In this document: piece by piece, positions 1 through 64,000 of the stretch
How the letters are laid out: every line of letters starts with the position of its first letter
How positions within the stretch are numbered: position 1 is the first letter of the stretch
NCBI GenBank assembly: GCA_003245715.1
Contig: QKCJ01000031.1
Location: forward strand, 62,001-126,000
Origin: a bacterium
GTDB lineage: Bacteria > Planctomycetota > SZUA-567
Direction of reading: 5' to 3'
DNA: 64,000 nucleotides
Program-made: the position numbers and the translations under genes
The notes under the pieces: model-generated
The model's database searches: none
The model's input: only the letters and a program-made list of their open reading frames with translations
What the model was told of the DNA's origin: nothing

Positions 1-976
1 CCGCCTGCGCACCATTGATCGCCACAAAATATGAGACCGCCCCCGGAAGCGGCGGCGGCATCGCTCCGCCCGAAGCTCCGGTCGCACCGGTCGCAGCCGC
101 AGAATTCATCCCCGCCTGCATCGCACCAGTAACAACCCCACCCATGCCAAGGCCGGCAATCATTCCCATTCCGCCCGCGCCCTGCCCCGGATTATTAGCC
201 ATATCACCAATCGCGTCCGCCGTCTTCATCTGGGTATACGTTCCCATGTTGCCGATAACGCCCATCTTCGTACGCTGGTCAAGCGCCTTCTCAACCTCTT
301 CCGGCAGGGAAATATTTTCAACCAGTAACTTCGTAAGCTCAAGTCCGTACTCATTAAACTCCGGACGTATCTGGTCGATCAGCTTGCCGCCAAGTTCATT
401 ATAATTAGCCGCCAGATCAAGCGCTGGGATCTTCTGCTCGCCAAGGGCATCGGCAAAACGGCTGCATAAAATATCGCGGAGCTGCCCCTCAATCATGCTC
501 TGGTCAAAGTCAGGAATCGTTCCCGCAATTCCTTTAACAAACGCCCCCGGATCTTTAACCTGAAAACAGAACGTACCAAACGCACGCAAGCGCAGCGGCC
601 CGAATTCCGCGTCACGCAGCATGATCGGATTTTTCGTGCCCCACTTCAGGTTAAGAAACTGACGGGTCGTGACAAAATAAACATCACATTTAAACGGCGC
701 ATCAAAGGCGTATTTCCAACTCTTAAGCGTAGTCAGGATCGGAATATTGTTAGTCGTCAACTCGTGACGCCCCGGCATAAAGACATCACCAAGCTCACCT
801 TCATGCAGAAATACCGCCGCCTGCCCCTCACGGACAATCAGCTGCGCACCATTTTTAATTTCGTTATCATAGCGGGGAAATTTCCAGACCACCGTATCGC
901 GTGAATCATCCACCCACTCGATAACATCAATAAATTGCCCCTTGGCCTTATTCATAAAACTGTCAAACAGTCCCAT
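1..976 (-). CDS. SPFH-domain protein with C-terminal GYF-like segment (partial)
   Basis: The frame is open from an ATG at 976 to the window edge, so 325 codons are visible and the C-terminus is missing. An AAGGAG ribosome site precedes the ATG. The first 250 residues resemble the SPFH (stomatin/prohibitin/flotillin) family often labelled virion core protein (YdjI type), with the early segment GLFDSFMNKAKGQFIDVIEW. A glycine/alanine/methionine-rich linker follows. The last visible residues, SYFVAINGAQAG, look like the start of a GYF_2 (DUF4339) domain. Such proteins are thought to form cytoplasmic or membrane-associated scaffolds; no specific role can be read here. It lies downstream of coaB but is separated from it by a terminator, so it is probably transcribed alone. 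Confidence 0.75.
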   Translation of the reverse strand, partial: MGLFDSFMNKAKGQFIDVIEWVDDSRDTVVWKFPRYDNEIKNGAQLIVREGQAAVFLHEGELGDVFMPGRHELTTNNIPILTTLKSWKYAFDAPFKCDVYFVTTRQFLNLKWGTKNPIMLRDAEFGPLRLRAFGTFCFQVKDPGAFVKGIAGTIPDFDQSMIEGQLRDILCSRFADALGEQKIPALDLAANYNELGGKLIDQIRPEFNEYGLELTKLLVENISLPEEVEKALDQRTKMGVIGNMGTYTQMKTADAIGDMANNPGQGAGGMGMIAGLGMGGVVTGAMQAGMNSAAATGATGASGGAMPPPLPGAVSYFVAINGAQA

Positions 977-1082
977 CTGCCATCTCCTTGATTTTTAAAG
1001 TTTAAGCTACCCGCTAACGGCCCGTAGCCATAAAGAATTATCCTGAAAGTCATTTTACCTAGCAACCGGTTTTTCTTCAAGC

Positions 1083-1116
1083 AAAAGAAAAATACCGGCA
1101 CAAATATATGCCGGTA
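1083..1116 (-). terminator. Rho-independent terminator after coaB
   Basis: On the minus strand an 8-bp perfect stem (TACCGGCA/TGCCGGTA, 1093-1116) with an 8-nt loop is followed by a T-rich tract interrupted by a single C. It lies between the coaB stop and the SPFH gene start, so it ends the coaB transcript. Confidence 0.85.
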
Positions 1117-1146
1117 GCTGCAGAAATGAATGACTGTTTTATTATT

Positions 1147-1833
1147 TCAGCTGATAAGTTGCGAGAGAATCTCTTTGGCGATATCACGCTTACCTGTCGA
1201 GTTTATTTCCTTCTCAACACCGCCGCGGGTTATCAGCACAACCGTCGAACTCTCAGCAGCAAACGCCGAGACCGAGTTGACCGCAATCAGGTCAAGATTC
1301 TTACTCTCAAGCTTGCGCCTCCCTTCAGCAAGATTCATCGAGGCATCAAGTGAGAACCCGGCGATTTTTTTAGCCCCACGCTCCGGACGCGAGCTGATTG
1401 TCAGTAAAATATCCGCAGTACGCTTAAGCCGGATAACCAATTCACCCTCAGATTTTTTTAGCTTTTTATCCGTATACTCAAGCGGAGTGTAATCAGCCAC
1501 CGCCGCCGTCATAACAAGATAATCACACCAATGAAAACCAGCCTCAACCGCCGCCAGCATCTCAGCAGCACTGCGCACCCTGACGCACGCAATAGCATCC
1601 GGCACAACCGCCGCCCCCGGCCCCATTATCAGTAGCGGCGCAAGTCCAAGTTCCTTAGCCGCCAACGCCGTCTCAATCCCCATCCGCCCCGTCGAGCGAT
1701 TAGTAATAAAACGCACCGCATCAATATCCTCACAGGTCGGCCCGCCGGTAATCAGTACCCGCCCGCCCCGCGCAGCATCAAGTGCGTCAATCGCCGCTGA
1801 TATTTTTTCTGCAACCCCTGACTGACCAGCCAT
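1147..1833 (-). CDS. coaB: Stand-alone phosphopantothenate-cysteine ligase domain (CoaB)
   Basis: CoaB couples 4'-phosphopantothenate to cysteine in coenzyme A synthesis. The roughly 228-residue protein carries the DFP/CoaB fold only: a Rossmann-like start (GGRVLITGGPTCEDID), the NRSTGRMG nucleotide loop, the AAVADYTP motif and the following KLKKSEG lysines, all typical of the ligase half of CoaBC. The N-terminal CoaC decarboxylase half is absent, so that activity must be encoded elsewhere. The start is uncertain: an ATG at 1866 would add eleven hydrophobic residues, but the ATG at 1833 fits the family better, and neither has a strong ribosome site. It sits between the dnaK terminator and its own terminator, so it looks monocistronic. 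Confidence 0.85.
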   Translation of the reverse strand: MAGQSGVAEKISAAIDALDAARGGRVLITGGPTCEDIDAVRFITNRSTGRMGIETALAAKELGLAPLLIMGPGAAVVPDAIACVRVRSAAEMLAAVEAGFHWCDYLVMTAAVADYTPLEYTDKKLKKSEGELVIRLKRTADILLTISSRPERGAKKIAGFSLDASMNLAEGRRKLESKNLDLIAVNSVSAFAAESSTVVLITRGGVEKEINSTGKRDIAKEILSQLIS

Positions 1834-1871
1834 AACAAATATCCCGAAAATAAATGATAAAACCATTATAT

Positions 1872-1904
1872 AAAAAACCGCCGCCAGAGTAAACCGGCAG
1901 CGGC
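1872..1904 (-). terminator. Rho-independent terminator after dnaK
   Basis: On the minus strand a GC-rich stem (CCGCTGCCGG pairing with CTGGCGGCGG, with one G-U) is followed by six T. It sits about 40 bp past the dnaK stop and just ahead of coaB. Confidence 0.85.
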
Positions 1905-1945
1905 ATAATTACTTAAAATGTTGCAGAGATCAGAATGTGCAGAGA

Positions 1946-3892
1946 CTATTTCTTCTCGGCCTCATCATCAACAACCGTGAAGTCCGCATCAACCACATCA
2001 TCACCACCACGCTCACCGCCAGCTTCTCCGCCGCAGCTTCCGCCGCAACCTGCACCCGCGCCAGCGCCAGCACCACCAGCGCCAGCCTCGGCCTGTGACT
2101 GCTGATACATCTTCTGGGCAATTGAGTGGCTAGCCTTTTCAACATTCTTAAGGGCGGCTTCGATATCAGAAGCGTTCTTGCTGTCTTTAACCTTGTCAAG
2201 AGCTTCAAGAGCGGCTTCAACCTCACTGACATCAGCCGCGTCAAGCTTGTCCTTGTTCTCGTCAAGCATCTTCCTGATCTGGTAAACCGTCTGCTGCGCC
2301 TGATTCTGAAGATCAACAATCTTCTTCTTCTCTTCATCTTCCTTGGCGTGTTCTTCAGCATCGCGGACCATCTTGTTGATGTCGTCTTCGGTCAGACCTG
2401 TGCTGTCCTTAATGGTGATTGACTGCTCTTTGTTGGTAGCCTTGTCCTTGGCGCTTACTGACAGGATACCGTTGGCGTCGATCTTGAAGCAGACCTCAAC
2501 CTGCGGAACACCGCGCGGTGCCGGCGGAATACCGTCAAGCTGGAACTTGCCCAGAGTACGGTTATCCTGCGCCATCTTGCGTTCACCCTGAAGGACGTGG
2601 ATGTCAACAGCCGGCTGGTTGTCAGCAGCAGTCGAGAACACCTCGCTCTTCTCAGTCGGGATAGTAGTGTTGCGCTCAATCAGCGGAGTCATCACGCCGC
2701 CAAGAGTCTCGATACCAAGGGTCAGCGGAGTAACATCAAGAAGCAGAACATCATGAACGTCACCAGCAAGAATACCACCCTGAATTGCAGCACCAGCCGC
2801 AACAACTTCGTCCGGGTTAACCCCACGGTGCGGCTCCTTGCCGAAGATCTTCTTGACCACTTCCTGAACAGCCGGAATACGGCTTGAACCACCAACCAGA
2901 ACCACCTCGTCAATCTCACCGGTTGAAATACCGGCATCACGCATGGCTTCTTCACAAGGGGTCTTACAACGGTTAATCAGGCTGTCGCAAAGTTCTTCAA
3001 ACTTCGCGCGAGTCAGCGTCATCTGCAGGTGCTTGGGACCACTCGCATCAGCCGTGATGTAAGGAATATTGATATCAGTTGAAGTAGCAGCAGAAAGCTC
3101 ACACTTGGCCTTCTCGGCTGATTCCTTCAGACGCTGCATAGCCATCGCGTCATTAGAAAGGTCAACCGCCTGATCCTTCTTGAACTCGGCAATGATCCAG
3201 CGGATAATCGCTTCATCAAAGTCGTCACCACCAAGGTGGGTATCACCGTGGGTTGACAAAACTTCAAAAACACCGTCACCAACCTCAAGCACAGAAATAT
3301 CAAAAGTACCGCCACCAAGGTCGAAGACCGCGATCTTCTCGTTCGACTTTTTATCAAGACCATAAGCCAGTGATGCCGCAGTCGGCTCGTTGACAATACG
3401 CTTTACATCAAGACCCGCAATCCGCCCAGCGTCCTTGGTAGCCTGACGCTGTGAGTCGTTAAAGTAGGCAGGAACGGTGATAACCGCTTCTGTAACCTTC
3501 TCACCGAGATAATCCTCGGCACAGCTCTTGAGGTACTGCAGAACCATCGCAGAAATTTCCGGCGGGGTATATTCCTTGTCGCCGCACTTTACCTTCACAA
3601 GATCAGACGCGCCGCCAGTGATCTCGTAAGGAACCATCTTCTCTTCTTCACCAACCTCGTTGTGACGACGGCCCATGAAGCGCTTGATTGAATAAACTGT
3701 GTTCTTCGGATTGGTCACAGCCTGACGCTTAGCCAGCTGACCCACCAGACGCTCACCATCTTTGGTGAATGCCACAACAGAAGGGGTTGTCCGGTTACCT
3801 TCCTTATTCGGGATAACCTTCGAATCGCCGCCTTCCATAACCGCGACAACTGAGTTAGTCGTACCGAGGTCGATACCAATAATCTTACCCAT
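1946..3892 (-). CDS. dnaK: Molecular chaperone DnaK (Hsp70)
   Basis: ATP-dependent Hsp70 chaperone, 648 residues, the usual family length. Visible landmarks are the N-terminal phosphate loop [13 protein letters not shown], the [17 protein letters not shown] segment, the [13 protein letters not shown] motif, the VGGSSRIP motif and the interdomain linker region [20 protein letters not shown]. The C-terminal tail is rich in Gly, Ala and Cys (CGGSCGGE) before the conserved [10 protein letters not shown] end; cysteines in this tail are unusual. The start ATG is preceded by AAAGGA. No grpE or dnaJ is adjacent, and I see no CIRCE element in the upstream 200 bp, so heat-shock control is not evident from sequence. 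A strong terminator follows. Confidence 0.98.
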
Positions 3893-4028
3893 AATATGTC
3901 CTTTCGTTTATGTCATAATAGCCTTAAATACACTCGTTAATCTTATATTCTGCAAATAGTGTTCCAGCACCATCAACAAAGCCTAACAAAGCACAAACCG
4001 CATTGATATAAAAGGACTTACGCATACC

Positions 4029-4065
4029 AAAAAAAATCCACCAGCAACAGATTTGCAGGTGGATT
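4029..4065 (-). terminator. Rho-independent terminator after the vanZ-like gene
   Basis: Perfect 8-bp stem AATCCACC/GGTGGATT (4035-4065) with a 15-nt loop, followed on the minus strand by eight T. It ends the coiled-coil gene - phosphohexomutase - vanZ transcript. Confidence 0.88.
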
Positions 4066-4100
4066 GAAGTGATAAGGTCAGAATGACACCCCCTAAAACA

Positions 4101-4532
4101 TTATGACAGGTGTAAGTATATGCCCGTTAAAGGCCGGATTTTTCTGCCCTTCTTCCAGGCAAGCGCCCGGCAGACAATCCAGGAAAGCAGAAACCCTAGA
4201 GCAACCCCAGTAGTATTGGCAATCAGATCACCAAGTTCGCATTGCCGGTTTACATACGGCTGAACCAGCTCTATAATCCCGCTAAAAAGCACCAACCCAA
4301 TCGCAATCAGATATTTAAGTTTATTATGCTTTAATCCTACCGGGAAAATCACAGACAAATAAGCAAGCATATGACCTACCTTGTCCCCACCGATTGCATG
4401 CACAGGCTGGGCAAGCGTTTCAAGCGAAAACAGCGCAGTAATCAGCAACAGCATAACCGAGCACCAGTAGCGATACTTACGCACCAGTCGCATCAGGCGC
4501 AACGGCATTTCCCAAAAAAGGTTCTTAAGCAT
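4101..4532 (-). CDS. VanZ-like integral membrane protein
   Basis: Small membrane protein of about 143 residues with roughly four hydrophobic segments. It carries the VanZ-family pattern: an early DKVGHMLAYLSV segment and a later IIELVQPYVNRQCELGDLIANTTG, the usual E-x-x-Q...D-x-x-x-N signature. VanZ proteins are named for low-level teicoplanin resistance, but most chromosomal members have unknown roles. I chose the ATG at 4532, which overlaps the upstream phosphohexomutase stop by eight bases, implying translational coupling; a longer in-frame extension upstream would lie wholly inside that gene. It is the last gene before a terminator. Confidence 0.8.
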   Translation of the reverse strand: MLKNLFWEMPLRLMRLVRKYRYWCSVMLLLITALFSLETLAQPVHAIGGDKVGHMLAYLSVIFPVGLKHNKLKYLIAIGLVLFSGIIELVQPYVNRQCELGDLIANTTGVALGFLLSWIVCRALAWKKGRKIRPLTGIYLHLS

Positions 4533-6339
4533 TATCAACCATATCCCGGGCTTTCTGCAGGATACCAGAGGCCGCATCTTCATACTCCTTGAGCATACCC
4601 GCTTCATCAGCCAGCGCACTCTCACTGGCCAGTTCAAAATAATAACGGAATTTCGGCTCAGTACCAGACGGTCGCAGCAGAATCCAGCTACGGTCCGGAA
4701 AGATTACCTTCAAACCGTCAATGACATTAATCGAGGCTATTTCCTTCTCGCCAGAAGCAAAAACAACCTTGTCGCCAGCCTTATAGAGTTTATGCTGCAG
4801 AGTATCAACCACCGCCTTCTTATAAGCCTGCCACGCTTCAACGCTCACACCCTTGACATCCGCGCCGGCCTTTGAGGGATAAAAATAACCATACTTCGCG
4901 CGCAGCTTGTCATACTGTACAGACAGATTCTCACCACGGGCAATCATCGCTTCAAGCGCCAGTAATAACCCCGCAAGCGCACACTTCTCAAGCGTATGCC
5001 CCATGCAGGAAATACCGTCAGACTCTTCAAACGCCAGAACGGCCTTGCCACTGCCAAGCGCCTCGCGGAAATTCTTAAAGCCTACCGCAGTTTCAAAGAC
5101 TTCCATTCCCTCTTTCTTGGCGATCTCAAGCGCAAAGTCACTCGACGGTGCTGTTGATGCAATCCCGCCCTTGAGGCCACGCTCAAGCAGACTCGCATAA
5201 GCAATCGCGCCAAAACGGTTCATGTCAATATCCATAAACTCGTCGGCAAAACGGATACGGTCAGCGTCCGGATCGAGCGCAACCGCCAGTGAAAACTTGC
5301 GTCCCATCTCTTTAAGCATTCCAAGCAGCGGAGCCTGATTAGCCGCGCTCGGTTCAGGCTTAACACCGTGAAAACTGTAATCCTCATCCTCATGCAGAAA
5401 CTTGATCGCACCTGCTGCAACCAGCTCGGAAACAACCTGCGCCCCAAGCAGCGCCTGCACATAACCGCGTGACGAGCCGTGCATGAAATCAACAACCAAC
5501 GCCAGATCAGACTTGTTAGCCAGCAGCCACTCACGGATGCGGGTCAGATCAAAGACCTTGCTCTTGGTCGCAACAAAATTGGTGAATATTTCTTTGGCAT
5601 TAATCTCTTCACACCTGCCATCACAGTCAGCCGGAATAAACACCCCGCCATTCATGTACGCATTGGACTTCTCTTCAATGATGCAGGTCAGCTCAGGACC
5701 GGCCGGACCGCCGTCAGCCGGGTTGAATTTCACACCCGCATAATCCATCGGATTATGTGACGGAGTAAAGTTAATTGATCCCGCCGCGTCAAGCTCTGTA
5801 ACCAGAGCAGAGCCGACACCAGTCGGGCACTCGCCAGCCAGATAAACCTTAACGCCCCCCGCAGTCAGCTCACGGATAGCGATCTCCATAAATGAATCGC
5901 CCATAAAGCGGTTGTCGCGGAAGACCACAATCCCATGGCTCTTGACCTCATCAAAGGACTTGTAGCTATTAACCTTCAGAAATTCCGCGCTCTGCATCAT
6001 CTCGACAATACCGCGGATAACCTTCGCGACGTTAAGCCCGGTAAAATCCTCGCCGATAACCCCGCGCCAGCCTGAAGTTCCAAAGACAACTGTCGTAGTC
6101 TCAGACGATTCCATGGCCTTGTTACCCTGAAAGTCACGGATGCTCTCAATAATATCACGACACTCTGAAACAACCTCCGCGCTTGTTCCGGGACGGTTAT
6201 AATACGCGCCGATTTCCTTGGCGACCTCCCAGATCTGGCCACCGGCAATATATGAATCAATCTGCGCCAGAACATCCTTGTCAGAAATTGTCTGCTCCGC
6301 CATTGATTTGACTGAATTTGAAAACTCCGCAACATCCAT
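4525..6339 (-). CDS. Phosphoglucomutase/phosphomannomutase family protein
   Basis: Alpha-D-phosphohexomutase, 604 residues, converting hexose 1- and 6-phosphates through a phosphoserine intermediate. The four domains are recognisable: the start of domain 1 (FGTSGWRGVIGEDFTG), the catalytic serine loop TPSHNPMDYAGVKFN, the metal-binding loop DPDADRIRFAD, the sugar-specificity loop FEESDGISCMGHTLEK and the phosphate-binding RPSGTEPKFRYYF near the C-terminus. About 80 residues precede domain 1, a longer N-terminus than in typical family members. AGGAG lies seven bases before the ATG. It is co-oriented with the coiled-coil receiver gene upstream and overlaps the vanZ-like gene downstream. Whether it prefers glucose or mannose cannot be decided from sequence. 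Confidence 0.92.
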   Translation of the reverse strand: MDVAEFSNSVKSMAEQTISDKDVLAQIDSYIAGGQIWEVAKEIGAYYNRPGTSAEVVSECRDIIESIRDFQGNKAMESSETTTVVFGTSGWRGVIGEDFTGLNVAKVIRGIVEMMQSAEFLKVNSYKSFDEVKSHGIVVFRDNRFMGDSFMEIAIRELTAGGVKVYLAGECPTGVGSALVTELDAAGSINFTPSHNPMDYAGVKFNPADGGPAGPELTCIIEEKSNAYMNGGVFIPADCDGRCEEINAKEIFTNFVATKSKVFDLTRIREWLLANKSDLALVVDFMHGSSRGYVQALLGAQVVSELVAAGAIKFLHEDEDYSFHGVKPEPSAANQAPLLGMLKEMGRKFSLAVALDPDADRIRFADEFMDIDMNRFGAIAYASLLERGLKGGIASTAPSSDFALEIAKKEGMEVFETAVGFKNFREALGSGKAVLAFEESDGISCMGHTLEKCALAGLLLALEAMIARGENLSVQYDKLRAKYGYFYPSKAGADVKGVSVEAWQAYKKAVVDTLQHKLYKAGDKVVFASGEKEIASINVIDGLKVIFPDRSWILLRPSGTEPKFRYYFELASESALADEAGMLKEYEDAASGILQKARDMVDNA

Positions 6340-6403
6340 CTGTATCTCCTGTTTTATTTCCTGTCTTGCATAAATGCAAAGTATAAAGTATCAGCAAAAA
6401 ACT

Positions 6404-8716
6404 TCAAGCCCGGCTGTCAAGCTCAGACAATTTATTACTAAGTTCAAGGCGCTCCATCTGAGAACGTTCATAAAGCTCAGTCAGTTCATCAACGCGCGCC
6501 ATCTGCTTCTGGATAAAATCCTTGTTCGCACTCTCAAGCTCGTCAATCTTGAGCTTCAATTCATTATTCTCACGGATCAGCTCCGCGTCCCCACAGCCAA
6601 GTTCAAGCTCCTCGACCTTCGCCTGCGCGCCAGCCAGCGCCTCCTGCTGGTCATGCACCTCCCACTCAAGATCAACCAGAGACTTCTCAAGTATCTCCAT
6701 CTTCGCTTCACGGGATTGTGCTTTTCTCAGCTCTGTACCCAGCCTGCGCCGGGCAGCCTGCTCAGTCTTAAGCTCAAGGCTAAGCTGGCTGATAGTATCC
6801 GCCAGAACGTCAAATTCATCACTGCGGTCAGCCAGCGCATGCAGACGGTTAACCAGCATCTGCAGGTCCTCAATCCGGCTTGCCATGCCCGCTTTTTCAG
6901 AATGCAAATCACCAATCTGCTCCTCAAGGGCAGCCTTGCGCGCCGCGGCATTCTCAAGCTCTTTTTTAAGCAACTCTATCTCGTCACTCTCACGCGCCAC
7001 CTCAACCGCCGCCTGCTCAAGCTCCTGACAACGGATCGCATAACCGTCGCGCTCCTCCTCGGCAGACGCCAGCTTCCAGAGCGTGTCCTTGACCTCCTCC
7101 TTAAGCCCGTCAACCTCCGCGCGCAGAGTCGCCGCATGCTCTTCAGATTTCTGCAGCGCCGCCTCAACCTTACCGCGTTCAAGCTCCAGATCATTATCAA
7201 GCTTTTCAATCTGCGAAACCCTCAAGGTCAACTGCCCCTGCAGGCTCTTGATCTGCTCATTAAGTTCCGCCGATTTCCCGCTCTCAGCTCTGGCCGCTTC
7301 AACCTTCTTGCGCTCCTGCATCAAATTATTCTCAAGCTCCTTAAGTTGCGCGGCGTTGTTCTCAAGCTGAGCCTGCAAACTTCTGACCTGTTCGTTTAAT
7401 GCCGCAGACTTGTCAGCCTCGACCTTGGCCGCTTCAAGCAGGGATAACATTTCCTTATTATTATTGAGCGCCCCGGCAAGTTCTTTTTCAGATGCGAATA
7501 ATTTCTTCCGCACCGCTTCAACCTCAGCCGCCGAGACCAGTTCCTTCTCACGCTTGAGCGCATCCTCAAGGAGTTTCTCAAGCTTGCTGCGCTCCTCTTC
7601 AACCGATTTGAGATCACTCTCGGAAGAAAGTTTTTTCTCAAGTTCACTAACCCGCGCCTCAGCTTTCTCCCGCGCCTTCTTCTCACGCTCAATAGCAACA
7701 TGTTCCGCTTCAATAAGCGCAGTCTGCCCCGCCTCAAGCTCGCGGCAGCGCTCCTCAAGCACCCTGATAACCCCCTCAAGGTCCTGCATCGCCGACTCCG
7801 CCTCACAGCTCTTCTCAAGCAGAGAATCACCGATAAACACGCCAGAATCCACCGCCGCAGTCTGATCCGCAATCTCCCTGACCTCTTCAGCCGAGAGACA
7901 ATTATCGTCTACTTTTTCTACTTCTTCAGGCGAAATATCCTCAGACGCAACCTCAGCGTCCTGCTGCTGACCGGCCATATCACAGATCCCCGGCTCAGCC
8001 ACAACACTCTGACTATCACCCTCAGCCGGCTCTTCATCACTGGCCGCCTCAGCCGCTTCCTGCGCCGCAACTGACTCCACCTTAAAGTTATCAACCTCGT
8101 CCCCGATAGTCGCAGAGAAACCAGCATCCTGCGTTACAGGTTCCTGAACAATTTCATCCTCTTGCGTAACCTCACAGATGACCTCCGCCGAGAGTTCTTC
8201 AATATCTGCCGCGTCAAGCTCGTTCTCACTGTCATCTTCCTCGACATCCAGCTCAAGCTCCGCCGGATCAATCCCCTTAACAGCTTCAGGCTCTGCCGCC
8301 GCAGCTTTATTAAACGGCCCCGAAGTATCAACCCCAGCGTCACTGAAAGCAGCGCAGACATTTATCGCGCCGTTAATATCAACCTCGCCATTGCGAAACG
8401 TGCCGACCGCACCAAGCGAGATGACTTCATGCTCAAGGTGATGTTCGTCATGGTTAAGCAGCACCGCCACCGGCGTCTCACGCGCCAGCATCTTCATAGA
8501 CTTTAAAACATCAATCCCCTCACCATCACGCAGATGCAGCGAGAGCAGAACCAGATCAAACCTGCCGTCATCAAGACGATGCCCCGCGTCACGGATATTG
8601 GAAGAAGTGTTGAGCTTGACCCGCCCACCGGCCTCACGGATAAACTGCGAGAAAGTCGCACTCATACCACGCTGACAGTTTTCGACCAACAGAATTCTCT
8701 TGGCAGTATCGGTCAT
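6404..8716 (-). CDS. Degenerate receiver domain fused to a long coiled coil
   Basis: A 770-residue protein. Residues 1-120 have the CheY-like receiver pattern (KRILLVEN..., DLVLLSLHLRDGEGIDVL, GAVGTFRNGEV), but the phosphoacceptor aspartate is serine (S59), the acidic pair is E12-N13, and the conserved lysine near 109 is lost. It should therefore not be phosphorylated in the usual way. Residues 150-290 are very acidic and probably disordered. From about 300 to the end the sequence is heptad-like, rich in E, K, L, A, and almost certainly a long coiled coil. It lies downstream of an FHA/Ser-Thr kinase gene and upstream of the phosphohexomutase. A structural or scaffolding role is inferred; no function is known. 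Confidence 0.85.
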   Translation of the reverse strand: MTDTAKRILLVENCQRGMSATFSQFIREAGGRVKLNTSSNIRDAGHRLDDGRFDLVLLSLHLRDGEGIDVLKSMKMLARETPVAVLLNHDEHHLEHEVISLGAVGTFRNGEVDINGAINVCAAFSDAGVDTSGPFNKAAAAEPEAVKGIDPAELELDVEEDDSENELDAADIEELSAEVICEVTQEDEIVQEPVTQDAGFSATIGDEVDNFKVESVAAQEAAEAASDEEPAEGDSQSVVAEPGICDMAGQQQDAEVASEDISPEEVEKVDDNCLSAEEVREIADQTAAVDSGVFIGDSLLEKSCEAESAMQDLEGVIRVLEERCRELEAGQTALIEAEHVAIEREKKAREKAEARVSELEKKLSSESDLKSVEEERSKLEKLLEDALKREKELVSAAEVEAVRKKLFASEKELAGALNNNKEMLSLLEAAKVEADKSAALNEQVRSLQAQLENNAAQLKELENNLMQERKKVEAARAESGKSAELNEQIKSLQGQLTLRVSQIEKLDNDLELERGKVEAALQKSEEHAATLRAEVDGLKEEVKDTLWKLASAEEERDGYAIRCQELEQAAVEVARESDEIELLKKELENAAARKAALEEQIGDLHSEKAGMASRIEDLQMLVNRLHALADRSDEFDVLADTISQLSLELKTEQAARRRLGTELRKAQSREAKMEILEKSLVDLEWEVHDQQEALAGAQAKVEELELGCGDAELIRENNELKLKIDELESANKDFIQKQMARVDELTELYERSQMERLELSNKLSELDSRA

Positions 8717-8969
8717 AATATAATCCCGTTATTTTCTATAATGCACTTAACAATATAAAACGTTTTTCCACCACCACAAATAAGCCCCAGCCTGCCATTC
8801 ACCCAAACAGACAAACCAGCCCCGGCTTATCAACATAACCTCAAAACACAGCACCACCGACCGGCAAAAACATACCCGCCACCAGCGCTACAATTTTGCA
8901 CAGGATATTATATTTATGTTTGCTTTTTTTTACAGGGGAAAATCCGCGGGTATTCGGTATGAGTTGAGA

Positions 8970-10316
8970 TCAGAGCTTTACCCGGTCAAAGGCTTCAGCC
9001 ATCTCCTCGGCCGTTTCAAAACGCTCGGCAGGATCAATATTTAAAGCCCGTTCAATAACATCCGAGAGAGATTTAGGCACTCCCCGGCAGAACTTGGAAA
9101 GAGGCGGCGCGCCTTTCTCCATCTGGCGGCGCAGCTTGGCCAGGGCATTGGTCTTGTCAAACGGCGCACGCCCGGCCAGGCAATAATAAAGAGTCGAGCC
9201 AAGCGAGTAGATATCACACTTGTGATCGACCTCACCATTCTTGACAAGCTGTTCAGGCGAGATATAACGCAATGTCCCCACAAACGCCCCCGTTACCGTA
9301 ATACCGGAATCATTTGACGGCTCATCATCGCCCTTGGCAACACCAAAATCAATAATTTTGACCTGCCCCTTGAAGTTGTAGAGGATATTCTCAGGCTTGA
9401 TGTCACGGTGTACAACTCCCTGATTATGCGCGTACGCCAGCCCGAGTGCGGCCTGCTTGCCGATATTGACAACCTGCTCATACGTCGCCGGAGTATGTTC
9501 AAACCAGTCCTTAAGATCACGCCCCGGGAAGTACTCCATGGCGATATAAAGAGATTTACCGACCTGCCCGATATCAAAGTAGGTTATGATGTTTGGATGG
9601 CGCAGATGGAGACTCAGCTCCATTTCAAGTAGAAACCGCTGCAGCAGCTCATTTGACGAGGTTCCACCGCTGTTGGGCAGAATCGTCTTGACCACGCAGG
9701 GCGTTCCGTTAGCTTCTTTCTCGGCACGGTAAACCCGCCCCATGCCGCCCTGCGAGATAATCGCCAGAATCCGGTAATCACCAAGAAGACGCCCGATAAG
9801 CTTGTCATCACCGTCAGTTTTAAGATCAGGGAATACCAGCCCCGTTCCCTGCAGGTCGTCAAACAGAAGCGGACACGGCGGATAACCGCTCCCCTCAGGC
9901 GAGAGATATCGGAAGTTAAGATCAACCAGCCTGACCATATCCCCGCCATGGAGCAATATCCCGCCATCCTCAGCGGTGATCTGCTTCTCATTGACCCAGG
10001 TACCGTTACGGCTTCCCAGATCATAGATATAATACTCGCCGCTCTTCTGGTCACGCACAAAGCGGCAATGGTTTCGTGAAAGTACCGGATGATCAATTGT
10101 AAGCTGTGATTTGCGCCCGACTAGAATCTCATCACCGGTAAGCTTGTACTCGTTGTTACTGTTGGCCCGCAGGACATGCCCCTCAGAACATTCGCACTCA
10201 TAAGTAAGGACATGGCCGGTAGTTTCGCAGCGTAGGTATGTGGTCGCCCCGGGATCAGGAATAGTATGCACTGTTGCGCAAGTGCAAGGCAGAACAACTT
10301 TACGGCGATTATTCAT
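8970..10316 (-). CDS. FHA-domain serine/threonine protein kinase
   Basis: A 448-residue soluble eukaryotic-like kinase. Residues 11-43 hold spaced cysteines (C11, C13, C30, C41, C43) that could bind zinc. An FHA domain spans about 62-137, with GR at 67-68, S80-R81-N82-H83 and the GSRNGTWVN loop at 101-109. The kinase domain runs from about 181 to the end: glycine loop SQGGMGRVY, lysine K210, HRDIKPEN at 303-310, DFG at 323-325 and GTLRYISPEQ. All catalytic residues are present. No transmembrane segment is seen, unlike many PknB-type kinases. FHA domains bind phosphothreonine, so autoregulation or recruitment of partners is likely. The neighbouring degenerate receiver/coiled-coil protein is a candidate partner. 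It is divergently oriented from the methyltransferase gene. Confidence 0.93.
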   Translation of the reverse strand: MNNRRKVVLPCTCATVHTIPDPGATTYLRCETTGHVLTYECECSEGHVLRANSNNEYKLTGDEILVGRKSQLTIDHPVLSRNHCRFVRDQKSGEYYIYDLGSRNGTWVNEKQITAEDGGILLHGGDMVRLVDLNFRYLSPEGSGYPPCPLLFDDLQGTGLVFPDLKTDGDDKLIGRLLGDYRILAIISQGGMGRVYRAEKEANGTPCVVKTILPNSGGTSSNELLQRFLLEMELSLHLRHPNIITYFDIGQVGKSLYIAMEYFPGRDLKDWFEHTPATYEQVVNIGKQAALGLAYAHNQGVVHRDIKPENILYNFKGQVKIIDFGVAKGDDEPSNDSGITVTGAFVGTLRYISPEQLVKNGEVDHKCDIYSLGSTLYYCLAGRAPFDKTNALAKLRRQMEKGAPPLSKFCRGVPKSLSDVIERALNIDPAERFETAEEMAEAFDRVKL

Positions 10317-10546
10317 AAAGAAAATTCCTTGCTGGGCGAATGTTAAGAATATAATATTACACGTAAGAGTACAATTCTGTCAACTAATTTCCCGTTAATG
10401 TTAAAATTTCATTTACACAAGCCCACCAATCAATATTATTATACCAATTGTTCCGGTAATTTGTACAGGTTGTAACCACTTGTTGTTTAAACAATTATCT
10501 GTAACCGCAGGCCGTCAGGTCAGATGCGCAGAAAAGGAAATAATAA

Positions 10547-11110
10547 ATGTCTTTCGTTGGCAGAGGAGGTGACAAACTATCATGGGCGCTTGACACTTTC
10601 GGGGTTAATCCTGAAGGGGCTGTCTGTGTTGACCTTGGCAGCAATGTCGGGGGCTTTGTCGATTGCCTGCTGCAGCGCGGCGCAGTAAAGGTTTATTCGG
10701 TTGACACCTCCTACGGGACACTCGCCTGGACCCTCAGAAACGATCCCCGCGTAGTGGTAATGGAGCGCACCAACGCCCTGCACGTTGAAATCCCGGAGCT
10801 GGCTGACATTGTAACCTGCGATGTAGGCTGGACTAAGCAGGAGAAGGTAATCCCCAAAGCCTTGTCGCTGCTTAAAGACGGCGGAAGGCTTGTAAGCCTC
10901 CTCAAGCCCCAGTATGAAGCGGAACGTGACGAGATGGAAAAAGGCAAGAAAGGCCGGGTAAAGGAAGAAGCGCTCGCCAATATTCTTGAGCGGGTCGAGG
11001 AAACCATCAGGTCTACCGGCCTGCCCTACAAGCCACCGGCACGCGCACCATTTCTGGGAGGCAAGGGCAAGAACCCGGAATTCTATTTCACCATTTCCTG
11101 CCAGAAATAA
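10547..11110 (+). CDS. TlyA/FtsJ-like RNA methyltransferase lacking the S4 domain
   Basis: A 187-residue SAM-dependent methyltransferase of the FtsJ/TlyA type. It opens with FVGRGGDKLSWALDTF, where TlyA proteins have SRGGxKL. It then shows the SAM motif CVDLGSNVGGFVDCLLQRGA, YSVDTSYGTLAWTLRNDPR, VVMERTNA and the LLKPQYEAERDE block with the catalytic lysine. TlyA proteins normally begin with a roughly 60-residue S4 RNA-binding domain; here it is missing and no open frame for it lies upstream. AAGGA precedes the ATG. TlyA homologues 2'-O-methylate rRNA or act as hemolysin-like proteins; the RNA target here is unknown. The gene appears monocistronic. Confidence 0.85.
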   Translation: MSFVGRGGDKLSWALDTFGVNPEGAVCVDLGSNVGGFVDCLLQRGAVKVYSVDTSYGTLAWTLRNDPRVVVMERTNALHVEIPELADIVTCDVGWTKQEKVIPKALSLLKDGGRLVSLLKPQYEAERDEMEKGKKGRVKEEALANILERVEETIRSTGLPYKPPARAPFLGGKGKNPEFYFTISCQK

Positions 11111-11165
11111 TCCGCCCGACTATCCGCGCTTCAGCCACAAAACATCCAGCAAACAAGCCCCAACA

Positions 11166-11207
11166 AATAATCATAAATGATTATTAAATAATCAATTTTG
11201 ATTATTT
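11166..11207. repeat. Two abutting AT-rich palindromes
   Basis: 11166-11185 is a perfect palindrome (9-bp arms, 2-nt centre) and 11186-11207 a second one (10-bp arms, 2-nt centre) directly next to it. Both contain the half-site TAATCA/TGATTA. They lie between the methyltransferase stop and the downstream terminator. They could be protein-binding sites or RNA hairpins; there is no GC-rich stem as in a terminator. Confidence 0.6.
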
Positions 11208-11250
11208 ACTGAACTATTGTCCGCTTACCGGAAAAAATCTCAGCCAAAGC

Positions 11251-11278
11251 AAAAAAGCAACCCGAAGGCTGCTTTTTT
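11251..11278. terminator. Bidirectional terminator between convergent genes
   Basis: Stem AAAAAAGCAACC/GGCTGCTTTTTT with a CGAA loop and one mismatch; A- and T-runs flank it on both strands. It separates the plus-strand methyltransferase gene from the minus-strand arsC. Confidence 0.88.
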
Positions 11279-11343
11279 ACTTTTTCTCTTCTCTTCCCCG
11301 TCCCCTCGCATTACTGACGGAAAGAAATTATAACACCATGTAT

Positions 11344-11772
11344 TTAAAGACCTTCTGGCAATTTATCAACAAACGCCCTGATCTCGTCGCGCACCTTGCG
11401 ATAGCAGTCAAGCTGGTCTTCTTCATCGGTAAACTCTTTTGCCATCGCCGGAGGGTCCTGAAAACCAACATGGACAACCTTGCAGTTACCGGTAAATAGC
11501 GGACAATTTTCATTGGCATGCCCGCAGACAGTTACAACATAATCGAGGGCAAGATCACCGAACTCGCTGATATTCTGAGACTTATGCGAAGAGATATCAA
11601 CCCCCGCCTCAGCCATGACCCTGACGGCGTTCGGGTTGAGCCCATGTGTTTCAATCCCGGCAGAGTACACATCAAAGAGATCACCCTTAAGATGCCTCGC
11701 CCATCCTTCAGCCATCTGGCTACGGCATGAATTACCGGTGCAAAGGAATAACAACTTCTTCTTCTCGGACAT
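11344..11772 (-). CDS. arsC: Thioredoxin-type arsenate reductase (ArsC, LMW-phosphatase fold)
   Basis: 142 residues with the low-molecular-weight phosphatase P-loop C11-TGNSC-R17 (CX5R). Two more cysteines, C83 and C90 in the VCGHANENCP segment, match the C10/C82/C89 relay of thioredoxin-coupled arsenate reductases such as the S. aureus enzyme. It should reduce arsenate to arsenite in the cytosol. An in-frame TTG lies 24 bases upstream, but the ATG at 11772 with GGGGAT ahead is the better start. No arsR or arsB is adjacent, so an exporter must be elsewhere; the permease at 19567 is one untested candidate. It faces a terminator downstream. Confidence 0.88.
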   Translation of the reverse strand: MSEKKKLLFLCTGNSCRSQMAEGWARHLKGDLFDVYSAGIETHGLNPNAVRVMAEAGVDISSHKSQNISEFGDLALDYVVTVCGHANENCPLFTGNCKVVHVGFQDPPAMAKEFTDEEDQLDCYRKVRDEIRAFVDKLPEGL

Positions 11773-11864
11773 TTTTATCCCCGTAAAATTCGGCAAATAT
11801 TTATCAAACCAATATTTAAATTACAAGGAGCATTATGATTAAAACGCATAAAACAACAAGTTAG

Positions 11865-12377
11865 TTAAATGTTAGAGGTGTTTTTATCCCAGCAGGAGAG
11901 AGACTTGATGGTCTTGACCGGTACAAAGCTTTCAAGCAGTCCGCCGCCCATTGCGAATTGATAGATCTCAAAAAAGGCGCTGCAGGCTTTCTTGAAGGAG
12001 AAATTACCGCCGCTGTTACTGCCGATCAGATAGGAGGTGAAAGCACCGAAATCCGGCTGATGCCCGACAAAAAGCACGACCGATTCTTCAGGCAGAAGCC
12101 GCAGAATGGCAAAGGCATCGGGGTAATCCATACCGCAGCCAAGGTCACGTTCGAGGATAACCTCGGGCGCCTGTTCAAGACTGCTTGCAACAATCTCGGC
12201 GGTCTCTTTGGCGCGAAGATACGGGCTGGAATAAATGTGGGTAAACCTGATACCGATAGAGTTATAGAAATCCCCTACGGTCTCAGCCTGCTGGACACCT
12301 TTATCAGTGAGAGTGCGCTCGAAATCACTGGGGGCGGAATTAACGGCATCACCGTGGCGAAGAAGTACTAACTTCAT
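11865..12377 (-). CDS. sixA: SixA-type phosphohistidine phosphatase
   Basis: 170 residues of the histidine phosphatase (phosphoglycerate mutase-like) fold. LLRHGDA carries the catalytic RHG, SSPYLRAKETA carries the second arginine, and FVGHQPDFG carries the second histidine. Short members of this type are SixA, which dephosphorylates phosphohistidine on phosphotransfer proteins. The ATG overlaps the stop of the upstream mechanosensitive-channel gene by four bases, so the two are translationally coupled. No PTS or phosphorelay partner is visible nearby, so the substrate is unknown. Confidence 0.88.
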   Translation of the reverse strand: MKLVLLRHGDAVNSAPSDFERTLTDKGVQQAETVGDFYNSIGIRFTHIYSSPYLRAKETAEIVASSLEQAPEVILERDLGCGMDYPDAFAILRLLPEESVVLFVGHQPDFGAFTSYLIGSNSGGNFSFKKACSAFFEIYQFAMGGGLLESFVPVKTIKSLSCWDKNTSNI

Positions 12378-13510
12378 TGTTCAAATCCTCTGCCTTTGGG
12401 CATGTGTTCTTCGTTCATTCTGAAGATACGGGTTGTGGGGTAAGCAAAATCGACGTCCTTCTCATGGTCAAAAGCCTTGAGAATTTCCTGCGCGATCAGA
12501 TGCTCACGCCCGCGCCGGTCACGAACCGGGCTGAGGAAGCGCAGCTCAAGCCTGATTCCGGCGTCCTGAATTGTGGTGTAAACAGTCGGGGTAAGGTGGC
12601 GGAAATTAATGGCAAAATCCTTCTGCATGACGTCAATCCGCTTCTTGACCTCGGAGATAATTTCATCGGAACGCTCGGCGGCGATATCAAGCATGATCTG
12701 CTTGCCTTTCTGCCAGTTACTCTCATAGGTAACCGTCACTGCCATCTCACTCCAGACAAACGGGAAGCCGTAGGTGTAATTGAAGACCGAGTTACGGAAG
12801 GCCTGGCTGTTGGGGATGGTATGGATGCGGCCGGTACTCTGCTCACCGAAAACCCAGCTGCCCCCAACTTCAAGAAGCTGGGTGTGGGTCAGGGTGATGT
12901 TGATGATGTCGCCTTTATAGTTGTCGATCTCCACGCGGTCGCCGATATCATAAACGCGGTTGACGATAATATGCAACCAGCCGACAATACAGAGAACCGT
13001 CTCCTGCATCGAGAGCGCGATACCCGCACCGACCAGACCAAGAAACGTACCAGCTTCCGTCCAGCCGATAGAGATCATCAACGTTGTTCCGGCGAGAATA
13101 ATAAACAAACCCAGACCAGCCCAGCGCGCAGCCCGGCGGACCTTATGCAGGGTCGTCAGATCCTGATCACCGCGAGAGAGGCGGCGCAGCAATGAAAGAT
13201 GCAGCAGATATGACGCCAGCCCCGAGAATGAGAGCAGGATTATAGTCGAATACCCCGGAAGCTGCTTGGTATATTTCTCGACAAAACCGATAACCGGCAG
13301 GCGCTCACCCCAGACATCAATGAGAAAGAGTGCGGCCAGCAACAGAATTGTTATCATGACAATCGTATGCGGCAGGCGACGGTTGACCGGACGCATATTG
13401 AAGAAATAGCGGAAGAGGAAATACAAAACCAGCGCCAGACCGATGACCAGAAAGCTCTGGAAAAGTTCAGGCATGTACATGTAAAAAACGACTAATGCTC
13501 GGTCTTTCAT
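12374..13510 (-). CDS. MscS-family mechanosensitive ion channel
   Basis: 378-residue membrane protein. Three or four hydrophobic segments in the first 130 residues are followed by the pore helix region, GTFLGLVGAGIALSMQETV, with the Gly/Ala packing typical of MscS TM3. The beta domain follows (VYDIGDRVEIDNYKGDIINI), then a C-terminal alpha/beta region. MscS proteins open under membrane tension and release solutes during osmotic downshock. It is second in the order cation exchanger - MscS - SixA, with six bases between the first two and an overlap with the third, so the three are likely one operon concerned with ion or osmotic balance. Confidence 0.9.
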   Translation of the reverse strand: MKDRALVVFYMYMPELFQSFLVIGLALVLYFLFRYFFNMRPVNRRLPHTIVMITILLLAALFLIDVWGERLPVIGFVEKYTKQLPGYSTIILLSFSGLASYLLHLSLLRRLSRGDQDLTTLHKVRRAARWAGLGLFIILAGTTLMISIGWTEAGTFLGLVGAGIALSMQETVLCIVGWLHIIVNRVYDIGDRVEIDNYKGDIINITLTHTQLLEVGGSWVFGEQSTGRIHTIPNSQAFRNSVFNYTYGFPFVWSEMAVTVTYESNWQKGKQIMLDIAAERSDEIISEVKKRIDVMQKDFAINFRHLTPTVYTTIQDAGIRLELRFLSPVRDRRGREHLIAQEILKAFDHEKDVDFAYPTTRIFRMNEEHMPKGRGFEQ

Positions 13511-13516
13511 ATTTGT

Positions 13517-14647
13517 CTATCCCAAAAAGTATAAGGCGATATTACCGGCGATATAAAAGAGGATCATCAGCCAGACATCAAAACCGATATTCAGGAAACT
13601 GCGCTTTGAACGCATGACCAGTCCCATAATAACGATATTGGTGATGACGACAATCAGCGCCATGGTAACAAGCAGCGAGTGGCTCATGCAGCCAAGCAGC
13701 GAGTTGCCCCGTAGCGCAACGTCAACAAGAAACAGCCCCGCAAGGTTGAAGATATTGCTGCCAAGAACATTACCCGCAGCCGCGTCATAAGCCTTGAGAC
13801 GCACCAGTGAGTAACAGACCACGACCTCTGGAAGACTGGTAGCAATCGCCAGGAAGATCGTGCCGATAAAGCTCGCGTTAAGCCCGAAGCCGCCAAGCTC
13901 GGCAGGCTGTGACATCTTCTCGCCGATAAAGGACATCCAGATACCGCTGCCGACAATCAGCACGCAGAGAATCACCAGCACCGAATAAAAACGCACTGGC
14001 GAGAGCGCGACAAGTTTGTCATCAGTAAGGATGTCCTCAGCTTCAAAGTCCTCACCGTCCATGCCATGGTCGCGGTTCTCAAGCTTGCCGAGGACAACCA
14101 GACAGCCGATATAGGCAAAAGGCATAACCAGCATCGCCGGACTGACATCAAGGTAAGGCACCAGCACATCCGCAGCCGGGGACATATCAAGGGCAAAGCC
14201 GAAGATCATTATCCCCATCAGGAAGAGACTGCACGCCGCGCTGAGGATGTTCTTGCGGCTCAGGCGGTAAATCAGCGCGCCCTTGCCCTGACAGAAATCA
14301 ATAATCACAAAGATCATCAGGTTGAAAAGGTCAGAGCCAAGCAGATTACCGGCAGCAAGATCAGCCCCGGTATTAAGAACCTTGCGCGCTTCCTGCAGGT
14401 TAAGCCCAGCTACCCTGACACTCGCGTCAATCGCCGCAGATACCGAAACAGTCAGATCAGGCAGGCTTGTAACCAACGCCAGAAAAACCAGGCCGATAAT
14501 GCCCGAGCCGATACCGGTACGCTCACCGAGCGCGTCGCCGTACTCGCCAAGCTTCAGACCGGCGATAACAACAATGCCGGCAGCAATTATAAAAACAAGT
14601 ACAAGCCCAATCTGTGAACCGGCACCCAATAATAAATTCCATGTCAT
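13517..14647 (-). CDS. Sodium/calcium exchanger family (CaCA) antiporter
   Basis: 376-residue membrane protein with about ten hydrophobic segments. It shows the two inverted alpha repeats of the Ca2+/cation antiporter family: FLALVTSLPDLTVSVSAA with AAGNLLGSDLFNL in the first half, and FLAIATSLPEVVVCYSL with AAGNVLGSNIFNL in the second. The acidic residues of both repeats are present. Such proteins exchange Na+ or H+ for Ca2+ across the inner membrane; the exact ions cannot be told. The middle loop is short and acidic. It heads the operon with mscS and sixA. Confidence 0.9.
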   Translation of the reverse strand: MTWNLLLGAGSQIGLVLVFIIAAGIVVIAGLKLGEYGDALGERTGIGSGIIGLVFLALVTSLPDLTVSVSAAIDASVRVAGLNLQEARKVLNTGADLAAGNLLGSDLFNLMIFVIIDFCQGKGALIYRLSRKNILSAACSLFLMGIMIFGFALDMSPAADVLVPYLDVSPAMLVMPFAYIGCLVVLGKLENRDHGMDGEDFEAEDILTDDKLVALSPVRFYSVLVILCVLIVGSGIWMSFIGEKMSQPAELGGFGLNASFIGTIFLAIATSLPEVVVCYSLVRLKAYDAAAGNVLGSNIFNLAGLFLVDVALRGNSLLGCMSHSLLVTMALIVVITNIVIMGLVMRSKRSFLNIGFDVWLMILFYIAGNIALYFLG

Positions 14648-14706
14648 AAGCTAAAACCTGTCACTTTCTAAAAAACGTTTAATCATCTGAGCAGCGTTTT
14701 AGGGTA

Positions 14707-14955
14707 TTAGTAATATTCCCAATACGGCTCCCAGCCGCCACTTGGCGCAGGGCGGCCGCCTGCCTCCCAGGACTTATTCTCTTCAGCATTCTCGGCGGCG
14801 CGTTCCTGAATTGCCGGGGTGTACATCCGCTCGGCTGTGTCATCGCCGGGGTTGTAATTACTTACCGGAGCGTCGCCGACACTCTCAACCCCGACCACGC
14901 AGCCAGTAAGAAAAGCCGCAGAGACCAGAAGCGTTATCATTAATATATTTTTCAT
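14707..14955 (-). CDS. Small lipoprotein of unknown function
   Basis: About 82 residues. A signal peptide starting MKNILMITLLVSAAF ends in the lipobox LTGC, so the mature protein should be lipidated. The mature part is short, rich in Pro, Gly, Glu and aromatic residues, and ends GGWEPYWEYY. The ATG at 14955 begins two bases after the stop of the neighbouring lipoprotein, so the pair is co-transcribed. A longer frame starting upstream would overlap that gene and lacks a signal peptide start. I do not recognise a family. Confidence 0.7.
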   Translation of the reverse strand: MKNILMITLLVSAAFLTGCVVGVESVGDAPVSNYNPGDDTAERMYTPAIQERAAENAEENKSWEAGGRPAPSGGWEPYWEYY

Positions 14956-14956
14956 G

Positions 14957-15196
14957 TTATTGTTCTTTATCTTTTTTACCGTCCTTATACTTGTCATAAG
15001 CATAGGATGCGCCTTTCTCGGCGTAGTAGAGAGGGTTGGTTACATTCAACCCGAAATTGATGACATTCCAGACCTTCTTGCCGGCCTTGACTGTTTCATT
15101 GTTATTAATATCATCGTACTTGGCTTTGGCACCGTCCATACAGCCAGCCGAAAAAAGCACCGCAAAAACAAATACCCCGGCAATAATTTTTTTCAC
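14957..15196 (-). CDS. Small lipoprotein of unknown function
   Basis: 79 residues, starting with GTG preceded by a GGGGAG ribosome site. The signal peptide KKIIAGVFVFAVLFSAGC has a clear lipobox. The mature part is hydrophilic and contains NPLYYAEKGASYAYDKYKDG, ending in a lysine-rich tail. It is followed immediately by a second lipoprotein gene. It begins downstream of the clpC terminator, so the pair probably has its own promoter or relies on readthrough. Family unknown. Confidence 0.72.
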   Translation of the reverse strand: MKKIIAGVFVFAVLFSAGCMDGAKAKYDDINNNETVKAGKKVWNVINFGLNVTNPLYYAEKGASYAYDKYKDGKKDKEQ

Positions 15197-15221
15197 ACCC
15201 GTCTCCCCAAAAAACGTGTAA

Positions 15222-15258
15222 ATAAAAACGAAGCCAGCCGCAATTTCTGGGGCTGGCT
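15222..15258 (-). terminator. Rho-independent terminator after clpC
   Basis: Perfect 8-bp stem AGCCAGCC/GGCTGGCT (15232-15258) with an 11-nt loop, then a T-rich tail on the minus strand, immediately past the clpC stop. Confidence 0.85.
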
Positions 15259-15276
15259 CCGGTTGATTGTAAATTG

Positions 15277-17871
15277 CTAGTCGCCCTCTTTCTCAGCAGC
15301 CTGCCCGGAATCATCTGACTCCGGCTCAGTCGCTGCTTCAGAGTCAACCGCGACAGCCTCAACTTCTTTGACGCCACTCTTATCGTCAGAATCCTTGAGC
15401 GGTTCTTCTTTGAACTCAAGATGCTCGTCCTTGACATCAACGACAACCTTCAGACCCGTACTGAAGCGACGGCGCAGGATCTCCTCGGCAATCGGGTCTT
15501 CAACAAACTGGCCGATTGCGCGGCGCAGAGGACGGGCGCCAAAGTCCTGATTATAGCCCTTGTCAATGAGAAACTCTTTCGCCTCGGCGGTCAGTTCGAT
15601 ATCCATATCAAGGTCCCGCATGCGGTTACGCACACCGGAGATCTCGATATCGATGATCTTCTCAAGATCCTTGCGCTCAAGGTAGCGGAAGATCACAAGC
15701 TCATCAAGACGGTTGATGAATTCAGGACGGAAATAGTTCTCGACTGCTTCTTCAAGTGACTGCTTGAGACGGTCGTGAACTGACTCGCTGCCACGCTTGC
15801 CAAAGCCGAGGCTGCCCTGATTCTTGATAAGGTCGGCACCGACGTTACTGGTCAGAATCAGAATGGTGTTTCTGAAGTCAACCTTGCGGCCGTAGCTGTC
15901 TGTGAGCTGGCCTTCTTCCATGATCTGCAACAGGATATTAAAGATATCTGAATGTGCCTTCTCAAGCTCGTCGATAAGGACAACCGCGTACGGACGGCGG
16001 CGGACTTTTTCAGTAAGCTGACCGCCTTCCTCAAAACCGACGTAGCCGGGAGGGGCGCCAACGAGCCGGCTGACAGCGTGCTTCTCCATATACTCAGACA
16101 TGTCAACCTGAATAAGAGCGTCTTCATCGCCGAACATAAAGTCGGCAAGTGCCTTGGCAAGAAGGGTCTTACCAACACCGGTCGGGCCGAGGAACATGAA
16201 TGAACCCATCGGGCGGCGGGGGTCTTTCATACCCGCGCGGCTTCGGCGCAGACAACGTGAAATCGCCGAAATCGCCTCGTCCTGGCTGATAACCTTCTTG
16301 TGGAGTTCTTCCTCCATCTGCAGCAGACGTTCGGTCTCTTTCTCTTCAAGACGCGAGAGCGGAATACCGGTCATTGAGCATACAACCTGCGCCACCACTT
16401 CCTCATCGACCACTCCCTGCATTTCGCTGGAGTTCTCACGCCACTCTTCCTGAATCTTCTTTTTCTCGGCCTTCTTACGCTCGGCCTGGTCGCGGAGGTC
16501 TGCAGCCTTCTCAAACTCCTGCGCTGCAACCGCTTCATTCTTTTCACGTTCAAGATTGGCAATCTCCTTTTCGATCTCGGTAAGATCCGGTGGACGGGTC
16601 ATGCTCTCAAGGCGAACCCGTGAACCGGATTCGTCAATAACGTCAATTGCCTTGTCAGGCAGAAAACGGCCACTAATATAACGCTCACTGAGCTTGACGG
16701 CTTCAGCAATCGCATCGTCAGTAATCTGAACCTTGTGGTGGGCTTCGTAACGGTCACGCAGGCCCTTTAAGATTTCGACTGCTTCATCGCTGCTTGGCGG
16801 GTTGACCATGATGGTCTGGAACCGGCGGGCAAGCGCGGTGTCTTTTTCAATATATTTGCGGTATTCATCAAGAGTCGTCGCACCAACACACTGCACCTCG
16901 CCGCGGGCCATGGCAGGCTTCAGAACATTGGACGCGTCAATTGAACCTTCCGCGCCACCGGCACCGACAAGGGTGTGCAGCTCGTCAATGAACAGGATCA
17001 CATTTCTCGCGCGGCGCACTTCAGTCATGACCGCCTTGATGCGCTCCTCAAACTGGCCGCGGTATTTGGTACCGGCAACCATCATCGCAAGGTCAAGAAC
17101 GACAATACGCTTCTCAAGCAGCAGTTCCGGGACGTTACCGGAAACGATGTCCTGGGCAAGCCCTTCAACGATCGCTGTCTTACCGACACCGGCTTCACCA
17201 AGTAGAACCGGATTATTCTTGGTACGGCGCGACAATATCTGCAGTACGCGGGTGATCTCTTTCTGCCGGCCGATAACCGGGTCAAGCTTGCTTTCTTTGG
17301 CAAGCGCTGTCAGGTCGCGGCCAAAGGAATCAAGCGCCGGAGTCGGGCTTTCGCCGGCCGGCTGTGAGCTTGACGATGAAGCGGATGAGCTGCTGGTATG
17401 TTCCGGACGTGGCTGGGAATCAGTCATCGGTTCAGCGCCGAGAAGTTCCATAACCTCCGCGCGTACATCCTCAAGGCGTACGTCAAGATTAAGCAGAACC
17501 TGCGCGGCCATTCCTTCGCTCTCACGCAGCAATCCAAGCAGGAGATGCTCGGTACCGATATAGTTGTGGTCGAGATTGCGCGCTTCTTCCATGGCCAGTT
17601 CAAGAACCTTTTTGGCCTTTGGCGTAAAGGGCAGAGAGGTGCTTGCGCTCTTGGTCTCGCCTGAGGAGATGACATACTTCTCAACCTCGATACGCACCTT
17701 CTCAAGATCAACATTGAGGATCTCAAGGACATTGGCGGCAACCCCCGAGCCTTCCTTGACGAGTCCAAGCAGGATATGCTCGGTCCCTATAAACTCATGC
17801 CCGAGGCGTTCAGCCTCCTGTCTGGCAAGATTTATAACTTTTCGCGCTCGATCCGTGAATTTTTCAAACAT
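15277..17871 (-). CDS. clpC: ATP-dependent Clp protease ATPase subunit ClpC
   Basis: 864-residue Hsp100 unfoldase that feeds ClpP. It has two N-terminal Clp repeats ([37 protein letters not shown] and [17 protein letters not shown]). The first AAA+ module has Walker [20 protein letters not shown]-like [16 protein letters not shown] linker follows. The second AAA+ module has [15 protein letters not shown] and the IGF-like ClpP loop region SLGFGKRG. The C-terminus carries an extra acidic tail of about 35 residues. The ATG at 17871 has GGAGAT upstream; an in-frame start 39 bases earlier is unlikely. No mcsA/mcsB or ctsR is adjacent. It is divergent from the MATE gene. Confidence 0.97.
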
Positions 17872-17959
17872 CAGAGATATCTCCAGTTTCGGTAGACAGA
17901 ATAAATTCAATTATCACTAATTGTCTGGTTTTTTATTTTTTTTTCAAGGGGTTTTAACC

Positions 17960-17984
17960 AACTAGCAAAAATCATATACTAGTT
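17960..17984. promoter_or_regulatory. Operator-like inverted repeat in the clpC-MATE divergent region
   Basis: AACTAG and CTAGTT half-sites are separated by 13 bases (17960-17965 and 17979-17984). A TATACT hexamer at 17975-17980 overlaps the right arm and would place a start just ahead of the MATE gene. The arrangement resembles a repressor site over a -10 box, but no regulator gene is adjacent. Confidence 0.35.
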
Positions 17985-18001
17985 TTTACAATTACAAGGA
18001 T

Positions 18002-19462
18002 ATGAGCAAAATGCAGGATAATACGATTTCCATAAAAAATGGCTCGGTCTGGGAGGCGGTCAGAGTGGCTCTGCCGCTGATTATCGCCGCTTCCGGACAC
18101 GCCATAAAATTATTCACCGACCGGCTGATGCTCTCGCATTATGATGGTCTGGCGCTGGCGGCGGCGCTCTCCTCTGGCGTTATCGCCTTCACGATGATGA
18201 GCTTCTGGCTTGGCACGGCGATGTATACCAACTCCTTTGTCGCCCAGTATATCGGAGCTGACCGCCCCGAGCGGGTGGGGCCGGCGATCTGGCAGGGGAT
18301 ATTCTTAAGCGTCATCGGCGGGCTGATTGTCGGCAGCGGTTATTTCTGGGGTGAAAACTTCATAACTGCTTTAAATTCTGTATTTACCGATTCTGAGGGG
18401 GCTAAAAAATCGACGGAACTGCTCTCGTATGAGGTCAGCTATTTCCGAATTATCACCGGTACTTCGATATTTTTCATTATTAATGCGGCGGTTCTCTCTT
18501 TCTGGAACGGCCGGGGCAAGACGTGGGTGGTGGCGGGGTTGGAGCTTTTCGGCACGATAGTCAATGTTGTTGCCAACTATGTGCTGATCTTCGGCGATAA
18601 GGGGGTAGAGCTGACTATCGGCGGCGTTACGCATCATCTTCCGGGTATCGGCGACAAGGCATATGGCATAGTCGGGGCGGGTCTTGGTACGGGTATTTCG
18701 GGGTGCTCGGTTTTACTGGTGGCGCTGTTTCTGGTGCTGCGCAAGAATAACCGCGAAAAATATAACACGCTACCGAAAAAACTCTTTGATCCGCAGCTTT
18801 TCTGGCGGCTTATCAAGTTCGGCATGCCAAGCGGAGTGCATTTTATCCTTGATATCGCCTCATTCAGCGTTTTTGTAAATATCTTAAGCGGAATTAATCC
18901 GGTGGTGGCGATGGCAAGTTCTGCGACCTTCTCGGTCAACGCGATTGCCTTTATCCCGATGACGGGGCTTGGAATGACGGCGAGTATCTTTGTCGGGCAA
19001 TGTATCGGCGCGGGGAAGGTCAAGCTGGCCTTAAAGGCGGTACGGAGCTGTCTCTTTATCGTTCTGACTTATATGGCCTTTATGGGAATCATGTTTAATC
19101 TATTCCCGGATACGCTGCTCTCACTCTTCCCGCTACGCGGGGTTGAAGACCCGCAGGCGGTATACGCAGTCGGCAAGACGATGTTCCGGTATATGGCCTG
19201 TTTCCTCTTCCTTGACGGGATGTTTATTCTCTATAATTCGGCGATCAAGGGCGCGGGGGACACCAAGTACAGCATGTGGATGGGGATTACCATTGCCTGG
19301 CTGGTCTTTGCCCTGCCCTGTTATATCTCATACAGGTACTTCCATGTAGAGGTCTGGACGTTGTGGAAGATTTATGTCGGCTACGCGGCTGTAGCGAGTG
19401 CGTTATTCTATATCCGCTACCGCCGGGGAAAATGGCAGCGGATGAAGGTTATTGAGAATTAA
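18002..19462 (+). CDS. MATE-family efflux transporter
   Basis: 486-residue membrane protein with about twelve hydrophobic segments in two homologous halves. The N-terminal VALPLIIAASGHAIKLFTDRLMLSHYDG, the FVAQYIGADRPERVGPAIWQG segment and the second-half FVGQCIGAGKVKLALKAV match the MATE (NorM-type) pattern. Such pumps export cationic drugs or metabolites using Na+ or H+. The first ATG (18002) lies very close to AAGGA; an ATG three codons later has better spacing. It is followed by a strong terminator and is probably transcribed alone. The substrate is unknown. Confidence 0.9.
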   Translation: MSKMQDNTISIKNGSVWEAVRVALPLIIAASGHAIKLFTDRLMLSHYDGLALAAALSSGVIAFTMMSFWLGTAMYTNSFVAQYIGADRPERVGPAIWQGIFLSVIGGLIVGSGYFWGENFITALNSVFTDSEGAKKSTELLSYEVSYFRIITGTSIFFIINAAVLSFWNGRGKTWVVAGLELFGTIVNVVANYVLIFGDKGVELTIGGVTHHLPGIGDKAYGIVGAGLGTGISGCSVLLVALFLVLRKNNREKYNTLPKKLFDPQLFWRLIKFGMPSGVHFILDIASFSVFVNILSGINPVVAMASSATFSVNAIAFIPMTGLGMTASIFVGQCIGAGKVKLALKAVRSCLFIVLTYMAFMGIMFNLFPDTLLSLFPLRGVEDPQAVYAVGKTMFRYMACFLFLDGMFILYNSAIKGAGDTKYSMWMGITIAWLVFALPCYISYRYFHVEVWTLWKIYVGYAAVASALFYIRYRRGKWQRMKVIEN

Positions 19463-19500
19463 GCATTTTTAATCACGCGAACAATAACTTGAATATACAA

Positions 19501-19543
19501 AATAAAGGGCAGTCACTTGAATTGTGAGCTGCCCTTTATTTTC
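19501..19543. terminator. Bidirectional terminator
   Basis: A stem of about 16 bp (AATAAAGGGCAG/CTGCCCTTTATT plus TCAC/GTGA, one bulge) with a 7-nt loop and A/T flanks on both sides. It separates the convergent MATE and permease genes. Confidence 0.92.
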
Positions 19544-19566
19544 AGATTAATTGCAATGCCTGACAT

Positions 19567-21003
19567 TCAGTGACAGCAGCAGGAACCACCGCTGTCTTTT
19601 TTGTCTTCGTCCTTCTTCTCGCCTGAACAGCAATCATTTTTTTCTGATTTTTCATCTTTGCCAGAGCAGCAGTCAGATTTTTCCGTTTTGTCTTCATGAC
19701 CGGAGCAGCAGGAATGGTCATCTTTATTTTCTGTTTCCTTGTCGCCACTGCAGCAGCAGCCTGAAGATTTCTCCGGTTTATGCTCTGAGCAGCAGGAGGA
19801 TTCTTTTACTGGCGGAGTTTTTTCCGAGCAGCTGCCTGAAGACTTTGCCTCTTGGCTCTCACCATGACTGCAGCAGGATGAAGCTGTAGCGTGGCTAACG
19901 ACCGGTGCGCTCTGGCTTTCATGTGAGCAGCAGCTTTCTGCCGGGGCAGGAGCGCCACTGAACCAGCCCTTGATTTTACCGGAAAAGGCGCTGTGAAGCT
20001 GGACAAGTATTAGCGCTACAGCAGCCAGATCAGGCAGCCAGCCGGACGTTTCTGCATGCCGGTGCACCATCTCGGCTGGCGGGACGAAGTTAAAGACCGT
20101 CCAGATATAGTCAAGCAGCACGCCACCCAGAACCGCACCGATAACAATTGCCAGAAGCACCGCAATTGTTGACCTCTTGCCGATCATCTTCCAGAGAACG
20201 GTCAGCGTCGCGGCATTTGTGGCCGGGCCTGAAACGAGAAAGACCAGCGCCGCACCCGGACTTGCGCCAAGGGCGATAAAACCGATTGCCAGCGGAATTG
20301 AGGCAGTAGAACAGACATAAAGCGGGATACCGATAACCAGCATTATCAGCATCGTGCCAAAGCCGCCGCCGAGAAATTCATTGACGATACCGGTGTCAAC
20401 AAGCGCGGAAATTATACCGGCGACCAGAATACCGATTGCCAGAGGTTTGCCGATGTCTTTAGGCAGGCGAACCAGCCCGTAGCGCAGAGCCTTGAGAACG
20501 GCCTGAGGGATGGAAAGTTTCTCATGGGTTGGCCCGTGTTCCGAGCAGCATGAGCCTTCCTCTTTTTTCTCGACAAACTCCTCGACGTCCTTCTCACCGA
20601 AAAAGTTCGCCAGGATGCCGCCGAAAATGCCGATCACAACCGCAAGAAACGCACGGTATAAGGAGAATAATGGGCCGAGCATACTCCACGCCGCCATGAT
20701 CGAATCGACACCGGTTGTCGGCGTAGAGATCAGAAACGACGCCGTAGCGCCCCGCCCCGCCCCGTGCTTGCGCAGAGACGCCGTAACCGGGATAACCCCG
20801 CATGAACAGAGCGGTAAAGGCATACCAAGCAGCGCCGCCTTAACCGTTGATGCCAGACTACCGCCACCGAGATGCCGCTCAACCAGCTCCGGCGTGATAA
20901 ATATTGACAAGATCCCCGCAACCAGATAACCCAGAAGAAGATACGGCGCCATCAATCCCAGCGTATTCCAGATGGAGGTTAAAAATGATATGATAAAGTC
21001 CAT
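19567..21003 (-). CDS. SO_0444/YraQ-type metal permease with cysteine-rich tail
   Basis: 478-residue permease. The membrane part (residues 1 to about 350) carries two homologous blocks: MPLPLCSCGVIPVTASLRK with FLISTPTTGVDS, and VCSTASIPLAIGFIALG with FLVSGPATNAATL. This is typical of the SO_0444-type Cu/Zn efflux branch of the UPF0718/ArsP superfamily. A cytoplasmic loop holds SCCSEHG. The last 120 residues are a hydrophilic tail with about nine repeated cysteine motifs (CCSH, CCSG, CCCSG, CCCH) between Lys/Glu/Ser spacers, almost certainly a thiol metal-binding region. Copper, zinc or arsenite export is the best guess; the metal is not determinable. It lies near an HtrA protease and SelD genes. 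Confidence 0.85.
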   Translation of the reverse strand: MDFIISFLTSIWNTLGLMAPYLLLGYLVAGILSIFITPELVERHLGGGSLASTVKAALLGMPLPLCSCGVIPVTASLRKHGAGRGATASFLISTPTTGVDSIMAAWSMLGPLFSLYRAFLAVVIGIFGGILANFFGEKDVEEFVEKKEEGSCCSEHGPTHEKLSIPQAVLKALRYGLVRLPKDIGKPLAIGILVAGIISALVDTGIVNEFLGGGFGTMLIMLVIGIPLYVCSTASIPLAIGFIALGASPGAALVFLVSGPATNAATLTVLWKMIGKRSTIAVLLAIVIGAVLGGVLLDYIWTVFNFVPPAEMVHRHAETSGWLPDLAAVALILVQLHSAFSGKIKGWFSGAPAPAESCCSHESQSAPVVSHATASSCCSHGESQEAKSSGSCSEKTPPVKESSCCSEHKPEKSSGCCCSGDKETENKDDHSCCSGHEDKTEKSDCCSGKDEKSEKNDCCSGEKKDEDKKDSGGSCCCH

Positions 21004-21099
21004 GATAACTCCTGACTCTTTAAAAGGTTAAAATATACTCTGACGGTATTTACTGTCGTTTTGAGCATAAAATCACTCAAAACTGGTATCATTTATATT

Positions 21100-22308
21100 T
21101 TACTCGGCGGTGAAAAAAATATCAAGGAAAGAAATTCCGCGCTGGACGGTTAGGGTAATTGTGTCACCGGCGGAGAGGTTGGCAAAGTACTGTCCGACTC
21201 TGGCAATGGCGCTGATACTGACCGGCATTGAACCGATTTCAGTGATAAAATCCCCAGCCTTGAGTCCGGCGATATCAGCGGCGGAATTGTTGATTACGGC
21301 GCCGATTTTCGGGTATTTGTCGCCTGATTCGGGTCGAGCTAAAGTGAAAGCCTGTTTCCACGGGCGCAGGGCTGGCAGCGGGAAATTGAGCCGACGCTTC
21401 TGGCCGACATTTTCGACCTCGGCATGAAGTGAGTTTCCGGCCGGGTATAAGCCCTGAATACTGTTAAAACGCGCAACTGTCGGAATGTGGTAATCCATGA
21501 AACTGATGACGGTATCACCTGCCTTAAAACCTGCGTGCGCGGCGGGACTGTTTGGAGCGACAGACTTTACGCTCACCCCCGCCTGCTGCGCGCCGCCGGA
21601 ATCAGTGATTTTATCCTCAAGCTCAAGTCCGGTCAGGCGGCCGTGGAAGACATTTCCGCCTGCGGCGTTGCGCAGATAAGGCAGCCAGAGCTTGATCTGG
21701 TTGATGCCGATTGCGTAGCCGACACCGGTGTTACTCTTCATGCCCATGCGGGTCTGGGTCATGCCGTTGATGCCGATAAGCTCACCGGCGTCATTAATAA
21801 GAGGGCCGCCGGAGTTGCCGGGGTTGATTGCCGCGTCTACGACTATCGCGTCGGTATAGCTGCGGCGGAACTGGTGCAGGGCAGAGATAACGCCTTTACT
21901 GACACTCGGGCGGCGGTCATCAGCGCCTAGTGATAACGGATTGCCAAGGGCGTAGCAGCTCTGGCCGATCTGCAGTTTGTCGGAGTCGCCGAGTTTGTAG
22001 GGGGTAAGCCCTTTTGCGCCATTAATCCGCAGCAGCGCGAGATCCCCCTGCCGGTCACGCCCGACGACCTCGGCAGAAAAAGTCCGCCCGTCACTGAGAG
22101 CCACGCCAAAGGTCTCGCCTTGCGCGACAACGTGGTTGTTGGTGATGATAAAACCGTCTTCAGAAATTATCGCGCCACTGCCGCCGGAGATAAAGACAAA
22201 GGGCTTCATCGCCTGGGCAATCAGCGGAATCTCACCAGCAAAAACATAGCCCGCAAGTAAAACAAACGCGAATATCATGTGTTGTGCAATCGTAGGAAAA
22301 AAACGCAC
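21100..22308 (-). CDS. HtrA/DegP-like serine protease with PDZ domains
   Basis: 402 residues with an N-terminal signal peptide (hydrophobic stretch ending GYVFAG), so it acts in the periplasm or is membrane-tethered. The trypsin-like catalytic triad is H59 (TNNHVV), D89 (QGDLALL) and S166 (NPGNSGGPL). Two PDZ-like regions follow, around 220-300 and 310-400, giving the DegP/DegQ layout. It starts with GTG, preceded by AGGAG. The protease is expected to degrade or refold damaged envelope proteins. It is divergent from the selD fusion gene and co-oriented with the metal permease, about 100 bp apart without a terminator between, so joint expression is possible. Confidence 0.92.
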   Translation of the reverse strand: MRFFPTIAQHMIFAFVLLAGYVFAGEIPLIAQAMKPFVFISGGSGAIISEDGFIITNNHVVAQGETFGVALSDGRTFSAEVVGRDRQGDLALLRINGAKGLTPYKLGDSDKLQIGQSCYALGNPLSLGADDRRPSVSKGVISALHQFRRSYTDAIVVDAAINPGNSGGPLINDAGELIGINGMTQTRMGMKSNTGVGYAIGINQIKLWLPYLRNAAGGNVFHGRLTGLELEDKITDSGGAQQAGVSVKSVAPNSPAAHAGFKAGDTVISFMDYHIPTVARFNSIQGLYPAGNSLHAEVENVGQKRRLNFPLPALRPWKQAFTLARPESGDKYPKIGAVINNSAADIAGLKAGDFITEIGSMPVSISAIARVGQYFANLSAGDTITLTVQRGISFLDIFFTAE

Positions 22309-22551
22309 CTGAGCTCCTGTTTTTTTATTTTTATATTGCCACTACGCCAAATCAGACTTTCAATTTCTGCCGTAAATAATAAGCAAACGCGGCAAAAGCG
22401 CAAGTAAAACTATACACACGAAGGAAATATTGTAGCAGCCTGACATACAGCTCTGGAAAATATTGAAGAAATATTCGGCTAACGTTTTTTCAACTTGCAC
22501 CGGATACGGGAAATTATGATAATAAGCTCTAACAACGATTAAGGGGTAATA

Positions 22552-24309
22552 ATGACACCAGAGCAAGCAGCAAAACGCAAACGAATCATGCAACGATCCA
22601 TCTCCCTCGGGCATTGTGTCTGTGATCCGCAAAAGCCCTGCCCCTGCCCTTTATTTAAAGAGAAGAATATCTGCGAGTGCGCCGGCGAGAGATTGCCGGT
22701 CTCTGAGGGGCCGGTGCGCCTTACGGAGCATGTGCGCGCGGCCGGGTGTGCTTCAAAGATCGGACGCAAGGAACTGGCGGAGGCTTTGGCGGGCTTGCCG
22801 GATATTGATGATCCGCGGGTAGTTGTCGGCCGGAGTGCCGGGGATGATGCGGGGATTATCATGCTCACGGAGGACACGGCGACGGTTTTGACGGTTGATG
22901 TCTTTGCGCCGTCTGTTGATGACCCGTACACCTTCGGGCAGATTGCGGCGGCCAACAGTCTCAGTGATATTTATGCGATGGGAGCGAAGGCCGAGTCGGC
23001 GCTCTCGATTGTCGGCTTTCCGATCCATACGCTTGCGCCGGAGGTGATGCGCAAGATTCTGCGTGGCGGCATCGACAAGATGGCTGAGGCGGGGGTAAGC
23101 GTTATCGGCGGGCATAGCATTAATGATGAAGAGATCAAGTGCGGCTTTGCGGTGCTTGGTACGGCGGGCGCGGGCAAGTTCATGCAGCACGCGGGGGCGG
23201 AAGTTGGCGATGTGATAATTCTGACCAAGCCGCTTGGCAATGGCATCACCGCCTTTGCCGCGCAGATGGGGTGGGCATCCCGGCATGAGCAGGACGAGAT
23301 CGCCGCGGCGATGATTCATCTAAACAAGACTGAAGGCGAGCTGATGCAGAAATACGGTGCTACGGCGGCTACCGACATTACCGGCTTCTCGCTGCTTGGG
23401 CATCTGGCGAATATCGTCAGCAAATCCGGTATTGAGGCCACGCTAGATTTTGATGAGCTGCCATTATTCTCGCAGGTACTCTCCTATGCGGCGTGTGACG
23501 CGTTTCCGGGGGCGGTGGAGCGTAACCGCGAGTCGGTTGACGCGGCGCTGCTTGACTTTGGCGGCCTGCCTGAGCGATTGCAGAATATTCTCTTTGGCCC
23601 GGAAACCAGCGGCGGGCTTCTGGTCTTCCTGCCTGAAGATAAAGCGGAAAGCTATATTCATGACCTGCGCAGGAGCGGTAATGCGTGGGTGAAGAAGATC
23701 GGCTCGGTGACCGGCAGTAATGAAGCGGGACTGATAAAGATTTCTGGCGGTGCGGGGATTGATCTTGACGGGCTTTATGCAAAGGCGGATTTCAGAAACA
23801 CCGCTGCAGATGAAATAGATGATGTACAGGAGCTGTCTTCGGAATGTTGCTGTAACGGAAATAATGGGAGCATTGACAAAATTTCTGAGAACGGCGCGGC
23901 TTATGAGACCAGCACCGGGGGAAATTCCTGTTGCTGCAGTGACGGCGGAGCGGAAAAAAATAATAAAAATCCGCAGAATGCTTCAGCCTGCTGCAGTGGT
24001 GCAATTGATCCAGTAAAAAGCGTTAGCGGATTGGTCAAAGCTGCTGCCGCATCAGAATTTGGCGCATATATGGCGGCGGTAAACAACCCAGGCGCACTTG
24101 ATATAAAAAATAAAAAACTTATCGCCCTGGCTTTGTCGGTATCGCACAAATGCGAAGAGTGTGTTATTATTAATACAGAGGCTGCACAAAAGGCCGGAGC
24201 AAGTGCGCTGGAAATTTCAGAAGCGGTGGCGCTGGGAATTTCCTTTGGCGGGGCATCAGCGAACATGTTCTACCAGACACTTTTAAAACGCCGCAATCAG
24301 CCGCAATAA
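22552..24309 (+). CDS. selD: Selenide, water dikinase (SelD) fused to an AhpD/CMD domain
   Basis: 585 residues in four parts. Residues 15-46 hold six cysteines in CxC pairs (C22, C24, C30, C32, C41, C43). The SelD core spans about 55-400: RLTEHVRAAGC66ASK69 keeps the essential Cys and Lys, though the second Cys of the usual GCGCK is serine; GRSAGDDAG, VDVFAPSVDDPYTFGQIAA and VIGGHS follow. Residues 430-483 are a linker with three vicinal-cysteine clusters (C432-434, C460-462, C480-481). The last 100 residues are a carboxymuconolactone decarboxylase/AhpD-like domain with a CEEC (C534, C537) redox pair. SelD makes selenophosphate from selenide and ATP for selenocysteine or selenouridine. The added domains suggest thiol redox or substrate capture. 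AAGGGG precedes the ATG. No selA or selB is in the window. Confidence 0.9.
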   Translation: MTPEQAAKRKRIMQRSISLGHCVCDPQKPCPCPLFKEKNICECAGERLPVSEGPVRLTEHVRAAGCASKIGRKELAEALAGLPDIDDPRVVVGRSAGDDAGIIMLTEDTATVLTVDVFAPSVDDPYTFGQIAAANSLSDIYAMGAKAESALSIVGFPIHTLAPEVMRKILRGGIDKMAEAGVSVIGGHSINDEEIKCGFAVLGTAGAGKFMQHAGAEVGDVIILTKPLGNGITAFAAQMGWASRHEQDEIAAAMIHLNKTEGELMQKYGATAATDITGFSLLGHLANIVSKSGIEATLDFDELPLFSQVLSYAACDAFPGAVERNRESVDAALLDFGGLPERLQNILFGPETSGGLLVFLPEDKAESYIHDLRRSGNAWVKKIGSVTGSNEAGLIKISGGAGIDLDGLYAKADFRNTAADEIDDVQELSSECCCNGNNGSIDKISENGAAYETSTGGNSCCCSDGGAEKNNKNPQNASACCSGAIDPVKSVSGLVKAAAASEFGAYMAAVNNPGALDIKNKKLIALALSVSHKCEECVIINTEAAQKAGASALEISEAVALGISFGGASANMFYQTLLKRRNQPQ

Positions 24310-24332
24310 CCCCCTGCTTAGAAAGGGATATC

Positions 24333-25658
24333 ATGCGTAAAACATTCGTTCTTGACACCAACGTTCTCCTGCACAACCCGGAATCGTTCCACCAGTTTGA
24401 GGAAAATATCATCGTACTGCCGATGGCGGTTATTGAGGAACTGGACAAGTTCAAGACCCATAATGACGAATTGGGCAGAAATGCGCGGCACGTTATCAGG
24501 GAGCTGGATAAACTGCGCCTGCGTGGCAGCCTGCGTTCGGGAGTGGATATGGATAACGGCGGCACCCTGCGCATCATGGTCGGTAAAGACCTCGTTGAGG
24601 AAACAGGGCTGACCAGAAAATACGCTGATAACCGGATTATCGGTGTTGCCTACCACCTGCACCGCCAGCTTAAAAAGAGTGACCCGAACGCAGTGGTAAT
24701 CTTTGTTTCAAAAGACATTAACTGCCGTCTTAAAGCAAGCGCCCTTGGCCTTGAAGTGCAGGACCTCGAGGGGCAGAAGGTCAGCTTTGACGATCTGTAT
24801 TCGGGGCTCAAGACGATCCATGTCGCGCCTAATATTGTTGATAAATTCTACGAGGAGCATCACGCGCCAATTGAGGAGGAGCTGTATCCCAACCAGTTTG
24901 TCCTCCTGCAGGACGCGGCAAATGAAAAGCACTCGGCAATCGGCAAGCATGACGGACATGGCAAGGTGGGGATGCTCTCGCCGGCTTCGGAGCATTGCTA
25001 TAATATCAAGCCGCGCAGCAAAGAACAGCGCATGGCCCTTGAACTGCTGCTCAGCACCAATGTGCAGATTGTGACGCTTGTGGGTAAGGCGGGTACGGGT
25101 AAGACGCTGCTGGCACTGGCGGCCGCCCTTGAGATGGTGTTTACCAACAACCTTTATGACAAAATCCTAGTAACGCGCCCGATTATTCCGATGGGTAAGG
25201 ATATCGGCTATCTGCCGGGAACAAAAGACAACAAGCTCGCACACTGGATGCAGCCGATCTTTGACAACCTGACCTACCTGATGAGCGGAGGGCATGACGA
25301 CCCGGACACTATCGGCGCGCACAAGCGGGTAGAACAGCTCATTGATGAGGGGGATATCGAACTTGAGGCGCTGACCTATATCCGCGGCCGGTCGATCCCG
25401 AAACAGTATATTATTGTCGATGAAGCGCAGAACCTGACACCGCATGAAGTCAAGACAATCATCAGCCGCGCCGGTGAGGGGACGAAGATGGTGCTGACCG
25501 GTGACCCGCAGCAGATTGACAACCCGTATCTGGACGCGGAAAGTAACGGGCTGAGCTACGCGGTAGAGCGTCTAAAGGAAAGCTCATTGCACGGACACGT
25601 GACCCTCCACCGCAGCGAGCGCAGTTCTCTTTCGGCGGTTGCGGCGGAATTACTCTGA
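24333..25658 (+). CDS. PIN-PhoH family ATPase/RNase
   Basis: 441 residues. Residues 1-140 are a PIN domain (FVLDTNVLLHNPESF with the first catalytic Asp, VIEELDKFK and later acidic residues including DNRIIG). The PhoH ATPase domain follows: Walker A GKAGTGKT near 250-257, KDIGYLPGTKDNKLAHW, and Walker B YIIVDEAQNLTP, ending with the VLTGDPQQIDNPYLD motif. This is the YlaK/PhoH2 architecture, proposed to act as an RNA helicase/nuclease. AAAGGG precedes the ATG. The gene lies 23 bp after selD and could be co-transcribed with it. A separate promoter serves the next gene. Confidence 0.93.
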   Translation: MRKTFVLDTNVLLHNPESFHQFEENIIVLPMAVIEELDKFKTHNDELGRNARHVIRELDKLRLRGSLRSGVDMDNGGTLRIMVGKDLVEETGLTRKYADNRIIGVAYHLHRQLKKSDPNAVVIFVSKDINCRLKASALGLEVQDLEGQKVSFDDLYSGLKTIHVAPNIVDKFYEEHHAPIEEELYPNQFVLLQDAANEKHSAIGKHDGHGKVGMLSPASEHCYNIKPRSKEQRMALELLLSTNVQIVTLVGKAGTGKTLLALAAALEMVFTNNLYDKILVTRPIIPMGKDIGYLPGTKDNKLAHWMQPIFDNLTYLMSGGHDDPDTIGAHKRVEQLIDEGDIELEALTYIRGRSIPKQYIIVDEAQNLTPHEVKTIISRAGEGTKMVLTGDPQQIDNPYLDAESNGLSYAVERLKESSLHGHVTLHRSERSSLSAVAAELL

Positions 25659-25664
25659 TTTATC

Positions 25665-25693
25665 TTGACAATCCGGGTAAAATAAATTGTAAT
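25665..25693 (+). promoter_or_regulatory. Sigma-70-type promoter for the CheY-like gene
   Basis: A consensus TTGACA (25665-25670), a 17-bp spacer and TGTAAT (25688-25693, five of six to TATAAT) lie between the phoH stop and the receiver gene. The leader would be about 25 nt with GGAG ahead of the ATG. Confidence 0.75.
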
Positions 25694-25725
25694 TACTAAA
25701 GCAGAGGATAATTACGGAGTTTTAT

Positions 25726-26115
25726 ATGGCCCGGATAATAGTTGCCGAAGACGAGCCGATGCTCAGGCAGATAATGAAAACGAGCCTTGAGGGTGAAGGG
25801 CATTTTGTCATTACAGTCAGTAATGGTCGGCTGGCGGAAGAAGTCATTATTGATAACCAGGACTTTGACCTGCTTATCAGTGACATTATAATGCCTGAGC
25901 TTGACGGCAGGGAACTGGTTACTAAAATACGTAAACAGGACCATATCAAAGATCTGCCGGTAATTCTTATTTCAGGCTTTGTCCCGTTTAATGACATTGT
26001 TGAAATCCTCAAGCTTGGCACTACTAGATTCCTGCCCAAGCCAATAAAGAACCGGGATCTGATTGATACCGTCAACAACTGCCTGGAAGAACAGGCGGAC
26101 AAACAGAAAAAATGA
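25726..26115 (+). CDS. Single-domain response regulator (CheY-like)
   Basis: 129 residues, a receiver domain only. The acidic pocket (E8, D9, E10), phosphoacceptor D53 in ISDIIMPELDG, S83 (ILISG) and K105 (FLPKPI) are all present, so it should be phosphorylatable. There is no output domain and no histidine kinase nearby, so its partner kinase is elsewhere. A good promoter lies upstream. A PPC/DUF296 gene follows after 22 bases, suggesting a two-gene operon. Confidence 0.92.
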   Translation: MARIIVAEDEPMLRQIMKTSLEGEGHFVITVSNGRLAEEVIIDNQDFDLLISDIIMPELDGRELVTKIRKQDHIKDLPVILISGFVPFNDIVEILKLGTTRFLPKPIKNRDLIDTVNNCLEEQADKQKK

Positions 26116-26137
26116 ATTTGAAACTGAAGGAGAGTTT

Positions 26138-26671
26138 ATGAAATATACAGAGGGCGAGATCGGCAGAGTTTTTGTTCTGCAGTTTGAAGAAGGCGACGAC
26201 CTTGTCAAATGCACTGAGGACTTTGCCGCAGACAACGGCATCGCAACCGGCTACCTTAATTTCACCGGTATGCTTGGTAAGGGATCGCTCAAAGCCGGTA
26301 TCGGCGCGGCAGACAGTGACAAGATCAGTATCGACGCCACTTATGAAGGTTCCGCGATCGGCCTGCTGGCGGTTAACGGTGAAGGCAAACCGACCCTGCA
26401 CCTTAATGGCGTGCTGGGACACGGCAGCAAGGTTGTCGGCGGTTATATGAGCGAGAGCGTGACAGTCAGCAAGGGCGGGCAGGCGATTCTTTATGAAATC
26501 ACCGGCGCCAGCTGCACCCAGTCGCAGGATGACACGACCGGCCGTACCGCGCTTCTGGCAAAGCCGCAGGAAACAAAGAAAGAAAGCGCAACCAGCGACC
26601 GTTTCAGCGCCAGAAAAGTCAATGACACCAACTCACAGATACTGCATCTCTTCAACTGCAGCATTAACTAA
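26138..26671 (+). CDS. PPC (DUF296) domain protein
   Basis: 177 residues. Residues 1-130 match the PPC/DUF296 fold: a GRVFVLQFEEGDDLVKC start, a GYLNFTGMLGKGSLK strand region and KPTLHLNGVLGHGSKVVGGY, where many members have a metal-binding His cluster; here one His (LHLNG) and a second (GHGS) remain. Bacterial PPC proteins are small trimeric proteins, some likely DNA-binding in plants, with unclear bacterial function. A polar tail of about 40 residues follows. I chose the ATG at 26138 with AAGGAG; the frame extends further upstream only by overlapping the receiver gene. A terminator follows. Confidence 0.8.
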   Translation: MKYTEGEIGRVFVLQFEEGDDLVKCTEDFAADNGIATGYLNFTGMLGKGSLKAGIGAADSDKISIDATYEGSAIGLLAVNGEGKPTLHLNGVLGHGSKVVGGYMSESVTVSKGGQAILYEITGASCTQSQDDTTGRTALLAKPQETKKESATSDRFSARKVNDTNSQILHLFNCSIN

Positions 26672-26709
26672 GGCTGTTTTAAAAAACGCGACGATAACTA
26701 TTTCAACTT

Positions 26710-26742
26710 AAAACCTGCCTGTTAAACGGCAGGTTTTATTTT
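26710..26742. terminator. Bidirectional terminator between convergent genes
   Basis: Perfect 10-bp stem AAAACCTGCC/GGCAGGTTTT with an 8-nt loop and T-rich flank. It serves the DUF296 gene on the plus strand and lpxK on the minus strand. Confidence 0.9.
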
Positions 26743-26767
26743 TGGCAAAAGAGGACTTCAAGCCATT

Positions 26768-27820
26768 TCAGACGCGGGGAGAATCGGCAAGCGCCTTAAA
26801 TAAGCGCTCGCGCAGCAGTGGCATATTTGAAATACGCATCTCTACGGCAAGCGAGCAGACACAATCCTGAAGTTCAGGGGGAAGTACCTTGGAAATTTTG
26901 ACCGCGTCTTTTTCAGTAATTACAATCAACGCAGAAGCCGCATATCTGACAACCTCACGCTCGATCATTTCTTTTGTATAATCGGCGTGGTCGGCAAAAT
27001 CAAGGCAGTGGATAACCTCCGCGCCAAGATCACGCAGGGTCGCGGCAAATGAATCGGGACGCCCTATTCCGCTAAGGGCAATCACCTTCTGCCCGACCAG
27101 TGAATCAAGGCGTACATTATGTCCGGCAAGGGTTGTCAGGCGCACCGGGCGATGCACCGCTGAGAGGACTGTCGTGTTCGGGCAAATATCATGCACCCGC
27201 TCAGAAATCAATTCAATCGTTCCCGCGCTTACCTGATCGGTGCGCGTCAGGCAAATCAGATCGGCAACAGAAAGAACCGCGCGAAACTCCCGCAGTAACC
27301 CGGCCGGCAGCGGCATCCCCCCGCCGAAGGGACAGGTCGAATCAAGCAGGACAATATCCATATCGCGCATCAGTTTCAGATGCTGAAAACCGTCATCAAG
27401 CACCAGTACATCATACCCCGCTTCCTGCGCCCTTAGACATGAGCGAACCCGGTCTGCACCGGCAAAAACACCAAATTCAGGACATAGTTTTTTATACAGT
27501 CTGGCTTCATCCGAATCATCAGGGTTTGAAGATTTGTAACCACGCAGAAGTATCGCCGGTTTGCGCCCCATGATTTTGAGGAGTCGGCAGATCATGATAA
27601 CAAAGGGAGTCTTGCCGGTGCCGCCCGCGGTGATATTACCGATACTGATGACCGGAAGCGGTGAGCGGTGGCGCAAGAACCAGTTGTAGGAATACAATCT
27701 GCGGCGTATCTTGCCGATTATCCCGTAGGTCAGCCCGAAGGGGTAGAGCGCAGCCCGGAGCAAACCAGGCAGCCAGCCATTACGGCGGCGTTCTAAAACT
27801 TCACGGATTCTGGCCTGCAT
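26768..27820 (-). CDS. lpxK: Tetraacyldisaccharide 4'-kinase LpxK
   Basis: 350-residue inner-membrane kinase that phosphorylates the 4' position of the lipid A disaccharide precursor. The P-loop ISIGNITAGGTGKTPFV, ILLRGYKS, the VLVLDDGFQHLKL motif with its conserved aspartates, and VITEKDAVKI near the C-terminus are all family hallmarks. The N-terminal hydrophobic segment anchors it. Its ATG overlaps the stop of the giant TPR gene by one base (TAATG), so translation is coupled. Its presence shows the organism makes lipid A and hence an outer membrane. No other lpx gene is adjacent. Confidence 0.95.
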   Translation of the reverse strand: MQARIREVLERRRNGWLPGLLRAALYPFGLTYGIIGKIRRRLYSYNWFLRHRSPLPVISIGNITAGGTGKTPFVIMICRLLKIMGRKPAILLRGYKSSNPDDSDEARLYKKLCPEFGVFAGADRVRSCLRAQEAGYDVLVLDDGFQHLKLMRDMDIVLLDSTCPFGGGMPLPAGLLREFRAVLSVADLICLTRTDQVSAGTIELISERVHDICPNTTVLSAVHRPVRLTTLAGHNVRLDSLVGQKVIALSGIGRPDSFAATLRDLGAEVIHCLDFADHADYTKEMIEREVVRYAASALIVITEKDAVKISKVLPPELQDCVCSLAVEMRISNMPLLRERLFKALADSPRV

Positions 27821-30800
27821 TACCTGCTCCCCTCATCCTGCTGCTTGATCTTTTTAAGGTACTCCTCTTTATATTGCCAGATCATCTTCTGGTCGAGTCC
27901 GCCATCAAGGATTTTTACCGCCAGATCATAATTTCCGCGCGAGGCGTGAATCTTTGCCGCGGCTATCCGGGCAAGGTCAGCCTGCTGGTATTCGTTATAG
28001 AAAATCGAGAAGACCCGTCCGTAATAACGCAGAGCTTCCTGAATATCACCAAGCGCGGCGTAGGCATTACCCTGCTCGCGTATCGCCTCCGCCCGCTGGG
28101 CGCGGCCGAGTTTGCTTCTGGTCGCGGCTCTCTCGGCCCGGGCAAATTCAACCCGCGCCTCTTCAAAGAGATTCTTGTCGCCAGAAGCCCGTCCCCCCTC
28201 AAGCAACGCCCTGCCCTTGAGGATATAAAGAGCCTGAACCGTGACAACCGCCCGCGGGTCATTGATGAGTTTGGAGATGCCGGCATCAGCTTTCTCAACA
28301 GCAAGCTTCCACTTACCCCGCGCCAGCATCCAGTCACCAAGCAGAAGCAATCCCTGGCTCGCCCAGCGGCTGCCGGGGAACTGTTCACTGAGGCGCATCA
28401 GAGCGTCGGCGGAAATTTCCTCCTGCGTCGGGATCTCGGCTTTACTGCGGACAATATCGCCAGCGTGCTTTAGACCAAGGGAGTGGGCGAGGTAAACCGC
28501 TTCCGGAATCATCTCGGAATCGGCACCGTCACGTTCGCGCGCGGCAGAGATACCCTCCACAAGCAGTTCATAAGCCTTTCTCGTCTGGCGCAGTTCAAGC
28601 AAAATATTGGCAGCCTGAATCGCCGAGAGCATGTCACGTTTGACATAAGGCAGAAGAAGCGTAACCGCATCCTGTTTGCGTTTTTTCTCAGCCAGAGCCG
28701 TGGCCATATCACGCACGGCTTCAAGCTTGCGCTCAGGGCTGATGGTCGGTTCGTTTACTAGGATGGTGAATTCATCGAGACCCTTTTCAAACTGGACAGG
28801 GTCGTCGTTATACTGCCCAAGCGCGAGGTAAATTTTACCGATCAAAGCTCTGGCCTCGATCCGCAACTGCGGGTCATTGACCGAGTCGACGATTGTCAGG
28901 CTCAACGGTTTTACAGCCTTGGTGTAATTCTCCGCGCCTTCTTCCTCAAAGGTAACCGCTTCCGCGCCAAGACCGCGTGAGCGCCAGAAATTTGCCAGTT
29001 CCATTTTAAGCTCGGCTACAGAATTATAAATGCTGCCCAGAAGATAACGCGCACGCGGCGAGATAGAACCGCGCGGATTGGCCTGCAGTGAATTTATCAG
29101 AATATTCTCAGCCTCTACATAAGCGTGGAAGACCGGATCATAATCAGAAATCTTGCTGTTGAAATTAAGCGGTTTGGCATCACGCATATTCCGCGCCTTG
29201 AGATAAAGGACCTTTCCCTGCACATACTTCAGCTCATCCTCGCGCAGGCGCGGCAGAAGGCGCCCCTTGAGATTGTTAAGAATGTCAGAAGCCACATCAA
29301 GCTGCTCAGGGCCGGCGGTACTCCACTGCTCCAACGCGCTGGCCCGGAACTCGACAATATTGGCGACCGTATGGATATCACCTGAGCCGCCCGAAGAAAC
29401 GGCCGTCAGTGCGACAATTGACTCGCCAAGCCTCCTTGCGGCTTCCTGCCGGCGGCTACTGTCATAAACGCCAAGTTCGGCCGCAGCAACCGCCATACCT
29501 AATGACGCCTTGGCCACAAGATCAAACTGGCGCTGGCGGGCGGCAATAATCTGTGCCTGACGGTAATACTCATACGACTCGGCATAAGCACTGCGGTCAC
29601 GTTCAAGCTCGGCCAGGGCAAGCATCGCATCAAGACCTTCACGCATCCCGGTGTTACCGCCAGAGTACTCGATAACGGCGTTAAAATATCTGGTTGCCGC
29701 ATCAAAATTTCCAAGTCCCTTTGCCGCAAGCCCGGCAAGATAATTAGCCTGCAGTCGCAGGCGCGGCTCGGTCAGAAGATCACGCAGATACTCCATCGCG
29801 TCCTTGTACAGCCCCATCTCGATAAGAACAGGGGCAAGATTAATCACCGCGTCCTGACGCTTGCGCCCGAACTTCATCAGTTTAATTGCCTGCCGCAGAG
29901 CCGCCTGCGCGCGGGTGAGGTTGACCAGGCGGTTTTCAGGACTTGATGACTGGGCAAGCCGCGCATTAGCCCAGCCGTAACCGTACAACAGGTCTGCCCG
30001 AATATTGGCGGAAGCGTTTTTATTGACCTCGATTGCTTTGCGGAAAAGCTCGACCGCTTCCTGAATACGTCCCTGCAGGTAGACGGCGTTGGCCTGATAA
30101 TATGAAGCCATGGCGTAATTCTCGCTGCCGGGGGTGGCGCGTTTTAAAAGGTCTCCGGCGAGGCGCTCGGTGTCTTCATATTCTTTAAGCTGGAAGCGCA
30201 ACTCGATCAGACGCAGCTCGGTTCCGGCATCATAACGGCTCTGGGGGTGATTGGTGAAAATCTTCGACAGCTCCTGCTCGGCTTCACGCAGCAGGGTCGC
30301 CCGCGTTTTCAGAACCTTCATCGGATCATCGGGAAGGTCAAGCGGGCTGCGGCCGGGGCGGTCATTTGGTTTGTTACCGACAATGTCGGCAAGATTTTTC
30401 AGCGCGTCAGCAAGCAGAAGCGAGGATTTGATATCAAGCTCGGAACCGGGGTTGTTAGCCGCGACCAGCCCAAGAACCCTGATCGCCGAATTATACTCAC
30501 CCAGATAAAAATATCCCTTGCCCTGCCAGTAATACGCCTCGGCCTGATACTGTGGAGAGTCGAAGAGATAAAGATTTTTGGCAAGATATGAAAACTCTTT
30601 TATCGCCTCGCGCACGCCCTCGTTATTGCCCTTGATGATGGAATCCTGATAAAGCGCGCTGGCCATATAATAGAGAACCATCTCCCGCTTCAACTGGCGG
30701 CTGGCGCGGACATTGAGTAGATGGGTGTATTTGCTGTCAATACTGTCAAGCACCGTGTCAGATATCGGTGAAAACTCAAGCCCCTCACGGTTGACCGGAG

Positions 30801-31035
30801 GAATAGATGAGAAGTACTTATTGTTAAGCAGCTCCCGACAGACCTGGCGGGTCTGCATATAACTGCCGCCTTTATAGAGACGCTCGATAATATCAAAATT
30901 GGCGTCGATCTTCTCGGGCGTATCCGCGTTGCGGGCTTCTTCAAGTTCATTACGCACCAACCCTTCTTCACCCTCAGCAGCAAAGGCCGGTGAAGCAGCA
31001 AGAAGGAGCAGAACCAAAAGAAAAAGATATCGCAT
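27820..31035 (-). CDS. Giant secreted TPR-repeat protein
   Basis: 1071 residues from the ATG at 31035, with a signal peptide (RYLFLLVLLLLAASPAFA). The rest is almost wholly helical and consists of repeated TPR-like units: AEAYYWQGKGYFYLGEYNSA, YYQANAVYLQGRIQEAVELF and EQGNAYAALGDIQEALRYYG are clear examples. It should sit in the periplasm and act as a protein-interaction scaffold. The gene lies between a YbgC-like thioesterase and lpxK in one operon. YbgC normally travels with Tol-Pal and the TPR protein CpoB, so this could be a distant, enlarged functional parallel, but that is speculation. An in-frame start 78 bases earlier would overlap the thioesterase gene. Confidence 0.85.
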   Translation of the reverse strand: MRYLFLLVLLLLAASPAFAAEGEEGLVRNELEEARNADTPEKIDANFDIIERLYKGGSYMQTRQVCRELLNNKYFSSIPPVNREGLEFSPISDTVLDSIDSKYTHLLNVRASRQLKREMVLYYMASALYQDSIIKGNNEGVREAIKEFSYLAKNLYLFDSPQYQAEAYYWQGKGYFYLGEYNSAIRVLGLVAANNPGSELDIKSSLLLADALKNLADIVGNKPNDRPGRSPLDLPDDPMKVLKTRATLLREAEQELSKIFTNHPQSRYDAGTELRLIELRFQLKEYEDTERLAGDLLKRATPGSENYAMASYYQANAVYLQGRIQEAVELFRKAIEVNKNASANIRADLLYGYGWANARLAQSSSPENRLVNLTRAQAALRQAIKLMKFGRKRQDAVINLAPVLIEMGLYKDAMEYLRDLLTEPRLRLQANYLAGLAAKGLGNFDAATRYFNAVIEYSGGNTGMREGLDAMLALAELERDRSAYAESYEYYRQAQIIAARQRQFDLVAKASLGMAVAAAELGVYDSSRRQEAARRLGESIVALTAVSSGGSGDIHTVANIVEFRASALEQWSTAGPEQLDVASDILNNLKGRLLPRLREDELKYVQGKVLYLKARNMRDAKPLNFNSKISDYDPVFHAYVEAENILINSLQANPRGSISPRARYLLGSIYNSVAELKMELANFWRSRGLGAEAVTFEEEGAENYTKAVKPLSLTIVDSVNDPQLRIEARALIGKIYLALGQYNDDPVQFEKGLDEFTILVNEPTISPERKLEAVRDMATALAEKKRKQDAVTLLLPYVKRDMLSAIQAANILLELRQTRKAYELLVEGISAARERDGADSEMIPEAVYLAHSLGLKHAGDIVRSKAEIPTQEEISADALMRLSEQFPGSRWASQGLLLLGDWMLARGKWKLAVEKADAGISKLINDPRAVVTVQALYILKGRALLEGGRASGDKNLFEEARVEFARAERAATRSKLGRAQRAEAIREQGNAYAALGDIQEALRYYGRVFSIFYNEYQQADLARIAAAKIHASRGNYDLAVKILDGGLDQKMIWQYKEEYLKKIKQQDEGSR

Positions 31036-31039
31036 TAAC

Positions 31040-31483
31040 TCAGCTTCCCGTGATTGAGTATTTACTAAAAGCAGTTGAGATCTCTTCAGGAAATTGCATC
31101 GGCTTGCCATCACGGTTTACGCAGGCAAGCTCGACAACCCCGAGGGTAATGGGTTTTGAGTAATCCGGATTAAAGGCCATAGTCGTGAACTCAATGCGGG
31201 CGCGGCGCAGATCACTCACCCAGGTAGCCAGAAGGATCTCATCATCATACTGCGCAAAACCGAGGTATCTGGTATTACACTGGCGGACCGGCAGAAGAAC
31301 GCCACGCTCCTCCAGATCCTTATAGGCATACCCCATACTGCGCAGCATCTCAGTTCGGCCGCGCTCAAACCAGACAAGATAATTGGCGTAATAAACCCTT
31401 CCCATCGCGTCGGTCTCGGAATACGGGACGCGGTACTTCATGGTGTGCGCATTTTCCGGCGGCACTGGCACGGCTTTACTCAT
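31040..31483 (-). CDS. YbgC/FadM-type acyl-CoA thioesterase
   Basis: About 147 residues of the hotdog fold. The motif YSETDAMGRVYYANYLVWFERGR contains the catalytic aspartate and the tyrosine/asparagine/phenylalanine signature of the 4-hydroxybenzoyl-CoA thioesterase-like family (YbgC). YbgC proteins hydrolyse acyl-CoA or acyl-ACP and often associate with envelope genes. AAGGA lies seven bases before the ATG at 31483; the frame extends 15 codons further upstream but without a ribosome site. Four bases separate its stop from the start of the TPR gene. Confidence 0.85.
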   Translation of the reverse strand: MSKAVPVPPENAHTMKYRVPYSETDAMGRVYYANYLVWFERGRTEMLRSMGYAYKDLEERGVLLPVRQCNTRYLGFAQYDDEILLATWVSDLRRARIEFTTMAFNPDYSKPITLGVVELACVNRDGKPMQFPEEISTAFSKYSITGS

Positions 31484-31603
31484 ATATAATCCTTCGCAGG
31501 CAGGTAAATGAAAATCACGGAACAGCAAAAACCCTATTAAATATCATATAATTATGCATATAATAAGCAATGAATATTCTACAGATTAAGGACGGTAATT
31601 ACT

Positions 31604-32161
31604 ATGAAAATTCTACTGCATGTCTGCTGTGCGCAATGCTGGCTCAAGGCACTTAACGGCCTGCAGCACGAGCCGGAGCTGGAATGCACCGCACTCTGGT
31701 TCAACCCCAACATCCATCCGCTTATTGAATACCGTCGCCGTCTAAAGTCTGTACAGTTGATCGCGGAAAGATTAAATCTGCCGGCAATCATTGAAGACGG
31801 GTATGGACTTGGTGATTTCTGTCGAAAAACCGCCCAGAGCCAGCTTCCGCCAGGGCGCTGCGCAATCTGTTACCGGCTGCGTTTTGAAAAAGTCGCACTG
31901 ATAGCCGCGAAAAACGGTTTTCAGGCTTTCTCCAGCACCCTCTGCACCAGCCTCCATCAGAGCCATCAACTGGTTATGAAAACCGCACAGGAAGCGGCAG
32001 GAAAATATGGCGTAGAGTTTATTTACCGTGACTGGCGCGAGTGCCAGCCAGAGGCCGGATCAGCTCAGGGAATTTACAAACAGCAATACTGCGGCTGCAT
32101 CTTCTCGGAAGAAGAACGCTTCAGCAGCACCAATCTGCACCTGTTCAAACCCAGTAGATAA
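31604..32161 (+). CDS. queH: Epoxyqueuosine reductase QueH
   Basis: 185 residues of the QueH (DUF208) family, which carries out the last step of queuosine synthesis in tRNA as a non-homologous replacement of QueG. The adjacent cysteines C8-C9 and C12 at the N-terminus, RCAICYRLR in the middle and YKQQYCGCIFS near the end provide the cysteines that bind the iron-sulfur and second metal site. Length and motif order are normal. It stands alone on the plus strand between two minus-strand operons. The terminator beyond it is shared with rplQ. Confidence 0.93.
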   Translation: MKILLHVCCAQCWLKALNGLQHEPELECTALWFNPNIHPLIEYRRRLKSVQLIAERLNLPAIIEDGYGLGDFCRKTAQSQLPPGRCAICYRLRFEKVALIAAKNGFQAFSSTLCTSLHQSHQLVMKTAQEAAGKYGVEFIYRDWRECQPEAGSAQGIYKQQYCGCIFSEEERFSSTNLHLFKPSR

Positions 32162-32203
32162 TTCAGCATCTCTTCTTTTTCGTTACGAGCCAAAACGGAT
32201 AAA

Positions 32204-32237
32204 TAAAAAAAGCGCACCCTGAAAAAGGATGCGCTTT
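32204..32237 (-). terminator. Terminator of the ribosomal protein/rpoA operon
   Basis: Stem AAAGCGCACCCT/AGGATGCGCTTT (one mismatch, 5-nt loop) followed by six T on the minus strand, 22 bp after the rplQ stop. It may also act weakly for queH on the other strand. Confidence 0.88.
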
Positions 32238-32258
32238 AAAGTTCTTTTGGTCGCGATA

Positions 32259-32684
32259 TTATTCAGCAGCACCAGCAACAGCTTCCTCAGCAACCGGAGC
32301 TTCAGCCTCAGCCTTAGCACCCATCTCTGCTTCAACAAGCTCAAAGATCACCTGAGATGCACCATCGCCAATACGGTGGCTGGAAAGGTGCAGGATACGG
32401 GTGTAACCACCTGGACGCTCTGCATAACGTGGAGCAACTTCATCGAAAAGGCTGGCAACAATCTGCTTGTTGTGAAGAATCGCAAGAGCACGACGGCGGC
32501 TGTGCAGATCCCCACGCTTGGCGAGTGTAATCATCTTTTCAGCAAAAGGACGAGCTTCCTTGGCCTTGGCTGGTGTTGTAACAACACGACCATGCTCAAA
32601 GAGGCTGTTTACAAGGTTACGCAGCATGGCACGTCTGTGGTTTGGTTTGCGGTTCAAATGACGACCACGTTTTTGATGTCTCAT
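32259..32684 (-). CDS. rplQ: 50S ribosomal protein L17
   Basis: 141 residues. The conserved start MRHQKRGRHLNRKPNHRRAM, FEHGRVVTTPAKAKEARPFAEKMITLA and YTRILHLSSHRIGDGASQVIFELV define L17, which lies near the peptide exit tunnel. An Ala/Glu-rich tail of about 20 residues extends the C-terminus beyond the common 120-130 residue form. It follows rpoA, as in most bacteria, and is the last gene before the operon terminator. Confidence 0.97.
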   Translation of the reverse strand: MRHQKRGRHLNRKPNHRRAMLRNLVNSLFEHGRVVTTPAKAKEARPFAEKMITLAKRGDLHSRRRALAILHNKQIVASLFDEVAPRYAERPGGYTRILHLSSHRIGDGASQVIFELVEAEMGAKAEAEAPVAEEAVAGAAE

Positions 32685-32731
32685 GACAGTACTCTCTCTC
32701 TATAACTCAAAACTTATTTAATCACAAAACC

Positions 32732-33724
32732 TTAAATATCCATTCCGAAAGACAGGCCGCGTTCTGCGAGCTTCATCTTAATTTCTTTCAGACTGGTCTT
32801 ACCAAAGTTACGCACCTGCAGCATATCAGATTCATGACGGCAGCAAAGGTCACGGATAGTCTTGATACCTTCAGCAGACAAGCAGTTAGCAGCCCGGACA
32901 CTAGGATCAAGTACAGAAACCGGCTGATCGAGCTTCTCTGAAAGCTCATTATCAACAGTTTCAATCTCTGGAGTAACAACTGATCCCGGTGCTTCGTGCG
33001 GAATTTCCTTGCCAAGTTCGCCGAATTTGACAAACGGGTTAAGGTGCTTACGCAGAATAATTGCAGACTCAACAAGTGCATTCTGAGGAGTTATTGTACC
33101 ATCAGTCCAGATCTCGAGAATGAGCTTATCGTAGTTAGTCATCTTACCAACACGAGTCTCTTCAACCCGCCAGCGGGTACGACGGATAGGCGAAAATGAA
33201 GCGTCAAGCGGAATCACGCCAACTTCGTCGTTGATCGAGAATGGTGCATCCTCACAGCGAACGTAGCCACGTCCCTTACGGACTTCAATCTCAGCCTTGA
33301 ATGTTGTATTATCATCAACTATATTGCAGATAACATGATCGGGATTTCCAAGAATCAGACTTGGGCAACCCTTCAGGTCTGAAACAGTTACCGGTCCCTT
33401 GCCAGTCTTCTCGATCTTGAGAACTTCGGGGCCCGTACCTTCATAATTAACCAGAACACCCTTGACATTAAGTGAGATGTTGATTACATCCTCATAAATG
33501 CCAGGGATAGATGCAAATTCGTGCATTGCACCTTCAATTTTAAGTGAAACCGGAGCAACACCTTCAAGCGAACTGAGCAGAATTCTGCGCAGTGAGTTGC
33601 CAAGTGTCACACCATAACCTCGCTCGAATGGCTCAACAACAAATTTGCCGTAGCCCTGAGCTTGATCTTCCTGCTCGAGTAAAACATAGGTGGGGAGTTC
33701 AAACCCCTTCCAACGGATCCGCAT
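32732..33724 (-). CDS. rpoA: RNA polymerase alpha subunit
   Basis: About 330 residues. The N-terminal dimerisation domain (FVVEPFERGYGVTLGNSLRRILLSS, EDVINISLNVK) and C-terminal DNA-contact domain (CLSAEGIKTIRDLC..., VRNFGKTSLKEIKMKL) are both complete. The start is ambiguous: the ATG at 33724 has AGGGAG seven bases upstream, while an in-frame ATG at 33748 with AAAGGCG adds eight residues. I prefer 33724. The usual rpsD gene between rpsK and rpoA is missing. The operon position gives co-expression with ribosomal proteins. Confidence 0.97.
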   Translation of the reverse strand: MRIRWKGFELPTYVLLEQEDQAQGYGKFVVEPFERGYGVTLGNSLRRILLSSLEGVAPVSLKIEGAMHEFASIPGIYEDVINISLNVKGVLVNYEGTGPEVLKIEKTGKGPVTVSDLKGCPSLILGNPDHVICNIVDDNTTFKAEIEVRKGRGYVRCEDAPFSINDEVGVIPLDASFSPIRRTRWRVEETRVGKMTNYDKLILEIWTDGTITPQNALVESAIILRKHLNPFVKFGELGKEIPHEAPGSVVTPEIETVDNELSEKLDQPVSVLDPSVRAANCLSAEGIKTIRDLCCRHESDMLQVRNFGKTSLKEIKMKLAERGLSFGMDI

Positions 33725-33831
33725 TAATTTCTCCCTTTTCGCCGCCATATTCGCCTTTGGCTTCTTTCGGCATGGCTCAAAGTAAAAATTTCTAAAAAAT
33801 ATTTACGCCAACACTAATTTTTTAATTTCGA

Positions 33832-34215
33832 TCAGACACGGCGACGTTTACGTGGACGGCAACCATTGTGCGGAAGCGGTGTAACATCCTCAATTGCTTT
33901 GATGGTCAGACCAGCTGCCTGCAGACCACGGATAGCACTTTCACGGCCACCACCAGGTCCCTTAACCTGAACTTCAACCTCGCGCATACCCATCTTGGTA
34001 GCCTTTTCAGCAACCTGCTCGGCTGTACGCTGAGCGGCAAATGGTGTGCTCTTACGGCTGTTCTGGAAGTTACAGGTACCAGCAGAAGACCAGACCAGTG
34101 AGTTACCGTAGATATCTGAGATTGTTATAATAGTGTTGTTAAAAGAGGCCTTGACGTGAGCAATACCCTTTGCCACACTCTTCTTGACCTTTTTCTTGCG
34201 GTATTTCTTTGCCAT
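33832..34215 (-). CDS. rpsK: 30S ribosomal protein S11
   Basis: 127 residues. [22 protein letters not shown], the [18 protein letters not shown] region and the C-terminal [20 protein letters not shown] are classic S11. It sits on the platform of the small subunit and contacts S7/S21 and 16S rRNA. The basic N-terminal tail [15 protein letters not shown] is normal. It follows rpsM after 30 bases; rpsD does not follow it. Confidence 0.98.
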
Positions 34216-34245
34216 TCTATTTCTCTCCGAATAAGCGGTATATTA

Positions 34246-34629
34246 TTAACGCATTGCCTTGACACTCTTCTTACCGGCAACGGTCTTCTTGCGACCTTTA
34301 CGGGTACGAGCGTTGGTACGGGTTCTCTGACCGCGGACGGGCAGACCACGACCGTGACGAATTCCACGGTAGCTTGAAATCTTCTTCAGACGAGTGATAT
34401 TCTGCTGAATCTGACGACGAAGCTGACCCTCAATAATATAGTCCTTATCAAGAATACCGGCGATACGGCTGAGTTCATCCTCAGTCAGATCCTTTGCCCG
34501 CATTCCCAGAGTCAGGTTTGCCTCCTTGCAAATGTCAAGCGCAGTCTTGCGTCCGACACCATATAGGTAGGTCAAAGCGATTTCAACAACCTTGTCGTTT
34601 GGAATATCGACACCTAAAAGTCTTGGCAT
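34246..34629 (-). CDS. rpsM: 30S ribosomal protein S13
   Basis: 127 residues. [34 protein letters not shown] and the C-terminal [27 protein letters not shown] motif identify S13, located in the head of the 30S subunit next to the P-site tRNA. The lysine-rich C-terminal tail reaching the tRNA is present. It lies between rpmJ and rpsK as in the classical alpha operon. Confidence 0.98.
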
Positions 34630-34653
34630 TTCTTTCTCCTAAATGCTGCTATA

Positions 34654-34770
34654 TCAACCCTGGCGCATCTTGTGGCGAGGATTAGCTTTGCAAACAACTC
34701 TCAATACACCCTTACGGCGAATAATCTGACAACTATCGCAACGCTTGCGGACTGACGGACCAACTTTCAT
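34654..34770 (-). CDS. rpmJ: 50S ribosomal protein L36
   Basis: 38 residues, starting [20 protein letters not shown] and ending [10 protein letters not shown]. The zinc-binding set C-x2-C plus the later cysteine and histidine (CDSC...VCKANPRH) is intact, so this is the zinc-containing L36 form. GGAG lies upstream of the ATG. It sits between infA and rpsM, two bases after the infA stop, as in most bacteria. Confidence 0.96.
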
Positions 34771-34772
34771 TA

Positions 34773-34988
34773 TTAGCTCCTATAGGTAATTCGTCCCTTG
34801 GTCAAATCATAGGGGGACAGTTCAACTTTGACATTATCGCCTGGAAGGATCTTGATAAAGTGTTGACGCATCTTTCCTGAAATATGAGCGAGAACCACAT
34901 GCCCAGTCTCAAGCTGCACCCTAAAGCGGGCATTGGGCAGAGCTTCCTTTACCACCCCGTCAACGGTAATTGATTCTTCCTTGGCCAT
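34773..34988 (-). CDS. infA: Translation initiation factor IF-1
   Basis: 71 residues, the normal IF-1 length. The single OB-fold sequence includes [40 protein letters not shown] and [19 protein letters not shown]-1 binds the A site of the 30S subunit during initiation. It starts 18 bases after the map stop, in the usual secY-map-infA-rpmJ order. Confidence 0.98.
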
Positions 34989-35005
34989 ATAATTTCTTTT
35001 CTCTG

Positions 35006-35788
35006 TTAAATACTTAAAACTTCAACACCAGTCTCAGTTATCGCCACCGAATGCTCCCAATGACAGGATAAAGACCGATCTTTGGTTATTATAGTCCAAC
35101 CGTCGCGTTTTGCAATGACTTCAGACTTGCCGACATTTACCATCGGCTCGATTGCCAGAACCGTACCAACCGGCAATTCAAAATTCGTATCACGCCCGCC
35201 CCTGCTTACATAATTGGGTACCTGCGGCGGTTCGTGCATATTTCGCCCTATCCCGTGGCCTACAAACTGTTTAACAATACTGAAAGAGTTAGATTCCGCC
35301 TCTTTCTGTATCGCTGCACAAACCTCAGTAAGCAATACGCCTGGACGTAAAACGCGGATCGCATTATCCAGACATCTATAGGTCGTGTCCAGTAGTTTCT
35401 GCGCTTTTTTTGAAATATTTCCAACAGCAAACGATCTTGTTGCATCACCACAATAACCGTTTATCTTGGTCCCAATATCAACGCTGATTATCTGCCCTTC
35501 CTCCAGTTTGCGCTCGGCAGAAGGGATTCCATGAACCACCTCCTCATCAATTGAAGCGCAAATACTAGCCGGATAAGGCATTACATTTACTGACGGTGCA
35601 GGATAACCTTTAAAGGTCGGTAGTGCCCCGTTATCTCTAATATATTTTTCCACCGCAATATCAAGATCAAGTGTGGAAATTCCCGGTTCTATCATTTCAC
35701 CGACAAGATCCAGCGCGCCCTTAACAATCTGATTGGCTACGCGTAATTTAGCAATCTCATCAGGAGTTTTTAAAATCGGCCGGTCCAT
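35006..35788 (-). CDS. map: Methionine aminopeptidase, type I
   Basis: 260 residues; removes the initiator methionine from nascent proteins. The five metal ligands are recognisable: Asp and Asp in [19 protein letters not shown], His in [17 protein letters not shown], Glu in VLAIEPMVN and Glu in HWEHSVAIT. There is no N-terminal zinc finger or SH3 extension, so it is a plain type Ia enzyme. It lies between secY and infA. The usual adk gene between secY and map is missing. Confidence 0.97.
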
Positions 35789-35800
35789 ACTGTTTCCGAT

Positions 35801-37162
35801 CTAGAGGCCGGAGGTACTGCGGCCCTTTATTTTTCCACCCGCGAGTCCAAATCCTTCATAATTTCTCATCAGGAGATAACTCTCGACCCTCTGAACCACA
35901 TCAAGCGCAACACCAACAACAATCAGTAGACCAGTACCGCCAAGCATACCGGCGATAGCATAATTAACCTGAAGCGCGCTGCTGATAAACTGCGGAACAA
36001 TTGCAACAAAAGAAAGGAAGATACTACCGGCAAGTGCAATACGCGTCATTATCTTCTCAAGGTGCTCGGCTGTTCTCTTACCAGGATGTATACCAGGAAT
36101 AATCATTCCGCTCTGCTTAAGGTTATCAGCCATTTCATTCGGATTGAAGGTAATAGCTGTATAGAAGTAGCAGAAAAAAACAATCAAGAGAACATAAAAT
36201 ATTGTGTACCAGTAAGAACCCATGCTGAAGAACTGCGCAAGGTGGGTTCCAAAATTCTCATCAACCCAGCTGAAACCGTACATCGGAACAGACATAATGG
36301 CCTGGGCAAAGATGATCGGAATAACACCAGCCTGATTTACCCGCAGTGGCAGAAATGATCGCTTGCTGCCTGCCCCACCTGGCCTGCGCATGGCTTTAGA
36401 TGCCTGCAGCGCGACGCGACGGGTACCGAGAGTAATCATCACAACCGCCAGAGTCATCAGCACAAAGAGCACAATAAGGACGGTCAGGGTAAACGGGGTC
36501 ATGCCGCCGGTTGTACCGAAGTCCTGAAAAATCCCTGAAACTGCGCTTGGCATACGTGAAAGGATACCAGCCATGATAATCAGAGAGATCCCATTACCGA
36601 TACCGAACTCATCAATCTGCTCGCCAAGCCACATCAGAAATACGGTGCCGACTGTCAGAGCAATGATGCCATAAAAATAAAATTCATACCCAGTGGCTGA
36701 AGCAGAGACAAAACTGGTCGAGCCCTGACCTCCAGGCCTTAAGAGCAGACTGCAGGCAATACCGGCCTGTACAATACAAAGCGCGACTGTTGCCAGCCTT
36801 GTATACTGATTGATCTTCTTGCGCCCGGTCGATCCTTCATGCTGGATGCGTGAAAGAGCCGGCACAATAGCAACCAGCAACTGAAATATAATCGACGCAG
36901 TAATGTAAGGCATGATACCGAGACTGAAGATTGAACCGGCGCTCATCGCACCACCGGTAAACATGTCAGCCATGGTAAAGACAGTACCCATCGCCCCGCC
37001 ATTACTGGCCATATCCTTCATAAAATCACTTACCGCGTTGTAGTCAATACCTGGTGTTGGTATAAACTTGCCAACTCGGAAAACGACAAGAAGCAGCGCA
37101 GTAGCTATGATCTTATTGCGCAGCTCCTTGACATTGAGAACTTTTGCGAGTGTCTCAAACAT
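35801..37162 (-). CDS. secY: Protein translocase subunit SecY
   Basis: 453-residue inner-membrane channel of the Sec system with ten hydrophobic segments. FIPTPGID at the start of TM1, FTGGAMSAGSIFSLGIMPYITASIIFQLL in the plug/TM2 region, RRVALQASKAM in loop C4, LRVNQAGVIPIIFAQA and FNPNEMADNLKQSGMIIPGI in the C5 region are all conserved. The C-terminus ends with the charged YEGFGLAGGKIKGR stretch. It starts four bases after the rplO stop. Confidence 0.98.
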   Translation of the reverse strand: MFETLAKVLNVKELRNKIIATALLLVVFRVGKFIPTPGIDYNAVSDFMKDMASNGGAMGTVFTMADMFTGGAMSAGSIFSLGIMPYITASIIFQLLVAIVPALSRIQHEGSTGRKKINQYTRLATVALCIVQAGIACSLLLRPGGQGSTSFVSASATGYEFYFYGIIALTVGTVFLMWLGEQIDEFGIGNGISLIIMAGILSRMPSAVSGIFQDFGTTGGMTPFTLTVLIVLFVLMTLAVVMITLGTRRVALQASKAMRRPGGAGSKRSFLPLRVNQAGVIPIIFAQAIMSVPMYGFSWVDENFGTHLAQFFSMGSYWYTIFYVLLIVFFCYFYTAITFNPNEMADNLKQSGMIIPGIHPGKRTAEHLEKIMTRIALAGSIFLSFVAIVPQFISSALQVNYAIAGMLGGTGLLIVVGVALDVVQRVESYLLMRNYEGFGLAGGKIKGRSTSGL

Positions 37163-37166
37163 CTAT

Positions 37167-37643
37167 TCAGGCCTTATCTTCTGATGTGGCAGCAGCAGCA
37201 ACAACCTCTACCTTACCACCGGCTTTCTCGATTTTTTCCTTGGCTGACTGACTGAATGCATTAACAGTAATAGTCATAGCCTTACTGATCTCACCAGTTC
37301 CGAGCACCTTAACAAGGCCTTCACGGCCGATCTTGATACCCTTGGCGGCAATCTCTTCAAGCCCTACAGTTGAACCGGCTTCAAAGTTTTCTTCAAACCA
37401 GGCAACGTTGAGCGGAATATATTCAGTGCGGAAGTTAGCATTGTTAAAACCGCGCTTAGGCAGACGCTGACGCAGAGTTGACTGACCACCGATAAAACCG
37501 GCATTGAGACTATAACCTGCGCGTGAACCGGCACCCTTCTGACCACGGCCTGCAGTCTTACCAAGACCACTGGCAGCACCACGGCCAAAACGCTTCTTGT
37601 TCTTGCTGGCCTTTACACGTTTGTTTACATCAGTAATATTCAT
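37167..37643 (-). CDS. rplO: 50S ribosomal protein L15
   Basis: About 158 residues. The glycine/arginine-rich N-terminal tail (KRFGRGAASGLGKTAGRGQK) and the QSTLRQRLPKRGFNN motif are diagnostic of L15, an early assembly protein of the large subunit. The ATG at 37643 has AAGGA upstream; twelve in-frame codons before it are unlikely to be translated. A short Ala-rich tail follows the usual VEVV end. rpmD (L30), which usually precedes rplO, is absent here. Confidence 0.96.
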   Translation of the reverse strand: MNITDVNKRVKASKNKKRFGRGAASGLGKTAGRGQKGAGSRAGYSLNAGFIGGQSTLRQRLPKRGFNNANFRTEYIPLNVAWFEENFEAGSTVGLEEIAAKGIKIGREGLVKVLGTGEISKAMTITVNAFSQSAKEKIEKAGGKVEVVAAAATSEDKA

Positions 37644-37697
37644 CTTCAAAAAATCCTTAGTTAATCTTACTGTAAGCAAGACATCTTAGCGGTAGAA

Positions 37698-38315
37698 TTA
37701 AAGCTCAACTCCACGAAGTTCGGCAACCAACTTGCGACTGCGAAGCTGTGCAAGACCGTTCATGGTAGCCTTGACAATGTTACGGGTGTTGTTACTGCCA
37801 ACACTCTTGGTCAGAACGTTCTTCAGACCGCCAGCCTCAAGGATAGCCTTGACAGCAGCACCGGCAATAACACCAGTACCAGGACTAGCCGGAATAATAA
37901 TAACTTCAGAAGAACCGTAACGACCAACAACCTTGTGCGGAATTGTATCACCATCAGCAATCTCAAAGGCCTTAAGTTCTGTATTAGCCTTCTTGATAGC
38001 TTTCTGGATAGCGCCAGGAACTTCTTTGGCCTTGGCATAACCAATACCAACCCTGCCCTTGCCGTTACCAACTGTTACAAGTGCGCCGAAACTCAGACGA
38101 CGACCACCCTTAACAGTAGCTGAACAACGATAAATATCAATAAGTGTTTCAGAGAACTCGCGAACTTCCTTCTCTTCGCGACGATCTTTCTTACCACGGC
38201 GACGTTCACGGTTCTTTCCGCCACGTTCATTACGACCACGGGACTTACCACCTTCAGAACCATCAGCTTCGTCCTGTATTACTTCGTCCTGATTATAATT
38301 TTCGTTCTCAGACAC
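37698..38315 (-). CDS. rpsE: 30S ribosomal protein S5
   Basis: 205 residues. The conserved core begins at about residue 50 (FSETLIDIYRCSATVKGGRR) and includes VGNGKGRVGIGYAKAKEVPGA, IIIPASPGTGVIAGAAVKAILE and NIVKATMNGLAQL. Ahead of the core is a charged low-complexity extension of about 50 residues, acidic then Arg/Lys/Gly-rich (EGGKSRGRNERGGKNRERRR), longer than in E. coli. S5 shapes the mRNA entry tunnel and decoding accuracy. It lies between rplR and rplO with no rpmD following. Confidence 0.97.
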   Translation of the reverse strand: MSENENYNQDEVIQDEADGSEGGKSRGRNERGGKNRERRRGKKDRREEKEVREFSETLIDIYRCSATVKGGRRLSFGALVTVGNGKGRVGIGYAKAKEVPGAIQKAIKKANTELKAFEIADGDTIPHKVVGRYGSSEVIIIPASPGTGVIAGAAVKAILEAGGLKNVLTKSVGSNNTRNIVKATMNGLAQLRSRKLVAELRGVEL

Positions 38316-38324
38316 ATCTTACTC

Positions 38325-38684
38325 CTAGAATTTAAGACCAGATTCGCGGGCTGCATCTGCAAGCGCCTTGATCCGGCCATGGTATTGACGACCGCCACGG
38401 TCAAAAACAACCTCGGTAACAGATTTATCTTGCGCAGCTTTGGCGATAGCTGCACCGATTTCCTTGGCACCTTCAATGTTACCACCATTCTTGCTGAAGT
38501 CCTTGGTGTTGCTGGTTACTGTGGCAAGAGTCTTACCAGCATCATCATCAATAAGCTGTGCGCTGATGTGACGAAGACTGCGGCAGACGTAAAGACGCGG
38601 TTTGGTTGCAGTGCCATGAACCTTGTTGCGCACACGAAAGTGGCGTTTCTTAAGGCCAGCACTCTTTTTAATGTTTTTATCCAT
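38325..38684 (-). CDS. rplR: 50S ribosomal protein L18
   Basis: 119 residues. KKRHFRVRNKVHGTATKPRLYVCRSLRHI, AQLIDDDAGKTLATVTS and the C-terminal VVFDRGGRQYHGRIKALADAARESGLKF match L18, which binds 5S rRNA with L5. The ATG at 38684 has GGAGTGA upstream; an in-frame start nine codons earlier lacks one. It stands between rplF and rpsE as usual. Confidence 0.96.
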   Translation of the reverse strand: MDKNIKKSAGLKKRHFRVRNKVHGTATKPRLYVCRSLRHISAQLIDDDAGKTLATVTSNTKDFSKNGGNIEGAKEIGAAIAKAAQDKSVTEVVFDRGGRQYHGRIKALADAARESGLKF

Positions 38685-38747
38685 TTTAAACTCACTCCAA
38701 TACCCGACCATTTCCGACAGTCAGGAATGTTGTTAATATTATCCAGA

Positions 38748-39302
38748 TCAGGAACCGAAGCTCTTACCGTCAAGCTTACGTGGTGTTTCGTCAGAGAAAC
38801 GAATACCTTTGCCCATGTAAAGGTCTGGTGGACGCACCCGACGGATCTGGGTAGCAACTTCCATCACCTTCTGCTTGTCAATACCGCGGACGATAAAGTC
38901 CATATATTCACGGCTTGCTGACTTTGGAACATCAAATTCGATACCTGCAGGTGCTTCCATATTTACCGGGTGACAGTAACCGGCGCTGATCTCAAGGGTT
39001 GATCCCTTAAGTTCAACACGGTAACCGGTACCGACAATACGTAAACGACGTTCATAACCCTTAGTCACACCAATAATCATGTTATTAATGAGAGCTCGGT
39101 AAAGGCCGTGAAGTGCTTTCTGCTGTTTTGAGTTACCGGAGCGTTCTACTGATACTGAGCCGTCCTCGACCTTGACCGAGATTGAAGTATCCATAGGCTG
39201 TGTAAGTTCACCCTTAGGACCCTTCACCTTGACCTCGCCGGGAGTAAATGATACTGTGACTCCTGCAGGAACAGAAACCGGAATTTTGCCAATACGTGAC
39301 AT
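38748..39302 (-). CDS. rplF: 50S ribosomal protein L6
   Basis: 184 residues. SRIGKIPVSVPAGVTVSF starts the protein; VKGPKGELT, RALINNMIIGVTKGYERRLRIVGTGYR and IRRVRPPDLYMGKGIRFSDE mark the two L6 repeats. L6 lies near the base of the L7/L12 stalk close to the factor-binding site. It is complete and in the normal order between rpsH and rplR. Confidence 0.97.
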   Translation of the reverse strand: MSRIGKIPVSVPAGVTVSFTPGEVKVKGPKGELTQPMDTSISVKVEDGSVSVERSGNSKQQKALHGLYRALINNMIIGVTKGYERRLRIVGTGYRVELKGSTLEISAGYCHPVNMEAPAGIEFDVPKSASREYMDFIVRGIDKQKVMEVATQIRRVRPPDLYMGKGIRFSDETPRKLDGKSFGS

Positions 39303-39334
39303 AGTTCGTTTCCCTGTGTATTATAATTAATAAA

Positions 39335-39733
39335 TCAATAAACAGTACAAAGTACTTCGCCACCAACATTCTGCTGACGGCACTCGCGGTCAGATAGAAC
39401 ACCCTTGTTGGTGCTGACGATAGCAATACCAAGGCCATTAAGGACCTCAGGAATATCTCCTACGCCACGGTACTTACGACATCCAGGACGAGAATAGCGT
39501 TCAATCTTCTGAATGATATACTCACCTTCCGGACCGTACTTAAGCTTAACACTAAGCTTGTTCTGTACCGGTGATTCAATGATTTCAAAAGATTCGATAT
39601 AGCCTTCACGCTTAAGAACCTCTGCAATACTCAACTTAACCTTTGAAGAAGGCATTTCAACGTCTTCTTTACGACGAATAAGGCTGTTGCGTATGCGGGT
39701 AAGCATATCGGCAATAGGATCGGTCATGCTCAT
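39335..39733 (-). CDS. rpsH: 30S ribosomal protein S8
   Basis: 132 residues. MTDPIADMLTRIRNSLIRRKEDVEMPSSK at the N-terminus, VLKREGYIESFEI in the middle and a C-terminal ALGL-type region (VLNGLGIAIVSTNKGVLSDRE) identify S8, a primary 16S rRNA binder. In E. coli it is the autogenous regulator of the spc operon; whether that holds here cannot be seen. It lies between rpsN and rplF. Confidence 0.97.
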   Translation of the reverse strand: MSMTDPIADMLTRIRNSLIRRKEDVEMPSSKVKLSIAEVLKREGYIESFEIIESPVQNKLSVKLKYGPEGEYIIQKIERYSRPGCRKYRGVGDIPEVLNGLGIAIVSTNKGVLSDRECRQQNVGGEVLCTVY

Positions 39734-39801
39734 TTGCTGATTCCACCTTTAAAAAAACAGAGTTATGGAATTGAAAAAAATTAACAAAGAAAAAATCAAA
39801 A

Positions 39802-39987
39802 CTACCAACTTGACTTCTTCACGCCTGGAATCTCGCCTTTATTGGCAAGTGTCCTAAAGCATATACGGCAAATACTGAATTTACGGTATACTGCATGCGG
39901 ACGGCCACAGAGTTCGCACCGTGTATATGCCCTGGTTGAGAACTTAGGGGTTCGCTTGCATTTAACTTTCAAAGCGGTCCTGGCCAC
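39802..39987 (-). CDS. rpsN: 30S ribosomal protein S14, zinc (type Z) form
   Basis: 61 residues starting with GTG at 39987, seven bases after AAAGGAG; a TTG two codons earlier abuts that site and is an unlikely start. The core [20 protein letters not shown] and the C-terminal IPGVKKSSW are conserved. Four cysteines, C24, C27, C40 and C43, form the zinc ribbon, so this is the zinc-dependent paralogue; no zinc-free S14 is seen here. It sits in the normal place between rplE and rpsH. Confidence 0.95.
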
Positions 39988-40080
39988 TTCCAACTCCTTT
40001 TATATTCTAATTCAAGCGCAGGCAGCTTCATATCTCAAGCACAATTTAAGATTGAAACGCTTCAGCCTGCTGATAATAAA

Positions 40081-40641
40081 TTATTTGCCCTTTTTGGTAA
40101 CTTCTGCAAAAGGCATTCCCAGCATTGCCAACAATTTGCGACTCATCTCCGGACCAGTACTGTTCTTAATAACGATTGTAATGTCCATACCGAAGCTGTA
40201 ATCGGCATTATCGCTGTTTGCTTCCGGGAAGATGGTAATTTCTTCCACACCCATTGAGTAGTTACCGGCTTTATCAAAGGATGTAGGCTTAACACCTCGG
40301 AAGTCACGGATGCTAGGAACAGCAACATTAATGAGACGATCCATAAACTCATACATTCTGTGATTACGGATAGTCGCGCGACAACCAATACGCATACCTT
40401 CGCGAAGACGGAAATTACTTACTGCAACTCTTGAGATACAAACGGCAGGTTGCTGACCGGCAATATTACCCATCTCTTTGCGAGCAGCGTCAACCATCTT
40501 TGAATCATCAATTGCTTTACCCAGACCCATGTTAAGACAGATCTTCTCAAGCTTTGGTGCTGCATTGACGTTGGTAATGCCGAATTCTTTCATAATAGCA
40601 GGAAGAACTTCTTCCTTGTATTTCTGTTTAATAAGTGACAT
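40081..40641 (-). CDS. rplE: 50S ribosomal protein L5
   Basis: 186 residues. NMGLGKAIDDSKMVDAARKEM, ISRVAVSNFRLREGMRIGCRATIR, the YEFMDRLINVAVPSIRDFRGV segment and FGMDITIV define L5, which holds 5S rRNA in the central protuberance and touches P-site tRNA. Complete and of normal length. The start lies five bases after the rplX stop. Confidence 0.97.
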   Translation of the reverse strand: MSLIKQKYKEEVLPAIMKEFGITNVNAAPKLEKICLNMGLGKAIDDSKMVDAARKEMGNIAGQQPAVCISRVAVSNFRLREGMRIGCRATIRNHRMYEFMDRLINVAVPSIRDFRGVKPTSFDKAGNYSMGVEEITIFPEANSDNADYSFGMDITIVIKNSTGPEMSRKLLAMLGMPFAEVTKKGK

Positions 40642-40646
40642 TAGCG

Positions 40647-41066
40647 TTATTTACCTCCAGCAATCTCGGCGCCGCTTGTCTTAGCAATACGTACGCGCTT
40701 GATTTTTTCTTTGCCGTCTACATTAACGGTAACTAACTTCTTACCAACGCGGGTCACATTATCAGTATCAGCATCAACCAGCATCAGATTTGAAAGATGG
40801 ATAGGTGCTTCCTGCTGAATACGACCACCGCTCTGCGGGTTGTTGGGGTCAGTTGCCTTTTTATGGCGATAAACCATGTTAAGACCCTGAACCATCGCTG
40901 TACCCTTTTCAAGATCAATCTTGAGGATCTTACCGCGTGGTTGACGGTCATTCTCACTATCGCCCTTACCAATTTTGCGTTTGAGGCCAGAAGCCCCTTT
41001 GCCACAGATACGCTGTACGGTATCACCGACATGCAACTTGGTTTTATACAAATTCTTTTGAGCCAT
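40647..41066 (-). CDS. rplX: 50S ribosomal protein L24 (expanded form)
   Basis: 139 residues, longer than the usual 100-110. The KOW-type start LHVGDTVQRICGKGASGLKRKIGKGD contains an insertion after the GK(D) turn that ordinary L24 proteins lack. QGLNMVYRHKKATDPNNPQSGG and PIHLSNLMLVD are conserved, and the C-terminal KRVRIAKTSGAEI end is slightly extended. L24 starts 50S assembly. The order rplN-rplX-rplE is normal. Confidence 0.93.
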   Translation of the reverse strand: MAQKNLYKTKLHVGDTVQRICGKGASGLKRKIGKGDSENDRQPRGKILKIDLEKGTAMVQGLNMVYRHKKATDPNNPQSGGRIQQEAPIHLSNLMLVDADTDNVTRVGKKLVTVNVDGKEKIKRVRIAKTSGAEIAGGK

Positions 41067-41123
41067 TTGGGTTAACTCCGTATTTTTACCCTAAGGTTTA
41101 TGCTTTATCAGTAAAACCTGATA

Positions 41124-41492
41124 CTAAATAACGTCTGGTGCCAGTGATACAATCTTCATAAAATTCTTGGCGCGAAGTTCACGGGCAACAGCGCCAAAGA
41201 TACGGGTTCCGCGTGGGTTACCATCACCGTCAACAATAACAACTGCGTTACTGTCAAAGCGGATTGATGAACCGTCTTCTCGCTTTACTTCACGTTTAGT
41301 GCGAACTACCACACCCTTGCAGACTGTACCGGCTTTAAGGTTTGAACCTGGAATCGCCTTCTTTACAGTCAGCACAATGATATCACCAAGTGTTGCGTAA
41401 CGACGCCTTGAATCGCCCAAAACCTTAATACACATTACTCGTTTTGCGCCAGTATTGTCAGCTACGTCAAGCATGGTCTGTGTCTGAATCAC
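41124..41492 (-). CDS. rplN: 50S ribosomal protein L14
   Basis: 122 residues, the canonical length. [53 protein letters not shown] and the [13 protein letters not shown] segment are diagnostic. L14 lies at the subunit interface and binds the silencing factor RsfS. It is in the usual rpsQ-rplN-rplX order. Confidence 0.98.
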
Positions 41493-41522
41493 GTTAGTTC
41501 TCCTGGATCTTAATTATCCGCA

Positions 41523-41789
41523 TCAGTCAGCGCGGCGTAGTACCTTGACAAGACGAAAACATTTATTCTTTGAAAGTTTGCGGGTTTCCATGATTTCAAC
41601 AAGGTCACCAACTTTAGCTTCATTGTTTTCATCGTGAGCGATATATTTTGTACGACGATTAATACGTTTTTCGTAAATCGGGTGCTTGACCTGAGTGTTA
41701 ACTTCGACGCGGATAGTCTTATCCATCTTGTCGCTGCTAACCTGGCCAATTACAACCCGGCGGAGGTTACGTGTAGCTTCTTCACTCAT
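41523..41789 (-). CDS. rpsQ: 30S ribosomal protein S17
   Basis: 88 residues. [58 protein letters not shown] and RLVKVL are conserved S17. The ATG at 41789 is preceded by GGAGGTG; eleven in-frame codons upstream overlap rpmC and are probably not used. S17 is a primary 16S rRNA binder. Confidence 0.96.
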
Positions 41790-41790
41790 T

Positions 41791-41997
41791 TTACTTAACA
41801 CCTCCAGCAATCTTCTTCTCATTAAGAATAGTCAAAAGTTTGGCAATCTCTCTGCGCAGTGTCTTGACCTGCATCGGATTAACATCATCACCAAGGGCAA
41901 CCGAACAGCGCAGTTCAAGCAATTCTTTTTTCTTATCCTCAACAGACTTAAGAATATCTTCTTCAGACATGCTGCGGATTTCACCAGCCTTAATCAT
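41791..41997 (-). CDS. rpmC: 50S ribosomal protein L29
   Basis: 68 residues, two helices. [30 protein letters not shown] and [19 protein letters not shown] match L29, which borders the exit tunnel and is a docking point for SRP and trigger factor. Its ATG overlaps the rplP stop (ATGA), with AGGAGG inside the end of rplP, so the genes are translationally coupled. Confidence 0.95.
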
Positions 41998-42419
41998 ATT
42001 GTGTGCCTCCTCTTTGTAATACATGTCTTAACAGGAAGCTTGTAAGCCTGAAGACGGAACGCCTGACGGGCAAGGTCTTCACTAACACCGGAAATTTCAT
42101 AAAGAATTGTTCCGGCCTTGACTTCTGCGAACCAGTAGTCAACATCACCTTTACCCTTACCCATACGGGTTTCAGCGGGCTGGCTGGTTGCTGACTTGTG
42201 TGGGAAGATGCGGATAAAAATCTTACCTGATCTTCCAAGCATTCGGTTAGCGGCGACACGTGCTGCCTCAATCTGGGCAGAAGTGATACGGCCTGCTTCA
42301 AGTGCCTGAATACCATATTCACCAAAACTAACAGTATTACCGGTTGTTGCCTGACCGCGGATACGGCGCTTGTGCATCTTCCGGTGTTTAACCCTTTTGG
42401 GCATCTTTACGGGAGGCAT
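41994..42419 (-). CDS. rplP: 50S ribosomal protein L16
   Basis: 141 residues. [31 protein letters not shown] and [23 protein letters not shown] are hallmarks of L16, which contacts the A-site tRNA region near the peptidyl transferase centre. The start at 42419 has GGAG; an internal ATG five codons later gives the more common N-terminus. The gene follows rpsC directly and overlaps rpmC. Confidence 0.97.
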
Positions 42420-42422
42420 ATC

Positions 42423-43067
42423 TTAGTTCTCCTGGGTCTCGTCAACATCACCCTTATAAAGCCAGACCTTAATACCAATAATACCCATGGTAGTTGAAGC
42501 CGTAGCAAAACCATAATCAATATCAGCGCGGAGTTTCTGGAGGGGAAGGTTTCCAACTGTATAACCGTCAGCACGAGCGATTTCAGCACCACCCAGACGA
42601 CCAGCAACGCGAACCTTGATACCGTATACACCTGAATTAATCGCTGTTTCAACAGCCTTCTTCATGGCGCGACGATAATTAACACGCTTTACGATCTGCT
42701 CGCCAATTCCCTCTGCAACAAGCTGGGCATTCTTTTCAGGATCATTAACTTCGCGGATCTTGATCTGGATGCTCTTGCCGTCTACGAGTTTCTCGAGGTC
42801 TGCACGCAGTTTGTCAACTTCAGTACCGCGGCGGCCAATGACAACACCCGGACGGGCAGCCTGAATAATAACCTCTACATCATTCTCGGTGCGCTCAATT
42901 TCAACCTTGGCGATACCGGCAAATGAAAGGTTCTTGTTAATATACTTACGAATACTCTGGTCTTCACAGAGGAACTTGCCAAAATGCTGCTTGTCAGCAT
43001 ACCAGCGGGAATCCCAGTCCTTAGTGACTCCAGTTCTGAATCCGATTGGATGTACCTTCTGTCCCAC
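42423..43067 (-). CDS. rpsC: 30S ribosomal protein S3
   Basis: 214 residues. MGQKVHPIGFRTGVTKDWDSRWYADK, the KH-domain loop ARPGVVIGRRGTEVDKLR and GVYGIKVRVAGRLGGAEIAR are conserved. S3 is part of the mRNA entry site and helicase. The C-terminus ends soon after KVWLYKGD. It follows rplV. Confidence 0.98.
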   Translation of the reverse strand: MGQKVHPIGFRTGVTKDWDSRWYADKQHFGKFLCEDQSIRKYINKNLSFAGIAKVEIERTENDVEVIIQAARPGVVIGRRGTEVDKLRADLEKLVDGKSIQIKIREVNDPEKNAQLVAEGIGEQIVKRVNYRRAMKKAVETAINSGVYGIKVRVAGRLGGAEIARADGYTVGNLPLQKLRADIDYGFATASTTMGIIGIKVWLYKGDVDETQEN

Positions 43068-43087
43068 AATTACTCCTCTGCTTTCAG

Positions 43088-43423
43088 TCAGTCACGAACT
43101 TCGAGTTCAACACAAATGTGGCTGCGGCGACGCTTGTAAGGAGCTGCCATACCGCGTGAACGCGGACGCCAGCGCTTCAGACGAACACTCTCATCCACCC
43201 ATACTTTTGAAACAAACAGCGCATCAACATCTTCAACACCCATATTCTCGGCATTAGCCTGAGCGCTACGAACAACATCTAAAGCCATTTTGGCTGCTCG
43301 TTGTGGTGCGAACTTGAGAATGCTGAGCGCATCATTCACATCTTTTCCCCGGATCATGTCAACGACAAGGCGAGCCTTGCTCGGGCTGATAGGGGCAAAT
43401 TTATGTTTGGCAACATAAGCCAT
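43088..43423 (-). CDS. rplV: 50S ribosomal protein L22
   Basis: 111 residues. ISPSKARLVVDMIRGKDVNDAL, the LKFAPQRAAKMALDVVRSAQANAENM segment and the exit-tunnel hairpin KRWRPRSRGMAAPYKRRRSHI are diagnostic. The arginine-rich loop lines the nascent-chain tunnel and is the site of macrolide-resistance mutations in other bacteria. It follows rpsS. Confidence 0.97.
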   Translation of the reverse strand: MAYVAKHKFAPISPSKARLVVDMIRGKDVNDALSILKFAPQRAAKMALDVVRSAQANAENMGVEDVDALFVSKVWVDESVRLKRWRPRSRGMAAPYKRRRSHICVELEVRD

Positions 43424-43482
43424 TTTTCTATTCCTTATACAGCGCAGTGCCAGATATAAAAACCAGCGACAACCAAAAAAAC

Positions 43483-43740
43483 TTATTTATCGTGTCCGCG
43501 ATAGGTGCGGGTCAACGCGAATTCTCCAAGCTTGTGTCCAACCATAGATTCAGTCACAAACAGCGGAATGAAAGAACGGCCATTGTGAACATTGAAGTTG
43601 TGTCCGACAAACTCAGGAACAATGGTACAAGCACGGGCCCAGGTCTTGAGCGCATCACGACTGTTGCTTTCCTTCTGCTTCATCACCTTAATGTAAAGCT
43701 TTTCGTCTACGTAAGGACCCTTTTTGGTGGAACGTCCCAT
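43483..43740 (-). CDS. rpsS: 30S ribosomal protein S19
   Basis: 85 residues. [20 protein letters not shown], the [35 protein letters not shown] segment and [10 protein letters not shown] identify S19, in the 30S head next to S13. GGAG lies ahead of the ATG. It stands between rplB and rplV, in the classical order. Confidence 0.98.
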
Positions 43741-43791
43741 TTTTTTATTCTCCGTATGTTGCAGTTATCTGCCAACAATAAAAATCAAAGT

Positions 43792-44622
43792 TTATTTCTT
43801 ACGACGGCTGATAATCATTGCGTCGGTTGGGTTGCTCTTCTTACGGGTCTTGCCACCACGAGCGTAAACACCTGTACGTGAGCAGAAGTGCTTACCACCT
43901 GCGCGACGACCTTCACCACCACCGAGTGGGTGGTCAACCGGGTTCATGGTGCTACCACGAACGTGTGGACGACGACCCATGTGGCGCTTACGACCGGCTT
44001 TACCAATCTTGACCATGCCATGGTCTGAATTGCCTACAATACCGATAGTAGCACGGCACTTAATATTAACGCGGCGCATTTCGCCAGAAGGCATCAGCAG
44101 GATTGCGTGCGGACCTTCTTTAGCCATCAGAGTAATGCTTATACCGGCTGAACGGGCAAGTTTGCCGCCCTGACCCGGGTTGAGCTCTACATTGTGAACC
44201 TGTAGGCCGAGTGGAATCTTCTCCAGAGGAATGCAGTTACCAACTTCGGGTTCTGCATCAACGCCGTTTTCAACATGCATGCCGACAGCAAGCTTGTTTG
44301 GCGCGAGGATGTAACGCTTGATTCCGTCAGCGTAGTGAAGAAGAGCAATATTAGCAGAACGGTTAGGATCGTACTCAATTGCTGCAACCTTAGCGGTAAT
44401 TCCATCACGGTCATTACGCTTGAAGTCAATCATACGGTAACGCTTCTTGGCACCACCACCACGATGCTGGGCAGTGATAATACCACGGTGGTTACGACCA
44501 TTCTTCTTGACCAGAGTCTTGACCAGTGTTTTTTCCGGTTCTTTATTTGTAATCTCAGCGTAATCAAGCTGTGTCATGTTACGCAGAGAAGGAGTTACCG
44601 GATTAAACCTTTTAATTCCCAT
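43792..44622 (-). CDS. rplB: 50S ribosomal protein L2
   Basis: 276 residues, full length. RNHRGIITAQHRGGGAKKRYRMIDFKR, LAKGDKI-equivalent ILAPNKLAVGMHV, LNPGQGGKLARSAG and the C-terminal GRRPHVRGSTMNPVDHPLGGGEGR (holding the conserved histidine near the peptidyl transferase centre) are all present. It is complete and in the order rplW-rplB-rpsS. Confidence 0.98.
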   Translation of the reverse strand: MGIKRFNPVTPSLRNMTQLDYAEITNKEPEKTLVKTLVKKNGRNHRGIITAQHRGGGAKKRYRMIDFKRNDRDGITAKVAAIEYDPNRSANIALLHYADGIKRYILAPNKLAVGMHVENGVDAEPEVGNCIPLEKIPLGLQVHNVELNPGQGGKLARSAGISITLMAKEGPHAILLMPSGEMRRVNIKCRATIGIVGNSDHGMVKIGKAGRKRHMGRRPHVRGSTMNPVDHPLGGGEGRRAGGKHFCSRTGVYARGGKTRKKSNPTDAMIISRRKK

Positions 44623-44649
44623 TATCTAGCTCCAAATCCAAATTACTGG

Positions 44650-44931
44650 TTATTTAAGAACTTCAATCGCCTGCCCTTCAGGAAGACGAACCATCGCCTT
44701 CTTGACCGGCGCCGTTGTACCATAGCTGCGGCCATAACGGCGACGCTTACCATGGGTGATACATGTACGGACACTTACCGGAACAACACCCCAGATAACG
44801 CTCAGAGCGTTACGGATATCATCCTTGCTAGCAGCCATATCAACAACAAATGTGTAAGTGTTAAGCTCCTCTGCCTTTTCGTGAGTCTTCTCAGAAACGT
44901 GCGGGCGCTTGATAACGCGATACGGATCCAT
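44650..44931 (-). CDS. rplW: 50S ribosomal protein L23
   Basis: 93 residues. VIKRPHVSEKTHEKAEELNTYTFVVDMAASKDDIRNAL and the VRTCITHGKRRRYGRSYG loop are typical of L23, which is part of the exit-tunnel rim and binds SRP and trigger factor. Its ATG overlaps the rplD stop by one base (TAATG), so it is coupled to L4 translation. Confidence 0.97.
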   Translation of the reverse strand: MDPYRVIKRPHVSEKTHEKAEELNTYTFVVDMAASKDDIRNALSVIWGVVPVSVRTCITHGKRRRYGRSYGTTAPVKKAMVRLPEGQAIEVLK

Positions 44932-45554
44932 TATTTCAACTCCTCCGGTATAGCCGTCAGGGCTTCTTTTGTAATCACAATCTTGCTTGGCTTGAGTACG
45001 CCGTAGGTGTGAAGACCTGAAAGCGGTGAAACATCAGCAGCAGGAATGTTACGAACACTCTTGTAAACGTTCTTGTCTTCAGCCTTGATAACAACCAGGC
45101 ATGACTTTCCAACATTAAGGTTGTTAAGTGCAGCAGCCATTTCCTTGGTCTTTGGCGCATCAAAGCTCAGATCTGAAACAACAACAACCTCACCGTCACG
45201 GAGCTTACCAAGAAGCGCACTTCTAAGAGCAGCACGACGTGCCTTCTTCGGCATATCCTTGCGGTACTCACGTGGCTGAGGCCCCATGGAAACTGCACCA
45301 CCGCGGCTACCGACACGCGCTCCAAAACCCTGACGGGCACGTCCTGTACCCTTCTGGCGGAAAGGCTTGCCCTTACGGCACATTACGTTGCGGCGGGTCT
45401 TGACGCTATGTGTTCCGAGACGCTGATTAGCTTCAAACATCACAACGGCCTGGTGCATCAATTCATAGTTGACAAATTTTCCAAGGCAGCTCTCATCAAA
45501 GTTGATCTTCTCAACTTCCTTGCCGCTTCGGTCATAAACTGGTAACTCAGTCAT
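44931..45554 (-). CDS. rplD: 50S ribosomal protein L4, first gene of the cluster
   Basis: 207 residues. FVNYELMHQAVVMFEANQRLGTHSVKTRR, the extended loop RKGKPFRQKGTGRARQGFGARVGSRGGAV that reaches the exit tunnel, and VGKSCLVVIKAEDKNVYKSVRNI are diagnostic. In E. coli L4 is the autogenous repressor of the S10 operon. Here it is the first gene: no rpsJ or rplC precedes it, and a structured leader with a terminator-like hairpin lies just upstream. AGGAA precedes the ATG. This makes L4 feedback on its own leader a natural hypothesis. Confidence 0.97.
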   Translation of the reverse strand: MTELPVYDRSGKEVEKINFDESCLGKFVNYELMHQAVVMFEANQRLGTHSVKTRRNVMCRKGKPFRQKGTGRARQGFGARVGSRGGAVSMGPQPREYRKDMPKKARRAALRSALLGKLRDGEVVVVSDLSFDAPKTKEMAAALNNLNVGKSCLVVIKAEDKNVYKSVRNIPAADVSPLSGLHTYGVLKPSKIVITKEALTAIPEELK

Positions 45555-45778
45555 CTTACGCTATTCCTATCAACAGGTAATTATTTCGGCAACCCATTCT
45601 GCCGAGTTACAAAACAAAAAAAGCTTTCGCGCAGAACGCGAAAACTCCCGACGTCTTACGGATCTAATTTTCCGCATGACGAACGAGAGCTGACAGTTCA
45701 CAACTTTAAGCACCAGGTTTACCCGGTTCCGCAAATAACAGCGGCATGTGCTTGAAAGCTCCTTAACCAACTTGTGAG
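45555..45778 (-). promoter_or_regulatory. Structured 5' leader of the rplD operon (putative L4-type attenuator)
   Basis: Predicted transcript start is near 45778. From there the minus-strand RNA can fold as nested stems: UCACAA/UUGUGA (45772-45777 with 45698-45703) encloses AAGCAC/GUGCUU (45748-45753 with 45708-45713). The latter encloses two hairpins: CCGC/GCGG with an 8-nt loop (45729-45744) and CCGGG-UAAA-CCUGG (45713-45726). This is a three-way junction. A terminator-like hairpin (45616-45643) and another 6-bp hairpin (45586-45605) follow before the rplD ribosome site. An 81-codon open frame crossing this region looks spurious. Regulation by L4 is inferred from the E. coli S10 leader; no sequence similarity was checked. 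Confidence 0.6.
45616..45643 (-). terminator. Terminator-like hairpin in the rplD leader
   Basis: A 7-bp stem TTTCGCG/CGCGAAA (45625-45643) with a 5-nt loop is followed on the minus strand by GC and seven T. It lies 60-90 bases upstream of the rplD ATG and inside the predicted leader, so it could act as a conditional attenuator rather than end an upstream gene. Confidence 0.7.
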
Positions 45779-45784
45779 CGCTGA

Positions 45785-45812
45785 AGTATATGCAGAAAGG
45801 ACTAAACATCAA
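45785..45812 (-). promoter_or_regulatory. Sigma-70-type promoter of the rplD ribosomal operon
   Basis: On the minus strand TTGATG (45807-45812), a 16-bp spacer and TATACT (45785-45790). Both boxes are close to consensus. The start it predicts coincides with the 5' end of the outer leader stem, and it is the only good promoter I see between the peptide genes and rplD. Confidence 0.65.
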
Positions 45813-45956
45813 CACCTAATTTAATTTTTTTTCATTTTTTTATTCTAATCTGCAAATCACCCCCGTTTTTCTGATTAAAGTTGATGGTGTTATGCAAACA
45901 TCTAACAATTATTAACTTAATTAGAGGTCTTTTATTATATTATTATTATAACTTCT

Positions 45957-46126
45957 TTAATCACGATTTTTTTTATCTTTTCCGGTAAAGGCTTGCGTGC
46001 CATCTGGATTATATACAGGATAAATCGTCGCATTCAAGCTTTCATCGGGCTTTTCAGCAATCCCCGCCCCGCCGGAAACTTTTCAATTTCTTCGCTTACA
46101 ATCTTTTTTTTCTTTGCATCAGTCAT
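45957..46126 (-). pseudogene. Frameshifted double-glycine leader peptide gene
   Basis: The ATG at 46126 follows GGAGAG and reads MTDAKKKKIVSEEIEKF, then stops after 30 codons. One extra T in the TTT run at about 46076-46078 would continue as SGGAGIAEKPDESLNATIYP with a VYNPDGTQAF segment and an end KNRD at 45957. The restored peptide (about 56 residues) has the same layout as the intact peptide gene at 46310: a charged leader, a double-glycine site (hydrophobic -7 and -4, GG) and an IYPV motif. It is therefore called a frameshifted homologue; a sequencing error or programmed shift are alternatives. A TATAAT hexamer lies at 46148-46153. Confidence 0.55.
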
Positions 46127-46147
46127 TTTGCTCTCCATCAATAAAGC

Positions 46148-46153
46148 ATTATA
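46148..46153 (-). promoter_or_regulatory. Candidate -10 box for the frameshifted peptide gene
   Basis: A perfect TATAAT on the minus strand 22 bases before the ATG, compatible with a short leader carrying the GGAGAG ribosome site. No clear -35 box is seen. Confidence 0.35.
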
Positions 46154-46230
46154 ATGTCTCAAAATACACACCTATAATGATGTATTAAATTATCATTTGT
46201 TTCACAATACAGTCAATTTTAATAAGTTAC

Positions 46231-46270
46231 AAAAAAAGGCGCCAACCTTAATATCAAAGTTGGCGTCGCC
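46231..46270 (-). terminator. Rho-independent terminator after the intact peptide gene
   Basis: On the minus strand CGCCAAC pairs with GTTGGCG (plus flanking GGCG/CGCC with a bulge), followed by seven T. It is 40 bp past the peptide stop, which supports the small gene being a genuine transcription unit. Confidence 0.85.
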
Positions 46271-46309
46271 CCAGATGTTACGTTCTATTGCCTCCCGAGC
46301 AATATTGAT

Positions 46310-46495
46310 TCATAATAGTATACGAACGCGATCTCGATTAGCCTTTTCCGGCTGGATTTGCATTTCATCAAAAGACACTGGATAAATCCGGTTATCTGCG
46401 TAATTTTCTGTATTTTCAGTGTTTTGATAAAATTTTCCGCCTGAAATGTTATCGAGTTCTTCCTTGCCAATGTTTTCTTTTTGATCTATCATCAT
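46310..46495 (-). CDS. Small peptide with double-glycine leader (bacteriocin/RiPP-precursor-like)
   Basis: 61 residues, starting ATG-ATG directly after AAGGGG and followed by a strong terminator. Residues 1-20 form a leader-like stretch ending EELDNISGG, which fits the double-glycine consensus: E at -8, L at -7, I at -4, G-G at -2/-1. The remainder (41 residues) is polar, with Asn/Glu-rich NTENTENYAD, an IYPVSFDEMQIQ motif, and a basic end; it has no cysteine. The IYPV motif recurs in the frameshifted gene downstream. Such leaders are normally cut and exported by C39-peptidase ABC transporters; none is in this window. No modification enzyme is adjacent. The function of the product is unknown. 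Confidence 0.65.
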   Translation of the reverse strand: MMIDQKENIGKEELDNISGGKFYQNTENTENYADNRIYPVSFDEMQIQPEKANRDRVRILL

Positions 46496-46582
46496 TTTCC
46501 CCTTAAATTATTAAAAGTTTTCGGTAATTTCCCAACTTCACTGTCTTTGATGAATAGAGATAATTTTTGTTTCGCCTTTTTC

Positions 46583-46619
46583 AAAAAAAAATCGCCGACT
46601 TTTTTATGAAAGTCAGCGA
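46583..46619 (-). terminator. Rho-independent terminator after corA
   Basis: On the minus strand TCGCTGACTT pairs with AAGTCGGCGA (one G-T), 8-nt loop, then nine T. It separates corA from the small peptide genes. Confidence 0.9.
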
Positions 46620-46749
46620 TATAAGCACCTAAGTATATGTTTTAAAATTATTAATTTCACAGAATCATGAAAATTCATGCACTTTTATAGATCAAAAATT
46701 AAACATAAAAATTTCTTAACAAATCTTTTATCCACGCCTGTCCAAGGAA

Positions 46750-47850
46750 TTACAGCCACTTTTTACGCTTGAAATAGTAAAGCATCGAACCGGCAATCAG
46801 GGCCATAACACCTATTACCATCGGGTATGCGTCCCTGAATTCAAGCTCGGGCATGTACTTGAAATTCATGCCGTACATACTGGTTATAAAAGTCAGCGGC
46901 AGGAAAATGGTACCGATGATACTGAGCACTTTCATTACATGATTTAACTGGTTGGCAATGCTGCTCATATATAAATCAAGCATACTTGCCGCCTCTTCAC
47001 GCATGGATTCGGTAATTTCCGCCGCGTGTACTGCGTGATCATGCAAATCCCGTAAAAACGGCCGGGTCGTCTCGCAGAAGAACTTGTTATCCATCCGCAG
47101 AATTGAGGCAAAAATTTCGCGCAGCGGCCAGATACTGCGGCGCAGAATAATCAGACTGTGCTTGATGCGGTGAATACGCGGCAGCAGTTCTTCGGACGGA
47201 TGCCGAGAAAGTTCGGTCTCAAAATCTTCAATAGCTTCAGAGGCACTGTCAAGCACGCTGAAGGTCGAGTCCACAATCAGGTCTAAAATCGCATAGGCCA
47301 GATAATCAACCCCGGCGCTTCGTAACCTGCCGTGTGACTTGACGATACGGTCAATCAGAGGGCTAAAGAAATCATCCGAACACTCATGGAAGGTCATCAG
47401 GAGATCTTTAAAAAGCAGCAGGCTGAAACGCGTGGAAATGACCTTTTTTTTATCCTCATCAAAGGAAAAAACCTTCATGGTCATAAAAATCGATTGATCC
47501 ATTTCGGTGATCTTCGGACGCTCAAGACGCTCGTTGATATCCTCGACAATAAGCGGATGGACATTAAACATTGTCCCAATACTGCGCAGAACCTCCATAT
47601 CATAACCTGCAACGTCAACCCAGTTTACAGTGTCAGCTCCAGGAAGGCGCAGAAGTTCTGCTGGTGAGGCAATGGCTTTTTGTTCATACTTGTCGCGATT
47701 ATAGCTGTAGAAATTTATCGAAGCCTCAAGAGTATCATCAAAGTCATAGTCAACCAGCTCACCCGGGGGCAGGCCATAACTCATGAATGTTTCACGAATA
47801 TTTCCGTCCGACTTCAAATTTCTGGCATCCCTGAATATATTATTTGCCAT
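46750..47850 (-). CDS. corA: CorA-type magnesium/cobalt transporter
   Basis: 366 residues. A soluble N-terminal part with VNWVDVAGYDMEVLRSIGTMF and HPLIVEDINERLERPKI leads to a long helix and two C-terminal transmembrane segments. The first ends in the signature YGMNF (FITSMYGMNFKYMPE), and the protein closes with the basic YYFKRKKWL. CorA forms a pentameric Mg2+ channel in the inner membrane. GGGGAG precedes the ATG. It is monocistronic, with a terminator downstream and a divergent phosphatase gene upstream. Confidence 0.95.
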   Translation of the reverse strand: MANNIFRDARNLKSDGNIRETFMSYGLPPGELVDYDFDDTLEASINFYSYNRDKYEQKAIASPAELLRLPGADTVNWVDVAGYDMEVLRSIGTMFNVHPLIVEDINERLERPKITEMDQSIFMTMKVFSFDEDKKKVISTRFSLLLFKDLLMTFHECSDDFFSPLIDRIVKSHGRLRSAGVDYLAYAILDLIVDSTFSVLDSASEAIEDFETELSRHPSEELLPRIHRIKHSLIILRRSIWPLREIFASILRMDNKFFCETTRPFLRDLHDHAVHAAEITESMREEAASMLDLYMSSIANQLNHVMKVLSIIGTIFLPLTFITSMYGMNFKYMPELEFRDAYPMVIGVMALIAGSMLYYFKRKKWL

Positions 47851-48099
47851 CTACTCCCCTTGCCTGCAATCGTATCCCAAGCAGTTATCATTTTAAATAA
47901 CAAGTGTTAGCTCATTGTACAGTTTAAATTAGTTATCGAAAAAAAACGCCCGGCAATTTGATAATTTCATCCAGTAAATGTTGATTTTACAATAATAATA
48001 AAATAAGCTAATAATCTGCAAACAGGAAAACATACAAATTGTTTATTGCAGCAACATTATCATTACTTCAAATTTTATAGATTATTACGGGAGAACGAA

Positions 48100-49527
48100 A
48101 TGAAAAAGGTTATATCCGGGCATTTAATGTCGGTATTTGCGTTTGTCGTTTTCGCTCTGGTTGCTTCTGCAAGTGCAGGTGAGGATCAGGCAAAGTATGT
48201 ATTCCTTTTTATCGGTGACGGCATGGCAACTGTGCAGCGTGCGGCGGCTGAGTACTATCTTGGCGCTCTTGAAGGAAAGTCTGACAATCAGGTCCCGACC
48301 AAAAAGCTGGTAATGAATACCTTCCCGGCTCAGGGCATGACCAGTACATACTCCTTTGACGCGGTTATCACTGATTCTGCCGCTTCGGCAACAGCTCTTG
48401 CCTGTGGTAAAAAGACCCGATCAGGCGTTATCGGTATGGACGCAGGCAAGACTGAGAAGTATAAGACAATTGCAGAAATGGCCAAAGACAGCGGCATGAA
48501 GGTCGGAATTGTCAGCTCTGTAAGTATCGACCACGCAACACCGGCCTGTTTCTACGCACATGAGCCAAGCCGCGGTAATTACTATAATATCTCAAAGCAG
48601 CTTGTCGAGAGCAACTTTGATTACTTCGGCGGCGGCCAGATGAAGGGCAACATGCCAAAGAAGCGTAAAGACAACAAGGAACTGCTCGCATACGCCAGAG
48701 AAAAAGGCTGGACGATTGCCACTAACCGTGAAGAGCTGGATAGCGCCAAGACCGGCCAGAAGCTGATCGCCTTCACCAAGGTTGACGGTGACGCGGCGCT
48801 TAACTACGCAATGGACCGGAAAAACGACGAGGTAAGCCTTGAAGAATTCACCAGGAAAGGAATTGAACTTCTTAAGGACAATCCAAAAGGATTTTTTATG
48901 ATGGTTGAGTCCGGCAAGATTGACTGGGCCTGCCACGCTAATGACGCCGCGGCAGCAATTCAGGACACCATCGCCTTTGACAACTCGATCAAGATCGCCC
49001 TTGATTTCTACAAGACGCGTCCGAATGAGACCCTTATCGTTGTAACGGGTGATCATGAGTGCGGCGGCATGACAATCGGTTTTGCCGGAACAAAATACAA
49101 GAACTTTCCGCAGAAGGTCACAAAGCAGAAGATGAGCTTTCAGGCTTTTGATAAAATTATCGCCCAATGGAAAAAGAACGGCACAACTTTTGAAAAGGCG
49201 CTGCCACAAATCACCGAAATATTCGGCTTTGACAAACTCAGTGACGCTGAAATGAGTGAACTGAAAAAGGCCTACGCGCTGAGCATGCAGGGCGAGAAAG
49301 AACGCGCCAAAAATGACATGACCTATCTCGAATACGGTGACTATGAACCGCTGAGCGTCAAATGCACACACCTGCTGAATAACCAGGCCGGTCTCTCATG
49401 GACAAGCTACTCACACACCGGTGTTCCGGTAACAACCTCCGCTATCGGCATGGGCTCAGACAAATTCAACGGCTACTTTGACAACACCGAAATCTTCACA
49501 AAAATCAAAGACAGCATGGGTCTGTAA
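48100..49527 (+). CDS. Alkaline phosphatase (PhoA family), exported
   Basis: 475 residues with a signal peptide (KKVISGHLMSVFAFVVFALVASASAG), so it acts in the periplasm or outside. Conserved sites are the metal-binding VFLFIGDGM, the nucleophile serine in ITDSAASATALACG, EPSRG, the metal-ligand segment VTGDHECGGMT and the late SHTGVPV histidine. It hydrolyses phosphate monoesters using zinc and magnesium. GGGAG precedes the ATG at 48100. The upstream region of about 250 bp is AT-rich; I see no clear Pho box. A terminator follows, although the next gene runs in the same direction. Confidence 0.93.
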   Translation: MKKVISGHLMSVFAFVVFALVASASAGEDQAKYVFLFIGDGMATVQRAAAEYYLGALEGKSDNQVPTKKLVMNTFPAQGMTSTYSFDAVITDSAASATALACGKKTRSGVIGMDAGKTEKYKTIAEMAKDSGMKVGIVSSVSIDHATPACFYAHEPSRGNYYNISKQLVESNFDYFGGGQMKGNMPKKRKDNKELLAYAREKGWTIATNREELDSAKTGQKLIAFTKVDGDAALNYAMDRKNDEVSLEEFTRKGIELLKDNPKGFFMMVESGKIDWACHANDAAAAIQDTIAFDNSIKIALDFYKTRPNETLIVVTGDHECGGMTIGFAGTKYKNFPQKVTKQKMSFQAFDKIIAQWKKNGTTFEKALPQITEIFGFDKLSDAEMSELKKAYALSMQGEKERAKNDMTYLEYGDYEPLSVKCTHLLNNQAGLSWTSYSHTGVPVTTSAIGMGSDKFNGYFDNTEIFTKIKDSMGL

Positions 49528-49573
49528 ATTTCGCCGATCAACAGGAACTACCGATAGTAATCATTATCACGTT

Positions 49574-49603
49574 GGGACAGGCATGACCTGTCCCGGCTTT
49601 TAT
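49574..49603 (+). terminator. Rho-independent terminator after the alkaline phosphatase gene
   Basis: Perfect 8-bp stem GGGACAGG/CCTGTCCC with a 5-nt loop, followed by GGCTTTTAT. The T-run is short, so readthrough into the YibE/F gene is possible. Confidence 0.75.
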
Positions 49604-49642
49604 AATAAGAATCCCCTTCCCGAAACCAGCAGAGGCCATAAT

Positions 49643-50806
49643 TTGTTTACAAAGAAAAACACAAAGCACATTATCCCGACAATTGTCTTCACAGTTTTAT
49701 CCCTGATACTCGCGTTCTGCCCGTTACCGTTTTCAATAGAAAGCAGGATCAGCCAGTCTGATTCCGAGATTATCACAGCAAACGTTATTGAGACGGATAA
49801 CAGTGATGTCGGCAAGTATGGGATCATCAGACAGGGCGAGCAACACCTCAAGATAATTATCAATGAAGGCAGAATGAAGGGGCAGACCATCGAGGCAACC
49901 AATCTGATTAAGGGTGATATTGAGTTTGACAATTTCAACAAACCCGGCGACGAAATACTGGTAACGCTTAACTATGACGGGAATGGGAAATTCCGATGGG
50001 CGTCTCCGGCGGGAAATTATCGTCTTGGGGCAGCCATGTGGCTGGGGCTGGTCTTTCTGCTGGCGCTGATACTGGTCTGCGGCTGGATCGGAGTCAAGGC
50101 GGCGGTGTCATTCATATTCTCTTCACTGATGATCTGGAAGGTGCTGGTGCCGTTATTCCTGAGCGGTTGCAGCCCGATTCCGGCGGCGTTTATTGTAATT
50201 GTTCCACTTGCTGGCTGCATCATGTTTCTCGTTGGCGGCTTCAGCCGTAAGGGTGTTGTCGCACTACTCGGTTGCATGGGCGGGTTATTTATTACTGCGC
50301 TGTGTTCGGTATTTTTCTCTGGTTCGTTTCACATTAACGGCGCGGTGCGTCCCTTTGCCAAGACACTGTTAATGCGTTTTCCCGAGCTGCCCATTACGGA
50401 GATTTTTCTCGCCGGAATTTTTATTTCAGCAAGCGGGGCGGTGATGGATCTGGCGATGGACATCGCTTCTGCAATGGAAGAAATACACCTTAAAAAGCCG
50501 ACTATCAGCAGAATTGAATTATTCCGCTCAGGACTGAGTATCGGCCGCTATGTAGTCGGAACAATGACTACGACCCTGCTCTTTGCCTACAGCGGCGGTT
50601 ATATTATGGCGATGATGTGGTTCATGCTGCAGGGCGTTGACGCGCGAATATTCTTTAATACAACCTTCATGGGCGCTGAAATTCTGAACACACTCGCCGG
50701 CAGTTTCGGACTGATAACCGTGGCACCACTAAGCGCTCTTGCCGGAGCCCTTATCTATTGTCTGCCGAAAAAAATTATCCATGAAGCGCAGTCTTTCGAA
50801 GCATAA
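49643..50806 (+). CDS. YibE/F-family membrane protein
   Basis: About 387 residues. One N-terminal transmembrane segment (HIIPTIVFTVLSLILAF) is followed by a small beta-type domain (about 60-130) and then roughly seven transmembrane segments, the layout of YibE/F proteins. GGFSRKGVVALLGCMGGL, FLAGIFISASGAVMDLAMDIASAMEEI and GRYVVGTMTTTLLFAYSGG are conserved. The function is unknown; in lactococci YibE/F homologues are tied to bacteriocin or stress phenotypes, which I note only as context. The start is uncertain: TTG at 49643 with AGAGG upstream is chosen because the only earlier ATG nearby lies inside a terminator hairpin. Confidence 0.8.
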   Translation: MFTKKNTKHIIPTIVFTVLSLILAFCPLPFSIESRISQSDSEIITANVIETDNSDVGKYGIIRQGEQHLKIIINEGRMKGQTIEATNLIKGDIEFDNFNKPGDEILVTLNYDGNGKFRWASPAGNYRLGAAMWLGLVFLLALILVCGWIGVKAAVSFIFSSLMIWKVLVPLFLSGCSPIPAAFIVIVPLAGCIMFLVGGFSRKGVVALLGCMGGLFITALCSVFFSGSFHINGAVRPFAKTLLMRFPELPITEIFLAGIFISASGAVMDLAMDIASAMEEIHLKKPTISRIELFRSGLSIGRYVVGTMTTTLLFAYSGGYIMAMMWFMLQGVDARIFFNTTFMGAEILNTLAGSFGLITVAPLSALAGALIYCLPKKIIHEAQSFEA

Positions 50807-50916
50807 AAAATCCCACTCACAAAGAAGCAGGACTTTAGCCAGCCAGATGATGAACCGCAAACGGTTAATTGAGGGGCCAGCTTAAAAATTTGGTTTTAAT
50901 TTCTTTTGCGATATTC

Positions 50917-52167
50917 TCAGCTGTAACGGCCTTCCCTTGCGGAGGAATTACGGATTACTTCTGAGTAATATCTGGCTACAGGCCGGAGTACACGTTTTTT
51001 ATCTCTTGATTTAAAATCAATACCGGCAAGTCCGAATTTTTTGGTGAACCCTTCCGCCCACTCAAAATTATCCGTCAGCGTCCAGTAATAAAAACCGCGA
51101 ACGTCTGCACCCTTGTTGATGGCTTTTTCAAGTGACTTAAGATGCTCAGCAAGCAGACGGTGGCGCAGTTCTTCATCTTCAGTAGCAAAACCGGACTCGG
51201 TTATATAGAGCGGCAAGCCATAACGTTTGGTAAGGCTGCACAACAGGCGGCTCATCCACTGCGGATCCTGCTCCCACATATCATCACAGCTTACACCGGC
51301 CTTCTCAAAAAAATCCTGCGGCGCGCCGCTTACCGGTGACATATCGCCAAAGCCGCGAACCCGCATCCGTCCATAATAATTAACCCCGATAAAATCGCAG
51401 TCAATATTTCCGTTGCGGTCATAGACAAAACTTTCAAGTACGCGCAACGTGAAAAGATGCTTGCAGAGATAAGCATTAACTTTGTCGATAAAATGCCACT
51501 TGCGAAATGGAGTAAAATATTTAAAGTGTTTGGCAATCCCAACCATCGCTTCAGGATTGCGGTCTTTTATCATTGCCCGGGCCGCGCTGTGCGCCAGGGA
51601 AAGATTCTTGAGCGCCTTATAGCCCTGATAAAACGCATAATGCTTCTTAGGCGGAAACAATCCGATCAGATATCCCATGGTAAGATAGACACCGGGTTCA
51701 TTGACCGTCACCCAGTATTTAACCGGCAAGCCGGCATCAAGCAGGCGGCTGACAAAATTTGAGAAATAAGCGATACTGTGCGCGTTAGCCCAGCCACCGC
51801 TATTGGCAAGCCAGGCGGGATTGGCAAAATGATGCAGCGTAACCAGCGGCTCGATATTATTCCCGCGCAACCACTCAAGCATCTGCCGGTAACGGGTCAG
51901 TGACTCCTCACACAACGGTGCTCCCGGCGCACGCTGCAGGCGTCCCCAGTCGAGGCCAAGTCGATAAGAGTTAAGACCGATATCTTTAAGGAGGGTAAAA
52001 TCCCGCTCGTAATCCTCCCAATGGTTGCAGCCATCGTCAGCAACCGCTCCATCACGGGCGATAAAACCAGCCCATTCATTCTTGGTATTCCCCTCAATCT
52101 GGGTAGGGCTGGTAGCAGCGCCCCATAAAAAATTTGAGGGAAATTGCAGTTCTTGAGTTTCCGTCAT
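50917..52167 (-). CDS. Glycoside hydrolase family 1 (beta-glycosidase)
   Basis: 416 residues of the GH1 TIM barrel. The N-terminal signature FPSNFLWGAATSPTQIEGN is near-perfect. The acid/base glutamate is in TVNEPGVY and the nucleophile glutamate in YITESGFA, where most members have TENG. Both catalytic glutamates are present. FYYWTLTDNFEWAEG is the usual C-terminal sugar-site motif. There is no signal peptide, so it is cytoplasmic. Its ATG overlaps the end of the glycosyltransferase gene upstream by four bases, so the pair is coupled. A cytoplasmic GH1 beside two glycosyltransferases may trim or recycle a glucoside; the substrate is unknown. Confidence 0.92.
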   Translation of the reverse strand: MTETQELQFPSNFLWGAATSPTQIEGNTKNEWAGFIARDGAVADDGCNHWEDYERDFTLLKDIGLNSYRLGLDWGRLQRAPGAPLCEESLTRYRQMLEWLRGNNIEPLVTLHHFANPAWLANSGGWANAHSIAYFSNFVSRLLDAGLPVKYWVTVNEPGVYLTMGYLIGLFPPKKHYAFYQGYKALKNLSLAHSAARAMIKDRNPEAMVGIAKHFKYFTPFRKWHFIDKVNAYLCKHLFTLRVLESFVYDRNGNIDCDFIGVNYYGRMRVRGFGDMSPVSGAPQDFFEKAGVSCDDMWEQDPQWMSRLLCSLTKRYGLPLYITESGFATEDEELRHRLLAEHLKSLEKAINKGADVRGFYYWTLTDNFEWAEGFTKKFGLAGIDFKSRDKKRVLRPVARYYSEVIRNSSAREGRYS

Positions 52168-53243
52168 TTGCCAAGCCCTACAACCTTAAGGAAATTTTCT
52201 ACCGATTTTCCTGTATCCCACTGCGCCTCAAAACCGGAGAACTCTTTTGCCTTTTTAATATCATTTTTAAGATCAAGATTTTTCTGTTTAACATGATGAA
52301 ACATCTTTTTCTTTTCATAAAAGGTGCCGAGATACTCTTGTTCAGTTTGCCCGGGTGTCGGAATAAGCAGGGCCTTACTGACCCCGGTCTCAACCAGTTC
52401 CATCATTGTGGTGTAACCGGAACGGCTGACAAAAAATTTGCAGCGGTTGAGGTAATCCCCCATTTCCTTTGTCTCAAGGAATGGAAAATATTTGACATTT
52501 TTCGGGATCTTGACTTTAGGCTTGTCGGGGTTGCCGCCGGCAATTACAACCTCTCCCTTAAGCTCGGAAACCTGCTCAAACACCTTCTCTTCAAGGATAG
52601 AACGCTGCGGTTCAGGGCCGGTCAAGGTTATAAAATAATCAATATCCTTTTTTACGTCAGTCTTTTTGATATGTGAAAGCTGACCGATGTACTCGATTTT
52701 TTTCTTACGGACAAAGCTCAGTTTATGACTTAGTTTGCCACTGAGATTTAGCTTACCGGAATAATCGGGAACGATAATTTTTTTATATTTACGCATCTGC
52801 TGGGCAAGCCAGAGTTCTGCAAAAGTTTCGGTTCCTGGAGGGGCGGCAAACCGGAGCTGATGGTTAATCAGAAACGATTGCGACTTCTTGCCAAAGACAT
52901 CATACCGGCAATCAGAGATGACAAGGTCATAATTGTTCTCGTCGATTATTTTCCTGGACTGCCGGCGCGCTTCCTTCAATGACTTGAGCATCTTCGGACC
53001 GTTACTGATAAAACTCAGAACAAAATGTTCAGACTTTGTATAAGGCGAGGCGATGCTTGGGACGTCAAAATAATTGCAACGCTTGCCGAAATGATTCTCA
53101 AGAACTTTCAGCGCACGTCCAGTTGTGATAAAGTCCACACTATGCCCCAATTCAAGCAACGCTTCAACCAAAGGCTTGTCGCGTGTAGCGTGTCCAAGTC
53201 CCCAGTCAAAAACGCCAAAAACAATTTTCATACCTTTAGCCAT
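52164..53243 (-). CDS. MurG-like (GT28-type) glycosyltransferase
   Basis: 359 residues. The N-terminal half begins with IVFGVFDWGLGHATRDKPLV, the G-x-G-H nucleotide-binding turn of MurG-type GT-B enzymes. The C-terminal half contains the sugar-nucleotide site GGNPDKPKVKIPKN... and FVSRSGYTTMMELVETGVS with the conserved Glu. Length and layout match conserved GT28-like proteins often found in archaea and bacteria with glycolipids. The acceptor cannot be told. It starts 24 bases after the PHP-glycosyltransferase stop and overlaps the GH1 gene. The ATG at 53243 has AGGG ahead; a later in-frame ATG is possible. Confidence 0.85.
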   Translation of the reverse strand: MAKGMKIVFGVFDWGLGHATRDKPLVEALLELGHSVDFITTGRALKVLENHFGKRCNYFDVPSIASPYTKSEHFVLSFISNGPKMLKSLKEARRQSRKIIDENNYDLVISDCRYDVFGKKSQSFLINHQLRFAAPPGTETFAELWLAQQMRKYKKIIVPDYSGKLNLSGKLSHKLSFVRKKKIEYIGQLSHIKKTDVKKDIDYFITLTGPEPQRSILEEKVFEQVSELKGEVVIAGGNPDKPKVKIPKNVKYFPFLETKEMGDYLNRCKFFVSRSGYTTMMELVETGVSKALLIPTPGQTEQEYLGTFYEKKKMFHHVKQKNLDLKNDIKKAKEFSGFEAQWDTGKSVENFLKVVGLGK

Positions 53244-53267
53244 CAAAGAACCCTAACTATGCCTGAA

Positions 53268-55781
53268 TCAAACAAAAACCGCTGAACTCTTATCAACTAC
53301 AGACTTATTCCCAAAAATTGAATCGACATTGCTGATGCTGGCGATTTGTTCTGCAAATTCAGCATCGGAGTCTTTATCTTTTCCTGATACATCATACATA
53401 CTCCAGGTCTGTTCAAAGGCCGCAGAATATGTTCTGTTCCGGGCGTAAGCAAAAGCTTTTTCTTTCATTCTGGAACGTTCATTTGACGTGAGCGCAAGCA
53501 TCAATTTGATCTTTTCAATTAATGATTCTGCGCTTGCTGACTGGAAAATAAAACCGGTTTCGTTCTCGATTATATTCTCGCAAGGCCCGCCGAGATCACT
53601 GACGATAACCGGCAAACCGGAAGCCTGTGCCTCAACAACAACATTGCCAAAAGTATCCGTTGAGCTTGGAAAGACCAGAAAATCACTGCTGGCATACGCC
53701 TGCGCAATTTTATCCTGCGAAAGCATTCCGGTAAAGACAACCGGAAGATCCTTGCAGTCTCGCTTGAGCTGCTGGATATAAGGACCGTCACCGCAAACAA
53801 GCATAACCACATCCTCGCGCATTTCACTGATCTGTCGGACAACTTCCGGAATCATCGCCAAACCCTTCTCCTTTGAAACGCGGCCGGAATAGAGCATTAC
53901 CGTCTTGCCGGCGAGATCATGGCTCTCAAGGAAATCCTGACTGAAATTATCCGGAGAAAATAGTTCAACATTAACCCCACGCGGGAAGACCTTGATCTTG
54001 TCAGGATTTACACCCTTGTCCTTAAGTTCATAATATGAATACTTTGAACTGACCAGCACCATATCCATCTGGTTATAGAACCAGACCATGAATTTCCAGG
54101 TCAGGTCAGACAATGATTTGTCCTCAGTGAGCGCGTCAACATAATCGGCAACCGCTGTGTGGTAGGTAGAACAGACCGGCGTACCCAGAATTCGGGCAAT
54201 CGCCAACGCAGTAAGCCCGATGGGCCCAGGGGTAGCGGCATGAATATAATTGAAATTGCGATCATAGCAGTAATCAAGGACTTCAAGAAACGGCAGAAAA
54301 TCAAGGTTCATCTCAGGGTACTCGGGAAGGTCTTTACTGCAGACGGGCTCAAAACATTTTACACCCTTGATTTTCTCATGGCCGAGATCACTGGTGATAA
54401 CCCTCATATACTTTTCACTCTTCAGCGCACACTCAAGGTTACGCCGGATTGTCAGAGCCACGCCGTTAGTCTCGTGAAAGGTGTCAGTAAAATGCGCAAG
54501 CCTTACCCGGTCAGACATCTTTCCGGGGCGCAAGCCATTGGTAATCCGGCGGCACAATCTGCGTTCAGACGCATAAAACGGATATGCGACAAAATACGGC
54601 GCTAATATCATGTACAACGAACCGGTACTGCCAAGGACATTGAAGAGATCAAAAAAATGCCCGCCCGAAAGGCGCTGAAAGAAGGATCGCGCCAGATAGT
54701 CAAGGGTGCGCTTCGAGACACTGTTGACAAACTCATACCACATATCATTTTCATCAATGCTGCCGGAATCACTGCCGGAGGTCATCTGCATGAACCGTTC
54801 ACTCTCGCGGATAAGCTTGCTCGCCTCAAGGCGGATATAACCTGTCAGTGATGAATCTTCCTTATTCTCTTTGGGCGTACGCCTGCTTTCAAAAGCGAAA
54901 CCGATCTTTGAGAACAGGCCGTAGTTTTTCTGCCGGTTAGGCTCAAGTATGGCATCGGCAAAGCGCAGCATGACATCGGCGCCGCTGTATTTGTGCAGGT
55001 TGAAGCGGTCTTTGATATAACTGTAGGCAACAGAGTATATATTTCGCGCAAAAGCTCTGGCCGTTGCGTCATGGACAGTGACTGTTGACTCTCCGTAATA
55101 AACCCCATCAAAAAACTCTGAGATATTATTCACACCGGCAACGCGGGTATAACTCTTGCCATAATTAATACCCGAGTGATCGTCACTCCCAGAAACAAAC
55201 CGTTTGACGTGCGGCATATCAAAATCCGGTATTATCTCATGTTTGTCTGAAAGACGGTGAATCTCTTCAGGAGTCAGCGTTTCCAGAATGTGGCGAAGAG
55301 CATTATTAATCGAGCGTTCATTATCACCATTAAGTTCAAAGACTTTAAAAAGCAGGAGTAATTTCTCGAAATGCTTCTGTGAGAAATAGTCATTTACCGC
55401 GGAAAACGGGTGGGCGATGGCATGAAAAATATTTTCGCTGCGCAGGTATTTTACAAGCTCATACAGATTTTCCCGGCACGCCTGAATTACTTCGTGCTGC
55501 TCTTTTGTAATGTCATAAGCCAGAACGTGAACCTTGCAGCGATCCTCAGGAAAGTACGAAGTGATCTCTTCGCTTATAAAGGTATCGGCAAGGTGTGCAA
55601 TCTCAAGGCAGCCGTCGATACTATTGTGATCGGTAAAAGTAACGGCCTGCATACCCAGTTTTTTCAGTGAGTTATAACAGGCAACAGGATCAGTAAAACT
55701 CTCCGGGCAGCCCAGCTTCTGCAGAAGCCATACCGCCGGACGCCGTGAATGCTTGGTGTGTAAATGCAGGTCAATCTTCAT
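53268..55781 (-). CDS. PHP phosphoesterase-GT4 glycosyltransferase fusion
   Basis: 837 residues. Residues 1-250 are a PHP domain: DLHLHTKHS with H6 and H8, TFTDHNS, HAIAHPF and SGSDDHSG provide the metal-ligand set. A middle region of about 170 residues is unassigned. From about 430 to the end is a GT4 (glycosyltransferase group 1) domain: HFTDTFHETNGVA, IHAATPGPIGLTALAIAR, YSGRVSKEKGL, VFPSSTDTFGNVVVEAQASGLPVI and the E-x7-E signature (EAQASGLPVI...CENIIENETGF). The ATG at 55781 has a strong AGGGGGG site; an in-frame start 17 codons earlier is less likely. It heads the operon with GT28 and GH1. A PHP unit could remove phosphate from a sugar or lipid product; this is inference. Confidence 0.88.
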   Translation of the reverse strand: MKIDLHLHTKHSRRPAVWLLQKLGCPESFTDPVACYNSLKKLGMQAVTFTDHNSIDGCLEIAHLADTFISEEITSYFPEDRCKVHVLAYDITKEQHEVIQACRENLYELVKYLRSENIFHAIAHPFSAVNDYFSQKHFEKLLLLFKVFELNGDNERSINNALRHILETLTPEEIHRLSDKHEIIPDFDMPHVKRFVSGSDDHSGINYGKSYTRVAGVNNISEFFDGVYYGESTVTVHDATARAFARNIYSVAYSYIKDRFNLHKYSGADVMLRFADAILEPNRQKNYGLFSKIGFAFESRRTPKENKEDSSLTGYIRLEASKLIRESERFMQMTSGSDSGSIDENDMWYEFVNSVSKRTLDYLARSFFQRLSGGHFFDLFNVLGSTGSLYMILAPYFVAYPFYASERRLCRRITNGLRPGKMSDRVRLAHFTDTFHETNGVALTIRRNLECALKSEKYMRVITSDLGHEKIKGVKCFEPVCSKDLPEYPEMNLDFLPFLEVLDYCYDRNFNYIHAATPGPIGLTALAIARILGTPVCSTYHTAVADYVDALTEDKSLSDLTWKFMVWFYNQMDMVLVSSKYSYYELKDKGVNPDKIKVFPRGVNVELFSPDNFSQDFLESHDLAGKTVMLYSGRVSKEKGLAMIPEVVRQISEMREDVVMLVCGDGPYIQQLKRDCKDLPVVFTGMLSQDKIAQAYASSDFLVFPSSTDTFGNVVVEAQASGLPVIVSDLGGPCENIIENETGFIFQSASAESLIEKIKLMLALTSNERSRMKEKAFAYARNRTYSAAFEQTWSMYDVSGKDKDSDAEFAEQIASISNVDSIFGNKSVVDKSSAVFV

Positions 55782-55908
55782 ATCAATCCCCCCTGTCCAT
55801 CCGTAAATATCGCAATTATTCATGGACATCATCTTACATCTGTATATTTACTGTAAGTTGGGGGATTGTTAGGATTAAATTTTTTGTAAAATATGTGAAA
55901 TGACCGGC

Positions 55909-58900
55909 TTACTCTATTGACAGTATTGAATCAAAGTATTTATCCGTCATTTTCTCGTATCCCCGCGGCGCACTTTCTCGCATTCCTTTATAAATTTCAG
56001 AACGGGAATTCTGCTTTGCATCCTCATTCTGCGCAGTTGTTGAGGTATGTTTGGCGATATTCTGCTTGGACAATTTAAGCGCGTCAATTGCTGCTTTATG
56101 TGACTGCCGCAGCTTCTGCGCCTGTCCGCTGGCAAGGGAATTTTCTATCTCCCTGAAAGCTTTGATTGCGGCCTTGATATTTGAATCAGGAAGATTCTGC
56201 TTGCGAAGCTGCAACATTACCTGCTCGGCCTTCTGGCGCAGACCAGTCTGGCGCTGCTGCATACGAGCCATTTTCTGCTTGAGGTCGGCTGGCACGGGAC
56301 CGCGCAGACCTTCTTCACTGAAACCTGACAGTTTACCACCGCCGGTAGCACCGCCCGGTTCTTCCTTAGACTTATCATCAACGCTGCCTGTTTCAAACGG
56401 CGTCGGGGTCATGCGTGACGGGGTTTTACGCCCGCCCTTACCCTCGGCTGTGGCCTCGACCATCTGGCCGCTGCTCCTGCCGCTGCGCCCTTCGCCACTG
56501 CGCCCGCTTATTTCCATATTATTGGGAAGAGTATTACCGGTTACGCCGCGCGCCGACATATTACTTATCGGCCCGTCAGCCGCGCCCCAGCCAGCGCCCT
56601 TGTCAAGGGAGTCCATAAAGGTCGAACCAATGTCCTCAATATCAGCAGTCATATCCTCTTCCTGCTCAAGAAGATCGCCGATTATATCCTCAAGCTCGTC
56701 AGGTAGTTCAGCAACCGGGGCCTCTGGTGGCAGATCGAGTTCCTCCATAACCCACTGGATGTTATCGGCGTGATCGGGAAGCCAGCGCTCAAGATTCTGC
56801 ACCAGAGTCTCGGCGCTCTCAAGGCCGGCCTGCTCACGCGGGACAGCCAACTCAATACGCTTGGCATAAAGCTCAGCGGCCGCTTTCTGGATTTCCTGAT
56901 AAACTTCGTTAAACTCCTCAACGACCCCTGAATCAGAGAAATCCTGTGAGGGGATTTTGCTGAAGTCTGTAAGCTTTTCCTGTAAAAAAGCAGCCAGTTC
57001 CGCTTCTTTCTTAGCCAGCTCACCGAGAATCTTTTCATTCTCATCACTGACATCATCTGCCGGCTTATCAAGGAGCGATTTTGATTTTTCAAGAATCTTT
57101 CGCTGATCTTCAGTAAATTTCTTAAGCGCGTCAATAGTATCACGGATTACATTCTCGGCATTGACCGGAGACTGACGCTCATCAGTATTTAGTTTGCCGT
57201 TCTCCTTAAGGCTCTGCTGATAGACCTTGCCAAGCAACTGCTGCAGGGTGGTATAAATATAAGTCTGACGACCTGTAATTGAACCGACCTTCTGCCGGGT
57301 TTTATTCAAACCGGAATCAGCAACCTCAGGCAAAGTGTCAATCTCTTTTATAAGGTCAGGAAAATACTTGTCAATTAACGGCTTCATGGTATCAGCATAA
57401 ATCTTGCTCTGCTCTGATGATTTAAACTCGCCATACGCGCGCTCAGCCAGATAACGCACGCCATTTTCAACAGAGTTCAAACGCTCATACTGCTTGCGCA
57501 TCGTTTTTTTGGCAATTACCTCTGGAAGATTGGCCTCAAGGTTTTCAGAGAAACTGATTGCACTCTTCTGTTTCTCAACAGCGTCGCGCAGATACTTGAA
57601 ACCTTTGGCCAGAACGGAATCACCGGAGATTGAGAGATCTCCGTTATTGGCAATCCTGATTGTCAGCGGTATCGAGTAGGACGGCTTGCTGCGCGGATTA
57701 TAATCCTGGGCGTAAGCCTTAAAGACATAACTCTGCCCGGGCAGAAAACGCCCTGGCGTAAGAATCAGCGCATACTTGAGTTTTGCTGCTTTTTTGCCGG
57801 GTGCGCGTGATGATTTCCATTTTTTATATAATTCCAGACTTTTAGGATTATCGTCACCATTATCAGATACCAGCCCGACCTCTTTTAACCCCAGATTATC
57901 TTTCGCGCTGACCAGAAAATCTACCGTACTGCCAAGTGCAATAAGCTTCGGCGACTCTGACTTGAGCATTACCTCCGGCGCAGGATCGTCATTGACCCGC
58001 AGAGTTACACTATCAAGCGTCAGGTTTCTCTCAGGCGTTAACGATTTGGCATTGACCGTCATTCCAACCTCAGAGACAAGCTTGAATTTCGCAGTCAGCG
58101 TACCATTGTTGTTCTGCGTTTTTATTTGCTTGCCACCAAGTTCATACCACATCTGATTGAGATGATTGGCAACATCCTGCGTGATTTCAATACTCGTATC
58201 GGGAAGCAACTGACCAATTGACGAGAGATTATAGAACTCGCGTTTTTTCAACCCGGAGAATTTCGGCGGGATGACAGTTACAAGTGTCTTTTTAACATAT
58301 GGCCGGGGAAGAACTTTTATACTTACCGGTTCTGTCCAGGTCTCGGTTGCATTGACGATAAATTCCTGATCTTCGTTGATGTTAGTCAGAGCCGCAGAAT
58401 ACTTGCTCATCTTGGTGTCAGTACCGGCGGCATCAACAACAAGAGTCATCTTGCGCCCTTTACCGTTACGCACAAAACCGGTAGGGGTATTTTTCCCGCT
58501 CTCAAGCAGAAGTTCAAGATCATTTTCAGGAGCAACGCCATCACGCCGGGCAAAAGCAGTCACCGCCAGATCATCACCGGAAAAAAGTGTAACCGTTTTC
58601 TCGGGATTAATGGCAAGCTGCAATGATGATACAGGCGGCTTGCTGGAAAAAACATAGACATACCTCTGCCAGCCTGATTCAAGCAGACGCGGCTGGTAAT
58701 AAGCCGTCAGTGCAATTGCCGCAGTAAAGAGAACCAACAACAGTTGAGTAACTTTCCACTGGCCGGGGCGAAGTATTGCAGAAACCGGTATCGCGCCAAG
58801 ACGCTGGTCTGATTGTGCGGCAAGAATTTTATTATAGGGATTATGTGTGTCGTGATGCTCATTCTGCAGATACCAGAAATTAATCAGAATATTATCATCA

Positions 58901-59214
58901 ATGCCGGCAGCCTGTTCAAGCAGACGGATATTGGCTGTATGACGGAAGATCAAAGTCAGTGGACGGATAAAATAAAAAGCGCAGGAAATTATTACAATCG
59001 CCAGAAACAATATCACCAGCACCATACGCAAGGCTGATGGCAATACAAGCAACCGGTCAAGCCAGAGCATTGCAGAAAAACTCACCCCGCACAATGACAG
59101 AGTATAGACCGCACCGCGAAAGGCTTCAAACAAACGCAGCCTGCGCGCAGTATTTTTCAGCCTTGCTGTCAGCTCATCCTGAAAACGCTCACTGGCAATT
59201 GCATTACTGGTCAT
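55909..59214 (-). CDS. Very large DUF4175-like membrane-anchored coiled-coil protein
   Basis: About 1101 residues. The first 180 residues hold transmembrane segments (LSLCGVSFSAMLWLDRLLVL, MVLVILFLAIVIISCAFYFI and LLLVLFTAAIALTAYY). A periplasmic part of Ig/beta-like repeats follows, with PRPYVKKTLVTVIPPKFSG and VRVNDDPAPEV-type strands. The last 550 residues are mostly helical, with acidic and low-complexity stretches (SGRSGEGRSGRSSGQ) and heptad-rich regions. This resembles the DUF4175-type proteins that accompany BatA/VWA genes in PVC and planctomycete genomes. The start at 59214 has AAAGGAT; an ATG two codons earlier abuts that site. It is third in an operon with the secreted unknown and the VWA fusion. 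Function unknown, probably envelope-related. Confidence 0.75.
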   Translation of the reverse strand: MTSNAIASERFQDELTARLKNTARRLRLFEAFRGAVYTLSLCGVSFSAMLWLDRLLVLPSALRMVLVILFLAIVIISCAFYFIRPLTLIFRHTANIRLLEQAAGIDDNILINFWYLQNEHHDTHNPYNKILAAQSDQRLGAIPVSAILRPGQWKVTQLLLVLFTAAIALTAYYQPRLLESGWQRYVYVFSSKPPVSSLQLAINPEKTVTLFSGDDLAVTAFARRDGVAPENDLELLLESGKNTPTGFVRNGKGRKMTLVVDAAGTDTKMSKYSAALTNINEDQEFIVNATETWTEPVSIKVLPRPYVKKTLVTVIPPKFSGLKKREFYNLSSIGQLLPDTSIEITQDVANHLNQMWYELGGKQIKTQNNNGTLTAKFKLVSEVGMTVNAKSLTPERNLTLDSVTLRVNDDPAPEVMLKSESPKLIALGSTVDFLVSAKDNLGLKEVGLVSDNGDDNPKSLELYKKWKSSRAPGKKAAKLKYALILTPGRFLPGQSYVFKAYAQDYNPRSKPSYSIPLTIRIANNGDLSISGDSVLAKGFKYLRDAVEKQKSAISFSENLEANLPEVIAKKTMRKQYERLNSVENGVRYLAERAYGEFKSSEQSKIYADTMKPLIDKYFPDLIKEIDTLPEVADSGLNKTRQKVGSITGRQTYIYTTLQQLLGKVYQQSLKENGKLNTDERQSPVNAENVIRDTIDALKKFTEDQRKILEKSKSLLDKPADDVSDENEKILGELAKKEAELAAFLQEKLTDFSKIPSQDFSDSGVVEEFNEVYQEIQKAAAELYAKRIELAVPREQAGLESAETLVQNLERWLPDHADNIQWVMEELDLPPEAPVAELPDELEDIIGDLLEQEEDMTADIEDIGSTFMDSLDKGAGWGAADGPISNMSARGVTGNTLPNNMEISGRSGEGRSGRSSGQMVEATAEGKGGRKTPSRMTPTPFETGSVDDKSKEEPGGATGGGKLSGFSEEGLRGPVPADLKQKMARMQQRQTGLRQKAEQVMLQLRKQNLPDSNIKAAIKAFREIENSLASGQAQKLRQSHKAAIDALKLSKQNIAKHTSTTAQNEDAKQNSRSEIYKGMRESAPRGYEKMTDKYFDSILSIE

Positions 59215-59251
59215 CAGCATATCCTTTGATTACTTTTACACGCACAAACCG

Positions 59252-60337
59252 CTATTTTCCAACAGTTATTTTCCCGGTACTGACAACAGAAACAGGGGCA
59301 AACGGTACAAGAACTATCTCCGGTGCGTCATCCTGTGATTCTTCAATACCCCGCGCCAAGACAAAACGCCCCGCCAGCATTATTTGCCCGTCCTCTTCAC
59401 CATCAGTTTTAAAACGCCAGATATTAAGCTGCCACGGAATATTATTTTCCTGCCTCTTTTTGTCGAGTGTACTCTTTCGTCCGCGAACAAGCTTTAAAAA
59501 TGCAAAAATATCATTACCCGCAACCGGCTGATAGACAAGCAGGACTTCTTTCAGATCAAAAAAATCCCGCGCTTCCTTCACAGACTCCACAACCTTCTGC
59601 TGCAGCTTCGCATCCGGTTTATTTTCGGAATGAGGATAATAACAATAAACCTTTCCCGTTGAGCGGCACGCAAAAACACCGTCAGCGATTTCTTGTTTAT
59701 CAAGCAGATATTTACCGTTATCAGCTTTAAACGTCGCAGCCGTCAGTGCTGGAAGGGAGATAAAGCGAAGATCGGTCTTTTTACTGTAGTCAGGTACGAG
59801 TACCTCGACAAAGCCGTCACCCTCAGTTTTACTCTCAGTCTTAAAAATTATCTTATTCAGATAAACCAGAGACTCCAGCGAATCACCCTCACGCCCCTTT
59901 ATCTTCGAGCGGTAAATAACCCGCTTCGTATTTTCACCAGAGGTCAGATAAAATACAGTTGTCTGAAGATTACCGGTAACAACCGTGCCGTTTTTAAGTG
60001 TGAAAACGGCACTAAACTCCCGCAGAGGATAACCAACTTTGGCTTTCTCTTTCTTGACCTTACCCTCTTCAACAAAATGCCATTTATACTCCATGCTTTC
60101 ATTGATAAGCTTGAACTCAACTGACGCAAGTTCAGACAAGAGCAGTTCGCGGCGCTTGCCCTCAGAGACAACTATCAACCGCCTTCCCGGAGTTAATGAC
60201 AGCGCACCGATGTCCTTGGTGTTATCGGAAAAAAGTATCTCAGCCTCAACACTTTCAGCAGCGTTTAGATAGCAACCCCGACCCGGGTAACCGACAACGG
60301 CAAGAAGCAGGATCAAAAATAACCATCGCAATTTCAT
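59252..60337 (-). CDS. Secreted protein of unknown function
   Basis: 361 residues with a signal peptide (KLRWLFLILLLAVVGYPGRG). The mature part is rich in beta-strand-like stretches and carries several short Val/Phe/Leu-rich segments such as KNGTVVTGNLQTTVFYLTSGEN and FVEVLVPDYSKKTDLRFISL. I see no known motif. Its ATG overlaps the stop of the VWA fusion gene upstream (TGATG), so the two are coupled; the large coiled-coil protein follows after 37 bases. It is probably a periplasmic partner of those two. Confidence 0.7.
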   Translation of the reverse strand: MKLRWLFLILLLAVVGYPGRGCYLNAAESVEAEILFSDNTKDIGALSLTPGRRLIVVSEGKRRELLLSELASVEFKLINESMEYKWHFVEEGKVKKEKAKVGYPLREFSAVFTLKNGTVVTGNLQTTVFYLTSGENTKRVIYRSKIKGREGDSLESLVYLNKIIFKTESKTEGDGFVEVLVPDYSKKTDLRFISLPALTAATFKADNGKYLLDKQEIADGVFACRSTGKVYCYYPHSENKPDAKLQQKVVESVKEARDFFDLKEVLLVYQPVAGNDIFAFLKLVRGRKSTLDKKRQENNIPWQLNIWRFKTDGEEDGQIMLAGRFVLARGIEESQDDAPEIVLVPFAPVSVVSTGKITVGK

Positions 60338-63300
60338 CAGATCAGCCCTTTTCGTTTTCTGACAATATATTCAAGCGCAACCAAAAGCAGTAACAGTGAG
60401 ATAAACCACGGACCCAAACTTACAACTTTCTGCTGCACCGTCTGCTCATTCTTTTTTAGAACACGTCTTAACGCCTCTGAAAACTTCAAATAATCCGCTT
60501 CAGTGAAAAACACACCGGAACTCTTATCCGCCAAAGCAGAGAGCCCCTGCTGGTCAATGTCAATATATGACCCTTCAGGCAATAGGGACGCGACATCAAA
60601 GCTATAATTATTTCGCTCGACAACCTTGCCGCTGATTGACGCTTCAAGTTGCAGTTCGTATTTCCCGCGGGTGTCAAGTATCAGGCTGAAGGTGCGGCGG
60701 TTCTTGCCGGCGACAGATATCTGCGGATAGGACTTTTTCCCGGCATGAGTGAGGATCGCTTTAAAGTCAGGAATCTTTCCCTGCTGCAAATCAAATGTGA
60801 TAACGCCCTGGGCCTTTTCCCCGGGACGGTAATACTGTCTGTCCCACTCAACACTGAAAACGCCGCTTGCCCCTTTTACACTTGAAACAGTACGAACCTG
60901 CTGCCGCCAGAAAGTCTCAATTGCAGATGCGAGAGAACGGTTGATTCGCGAGAGCTGCCAAAGAGAATCAGTGGCAATCCCCATAACCCGGCCAAGCTTG
61001 ACCTGTCGCAGGGATAAAACTGGGGTTTCTCTCTGCATGGCCCGCGTACTTATCAATACTTCCGTAAGCAAGTTGCTGCTTCCGACAACCGAGACAGAAC
61101 TTAACCTTGCGCCGTATTCATCAACCGCCTCTTTAAAGCCAGCCAGTGACGGTGCAACCGGATTACTGAAAACAAACAGGAAATCACCGGAAACAAGACC
61201 GGGGTTATTGCCAGCCCGCCACGGCAGAACAGGTTCAAGAGCCGTAGAAAACAATCCCGCCAGATGTATGCCGCCAAGTATTATCACACCGCCGCCACCA
61301 GAAACATACTCGCTTATAGCACGGTACTGCCCGGAATTAAGACTCTCCGGCGGAAAGCTTCCAAGAATAAGACAATTGTATTCCTTGAGCATTTTGGCAT
61401 TATCTGGAAATTCACGTAAGCTTTTTTTATCCTTGCGTGAGCTTCCCTGATAAATGTAACGCCCGCCGACGGTACGCAATAAAGCGCTGAAATCAACGCC
61501 CGGGTCACTGCGAAGGCTTTGACGTATAACCTTGAAACTGTTGCCAAACTCGGTTGAGAAATAAAGAACCTTGATTTTTTTATCAACGCATTCAACACTG
61601 AAAGTCCGCTCGTCATCAAGCTTTGAGAAATCACCGTCTACCTGATTTATGGCCACACGGTAAAGCTCTACGCCTTTTTTCTGCGAACTGGCCGAAAAGA
61701 CAATCTCAGCGCCGCCGGTACTTAGATCAGCCTGAAGCTCGGATAATTTCAGCCATTTATCCGCCCCAATCTCACGCTCAAGCCTTACTGCTATTTTTTT
61801 GATTTTTTCGCGGAAAGCATGGTCTGCGACATTCGCGCCAAGAGTAACCCTTGCTTCAAATTTTTCTCCCGGTTCAGCAGTAGAAGGAGCAAGCACCTGC
61901 TTGATAAAGATATTATTACTCCCTTCCGTTGAGCCAACCCCGAGAACAGAAACCCCAAAAACAGGAAAGCGCGCAATCTCGGGGATCTCATCTCCCCCAT
62001 CAGTAAGAAGAATTGCATGGGCATACTTTGACTCAAATTCAGGATTGTTAAGCCAACTGTAGACCGCGCCAAGATCAGTTCCCCTATTACCGGCAGCGGG
62101 GGTTATCCCTTCGGCAGGGCTTACTGTAGTATTAAAGTTTCTGGTTTCAAATTCATAACCGGGAAAATCCTTTTTAAATCGTGGCATAAGATTAAGGCTG
62201 GCAGAGTAGCGGGTTGTCTTTTTATTGCCTGACTGCATTGAGGCGGAGTTATCAACCAACAGCAGTAATTTACGATTTTGCCCTGCATTATCAGAAACAT
62301 CAATACTCGGATCAAAGACCGCCAAAATCAGCAACACAACCACCGGAAGACGAAGCGCCAGAAGAAGTGCGGCAATTTTACGTCCACGGTTTTTATAGAG
62401 CCGGTAACCAGAGAGTACAGTAACCGCAATCAGAACAAGAATAATAAGCGCAGTAACTAGCGGTTCAAAACCAGGATACCAGTTAATGGCAAACGGAATC
62501 ATAACCGGTGCAGAAACTGTAGCCGGCGTCTTTTTGGGGACACGGTAACCGCCATTAGCGAGCCACCCCTCAAGAACAAAACAGAACAGCCCCAGCAGTA
62601 GTAAATAAGGATAAAGCTGCAGACCACTGTCCTGGCGGACAAGCCACTCTGAAAGTTCAGCGCCGGACAAATCAGGTACAACCCGGTATTTGATGCCACC
62701 GATCACACTCTCTTTATCAGCCGTCAGAAAATTACGATCCGCCTCCCGGGCATCAGGTGAAACTGCGACAAATTTCCGCCCCTCTTGCGAATTAAGCGCA
62801 TACACCCCGCGGTAACTGATCGCCGGAAGTTTATCAACGGTGTACTCTTTATTACTTCCGGTAATCTCCCTGACAGCCACGGCACTGCTTATCCCGTTTT
62901 CCGGAAGTTGCTGACCGGCAATAATATTTATAACATTATCATCTGAAGATTTGGTAATACCCAGCCGGGCAAGATTCTGGACAAAAGCAACAAACGCAGG
63001 TTTGAAGGTAAAATTCGAGGCTTTGCCATCAAGGGGCAACGCACTAATGAACACCTGGCCACGACCATAATTTTTATGGATCAACGCAGGCTGCTTTGCA
63101 GTAAGGGTTGCCAGTACTGAAGATTTGTTATCAGGATTTATTTTACTGAAACTCTCAACCCAGACCTTGCCAAGCGTAAGTCTGCCGCCACTATCAAGGC
63201 CGTCCCACAATGCCGATTTAAAGTCCTGAATTACAAGTTCCTGCCGCGGTTTAAGTTCAACCTTACCGGCAAACTGCCCCCCGCACCATTCAGGCAGTGA

Positions 63301-64000
63301 GCTATTACTGCTGCCATTGGCCGCCGGCAACAACAGCAGCGCTCCTCCGGCCTTAACATACTCTGAAAGCTCCCCGTAGGCGCCACGATCAAGAGCCCCG
63401 GCCTGAGCAATAACCAGCGGCACATTATTAGCCGACAAGCTGCTTTTGATATTTGACGCGGTGATATATTCAGGAAGCAGACCCGAAAGCGTTCCTTTAC
63501 TGTCAGGCGAGAGCGCGCGTTGCAAAAAGCGTCCCTGCAGCTTGTCGGTAACTAGCAGCACATGGTGTTTTTGTGAAGCATCAAAAGCCAGAAATGCCTC
63601 ATTGGCAATCAAGTCCCCGTCAATATTAAGTCCCGCGCGCAACCAGTTAAACCCTTCAAGCACACCTTCAGCATTAACGCGCAGAATATAATCTTTCCCC
63701 GCCTGTAACTGTGCGAAACTGTCACTCTCCGCACCATTACTCTGGCGGATAAAAACACTAACTCCATTATCTTTTGCACTCTGAGATTTAAGCCGGATAT
63801 TAATCGGTATATCCTGCCCGGCAAGGCGTACACCCTTGTCTGCAGCGATGCTTTCAATTGCAACAGAAGAGTCCCCTGCTTTTTCATGTTTGAGTGCATG
63901 CACAAAAACCTGAATGTCATCTGGCACCTCTTCTTTTTTTATCTTCCACTGATACTCCTGCAGATCGGTTATGATATGAATCTGCCTGACCATGCCATTG
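60337..64000 (-). CDS. BatA/VWA-type fusion membrane protein (partial)
   Basis: The frame is open to the window end, so the N-terminus is missing; 1220 codons are visible and an ATG at 63993 is probably internal. Visible order: a strand region (QIHIITDLQEYQW) like the post-VWA end of BatA-type proteins; a first glutamine-amidotransferase-like segment (EYVKAGGALLLLPAANGSS); a transmembrane helix (LYPYLLLLGLFCFVLEGWLA); a second pair of transmembrane helices; a VWA domain with MIDAS DNSASM near 62250; LLTDGGDEIP; a second amidotransferase-like segment (EYVSGGGGVIILGGIHLAGLF); and a C-terminal helix (FISLLLLLVALEYIVRKRK). Two proteins that are usually separate appear fused. Function: probably envelope stress or assembly (Bat-type). 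Confidence 0.75.
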   Translation of the reverse strand, partial: NGMVRQIHIITDLQEYQWKIKKEEVPDDIQVFVHALKHEKAGDSSVAIESIAADKGVRLAGQDIPINIRLKSQSAKDNGVSVFIRQSNGAESDSFAQLQAGKDYILRVNAEGVLEGFNWLRAGLNIDGDLIANEAFLAFDASQKHHVLLVTDKLQGRFLQRALSPDSKGTLSGLLPEYITASNIKSSLSANNVPLVIAQAGALDRGAYGELSEYVKAGGALLLLPAANGSSNSSLPEWCGGQFAGKVELKPRQELVIQDFKSALWDGLDSGGRLTLGKVWVESFSKINPDNKSSVLATLTAKQPALIHKNYGRGQVFISALPLDGKASNFTFKPAFVAFVQNLARLGITKSSDDNVINIIAGQQLPENGISSAVAVREITGSNKEYTVDKLPAISYRGVYALNSQEGRKFVAVSPDAREADRNFLTADKESVIGGIKYRVVPDLSGAELSEWLVRQDSGLQLYPYLLLLGLFCFVLEGWLANGGYRVPKKTPATVSAPVMIPFAINWYPGFEPLVTALIILVLIAVTVLSGYRLYKNRGRKIAALLLALRLPVVVLLILAVFDPSIDVSDNAGQNRKLLLLVDNSASMQSGNKKTTRYSASLNLMPRFKKDFPGYEFETRNFNTTVSPAEGITPAAGNRGTDLGAVYSWLNNPEFESKYAHAILLTDGGDEIPEIARFPVFGVSVLGVGSTEGSNNIFIKQVLAPSTAEPGEKFEARVTLGANVADHAFREKIKKIAVRLEREIGADKWLKLSELQADLSTGGAEIVFSASSQKKGVELYRVAINQVDGDFSKLDDERTFSVECVDKKIKVLYFSTEFGNSFKVIRQSLRSDPGVDFSALLRTVGGRYIYQGSSRKDKKSLREFPDNAKMLKEYNCLILGSFPPESLNSGQYRAISEYVSGGGGVIILGGIHLAGLFSTALEPVLPWRAGNNPGLVSGDFLFVFSNPVAPSLAGFKEAVDEYGARLSSVSVVGSSNLLTEVLISTRAMQRETPVLSLRQVKLGRVMGIATDSLWQLSRINRSLASAIETFWRQQVRTVSSVKGASGVFSVEWDRQYYRPGEKAQGVITFDLQQGKIPDFKAILTHAGKKSYPQISVAGKNRRTFSLILDTRGKYELQLEASISGKVVERNNYSFDVASLLPEGSYIDIDQQGLSALADKSSGVFFTEADYLKFSEALRRVLKKNEQTVQQKVVSLGPWFISLLLLLVALEYIVRKRKGLI

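Follow-up and report, generated by a model that had tools for sequence, protein, structure and literature searches.

A selenophosphate synthetase fused to a conserved N-terminal three-CxC domain and a CMD/AhpD-like domain, with a possible built-in thiol relay for selenium

Selenophosphate synthetase (SelD; TIGR00476), as represented by the proteins of E. coli (3u0o) and Aquifex (2yye), is known to occur in fused forms. SelD fusions to NDH and NifS domains have been described (PMC2398784), and a 2015 survey of prokaryotic fusions reported the same two partners, all of them N-terminal and nearly always attached to a Cys-type SelD (PMC4561486). The form in which selenium reaches SelD in vivo, as well as its donor, are incompletely elucidated, thiol systems being among the candidates (PMC13188914); we relate this in part to the candidate donors being separate, redundant proteins. 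The fusion analysed here shares with 3u0o and 2yye the core fold, the sequence, the catalytic Cys and Lys, and the selenocysteine (Sec) context, but it adds an N-terminal CxC domain, a CC arm and a CMD, and its active site reads G-C-A-S-K as against the GCGCK, GCACK or GUxxK of known SelDs. With NDH-SelD and NifS-SelD it has in common that a SelD, nearly always of the Cys type and from Sec-using genomes, is joined to a redox or selenium-donor domain. In contrast, these two carry FAD or PLP enzymes at their N-terminus, whereas the present fusion, with its small CxC domain at the N-terminus and its CMD at the C-terminus, gave no Pfam or NCBIfam match to an NDH or NifS domain. The initial annotation knew of no SelD-CMD fusion, and no fusion of SelD with CMD or AhpD was found in the passages of the accessible literature that were searched; the protein thus differs from the published SelD fusions found there.

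The gene lies on the forward strand at 22552..24309 of the window (the whole 64,000-nucleotide stretch of DNA that was analysed), starts with ATG and encodes 585 aa followed by a stop codon; all parts listed below are on the same (+) strand. TIGR00476 matched residues 56-364 with 330.1 bits (cut-off, 125), and the AIRS and AIRS_C Pfam domains were also found. The catalytic core, delimited at about residues 55-396 (22714..23739) by TIGR00476, Foldseek and phmmer, matched Aquifex 2yye in Foldseek (3e-31; 35% identity), which also grouped it with E. coli SelD, and E. coli 3u0o in phmmer (4e-59). The catalytic Cys and Lys that had been read from the sequence are both in place, C66 and K69 corresponding to C17/K20 of E. 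coli SelD in the 3u0o alignment and being invariant (16/16) in the family alignment, in which the catalytic motif C66-A-S-K69 (22747..22758) holds Cys and not Sec. Residues D98, D99, D116, D139 and D275 are likewise family-invariant, in columns that align with E. coli SelD, and correspond to the ATP/Mg region. The core is preceded by the N-terminal domain (residues 1-50; 22552..22701), with the pattern CxC-x5-CPC-x8-CxC, and followed by a flexible arm (residues 397-500; 23740..24051) and by the CMD/AhpD-like domain (24052..24306), placed by Pfam match, AF2 and alignment. In the AF2 model of the full-length protein, the SelD core and the CMD helical bundle are confident with the arm between them (pLDDT <50 at 417-495), and the first 60 residues reach pLDDT 65-72, rising to 86 when the N-terminal domain is modelled alone. 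As the arm is predicted to be disordered, its Cys pair could travel between domains. The HMM search bore out the C-terminal CMD with a CEEC pair proposed by the initial annotation: PF02627 matched residues 503-569 with 42.1 bits (cut-off, 23), the TIGR00778 AhpD core scored 29.1 bits (cut-off, 27.8), and alignment to AhpD proteins located the redox pair C534-E-E-C537 at 24151..24162.

The same layout recurs in other genomes. A whole-genome search and a scan of the collection yielded six further proteins with the fusion layout, and a profile of the first 49 residues gave 14 strong matches in 392 genomes of the phylum, all on SelD open reading frames, the next-best match having E = 0.005. These 14, together with three proteins from the collection scan, make up the 17 genomes that share the order N-terminal CxC-x5-CPC-x8-CxC domain, SelD, CC-pair arm and CMD with CxxC. 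Fourteen of the 17 fusions lie on one open reading frame with all parts (among these, L172 starts at the contig start), the fusion of G064 is split over two contigs, and two others are cut by contig ends. The CMD profile matched 14 of 16 relatives, the remaining two being truncated at contig ends. Loss of the CMD in L168, L169 and L173, which end early, is ruled out: contig ends are the cause in each, and for one of them, from G064, the absent linker and CMD were recovered, with tRNA-Sec and NapH, on another contig. Homologues that genuinely stop before the linker, which the initial annotation had envisaged as a sign of a fusion peculiar to one assembly, were therefore not encountered, and 17 genomes, including a one-contig genome, rule out both an assembly artefact and a fusion unique to this assembly. 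The sampled genomes mostly appear to be draft or metagenome-assembled; beyond the phylum, the picture of the distribution comes from a single pattern-based scan of 84,980 species, a method that detects close relatives only. In a tree of 107 SelDs the fusion cores form one clade (support, 100/100), and none of the 91 non-fusion SelDs of this tree has the N-terminal motif or a CMD; no separate CMD gene was seen beside a non-fused selD in the fetched loci. As a side observation, in four members of the family of the window genome (G002, G008, G013 and G015) SelD is of the Cys type, divergent and not fused (GCGAK or GCGTK), and neither a clear selA nor a convincing tRNA-Sec is present; their SelD may serve another selenium use.

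The fusion contains 19 Cys, 16 of which lie beyond the SelD core, in a stretch totalling 243 residues; those that concern us are at positions 22, 24, 30, 32, 41, 43, 66, 432-434, 460-462, 480-481, 534 and 537. All 8 linker Cys stand in runs, an arrangement equalled in 0 of 20,000 shuffles, so their clustering is not due to chance. In the family alignment (16 rows, some of which stop before the arm or the CMD), the six N-terminal Cys (C22, C24, C30, C32, C41 and C43, all found as first described) and C66 are conserved in 16/16 rows, C460-C461 in 15/15 and the CMD CxxC (C534 and C537) in 14/14 rows reaching those columns. These eleven Cys are invariant despite an identity to the window protein of merely 43-62% among the relatives. 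The three linker clusters noted earlier are all present, namely CCC at C432-434 (23845..23853), CCC at C460-462 (23929..23937) and CC at C480-481 (23989..23994), but column counts show that conservation is limited to the one pair C460-C461, the other two clusters being lineage extras: C432-434, C480-481, C462 and the other core cysteines are unconserved among relatives. The arm varies by species in length and in extra Cys (2 to 10 Cys), one CC pair before the CMD being always kept.

The CMD belongs by domain family and CxxC with the CMD/AhpD proteins (PF02627; 7y4r, 5dik), which include the selenoprotein-associated MduS and ArsM-AhpD families. It differs from them in its partner, which is SelD and not a methyltransferase, and in having Lys and Asn at the positions of the catalytic Glu and His, both of which the solved CMD/AhpD proteins in the alignment possess; the His position is retained in some fusion relatives. 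In M. tuberculosis AhpD, the Glu and His of the proton relay are Glu118 and His137. Since the CMD of the window protein lacks this Glu and His, it is unlikely to be a canonical AhpD peroxidase, as judged from the alignment, and dithiol chemistry by its CxxC is possible. AhpD-type domains assemble, and the same substitutions would suit a purely structural explanation, in which the CMD is an oligomerisation handle and the three-CxC domain a zinc site, the two stabilising or clustering SelD or docking it to SelA with no contact to selenium. CxC metal-binding motifs are common and the SelD core is otherwise ordinary, as this explanation would have it; however, pure oligomerisation does not need an invariant CxxC (14/14) and CC pair (15/15), and a disordered arm with a Cys pair has no obvious structural purpose. 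We consider this explanation unlikely.

The genomic setting ties the protein to selenocysteine. The window genome (G000) has no SelD besides the fusion; it encodes SelA (479 bits) and, adjacent to it on contig C15, SelB (309 bits), and tRNA-Sec (74 bits) is on contig C50. The initial annotation had called for a survey of genomic partners, naming selA, selB and selenouridine synthase among others: the fusion adjoins Sec genes (tRNA-Sec and/or selA, selB) in 12 of the 17 genomes, with the order fusion, tRNA-Sec, selA, selB in G006 and G017 and similar clusters in G041, G042, G043, G064, G123, G141, G254, G298, G300 and G390, and the selenouridine synthase TIGR03167 is absent from the window genome, so that selenouridine use by this genome was rejected. 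A role in the Sec pathway is strongly supported: in most relatives the fusion lies beside Sec genes, and in the window genome a complete Sec set occurs with no other SelD, so the fusion very probably makes the selenophosphate for selenocysteine. That we are dealing with a SelD-like protein of non-selenium purpose, making for instance a thiophosphate, is extremely improbable; for archaea, SelD-like proteins related to sulfur have been proposed (PMC9312934), but the present protein is well over the SelD cut-off, keeps the catalytic Cys and Lys, and has no companion SelD in its genome, which encodes SelA, SelB and tRNA-Sec.

Clustering of all open reading frames of the fusion loci brought out a second recurrent partner, a NapH-like protein that is polytopic in the membrane and in which CxxCP and 4Fe-4S cysteine motifs are conserved. 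Its gene is found in the Sec loci of 12 of the 17 fusion genomes, as opposed to 0 of 105 non-fusion SelD/SelA loci. Phylum-wide, strong matches (E<=1e-60) occurred in 12/14 fusion versus 12/378 non-fusion genomes (Fisher p about 1e-14), a count which favours the fusion genomes in that the profile was built from them. Ten of these 12 non-fusion genomes have selA, located no more than about 4 kb from the NapH-like gene in G039, G052, G093 and G215. The protein is thus not fusion-specific, as it also goes with non-fused SelD where Sec is used; part of its association with the fusion therefore reflects Sec use as such, and it is tied to selenium use in the phylum beyond the fusion alone. Directly upstream of the NapH-like gene, many loci encode a small protein with a single helix and a C-terminal Cys-Pro-Thr (or C-K-T, C-A-T). 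Both genes come after selAB in the window genome (L119, on contig C15 of G000, 5047-6908), and equivalent pairs are present in L022, L023, L123, L167, L170, L172, L174, L175 and L186. No family was found for the small C-x-T proteins scanned; together with the NapH-like protein, they look like an uncharacterised selenium-linked membrane electron-transfer pair.

Many fusion loci additionally encode a class I methyltransferase, up to three HGD-D/double-cubane proteins and a BadF/HgdC-type activase. The methyltransferase was present in 10/17 fusion versus 1/16 non-fusion genomes tested, and the full set, with three HGD-D/double-cubane proteins, lies beside selD in L021 (5064-10515), L022 (9795-16058), L023 (2891-7975) and L167 (9535-14679). 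This cluster is a candidate selenium-related reductive system. In a STRING table for Slackia, 2-hydroxyglutaryl-CoA dehydratase subunits and a CoA-enzyme activase are linked to selenium genes (PMC5322559). Separately, we observed that among 14 control genomes the double-cubane family NF040772 occurs in E. coli and M. jannaschii only, the same two that have the SelA family; that G064 and G390 are without the class I methyltransferase; and that sequences resembling UroD/MtaA methyltransferases can be seen by eye in L169 (5942-8079; G064) and L171 (3800-4200; G390). The frequent adjacency of the set, together with its methyltransferase counts, would fit an explanation in which the added modules accept selenium freed from methylated compounds by these enzymes, the fusion being a docking SelD, and for a separate corrinoid methyltransferase cluster a link with the use of methyl-selenide has been described (PMC10418091). 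Against this, neither the methyltransferase nor a double-cubane protein occurs in the window genome (91% complete) or in several others, which rules the set out as an obligatory partner; we hold the explanation to be very improbable.

A further neighbour is seen in the window. At 19567-21003 (-), 1.5 kb from the fusion, lies a permease of the SO_0444 family (NF033936; 341 bits, cut-off 300). Its C-terminal tail, which is long, hydrophilic and rich in CC and CCC clusters, recalls the SelD linker of the same genome, and shared soft-metal- or chalcogen-binding tails are possible. This permease was the only hint of a role with other metalloids, which the initial annotation had also entertained; that suggestion found no support, the gene not having been found beside the fusions of the relatives. 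The same permease can be read as favouring a protective or regulatory function, in which the Cys modules, acting as a redox switch or as a buffer of thiols, would keep the Cys active site reduced or shut SelD off under oxidative or metal stress. Consistent with such a need, the active site is G-C-A-S-K in nearly all fusion members, and that of neighbouring SelDs is GUAAK, GUACK, GUAGK or GCACK: the fusion clade thus has Cys where many nearby SelDs have Sec, and Ser or Ala in place of the second active-site Cys of the GCACK types. A protective function is nevertheless improbable, given that the permease is not recurrent in the family comparison and that most members have Sec genes and electron-transfer proteins for neighbours instead of stress genes.

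The N-terminal segment forms a conserved domain by itself and is more than a set of extra cysteines. It gave no Pfam match in 16 members, even at E<=10, and no PDB sequence match, and among the 392 genomes of the phylum, where 14/14 strong matches are on SelD, neither an occurrence without SelD nor a free-standing family was found. Its CPC-x8-CxC half, which comes after a helix and a further CxC, resembles the catalytic chain of ferredoxin:thioredoxin reductase (FTR; PF02943), a likeness noted before the fold search. In Foldseek, FTR catalytic chains made up 5 of the 7 PDB matches to the domain model at E<=10, each of them insignificant (E 6-8). Comparison with the FTR profile gave P = 0.003, yet the score was reached by 5 of 60 control alignments in which every column other than the Cys had been permuted; PF02943 had no match at E<=10 in 16/16 members. 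The Cys pattern of the FTR family is CPC, about 14-16 residues, CPC, about 8-12 residues, CxC; the second spacer of the domain (x8) fits it, and the first is x5. Membership in the FTR family was rejected by the profile tests; the modelled fold match is suggestive only and is taken as a lead. A true FTR gene is present elsewhere in the window genome. The N-terminal Cys may form a metal or Fe-S site or be simple dithiols. On a decidedly unlikely version of events, the domain would be a minimal relative or analogue of the FTR core, with a [4Fe-4S] cluster beside a disulfide, through which electrons from the NapH-like protein of the Sec operon or from ferredoxin would power a direct reduction of selenium to selenide at the active site by the CMD CxxC and the CC arm; if true, this self-reducing SelD would be a single-polypeptide electron-to-selenophosphate machine operating without thioredoxin or glutathione.

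The reading that we prefer, and to which we give about half of our confidence, is that the protein is a true SelD and that a thiol relay within it would capture and reduce selenium for the Sec pathway. Selenium would arrive as thiol-bound Se(0) or as selenite-derived RS-Se-SR and be taken up by the paired Cys of the flexible arm and by the CMD CxxC, where dithiol exchange would reduce it. Selenide or perselenide would then be handed to Cys66, and SelD would form selenophosphate for SelA. The N-terminal three-CxC domain, whether through a metal or Fe-S cluster or through more dithiols, would re-reduce the relay, with electrons possibly supplied by the NapH-like [4Fe-4S] protein of the membrane, whose gene accompanies those for Sec. 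The CMD, however, may serve oligomerisation only, the CxC domain may bind structural zinc, and the double-cubane/methyltransferase set, missing from the window genome, is hence not required. The redox or selenium-delivery role first suggested for the added domains is supported indirectly by its setting, namely a complete Sec pathway with no other SelD, Sec genes as neighbours in most relatives and a recurrent membrane Fe-S protein, while the capture and transfer of selenium, the carriage of selenium or electrons by the modules, the direction of flow and the ligands of the N-terminal Cys are what we infer.

With conserved Cys of a putative relay in cis and no second SelD in the genome, the question of the selenium donor becomes one of domain deletions and Cys mutants of one protein. 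The fusion also exposes an uncharacterised domain, and it links a membrane Fe-S protein family and, in the relatives, double-cubane reductases to selenium assimilation. In these bacteria, the fused SelD may carry its own apparatus for the capture and reduction of selenium.

Follow-up and report, generated by a model that had tools for sequence, protein, structure and literature searches.

Does the RNA in front of rplD regulate a ribosomal operon that begins with L4, and which molecule would it sense? The question arises from the window, by which we mean the whole 64,000-nt stretch of planctomycete DNA analysed, where a first-pass annotation made from the letters alone had placed a folded leader and a hairpin resembling an attenuator. 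We find that the leader is real and is an apparently undescribed ribosomal-protein leader and attenuator. It belongs to the ribosomal-protein leaders with attenuation, and its unusual feature is that L4 comes first.

The window operon begins with L4

The S10 operon of E. coli begins with S10 and L3. The E. coli-type order S10-L3-L4 is not present in the window's genome, where the operon opens with the following genes:

44931..45554, minus strand: rplD (L4), first gene; TIGR03953 2.7e-58, PF00573 6.4e-55
44650..44931, minus strand: rplW (L23), second gene; PF00276 1.1e-24
43792..44622, minus strand: rplB (L2), third gene; PF03947 and PF00181

Genes for S19, L22, S3, L16 and L29, identified by translation alone, follow L2, and the best named relatives of the L4 protein belong to two Planctomycetota MAG contigs, with 50% and 45% identity. 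The window lies in contig 41 of a 63-contig assembly, and S10 and L3 of the same genome lie on contig 55, in agreement with the earlier assignment of L4 as the first gene.

The break before L4 extends beyond this genome. Neither S10 nor L3 was found upstream of rplD at any of the 24 class loci tested, with 1.5 kb searched per locus (810 nt in L014). Only five of 30 loci have S10 or L3 upstream (L022, L023, L026, L028 and L030), all of them from other classes, and S10 precedes L4 in 20/20 further genomes from other classes of the phylum. The break before L4 therefore marks the class, within our sample. In the same 20 genomes, L3 lies between S10 and L4 in 14 and was not found in the fetched stretch in six (L098, L100, L106, L107, L111 and L112), indicating that breaks of more than one type occur in the S10 operon across the phylum. 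In two genomes of branch f5 (G020 and G024), S10 and L3 are distant from each other and from L4, a three-way split of the operon start.

A promoter and a structured leader precede rplD

The region upstream of rplD contains the following elements:

45812-45785, minus strand: sigma-70-type promoter TTGATG-16-TATACT, 9/12 consensus matches
near 45778, minus strand: predicted transcription start
45555..45784, minus strand: leader of 230 nt, taken to start directly after the −10 hexamer

The promoter has the sequence and the place assigned to it by the first-pass annotation. The leader (45555-45780) is predicted to fold far more stably than its shuffles (z −4.29; 0/200 equal it), as is the attenuator half, 45612-45700 (z −4.13; 0/200), such that a structured RNA lies between a promoter and a ribosomal-protein gene, as expected of a ribosomal-protein leader. 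A second promoter-like site, TTGAAT-18-TATAAT (46008-46037, minus strand; 10/12 matches), could yield a longer leader.

Two short peptide frames lie nearby on the same strand. The 61-codon frame at 46310-46495, which begins MMIDQKENIGKEELDNISGGKFYQ..., resembles a double-glycine leader peptide. Its only NCBIfam matches fall below threshold (CTB bacteriocin at E 0.066, bacteriocin signal at E 0.18), it has none in Pfam, and it is followed by a terminator-like hairpin at 46265-46240. The shorter frame at 45990-46126 has a similar start (MTDAKKKKIVSEEIEKF...) and seems, by eye, to be frame-shifted near the glycine pair; it is perhaps a decayed copy of the adjacent peptide gene.

Database searches identify no known family at this locus. 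At the curated (gathering) thresholds of Rfam 15 the window gives 0 matches, including to the leader models, and the 19 relative loci give two tRNAs and nothing else. Loose thresholds return nothing credible; the window's match to PyrR, at 19.6 bits against a required 54 (E 2.2), is attributed to chance. No relatives appear in viral contigs. The first-pass annotation knew of no description of this leader in the group, and the titles, abstract openings and passages of the papers searched likewise describe no rplD leader in this group.

A terminator-like hairpin is kept before rplD across the class

The 3′ part of the leader contains a candidate terminator:

45649-45637/45631-45619, minus strand: terminator-like hairpin H2, 13 pairs (several G-U), with U7 at 45622-45616

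H2 and U7 occupy positions 61-95 nt upstream of the rplD start at 45554, matching the 60-90 bases given in the first-pass annotation. Judged by sequence, the predicted hairpin and U-tract would constitute an intrinsic terminator upstream of the first gene, as in the E. coli-type L4/S10 leader.

To place the window in context, we compared 29 genomes of the class. Of these, 28 have an rplD match (G028 has none), and in G015 the contig begins within the gene, which leaves 27 leaders. A TTGA-16-TANNNT promoter lies upstream of rplD in 20/27 leaders vs 2/27 on the reverse strand, a count in which the match of L025 falls inside its leader and is not the promoter used; the promoters of L003, L004, L021 and L064 were set by eye rather than by the scan. 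A strict terminator rule (a hairpin at or below −12 kcal/mol and at least 6 T in 8 within 2 nt of the hairpin end, in the last 200 nt) is passed by 25/27 leaders vs 1/27 reverse complements, while 25 rounds of dinucleotide shuffling of the 27 leaders give a mean of 6.5 and a maximum of 11. Upstream of rpsJ, the same rule is passed by 2/20 stretches from 19 class genomes, an imperfect control in that some rpsJ genes may lie inside longer operons and three stretches are shorter than 200 nt. The strict rule was picked after the result of a looser scan was seen, and was left unchanged for the later rpsJ control. The first-pass reading of the locus is correct in its coordinates and elements, and the arrangement of folded leader and attenuator-like hairpin is class-wide and specific to rplD.

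It is scarcely credible that the hairpin is a product of chance or a relic, such as the terminator of an upstream gene. The window alone is unexceptional: it passes the strict rule at −16.0, as do 4/25 of its own shuffles, so that the weight rests on the class set, and in the looser scan, where most f1 leaders cannot be told from shuffles, its score is reached by 16/30 shuffles. However, the hairpin sits between the promoter and rplD, has counterparts in 25/27 leaders, and shows compensatory changes in the terminator stem of branch f5/f6, where 15/35 predicted pairs of the whole leader, including pairs of that stem, are changed on both sides.

Two different sensor domains covary in relatives

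Upstream of the terminator-like hairpin, relatives of the window carry structured domains that can be aligned within branches. Alignment A3 comprises 9/16 f1 genomes, those that align, and alignment A2 comprises all eight f5 and f6 leaders. The A3 structure has 26 pairs in a closing helix, a second helix with a bulged C and a third helix, whereas the A2 structure is a 5′ element of 17 pairs. Standard pairs occupy 89.7% of cells in A3 (at most 54.0% in slid versions) and 91.9% in A2 (at most 47.8%), with the reservation that both structures were drawn on the sequences on which they were tested, which favours them over slid versions.

Compensatory change is strong in both sets. In A3, 11/26 pairs are changed on both sides (0/500 shuffles as high), with 26 such cells vs 8.8 in shuffles (0/500). 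In A2, 5/17 pairs are so changed, a number reached by 17/500 shuffles, with 10 cells vs 3.8 in shuffles (0/500) and a covariation score of 0.269 vs 0.169 (0/500); further pair types are no more numerous in A2 than in shuffles (346/500). A lack of covarying pairs across rplD leaders would have refuted the first-pass annotation; this outcome did not occur, f1 and f5/f6 both showing compensatory pairs. For the window's own 5′ domain, which does not align, the structure drawn earlier is a proposal.

The two domains appear to be unrelated. Covariance models of f1 (R1) and of f5/f6 (R2) match neither each other's leaders nor the window, and strong matches occur in 9/29 class genomes for R1 and in 8/29 for R2, one per genome and always before rplD. 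As the matched genomes are those from which the models were built, the informative point is that no other strong locus appears. Across 119 genomes of the phylum, R2 gives three strong matches, all within the class. A further match in this set (E 0.0097) has none of the searched ribosomal-protein genes nearby. Weak R2 matches outside rplD leaders are taken as chance: L093, which lies within an open coding frame; L094, judged by Rfam and the model alignment; and L123, which has no gene for L2, L3, L4, L16, S3, S10 or S19 nearby.

Four f1 leaders (L007, L010, L011 and L014) contain an extra hairpin with a T-run (GCGTTTTTTCTTGC), placed downstream of the sensor domain and ahead of the last hairpin. 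Some f1 leaders may thus carry two attenuators in series.

These observations bear on how the leaders arose. We tentatively suggest that, once the break in the S10 operon had made L4 first, the terminator before rplD was kept while the sensor RNA was rebuilt several times in the service of a single L4 feedback. Two or more unrelated covarying domains would have come of this, and the window's lineage may hold a third. If true, the class would offer a natural series of ribosomal-protein sensors swapped on one conserved attenuator.

The window leader contains competing folds

The window leader can be drawn with a sensor domain and two helices upstream of H2:

45685..45755, minus strand: proposed 5′ sensor domain, a predicted three-way junction
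45762-45757 with 45691-45686, minus strand: inferred long-range helix P1, six standard pairs, proposed anti-antiterminator
45690-45684 with 45650-45644, minus strand: predicted hairpin H1, proposed antiterminator

P1 shares bases with H1, and H1 with H2, so that consecutive elements are mutually overlapping. The best predicted fold of the leader (−63.4 kcal/mol) contains H1; enforcing P1 gives −59.9 kcal/mol, and enforcing P1 together with full H2 gives −58.6 kcal/mol. In these fold models, the arrangement of P1, H1 and H2 is the layout of an anti-antiterminator, an antiterminator and a terminator. Formation of H1 would still leave room for a shorter hairpin ahead of the U-tract, and the switch would therefore be partial.

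In the three-way junction, AAGC/GCUU closes CCGC..GCGG and ACCGGG..CCUGGU; it can form, although other folds compete. Its stability (45685-45755) is weakly above chance (z −1.60; 11/200 shuffles as stable), and that of the larger 5′ domain (45670-45780) is not above chance (z 0.03; 102/200 at least as stable). Local alignment of this domain with the 26 other class leaders does not go beyond shuffles (smallest count 19/300, for L003). The window leader is matched by neither R1 nor R2 and is a member of neither, and R1 with filters off gives no meaningful match on the window, L002 or L006. By eye the window domain can be matched to L002 and L006, but local alignment gave nothing and we do not claim the likeness. 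The window's genus is represented by no other species among the relatives searched; given this and the unalignable 5′ domain, the window's sensor structure is a proposal.

These results raise the alternative that, in the window's lineage, the terminator half alone is functional, the hairpin giving a fixed read-through or acting with NusA or Rho alone. Consistent with this alternative, the 5′ domain is no more stable than shuffles and is without a sequence or model match to relatives. We nevertheless consider it unlikely: the window retains the promoter, the leader length and the U7 hairpin, its attenuator half greatly exceeds shuffles in stability, and a diverged sensor would look the same in a set that holds no second species of the genus.

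A leader peptide could also switch the hairpins, by means of ribosomes on a short frame. Such a frame of 13 codons exists (45706-45747, minus strand; MPLLFAEPGKPGA, read from 45747 to 45706), with AAGGAG 11 nt upstream, and it spans the proposed three-way junction. However, such frames occur in 3/27 leaders vs a mean of 2.9 in shuffles, and their peptides are unrelated, which makes leader-peptide attenuation very improbable.

L4 is the likeliest ligand

On balance, we lean to the reading that the leader is a cis-acting transcription attenuator of an L4-first S10-type operon, in which free L4 binds the sensor and favours termination. RNA polymerase would start near 45778, make the folded sensor domain and then reach, shortly upstream of rplD, the putative intrinsic terminator (45649-45616). 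When L4 is in surplus, free L4 would bind the sensor domain and termination would be favoured, such that L4 and the downstream genes would be made only as fast as rRNA takes up L4. In the window, P1 with the full terminator would be the off state and H1 the on state. The gene order, the promoter, the rplD-specific hairpin with its U-tract and the covarying domains of two branches are observed; termination at the hairpin, L4 as the ligand, the direction of the switch and the fold of the window's own sensor are inferences. L002 and L006 differ in that their closing helix and terminator base have a strand in common; there a closed sensor would be on, opposite to the layout of the window.

L4 is a natural candidate because it is the first gene and regulates the S10 operon of E. 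coli, and gene position and this precedent make it, by analogy, the likeliest ligand. A somewhat unlikely alternative is a real attenuator that senses not L4 but a different protein encoded in the operon (L2, L22, L23 or S3, for example) or a complex. No likeness to 23S rRNA singles out L4, and for Alphaproteobacteria Eckert and Weinberg propose an L2 leader upstream of rplB-rpsS-rplV-rpsC (PMC7247131). On the other side, rplD lies directly behind the leader in 27/27 cases, and in E. coli L4 regulates the S10 operon by attenuation and on translation (PMC10931766).

Mimicry of 23S rRNA was considered for the f5 hairpin (GCGG..GAAA..CCGY), which by eye resembles helix H19, the L4 site in domain I; neither models nor local alignment lend it support. 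Specifically, H19 gives no model match, and the H19 window, placed by 23S landmarks that we take to be correct, ranks 38, 40 and 55 of 580 in local alignment with three f5 leaders.

Relation to known ribosomal-protein leaders

RNAs for feedback by ribosomal proteins vary by lineage, and tests of them outside model bacteria are few. With a leader of the present kind, the L4 circuit stands apart from S10 and L3 and becomes testable with one protein and one RNA. Furthermore, the split operon, together with two covarying sensor folds in one class, provides a case for the origin and replacement of sensors.

As far as the available parts of the sources describe them, three known systems bear comparison. 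The E. coli S10 leader is likewise a long structured 5′ leader with an intrinsic terminator, in an operon that contains L4 (PMC10931766); here, in contrast, L4 is first, S10 and L3 are elsewhere, and no Rfam family matches at curated thresholds. Among 20 new candidates, Eckert and Weinberg (2020) list an L4 leader only for Archaeoglobi and describe their assignments as uncertain (PMC7247131). That candidate precedes rplC-rplD-rplW-rplB, and L4 was guessed as its ligand; unlike the present leader, it is archaeal and has rplC first, a distinction that we draw from its description, alongside the lack of an Rfam match here. The L10(L12)4 leader of rplJL in B. subtilis, and the L20 leader, concern other genes and other folds, and no Rfam model matches the window leader; they nevertheless share with it the layout, proposed for the window, of terminator, antiterminator and anti-antiterminator, in which the ribosomal protein favours the terminator (PMC10931766).

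Follow-up and report, generated by a model that had tools for sequence, protein, structure and literature searches.

A putative double-glycine-leader peptide gene and its frame-broken sister copy in a Planctomycetota genome with an NHLM-type exporter

The window analyzed here, a stretch of 64,000 nucleotides from a Planctomycetota genome (contig C41), holds between corA and rplD two minus-strand micro-genes that a first-pass annotation had described as sharing a double-glycine (GG) leader and a core with an IYPV motif. This common layout was confirmed on re-reading, the second gene being frame-broken. The features of the locus, together with the exporter genes found on another contig of the same genome, are as follows.

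46591..46620, minus strand: terminator-like hairpin 3' of corA, between corA and the peptide gene
46310..46495, minus strand: intact GG-leader precursor peptide gene, 61 aa (start at 46495 or, in phase, at 46492)
46436..46495, minus strand: leader MMIDQKENIGKEELDNISGG, with anchors I-4, L-7, E-8 and I-12 ahead of the GG cleavage site
46313..46435, minus strand: core of 41 aa, cysteine-free and hydrophilic, with IYPV
46240..46265, minus strand: intrinsic terminator of the intact gene (stem-loop and T-run)
46189..46216, minus strand: promoter-like site TTGACT-16-GATAAT, sigma-70-like, 5' of the second copy (consensus match only)
45957..46126, minus strand: second copy, frame-broken, with the leader in one frame and the IYPV core in another
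G000:C31, ~33.9-40.2 kb: NHLM cassette (TIGR03796, TIGR03797 and HlyD-like TIGR03794)

The intact open reading frame translates as MMIDQKENIGKEELDNISGGKFYQNTENTENYADNRIYPVSFDEMQIQPEKANRDRVRILL, and both the ribosome site (AAGGGG, a few bases 5' of the ATGATG start) and the dedicated terminator that had been attributed to it are present. Its leader is 19 or 20 residues long, and the predicted mature peptide, KFYQNTENTENYADNRIYPVSFDEMQIQPEKANRDRVRILL, is very hydrophilic (GRAVY -1.15), with no cysteine and only three Ser/Thr residues. The second copy starts at 46126, preceded by GGAGAG, which resembles a ribosome site, and consists of the leader MTDAKKKKIVSEEIEKF, a frame shift and the core AGIAEKPDESLNATIYPVYNPDGTQAFTGKDKKNRD in the other frame, ending at 45957; it would be a paralogous precursor turned into a pseudogene by the frameshift, or else the product of an assembly error. 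Given the terminator after the first copy and the promoter-like site before the second, the two appear to be separate transcription units.

When aligned, the two copies are 30% identical and have GG, IYPV and KxNRD in common. The full-length pair score was matched or beaten by 92 of 20,000 shuffles and that of the leader alone by 164 of 20,000, compared with 2,610 of 20,000 for the core alone, which is not significant; the significance of the pair thus comes chiefly from the leader. A two-sequence profile matches both halves of the second copy, although it was built partly from those same halves.

We then considered whether IYPV marks a wider undescribed peptide family, as had been suggested. 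Searches of 99 relatives, 392 phylum genomes, a collection of genomes at species level, viral contigs and plasmids turned up nothing homologous to the core, so that the "family" amounts to two paralogues in one genome, and purifying selection on a core lacking homologues could not be shown. As a family signature, IYPV was rejected: the GG...IYPV DNA pattern has eight matches in the genome, including the two window genes, and among the others one lies inside a large hydrolase-like protein and no small GG-leader ORF turned up at the rest. Pfam gave no match for the peptides, Rfam returned nothing above the gathering score, and the NCBIfam scan yielded neither NHLP (TIGR03793), the leader here being 19-20 aa rather than NHase-like and long, nor the Nif11 leader (TIGR03798); the bacteriocin leader model TIGR01847 scored 12.6 bits, below its cut-off of 15.7. 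In 13 relatives, corA does not lie upstream of rplD and no peptide gene turned up there. At 45560-45830 of the window, rplD is apparently not preceded by rplC, likewise in the relatives looked at, and the S10-type ribosomal operon appears to begin with rplD and to have a leader of its own, along with a hairpin resembling a terminator (45649-45619).

A GG in so small an ORF could be coincidental, the product being a cytoplasmic small protein or the ORF spurious. By chance, a stretch of the window's size would indeed hold about one match to a loose GG pattern, homologues are absent, and codon-usage bias is uninformative. We relied on a more specific leader test, for which small GG ORFs were sought in NHLM-cassette neighborhoods of other genomes of the phylum and a fixed-register matrix of 12 positions was built from five NHLM-neighboring short leaders, with the window sequence left out. 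This matrix, whose members were chosen by a related GG pattern and which is thereby biased toward GG leaders generally, replaced a whole-leader HMMER profile that was too short to separate from background. The intact leader scored 16.2 bits, within the range of the leave-one-out members (12.5-20.9), and was the only window ORF to reach at least 8 bits; the second copy's leader, with an X at the frame break, scored 9.0 bits. A score of at least 16.2 bits occurred once in 600 simulated Markov windows and not at all in 144 kb of real background. C39 proteases recognize anchor positions -4, -7, -8 and -12 (PMC6363468), and these anchors are present in both copies, in agreement with that work; the intact leader has the features of a C39 substrate, namely, a GG/GA end, hydrophobic residues at -4, -7 and -12 and the frequent Glu at -8. 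A leader score above chance, a neighboring paralogue with the same anchors, a ribosome site and a terminator all argue against coincidence, which we regard as very unlikely. On these sequence features, 46310-46495 is a real GG-leader peptide gene.

The first-pass annotation had proposed looking for a C39-peptidase ABC transporter in the rest of the genome, and one was found. The 3.75-Mb, 63-contig assembly contains a single C39 match, located in a complete NHLM cassette made up of HlyD, C39-ABC and a second ABC protein. The NHLM models score 983.5, 766.2 and 286.9 bits in this cassette, all above the NCBIfam cut-offs. By eye, the 150-aa C39 domain of G000:C31:38504-38893 keeps QxxxxxC, NHFVVV and NDP, which supply the Gln/Cys, His and Asp motifs expected of it. 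Such an exporter is not a given here, since NHLM HlyD occurs in only 27 of the 392 phylum genomes (2 of 16 in the family). The cassette lies on C31 and the peptide pair on C41, so the gene is not cassette-adjacent, and the link between them stems from the leader match and co-occurrence in one genome rather than from gene neighborhood. A scan for small GG ORFs found no GG peptide beside the cassette of this genome. Two small ORFs on other contigs (L012:1480-1719 on C50 and L013:1498-1740 on C25) resemble Nif11 leaders below the TIGR03798 cut-off; they show no clear GG and lie away from the cassette, and could be further exporter substrates.

We propose, with a probability of roughly 0.7, that the intact gene encodes a precursor cut and exported by this NHLM cassette, its sister copy being disabled. 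The C39 domain would bind the leader and cut after GG, and the cassette would then export the 41-residue peptide outside the cell. Of the export hypothesis advanced at first pass, the leader and the transporter are well supported, gene anatomy, leader match and exporter presence being read from the sequence; from these we infer cleavage, export and the pairing with this exporter. Counting against this proposal are the distance of the gene from the exporter, the lack of a GG peptide beside that exporter, the homologue-free core, the uninformative codon bias and the sub-threshold TIGR01847 score, as well as the break in one of the two copies, since the peptide system might be decaying. The locus could even be a remnant of a former peptide locus that has lost its expression, as the broken copy and the distance from the exporter would suggest, but the first copy is intact with expression signals and the exporter genes are intact as well, making this improbable to a high degree.

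The core could also be altered before NHLM export by a distant enzyme, for example of the radical SAM/SPASM type. NHLM exporters often serve modified peptides, and precursors may sit far from the enzymes (PMC2887384). A heavily modified product nonetheless seems unlikely, slightly less so than coincidence or decay, because the core has no cysteine and only the few Ser/Thr residues mentioned above, and no modification enzyme was recognized among the genes around the exporter. The most likely product is a secreted hydrophilic peptide that is unmodified or lightly modified, and a cysteine-based RiPP is unlikely. We can only guess that it acts as a signal, a matrix or biofilm component or a competition factor; core polarity favors signaling or matrix over membrane lysis, and a polar core free of cysteine fits a peptide of either of these two kinds better than it fits a lytic bacteriocin or a thioether RiPP.

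Known systems offer partial parallels. Haft et al. (2010) linked NHLM cassettes with GG precursors, Victivallis being among their cases (PMC2887384). The NHLP/Nif11 (N11P) systems described there share with ours the exporter families TIGR03794/3796/3797 and a ELSDEELEAVAGG-like leader end; their leaders, however, span about 70-85 aa, while the window leader has no NHase or Nif11 domain and its core is not Cys/Ser/Thr-rich. A second parallel comes from cyanobacteria, where unclassified double-glycine precursors neighbor transport cassettes of three genes (Wang et al. 2011, PMC3140520); these GG precursors are likewise short, vary in their cores, fall outside NHLP/N11P and accompany the same cassette type, but belong to another phylum and, unlike the window precursor, are linked to the cassette. 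In Synechococcus elongatus, the small GG proteins EbfG1-4 were shown experimentally to be secreted by the C39 transporter PteB and have a biofilm role (PMC4997328); they too lack homologues, although their genes are linked and the peptides larger. Class II bacteriocin leaders (TIGR01847) are short with the same anchors, yet the window core is hydrophilic, unlike membrane-active bacteriocins, and the model score is below cut-off. The pair looks like a lineage-specific addition to a known kind of secreted GG peptide, with a new core.

NHLM neighborhoods of relatives hold long Nif11-like precursors as well as short-leader ones, the latter with leaders MSDDNKISDADLEGVAGG-, MSDENKISDADLEGVAGG-, MTNPENISDADLEGVAGG-, MNDDRKLDDMDMDNVAGG-, MNEENKPDNWDLDKVAGG-, MPKNRPINDEDLKKVSGA- and MTNDKKLNAKDLASVKGG-. 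Cysteine-free, polar short-leader GG peptides occur near the cassettes of L087, L129, L130, L131, L138 and L145, their cores being hydrophilic like the window core. In family f21 (L129, L130, L131 and L138), they lie just upstream of the cassette on the same strand, with one further protein intervening in L131 and L138; that of L131 resembles TIGR03896 below cut-off and carries a cyclic-nucleotide-binding domain (PF00027, over its own cut-off). Of the f21 peptides, those scanned matched nothing in Pfam and nothing above threshold in NCBIfam; the group is a candidate unmodelled precursor class. Other GG ORFs lie near or beside such cassettes. A small minus-strand ORF at L135:355 has a GG leader, then poly-Arg, then a Gly/Asp-rich repeat core (LESVVGGHGRRRRRRRRRRHGHGGDDGGG...). 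At L085:1054-2600 (minus strand; genome G015, same family), a large ORF that by eye resembles a radical-SAM maturase sits between two longer GG precursors whose cores are rich in Cys and Gly, an arrangement that looks like a RiPP cluster.

Taken together, these observations would tie an unannotated orphan peptide to one specific exporter. Tentatively, short-leader, cysteine-free, hydrophilic and unmodified NHLM-exported peptides might form a phylum-wide class that acts outside the cell in signaling or in the matrix and not as antibiotics; the window pair would then be a lineage-specific branch away from its exporter. NHLM cassettes of this phylum adjoin short-leader, cysteine-free GG peptides for which Pfam and NCBIfam have no models, so the products secreted by these systems may include unmodified hydrophilic peptides as well as RiPPs.
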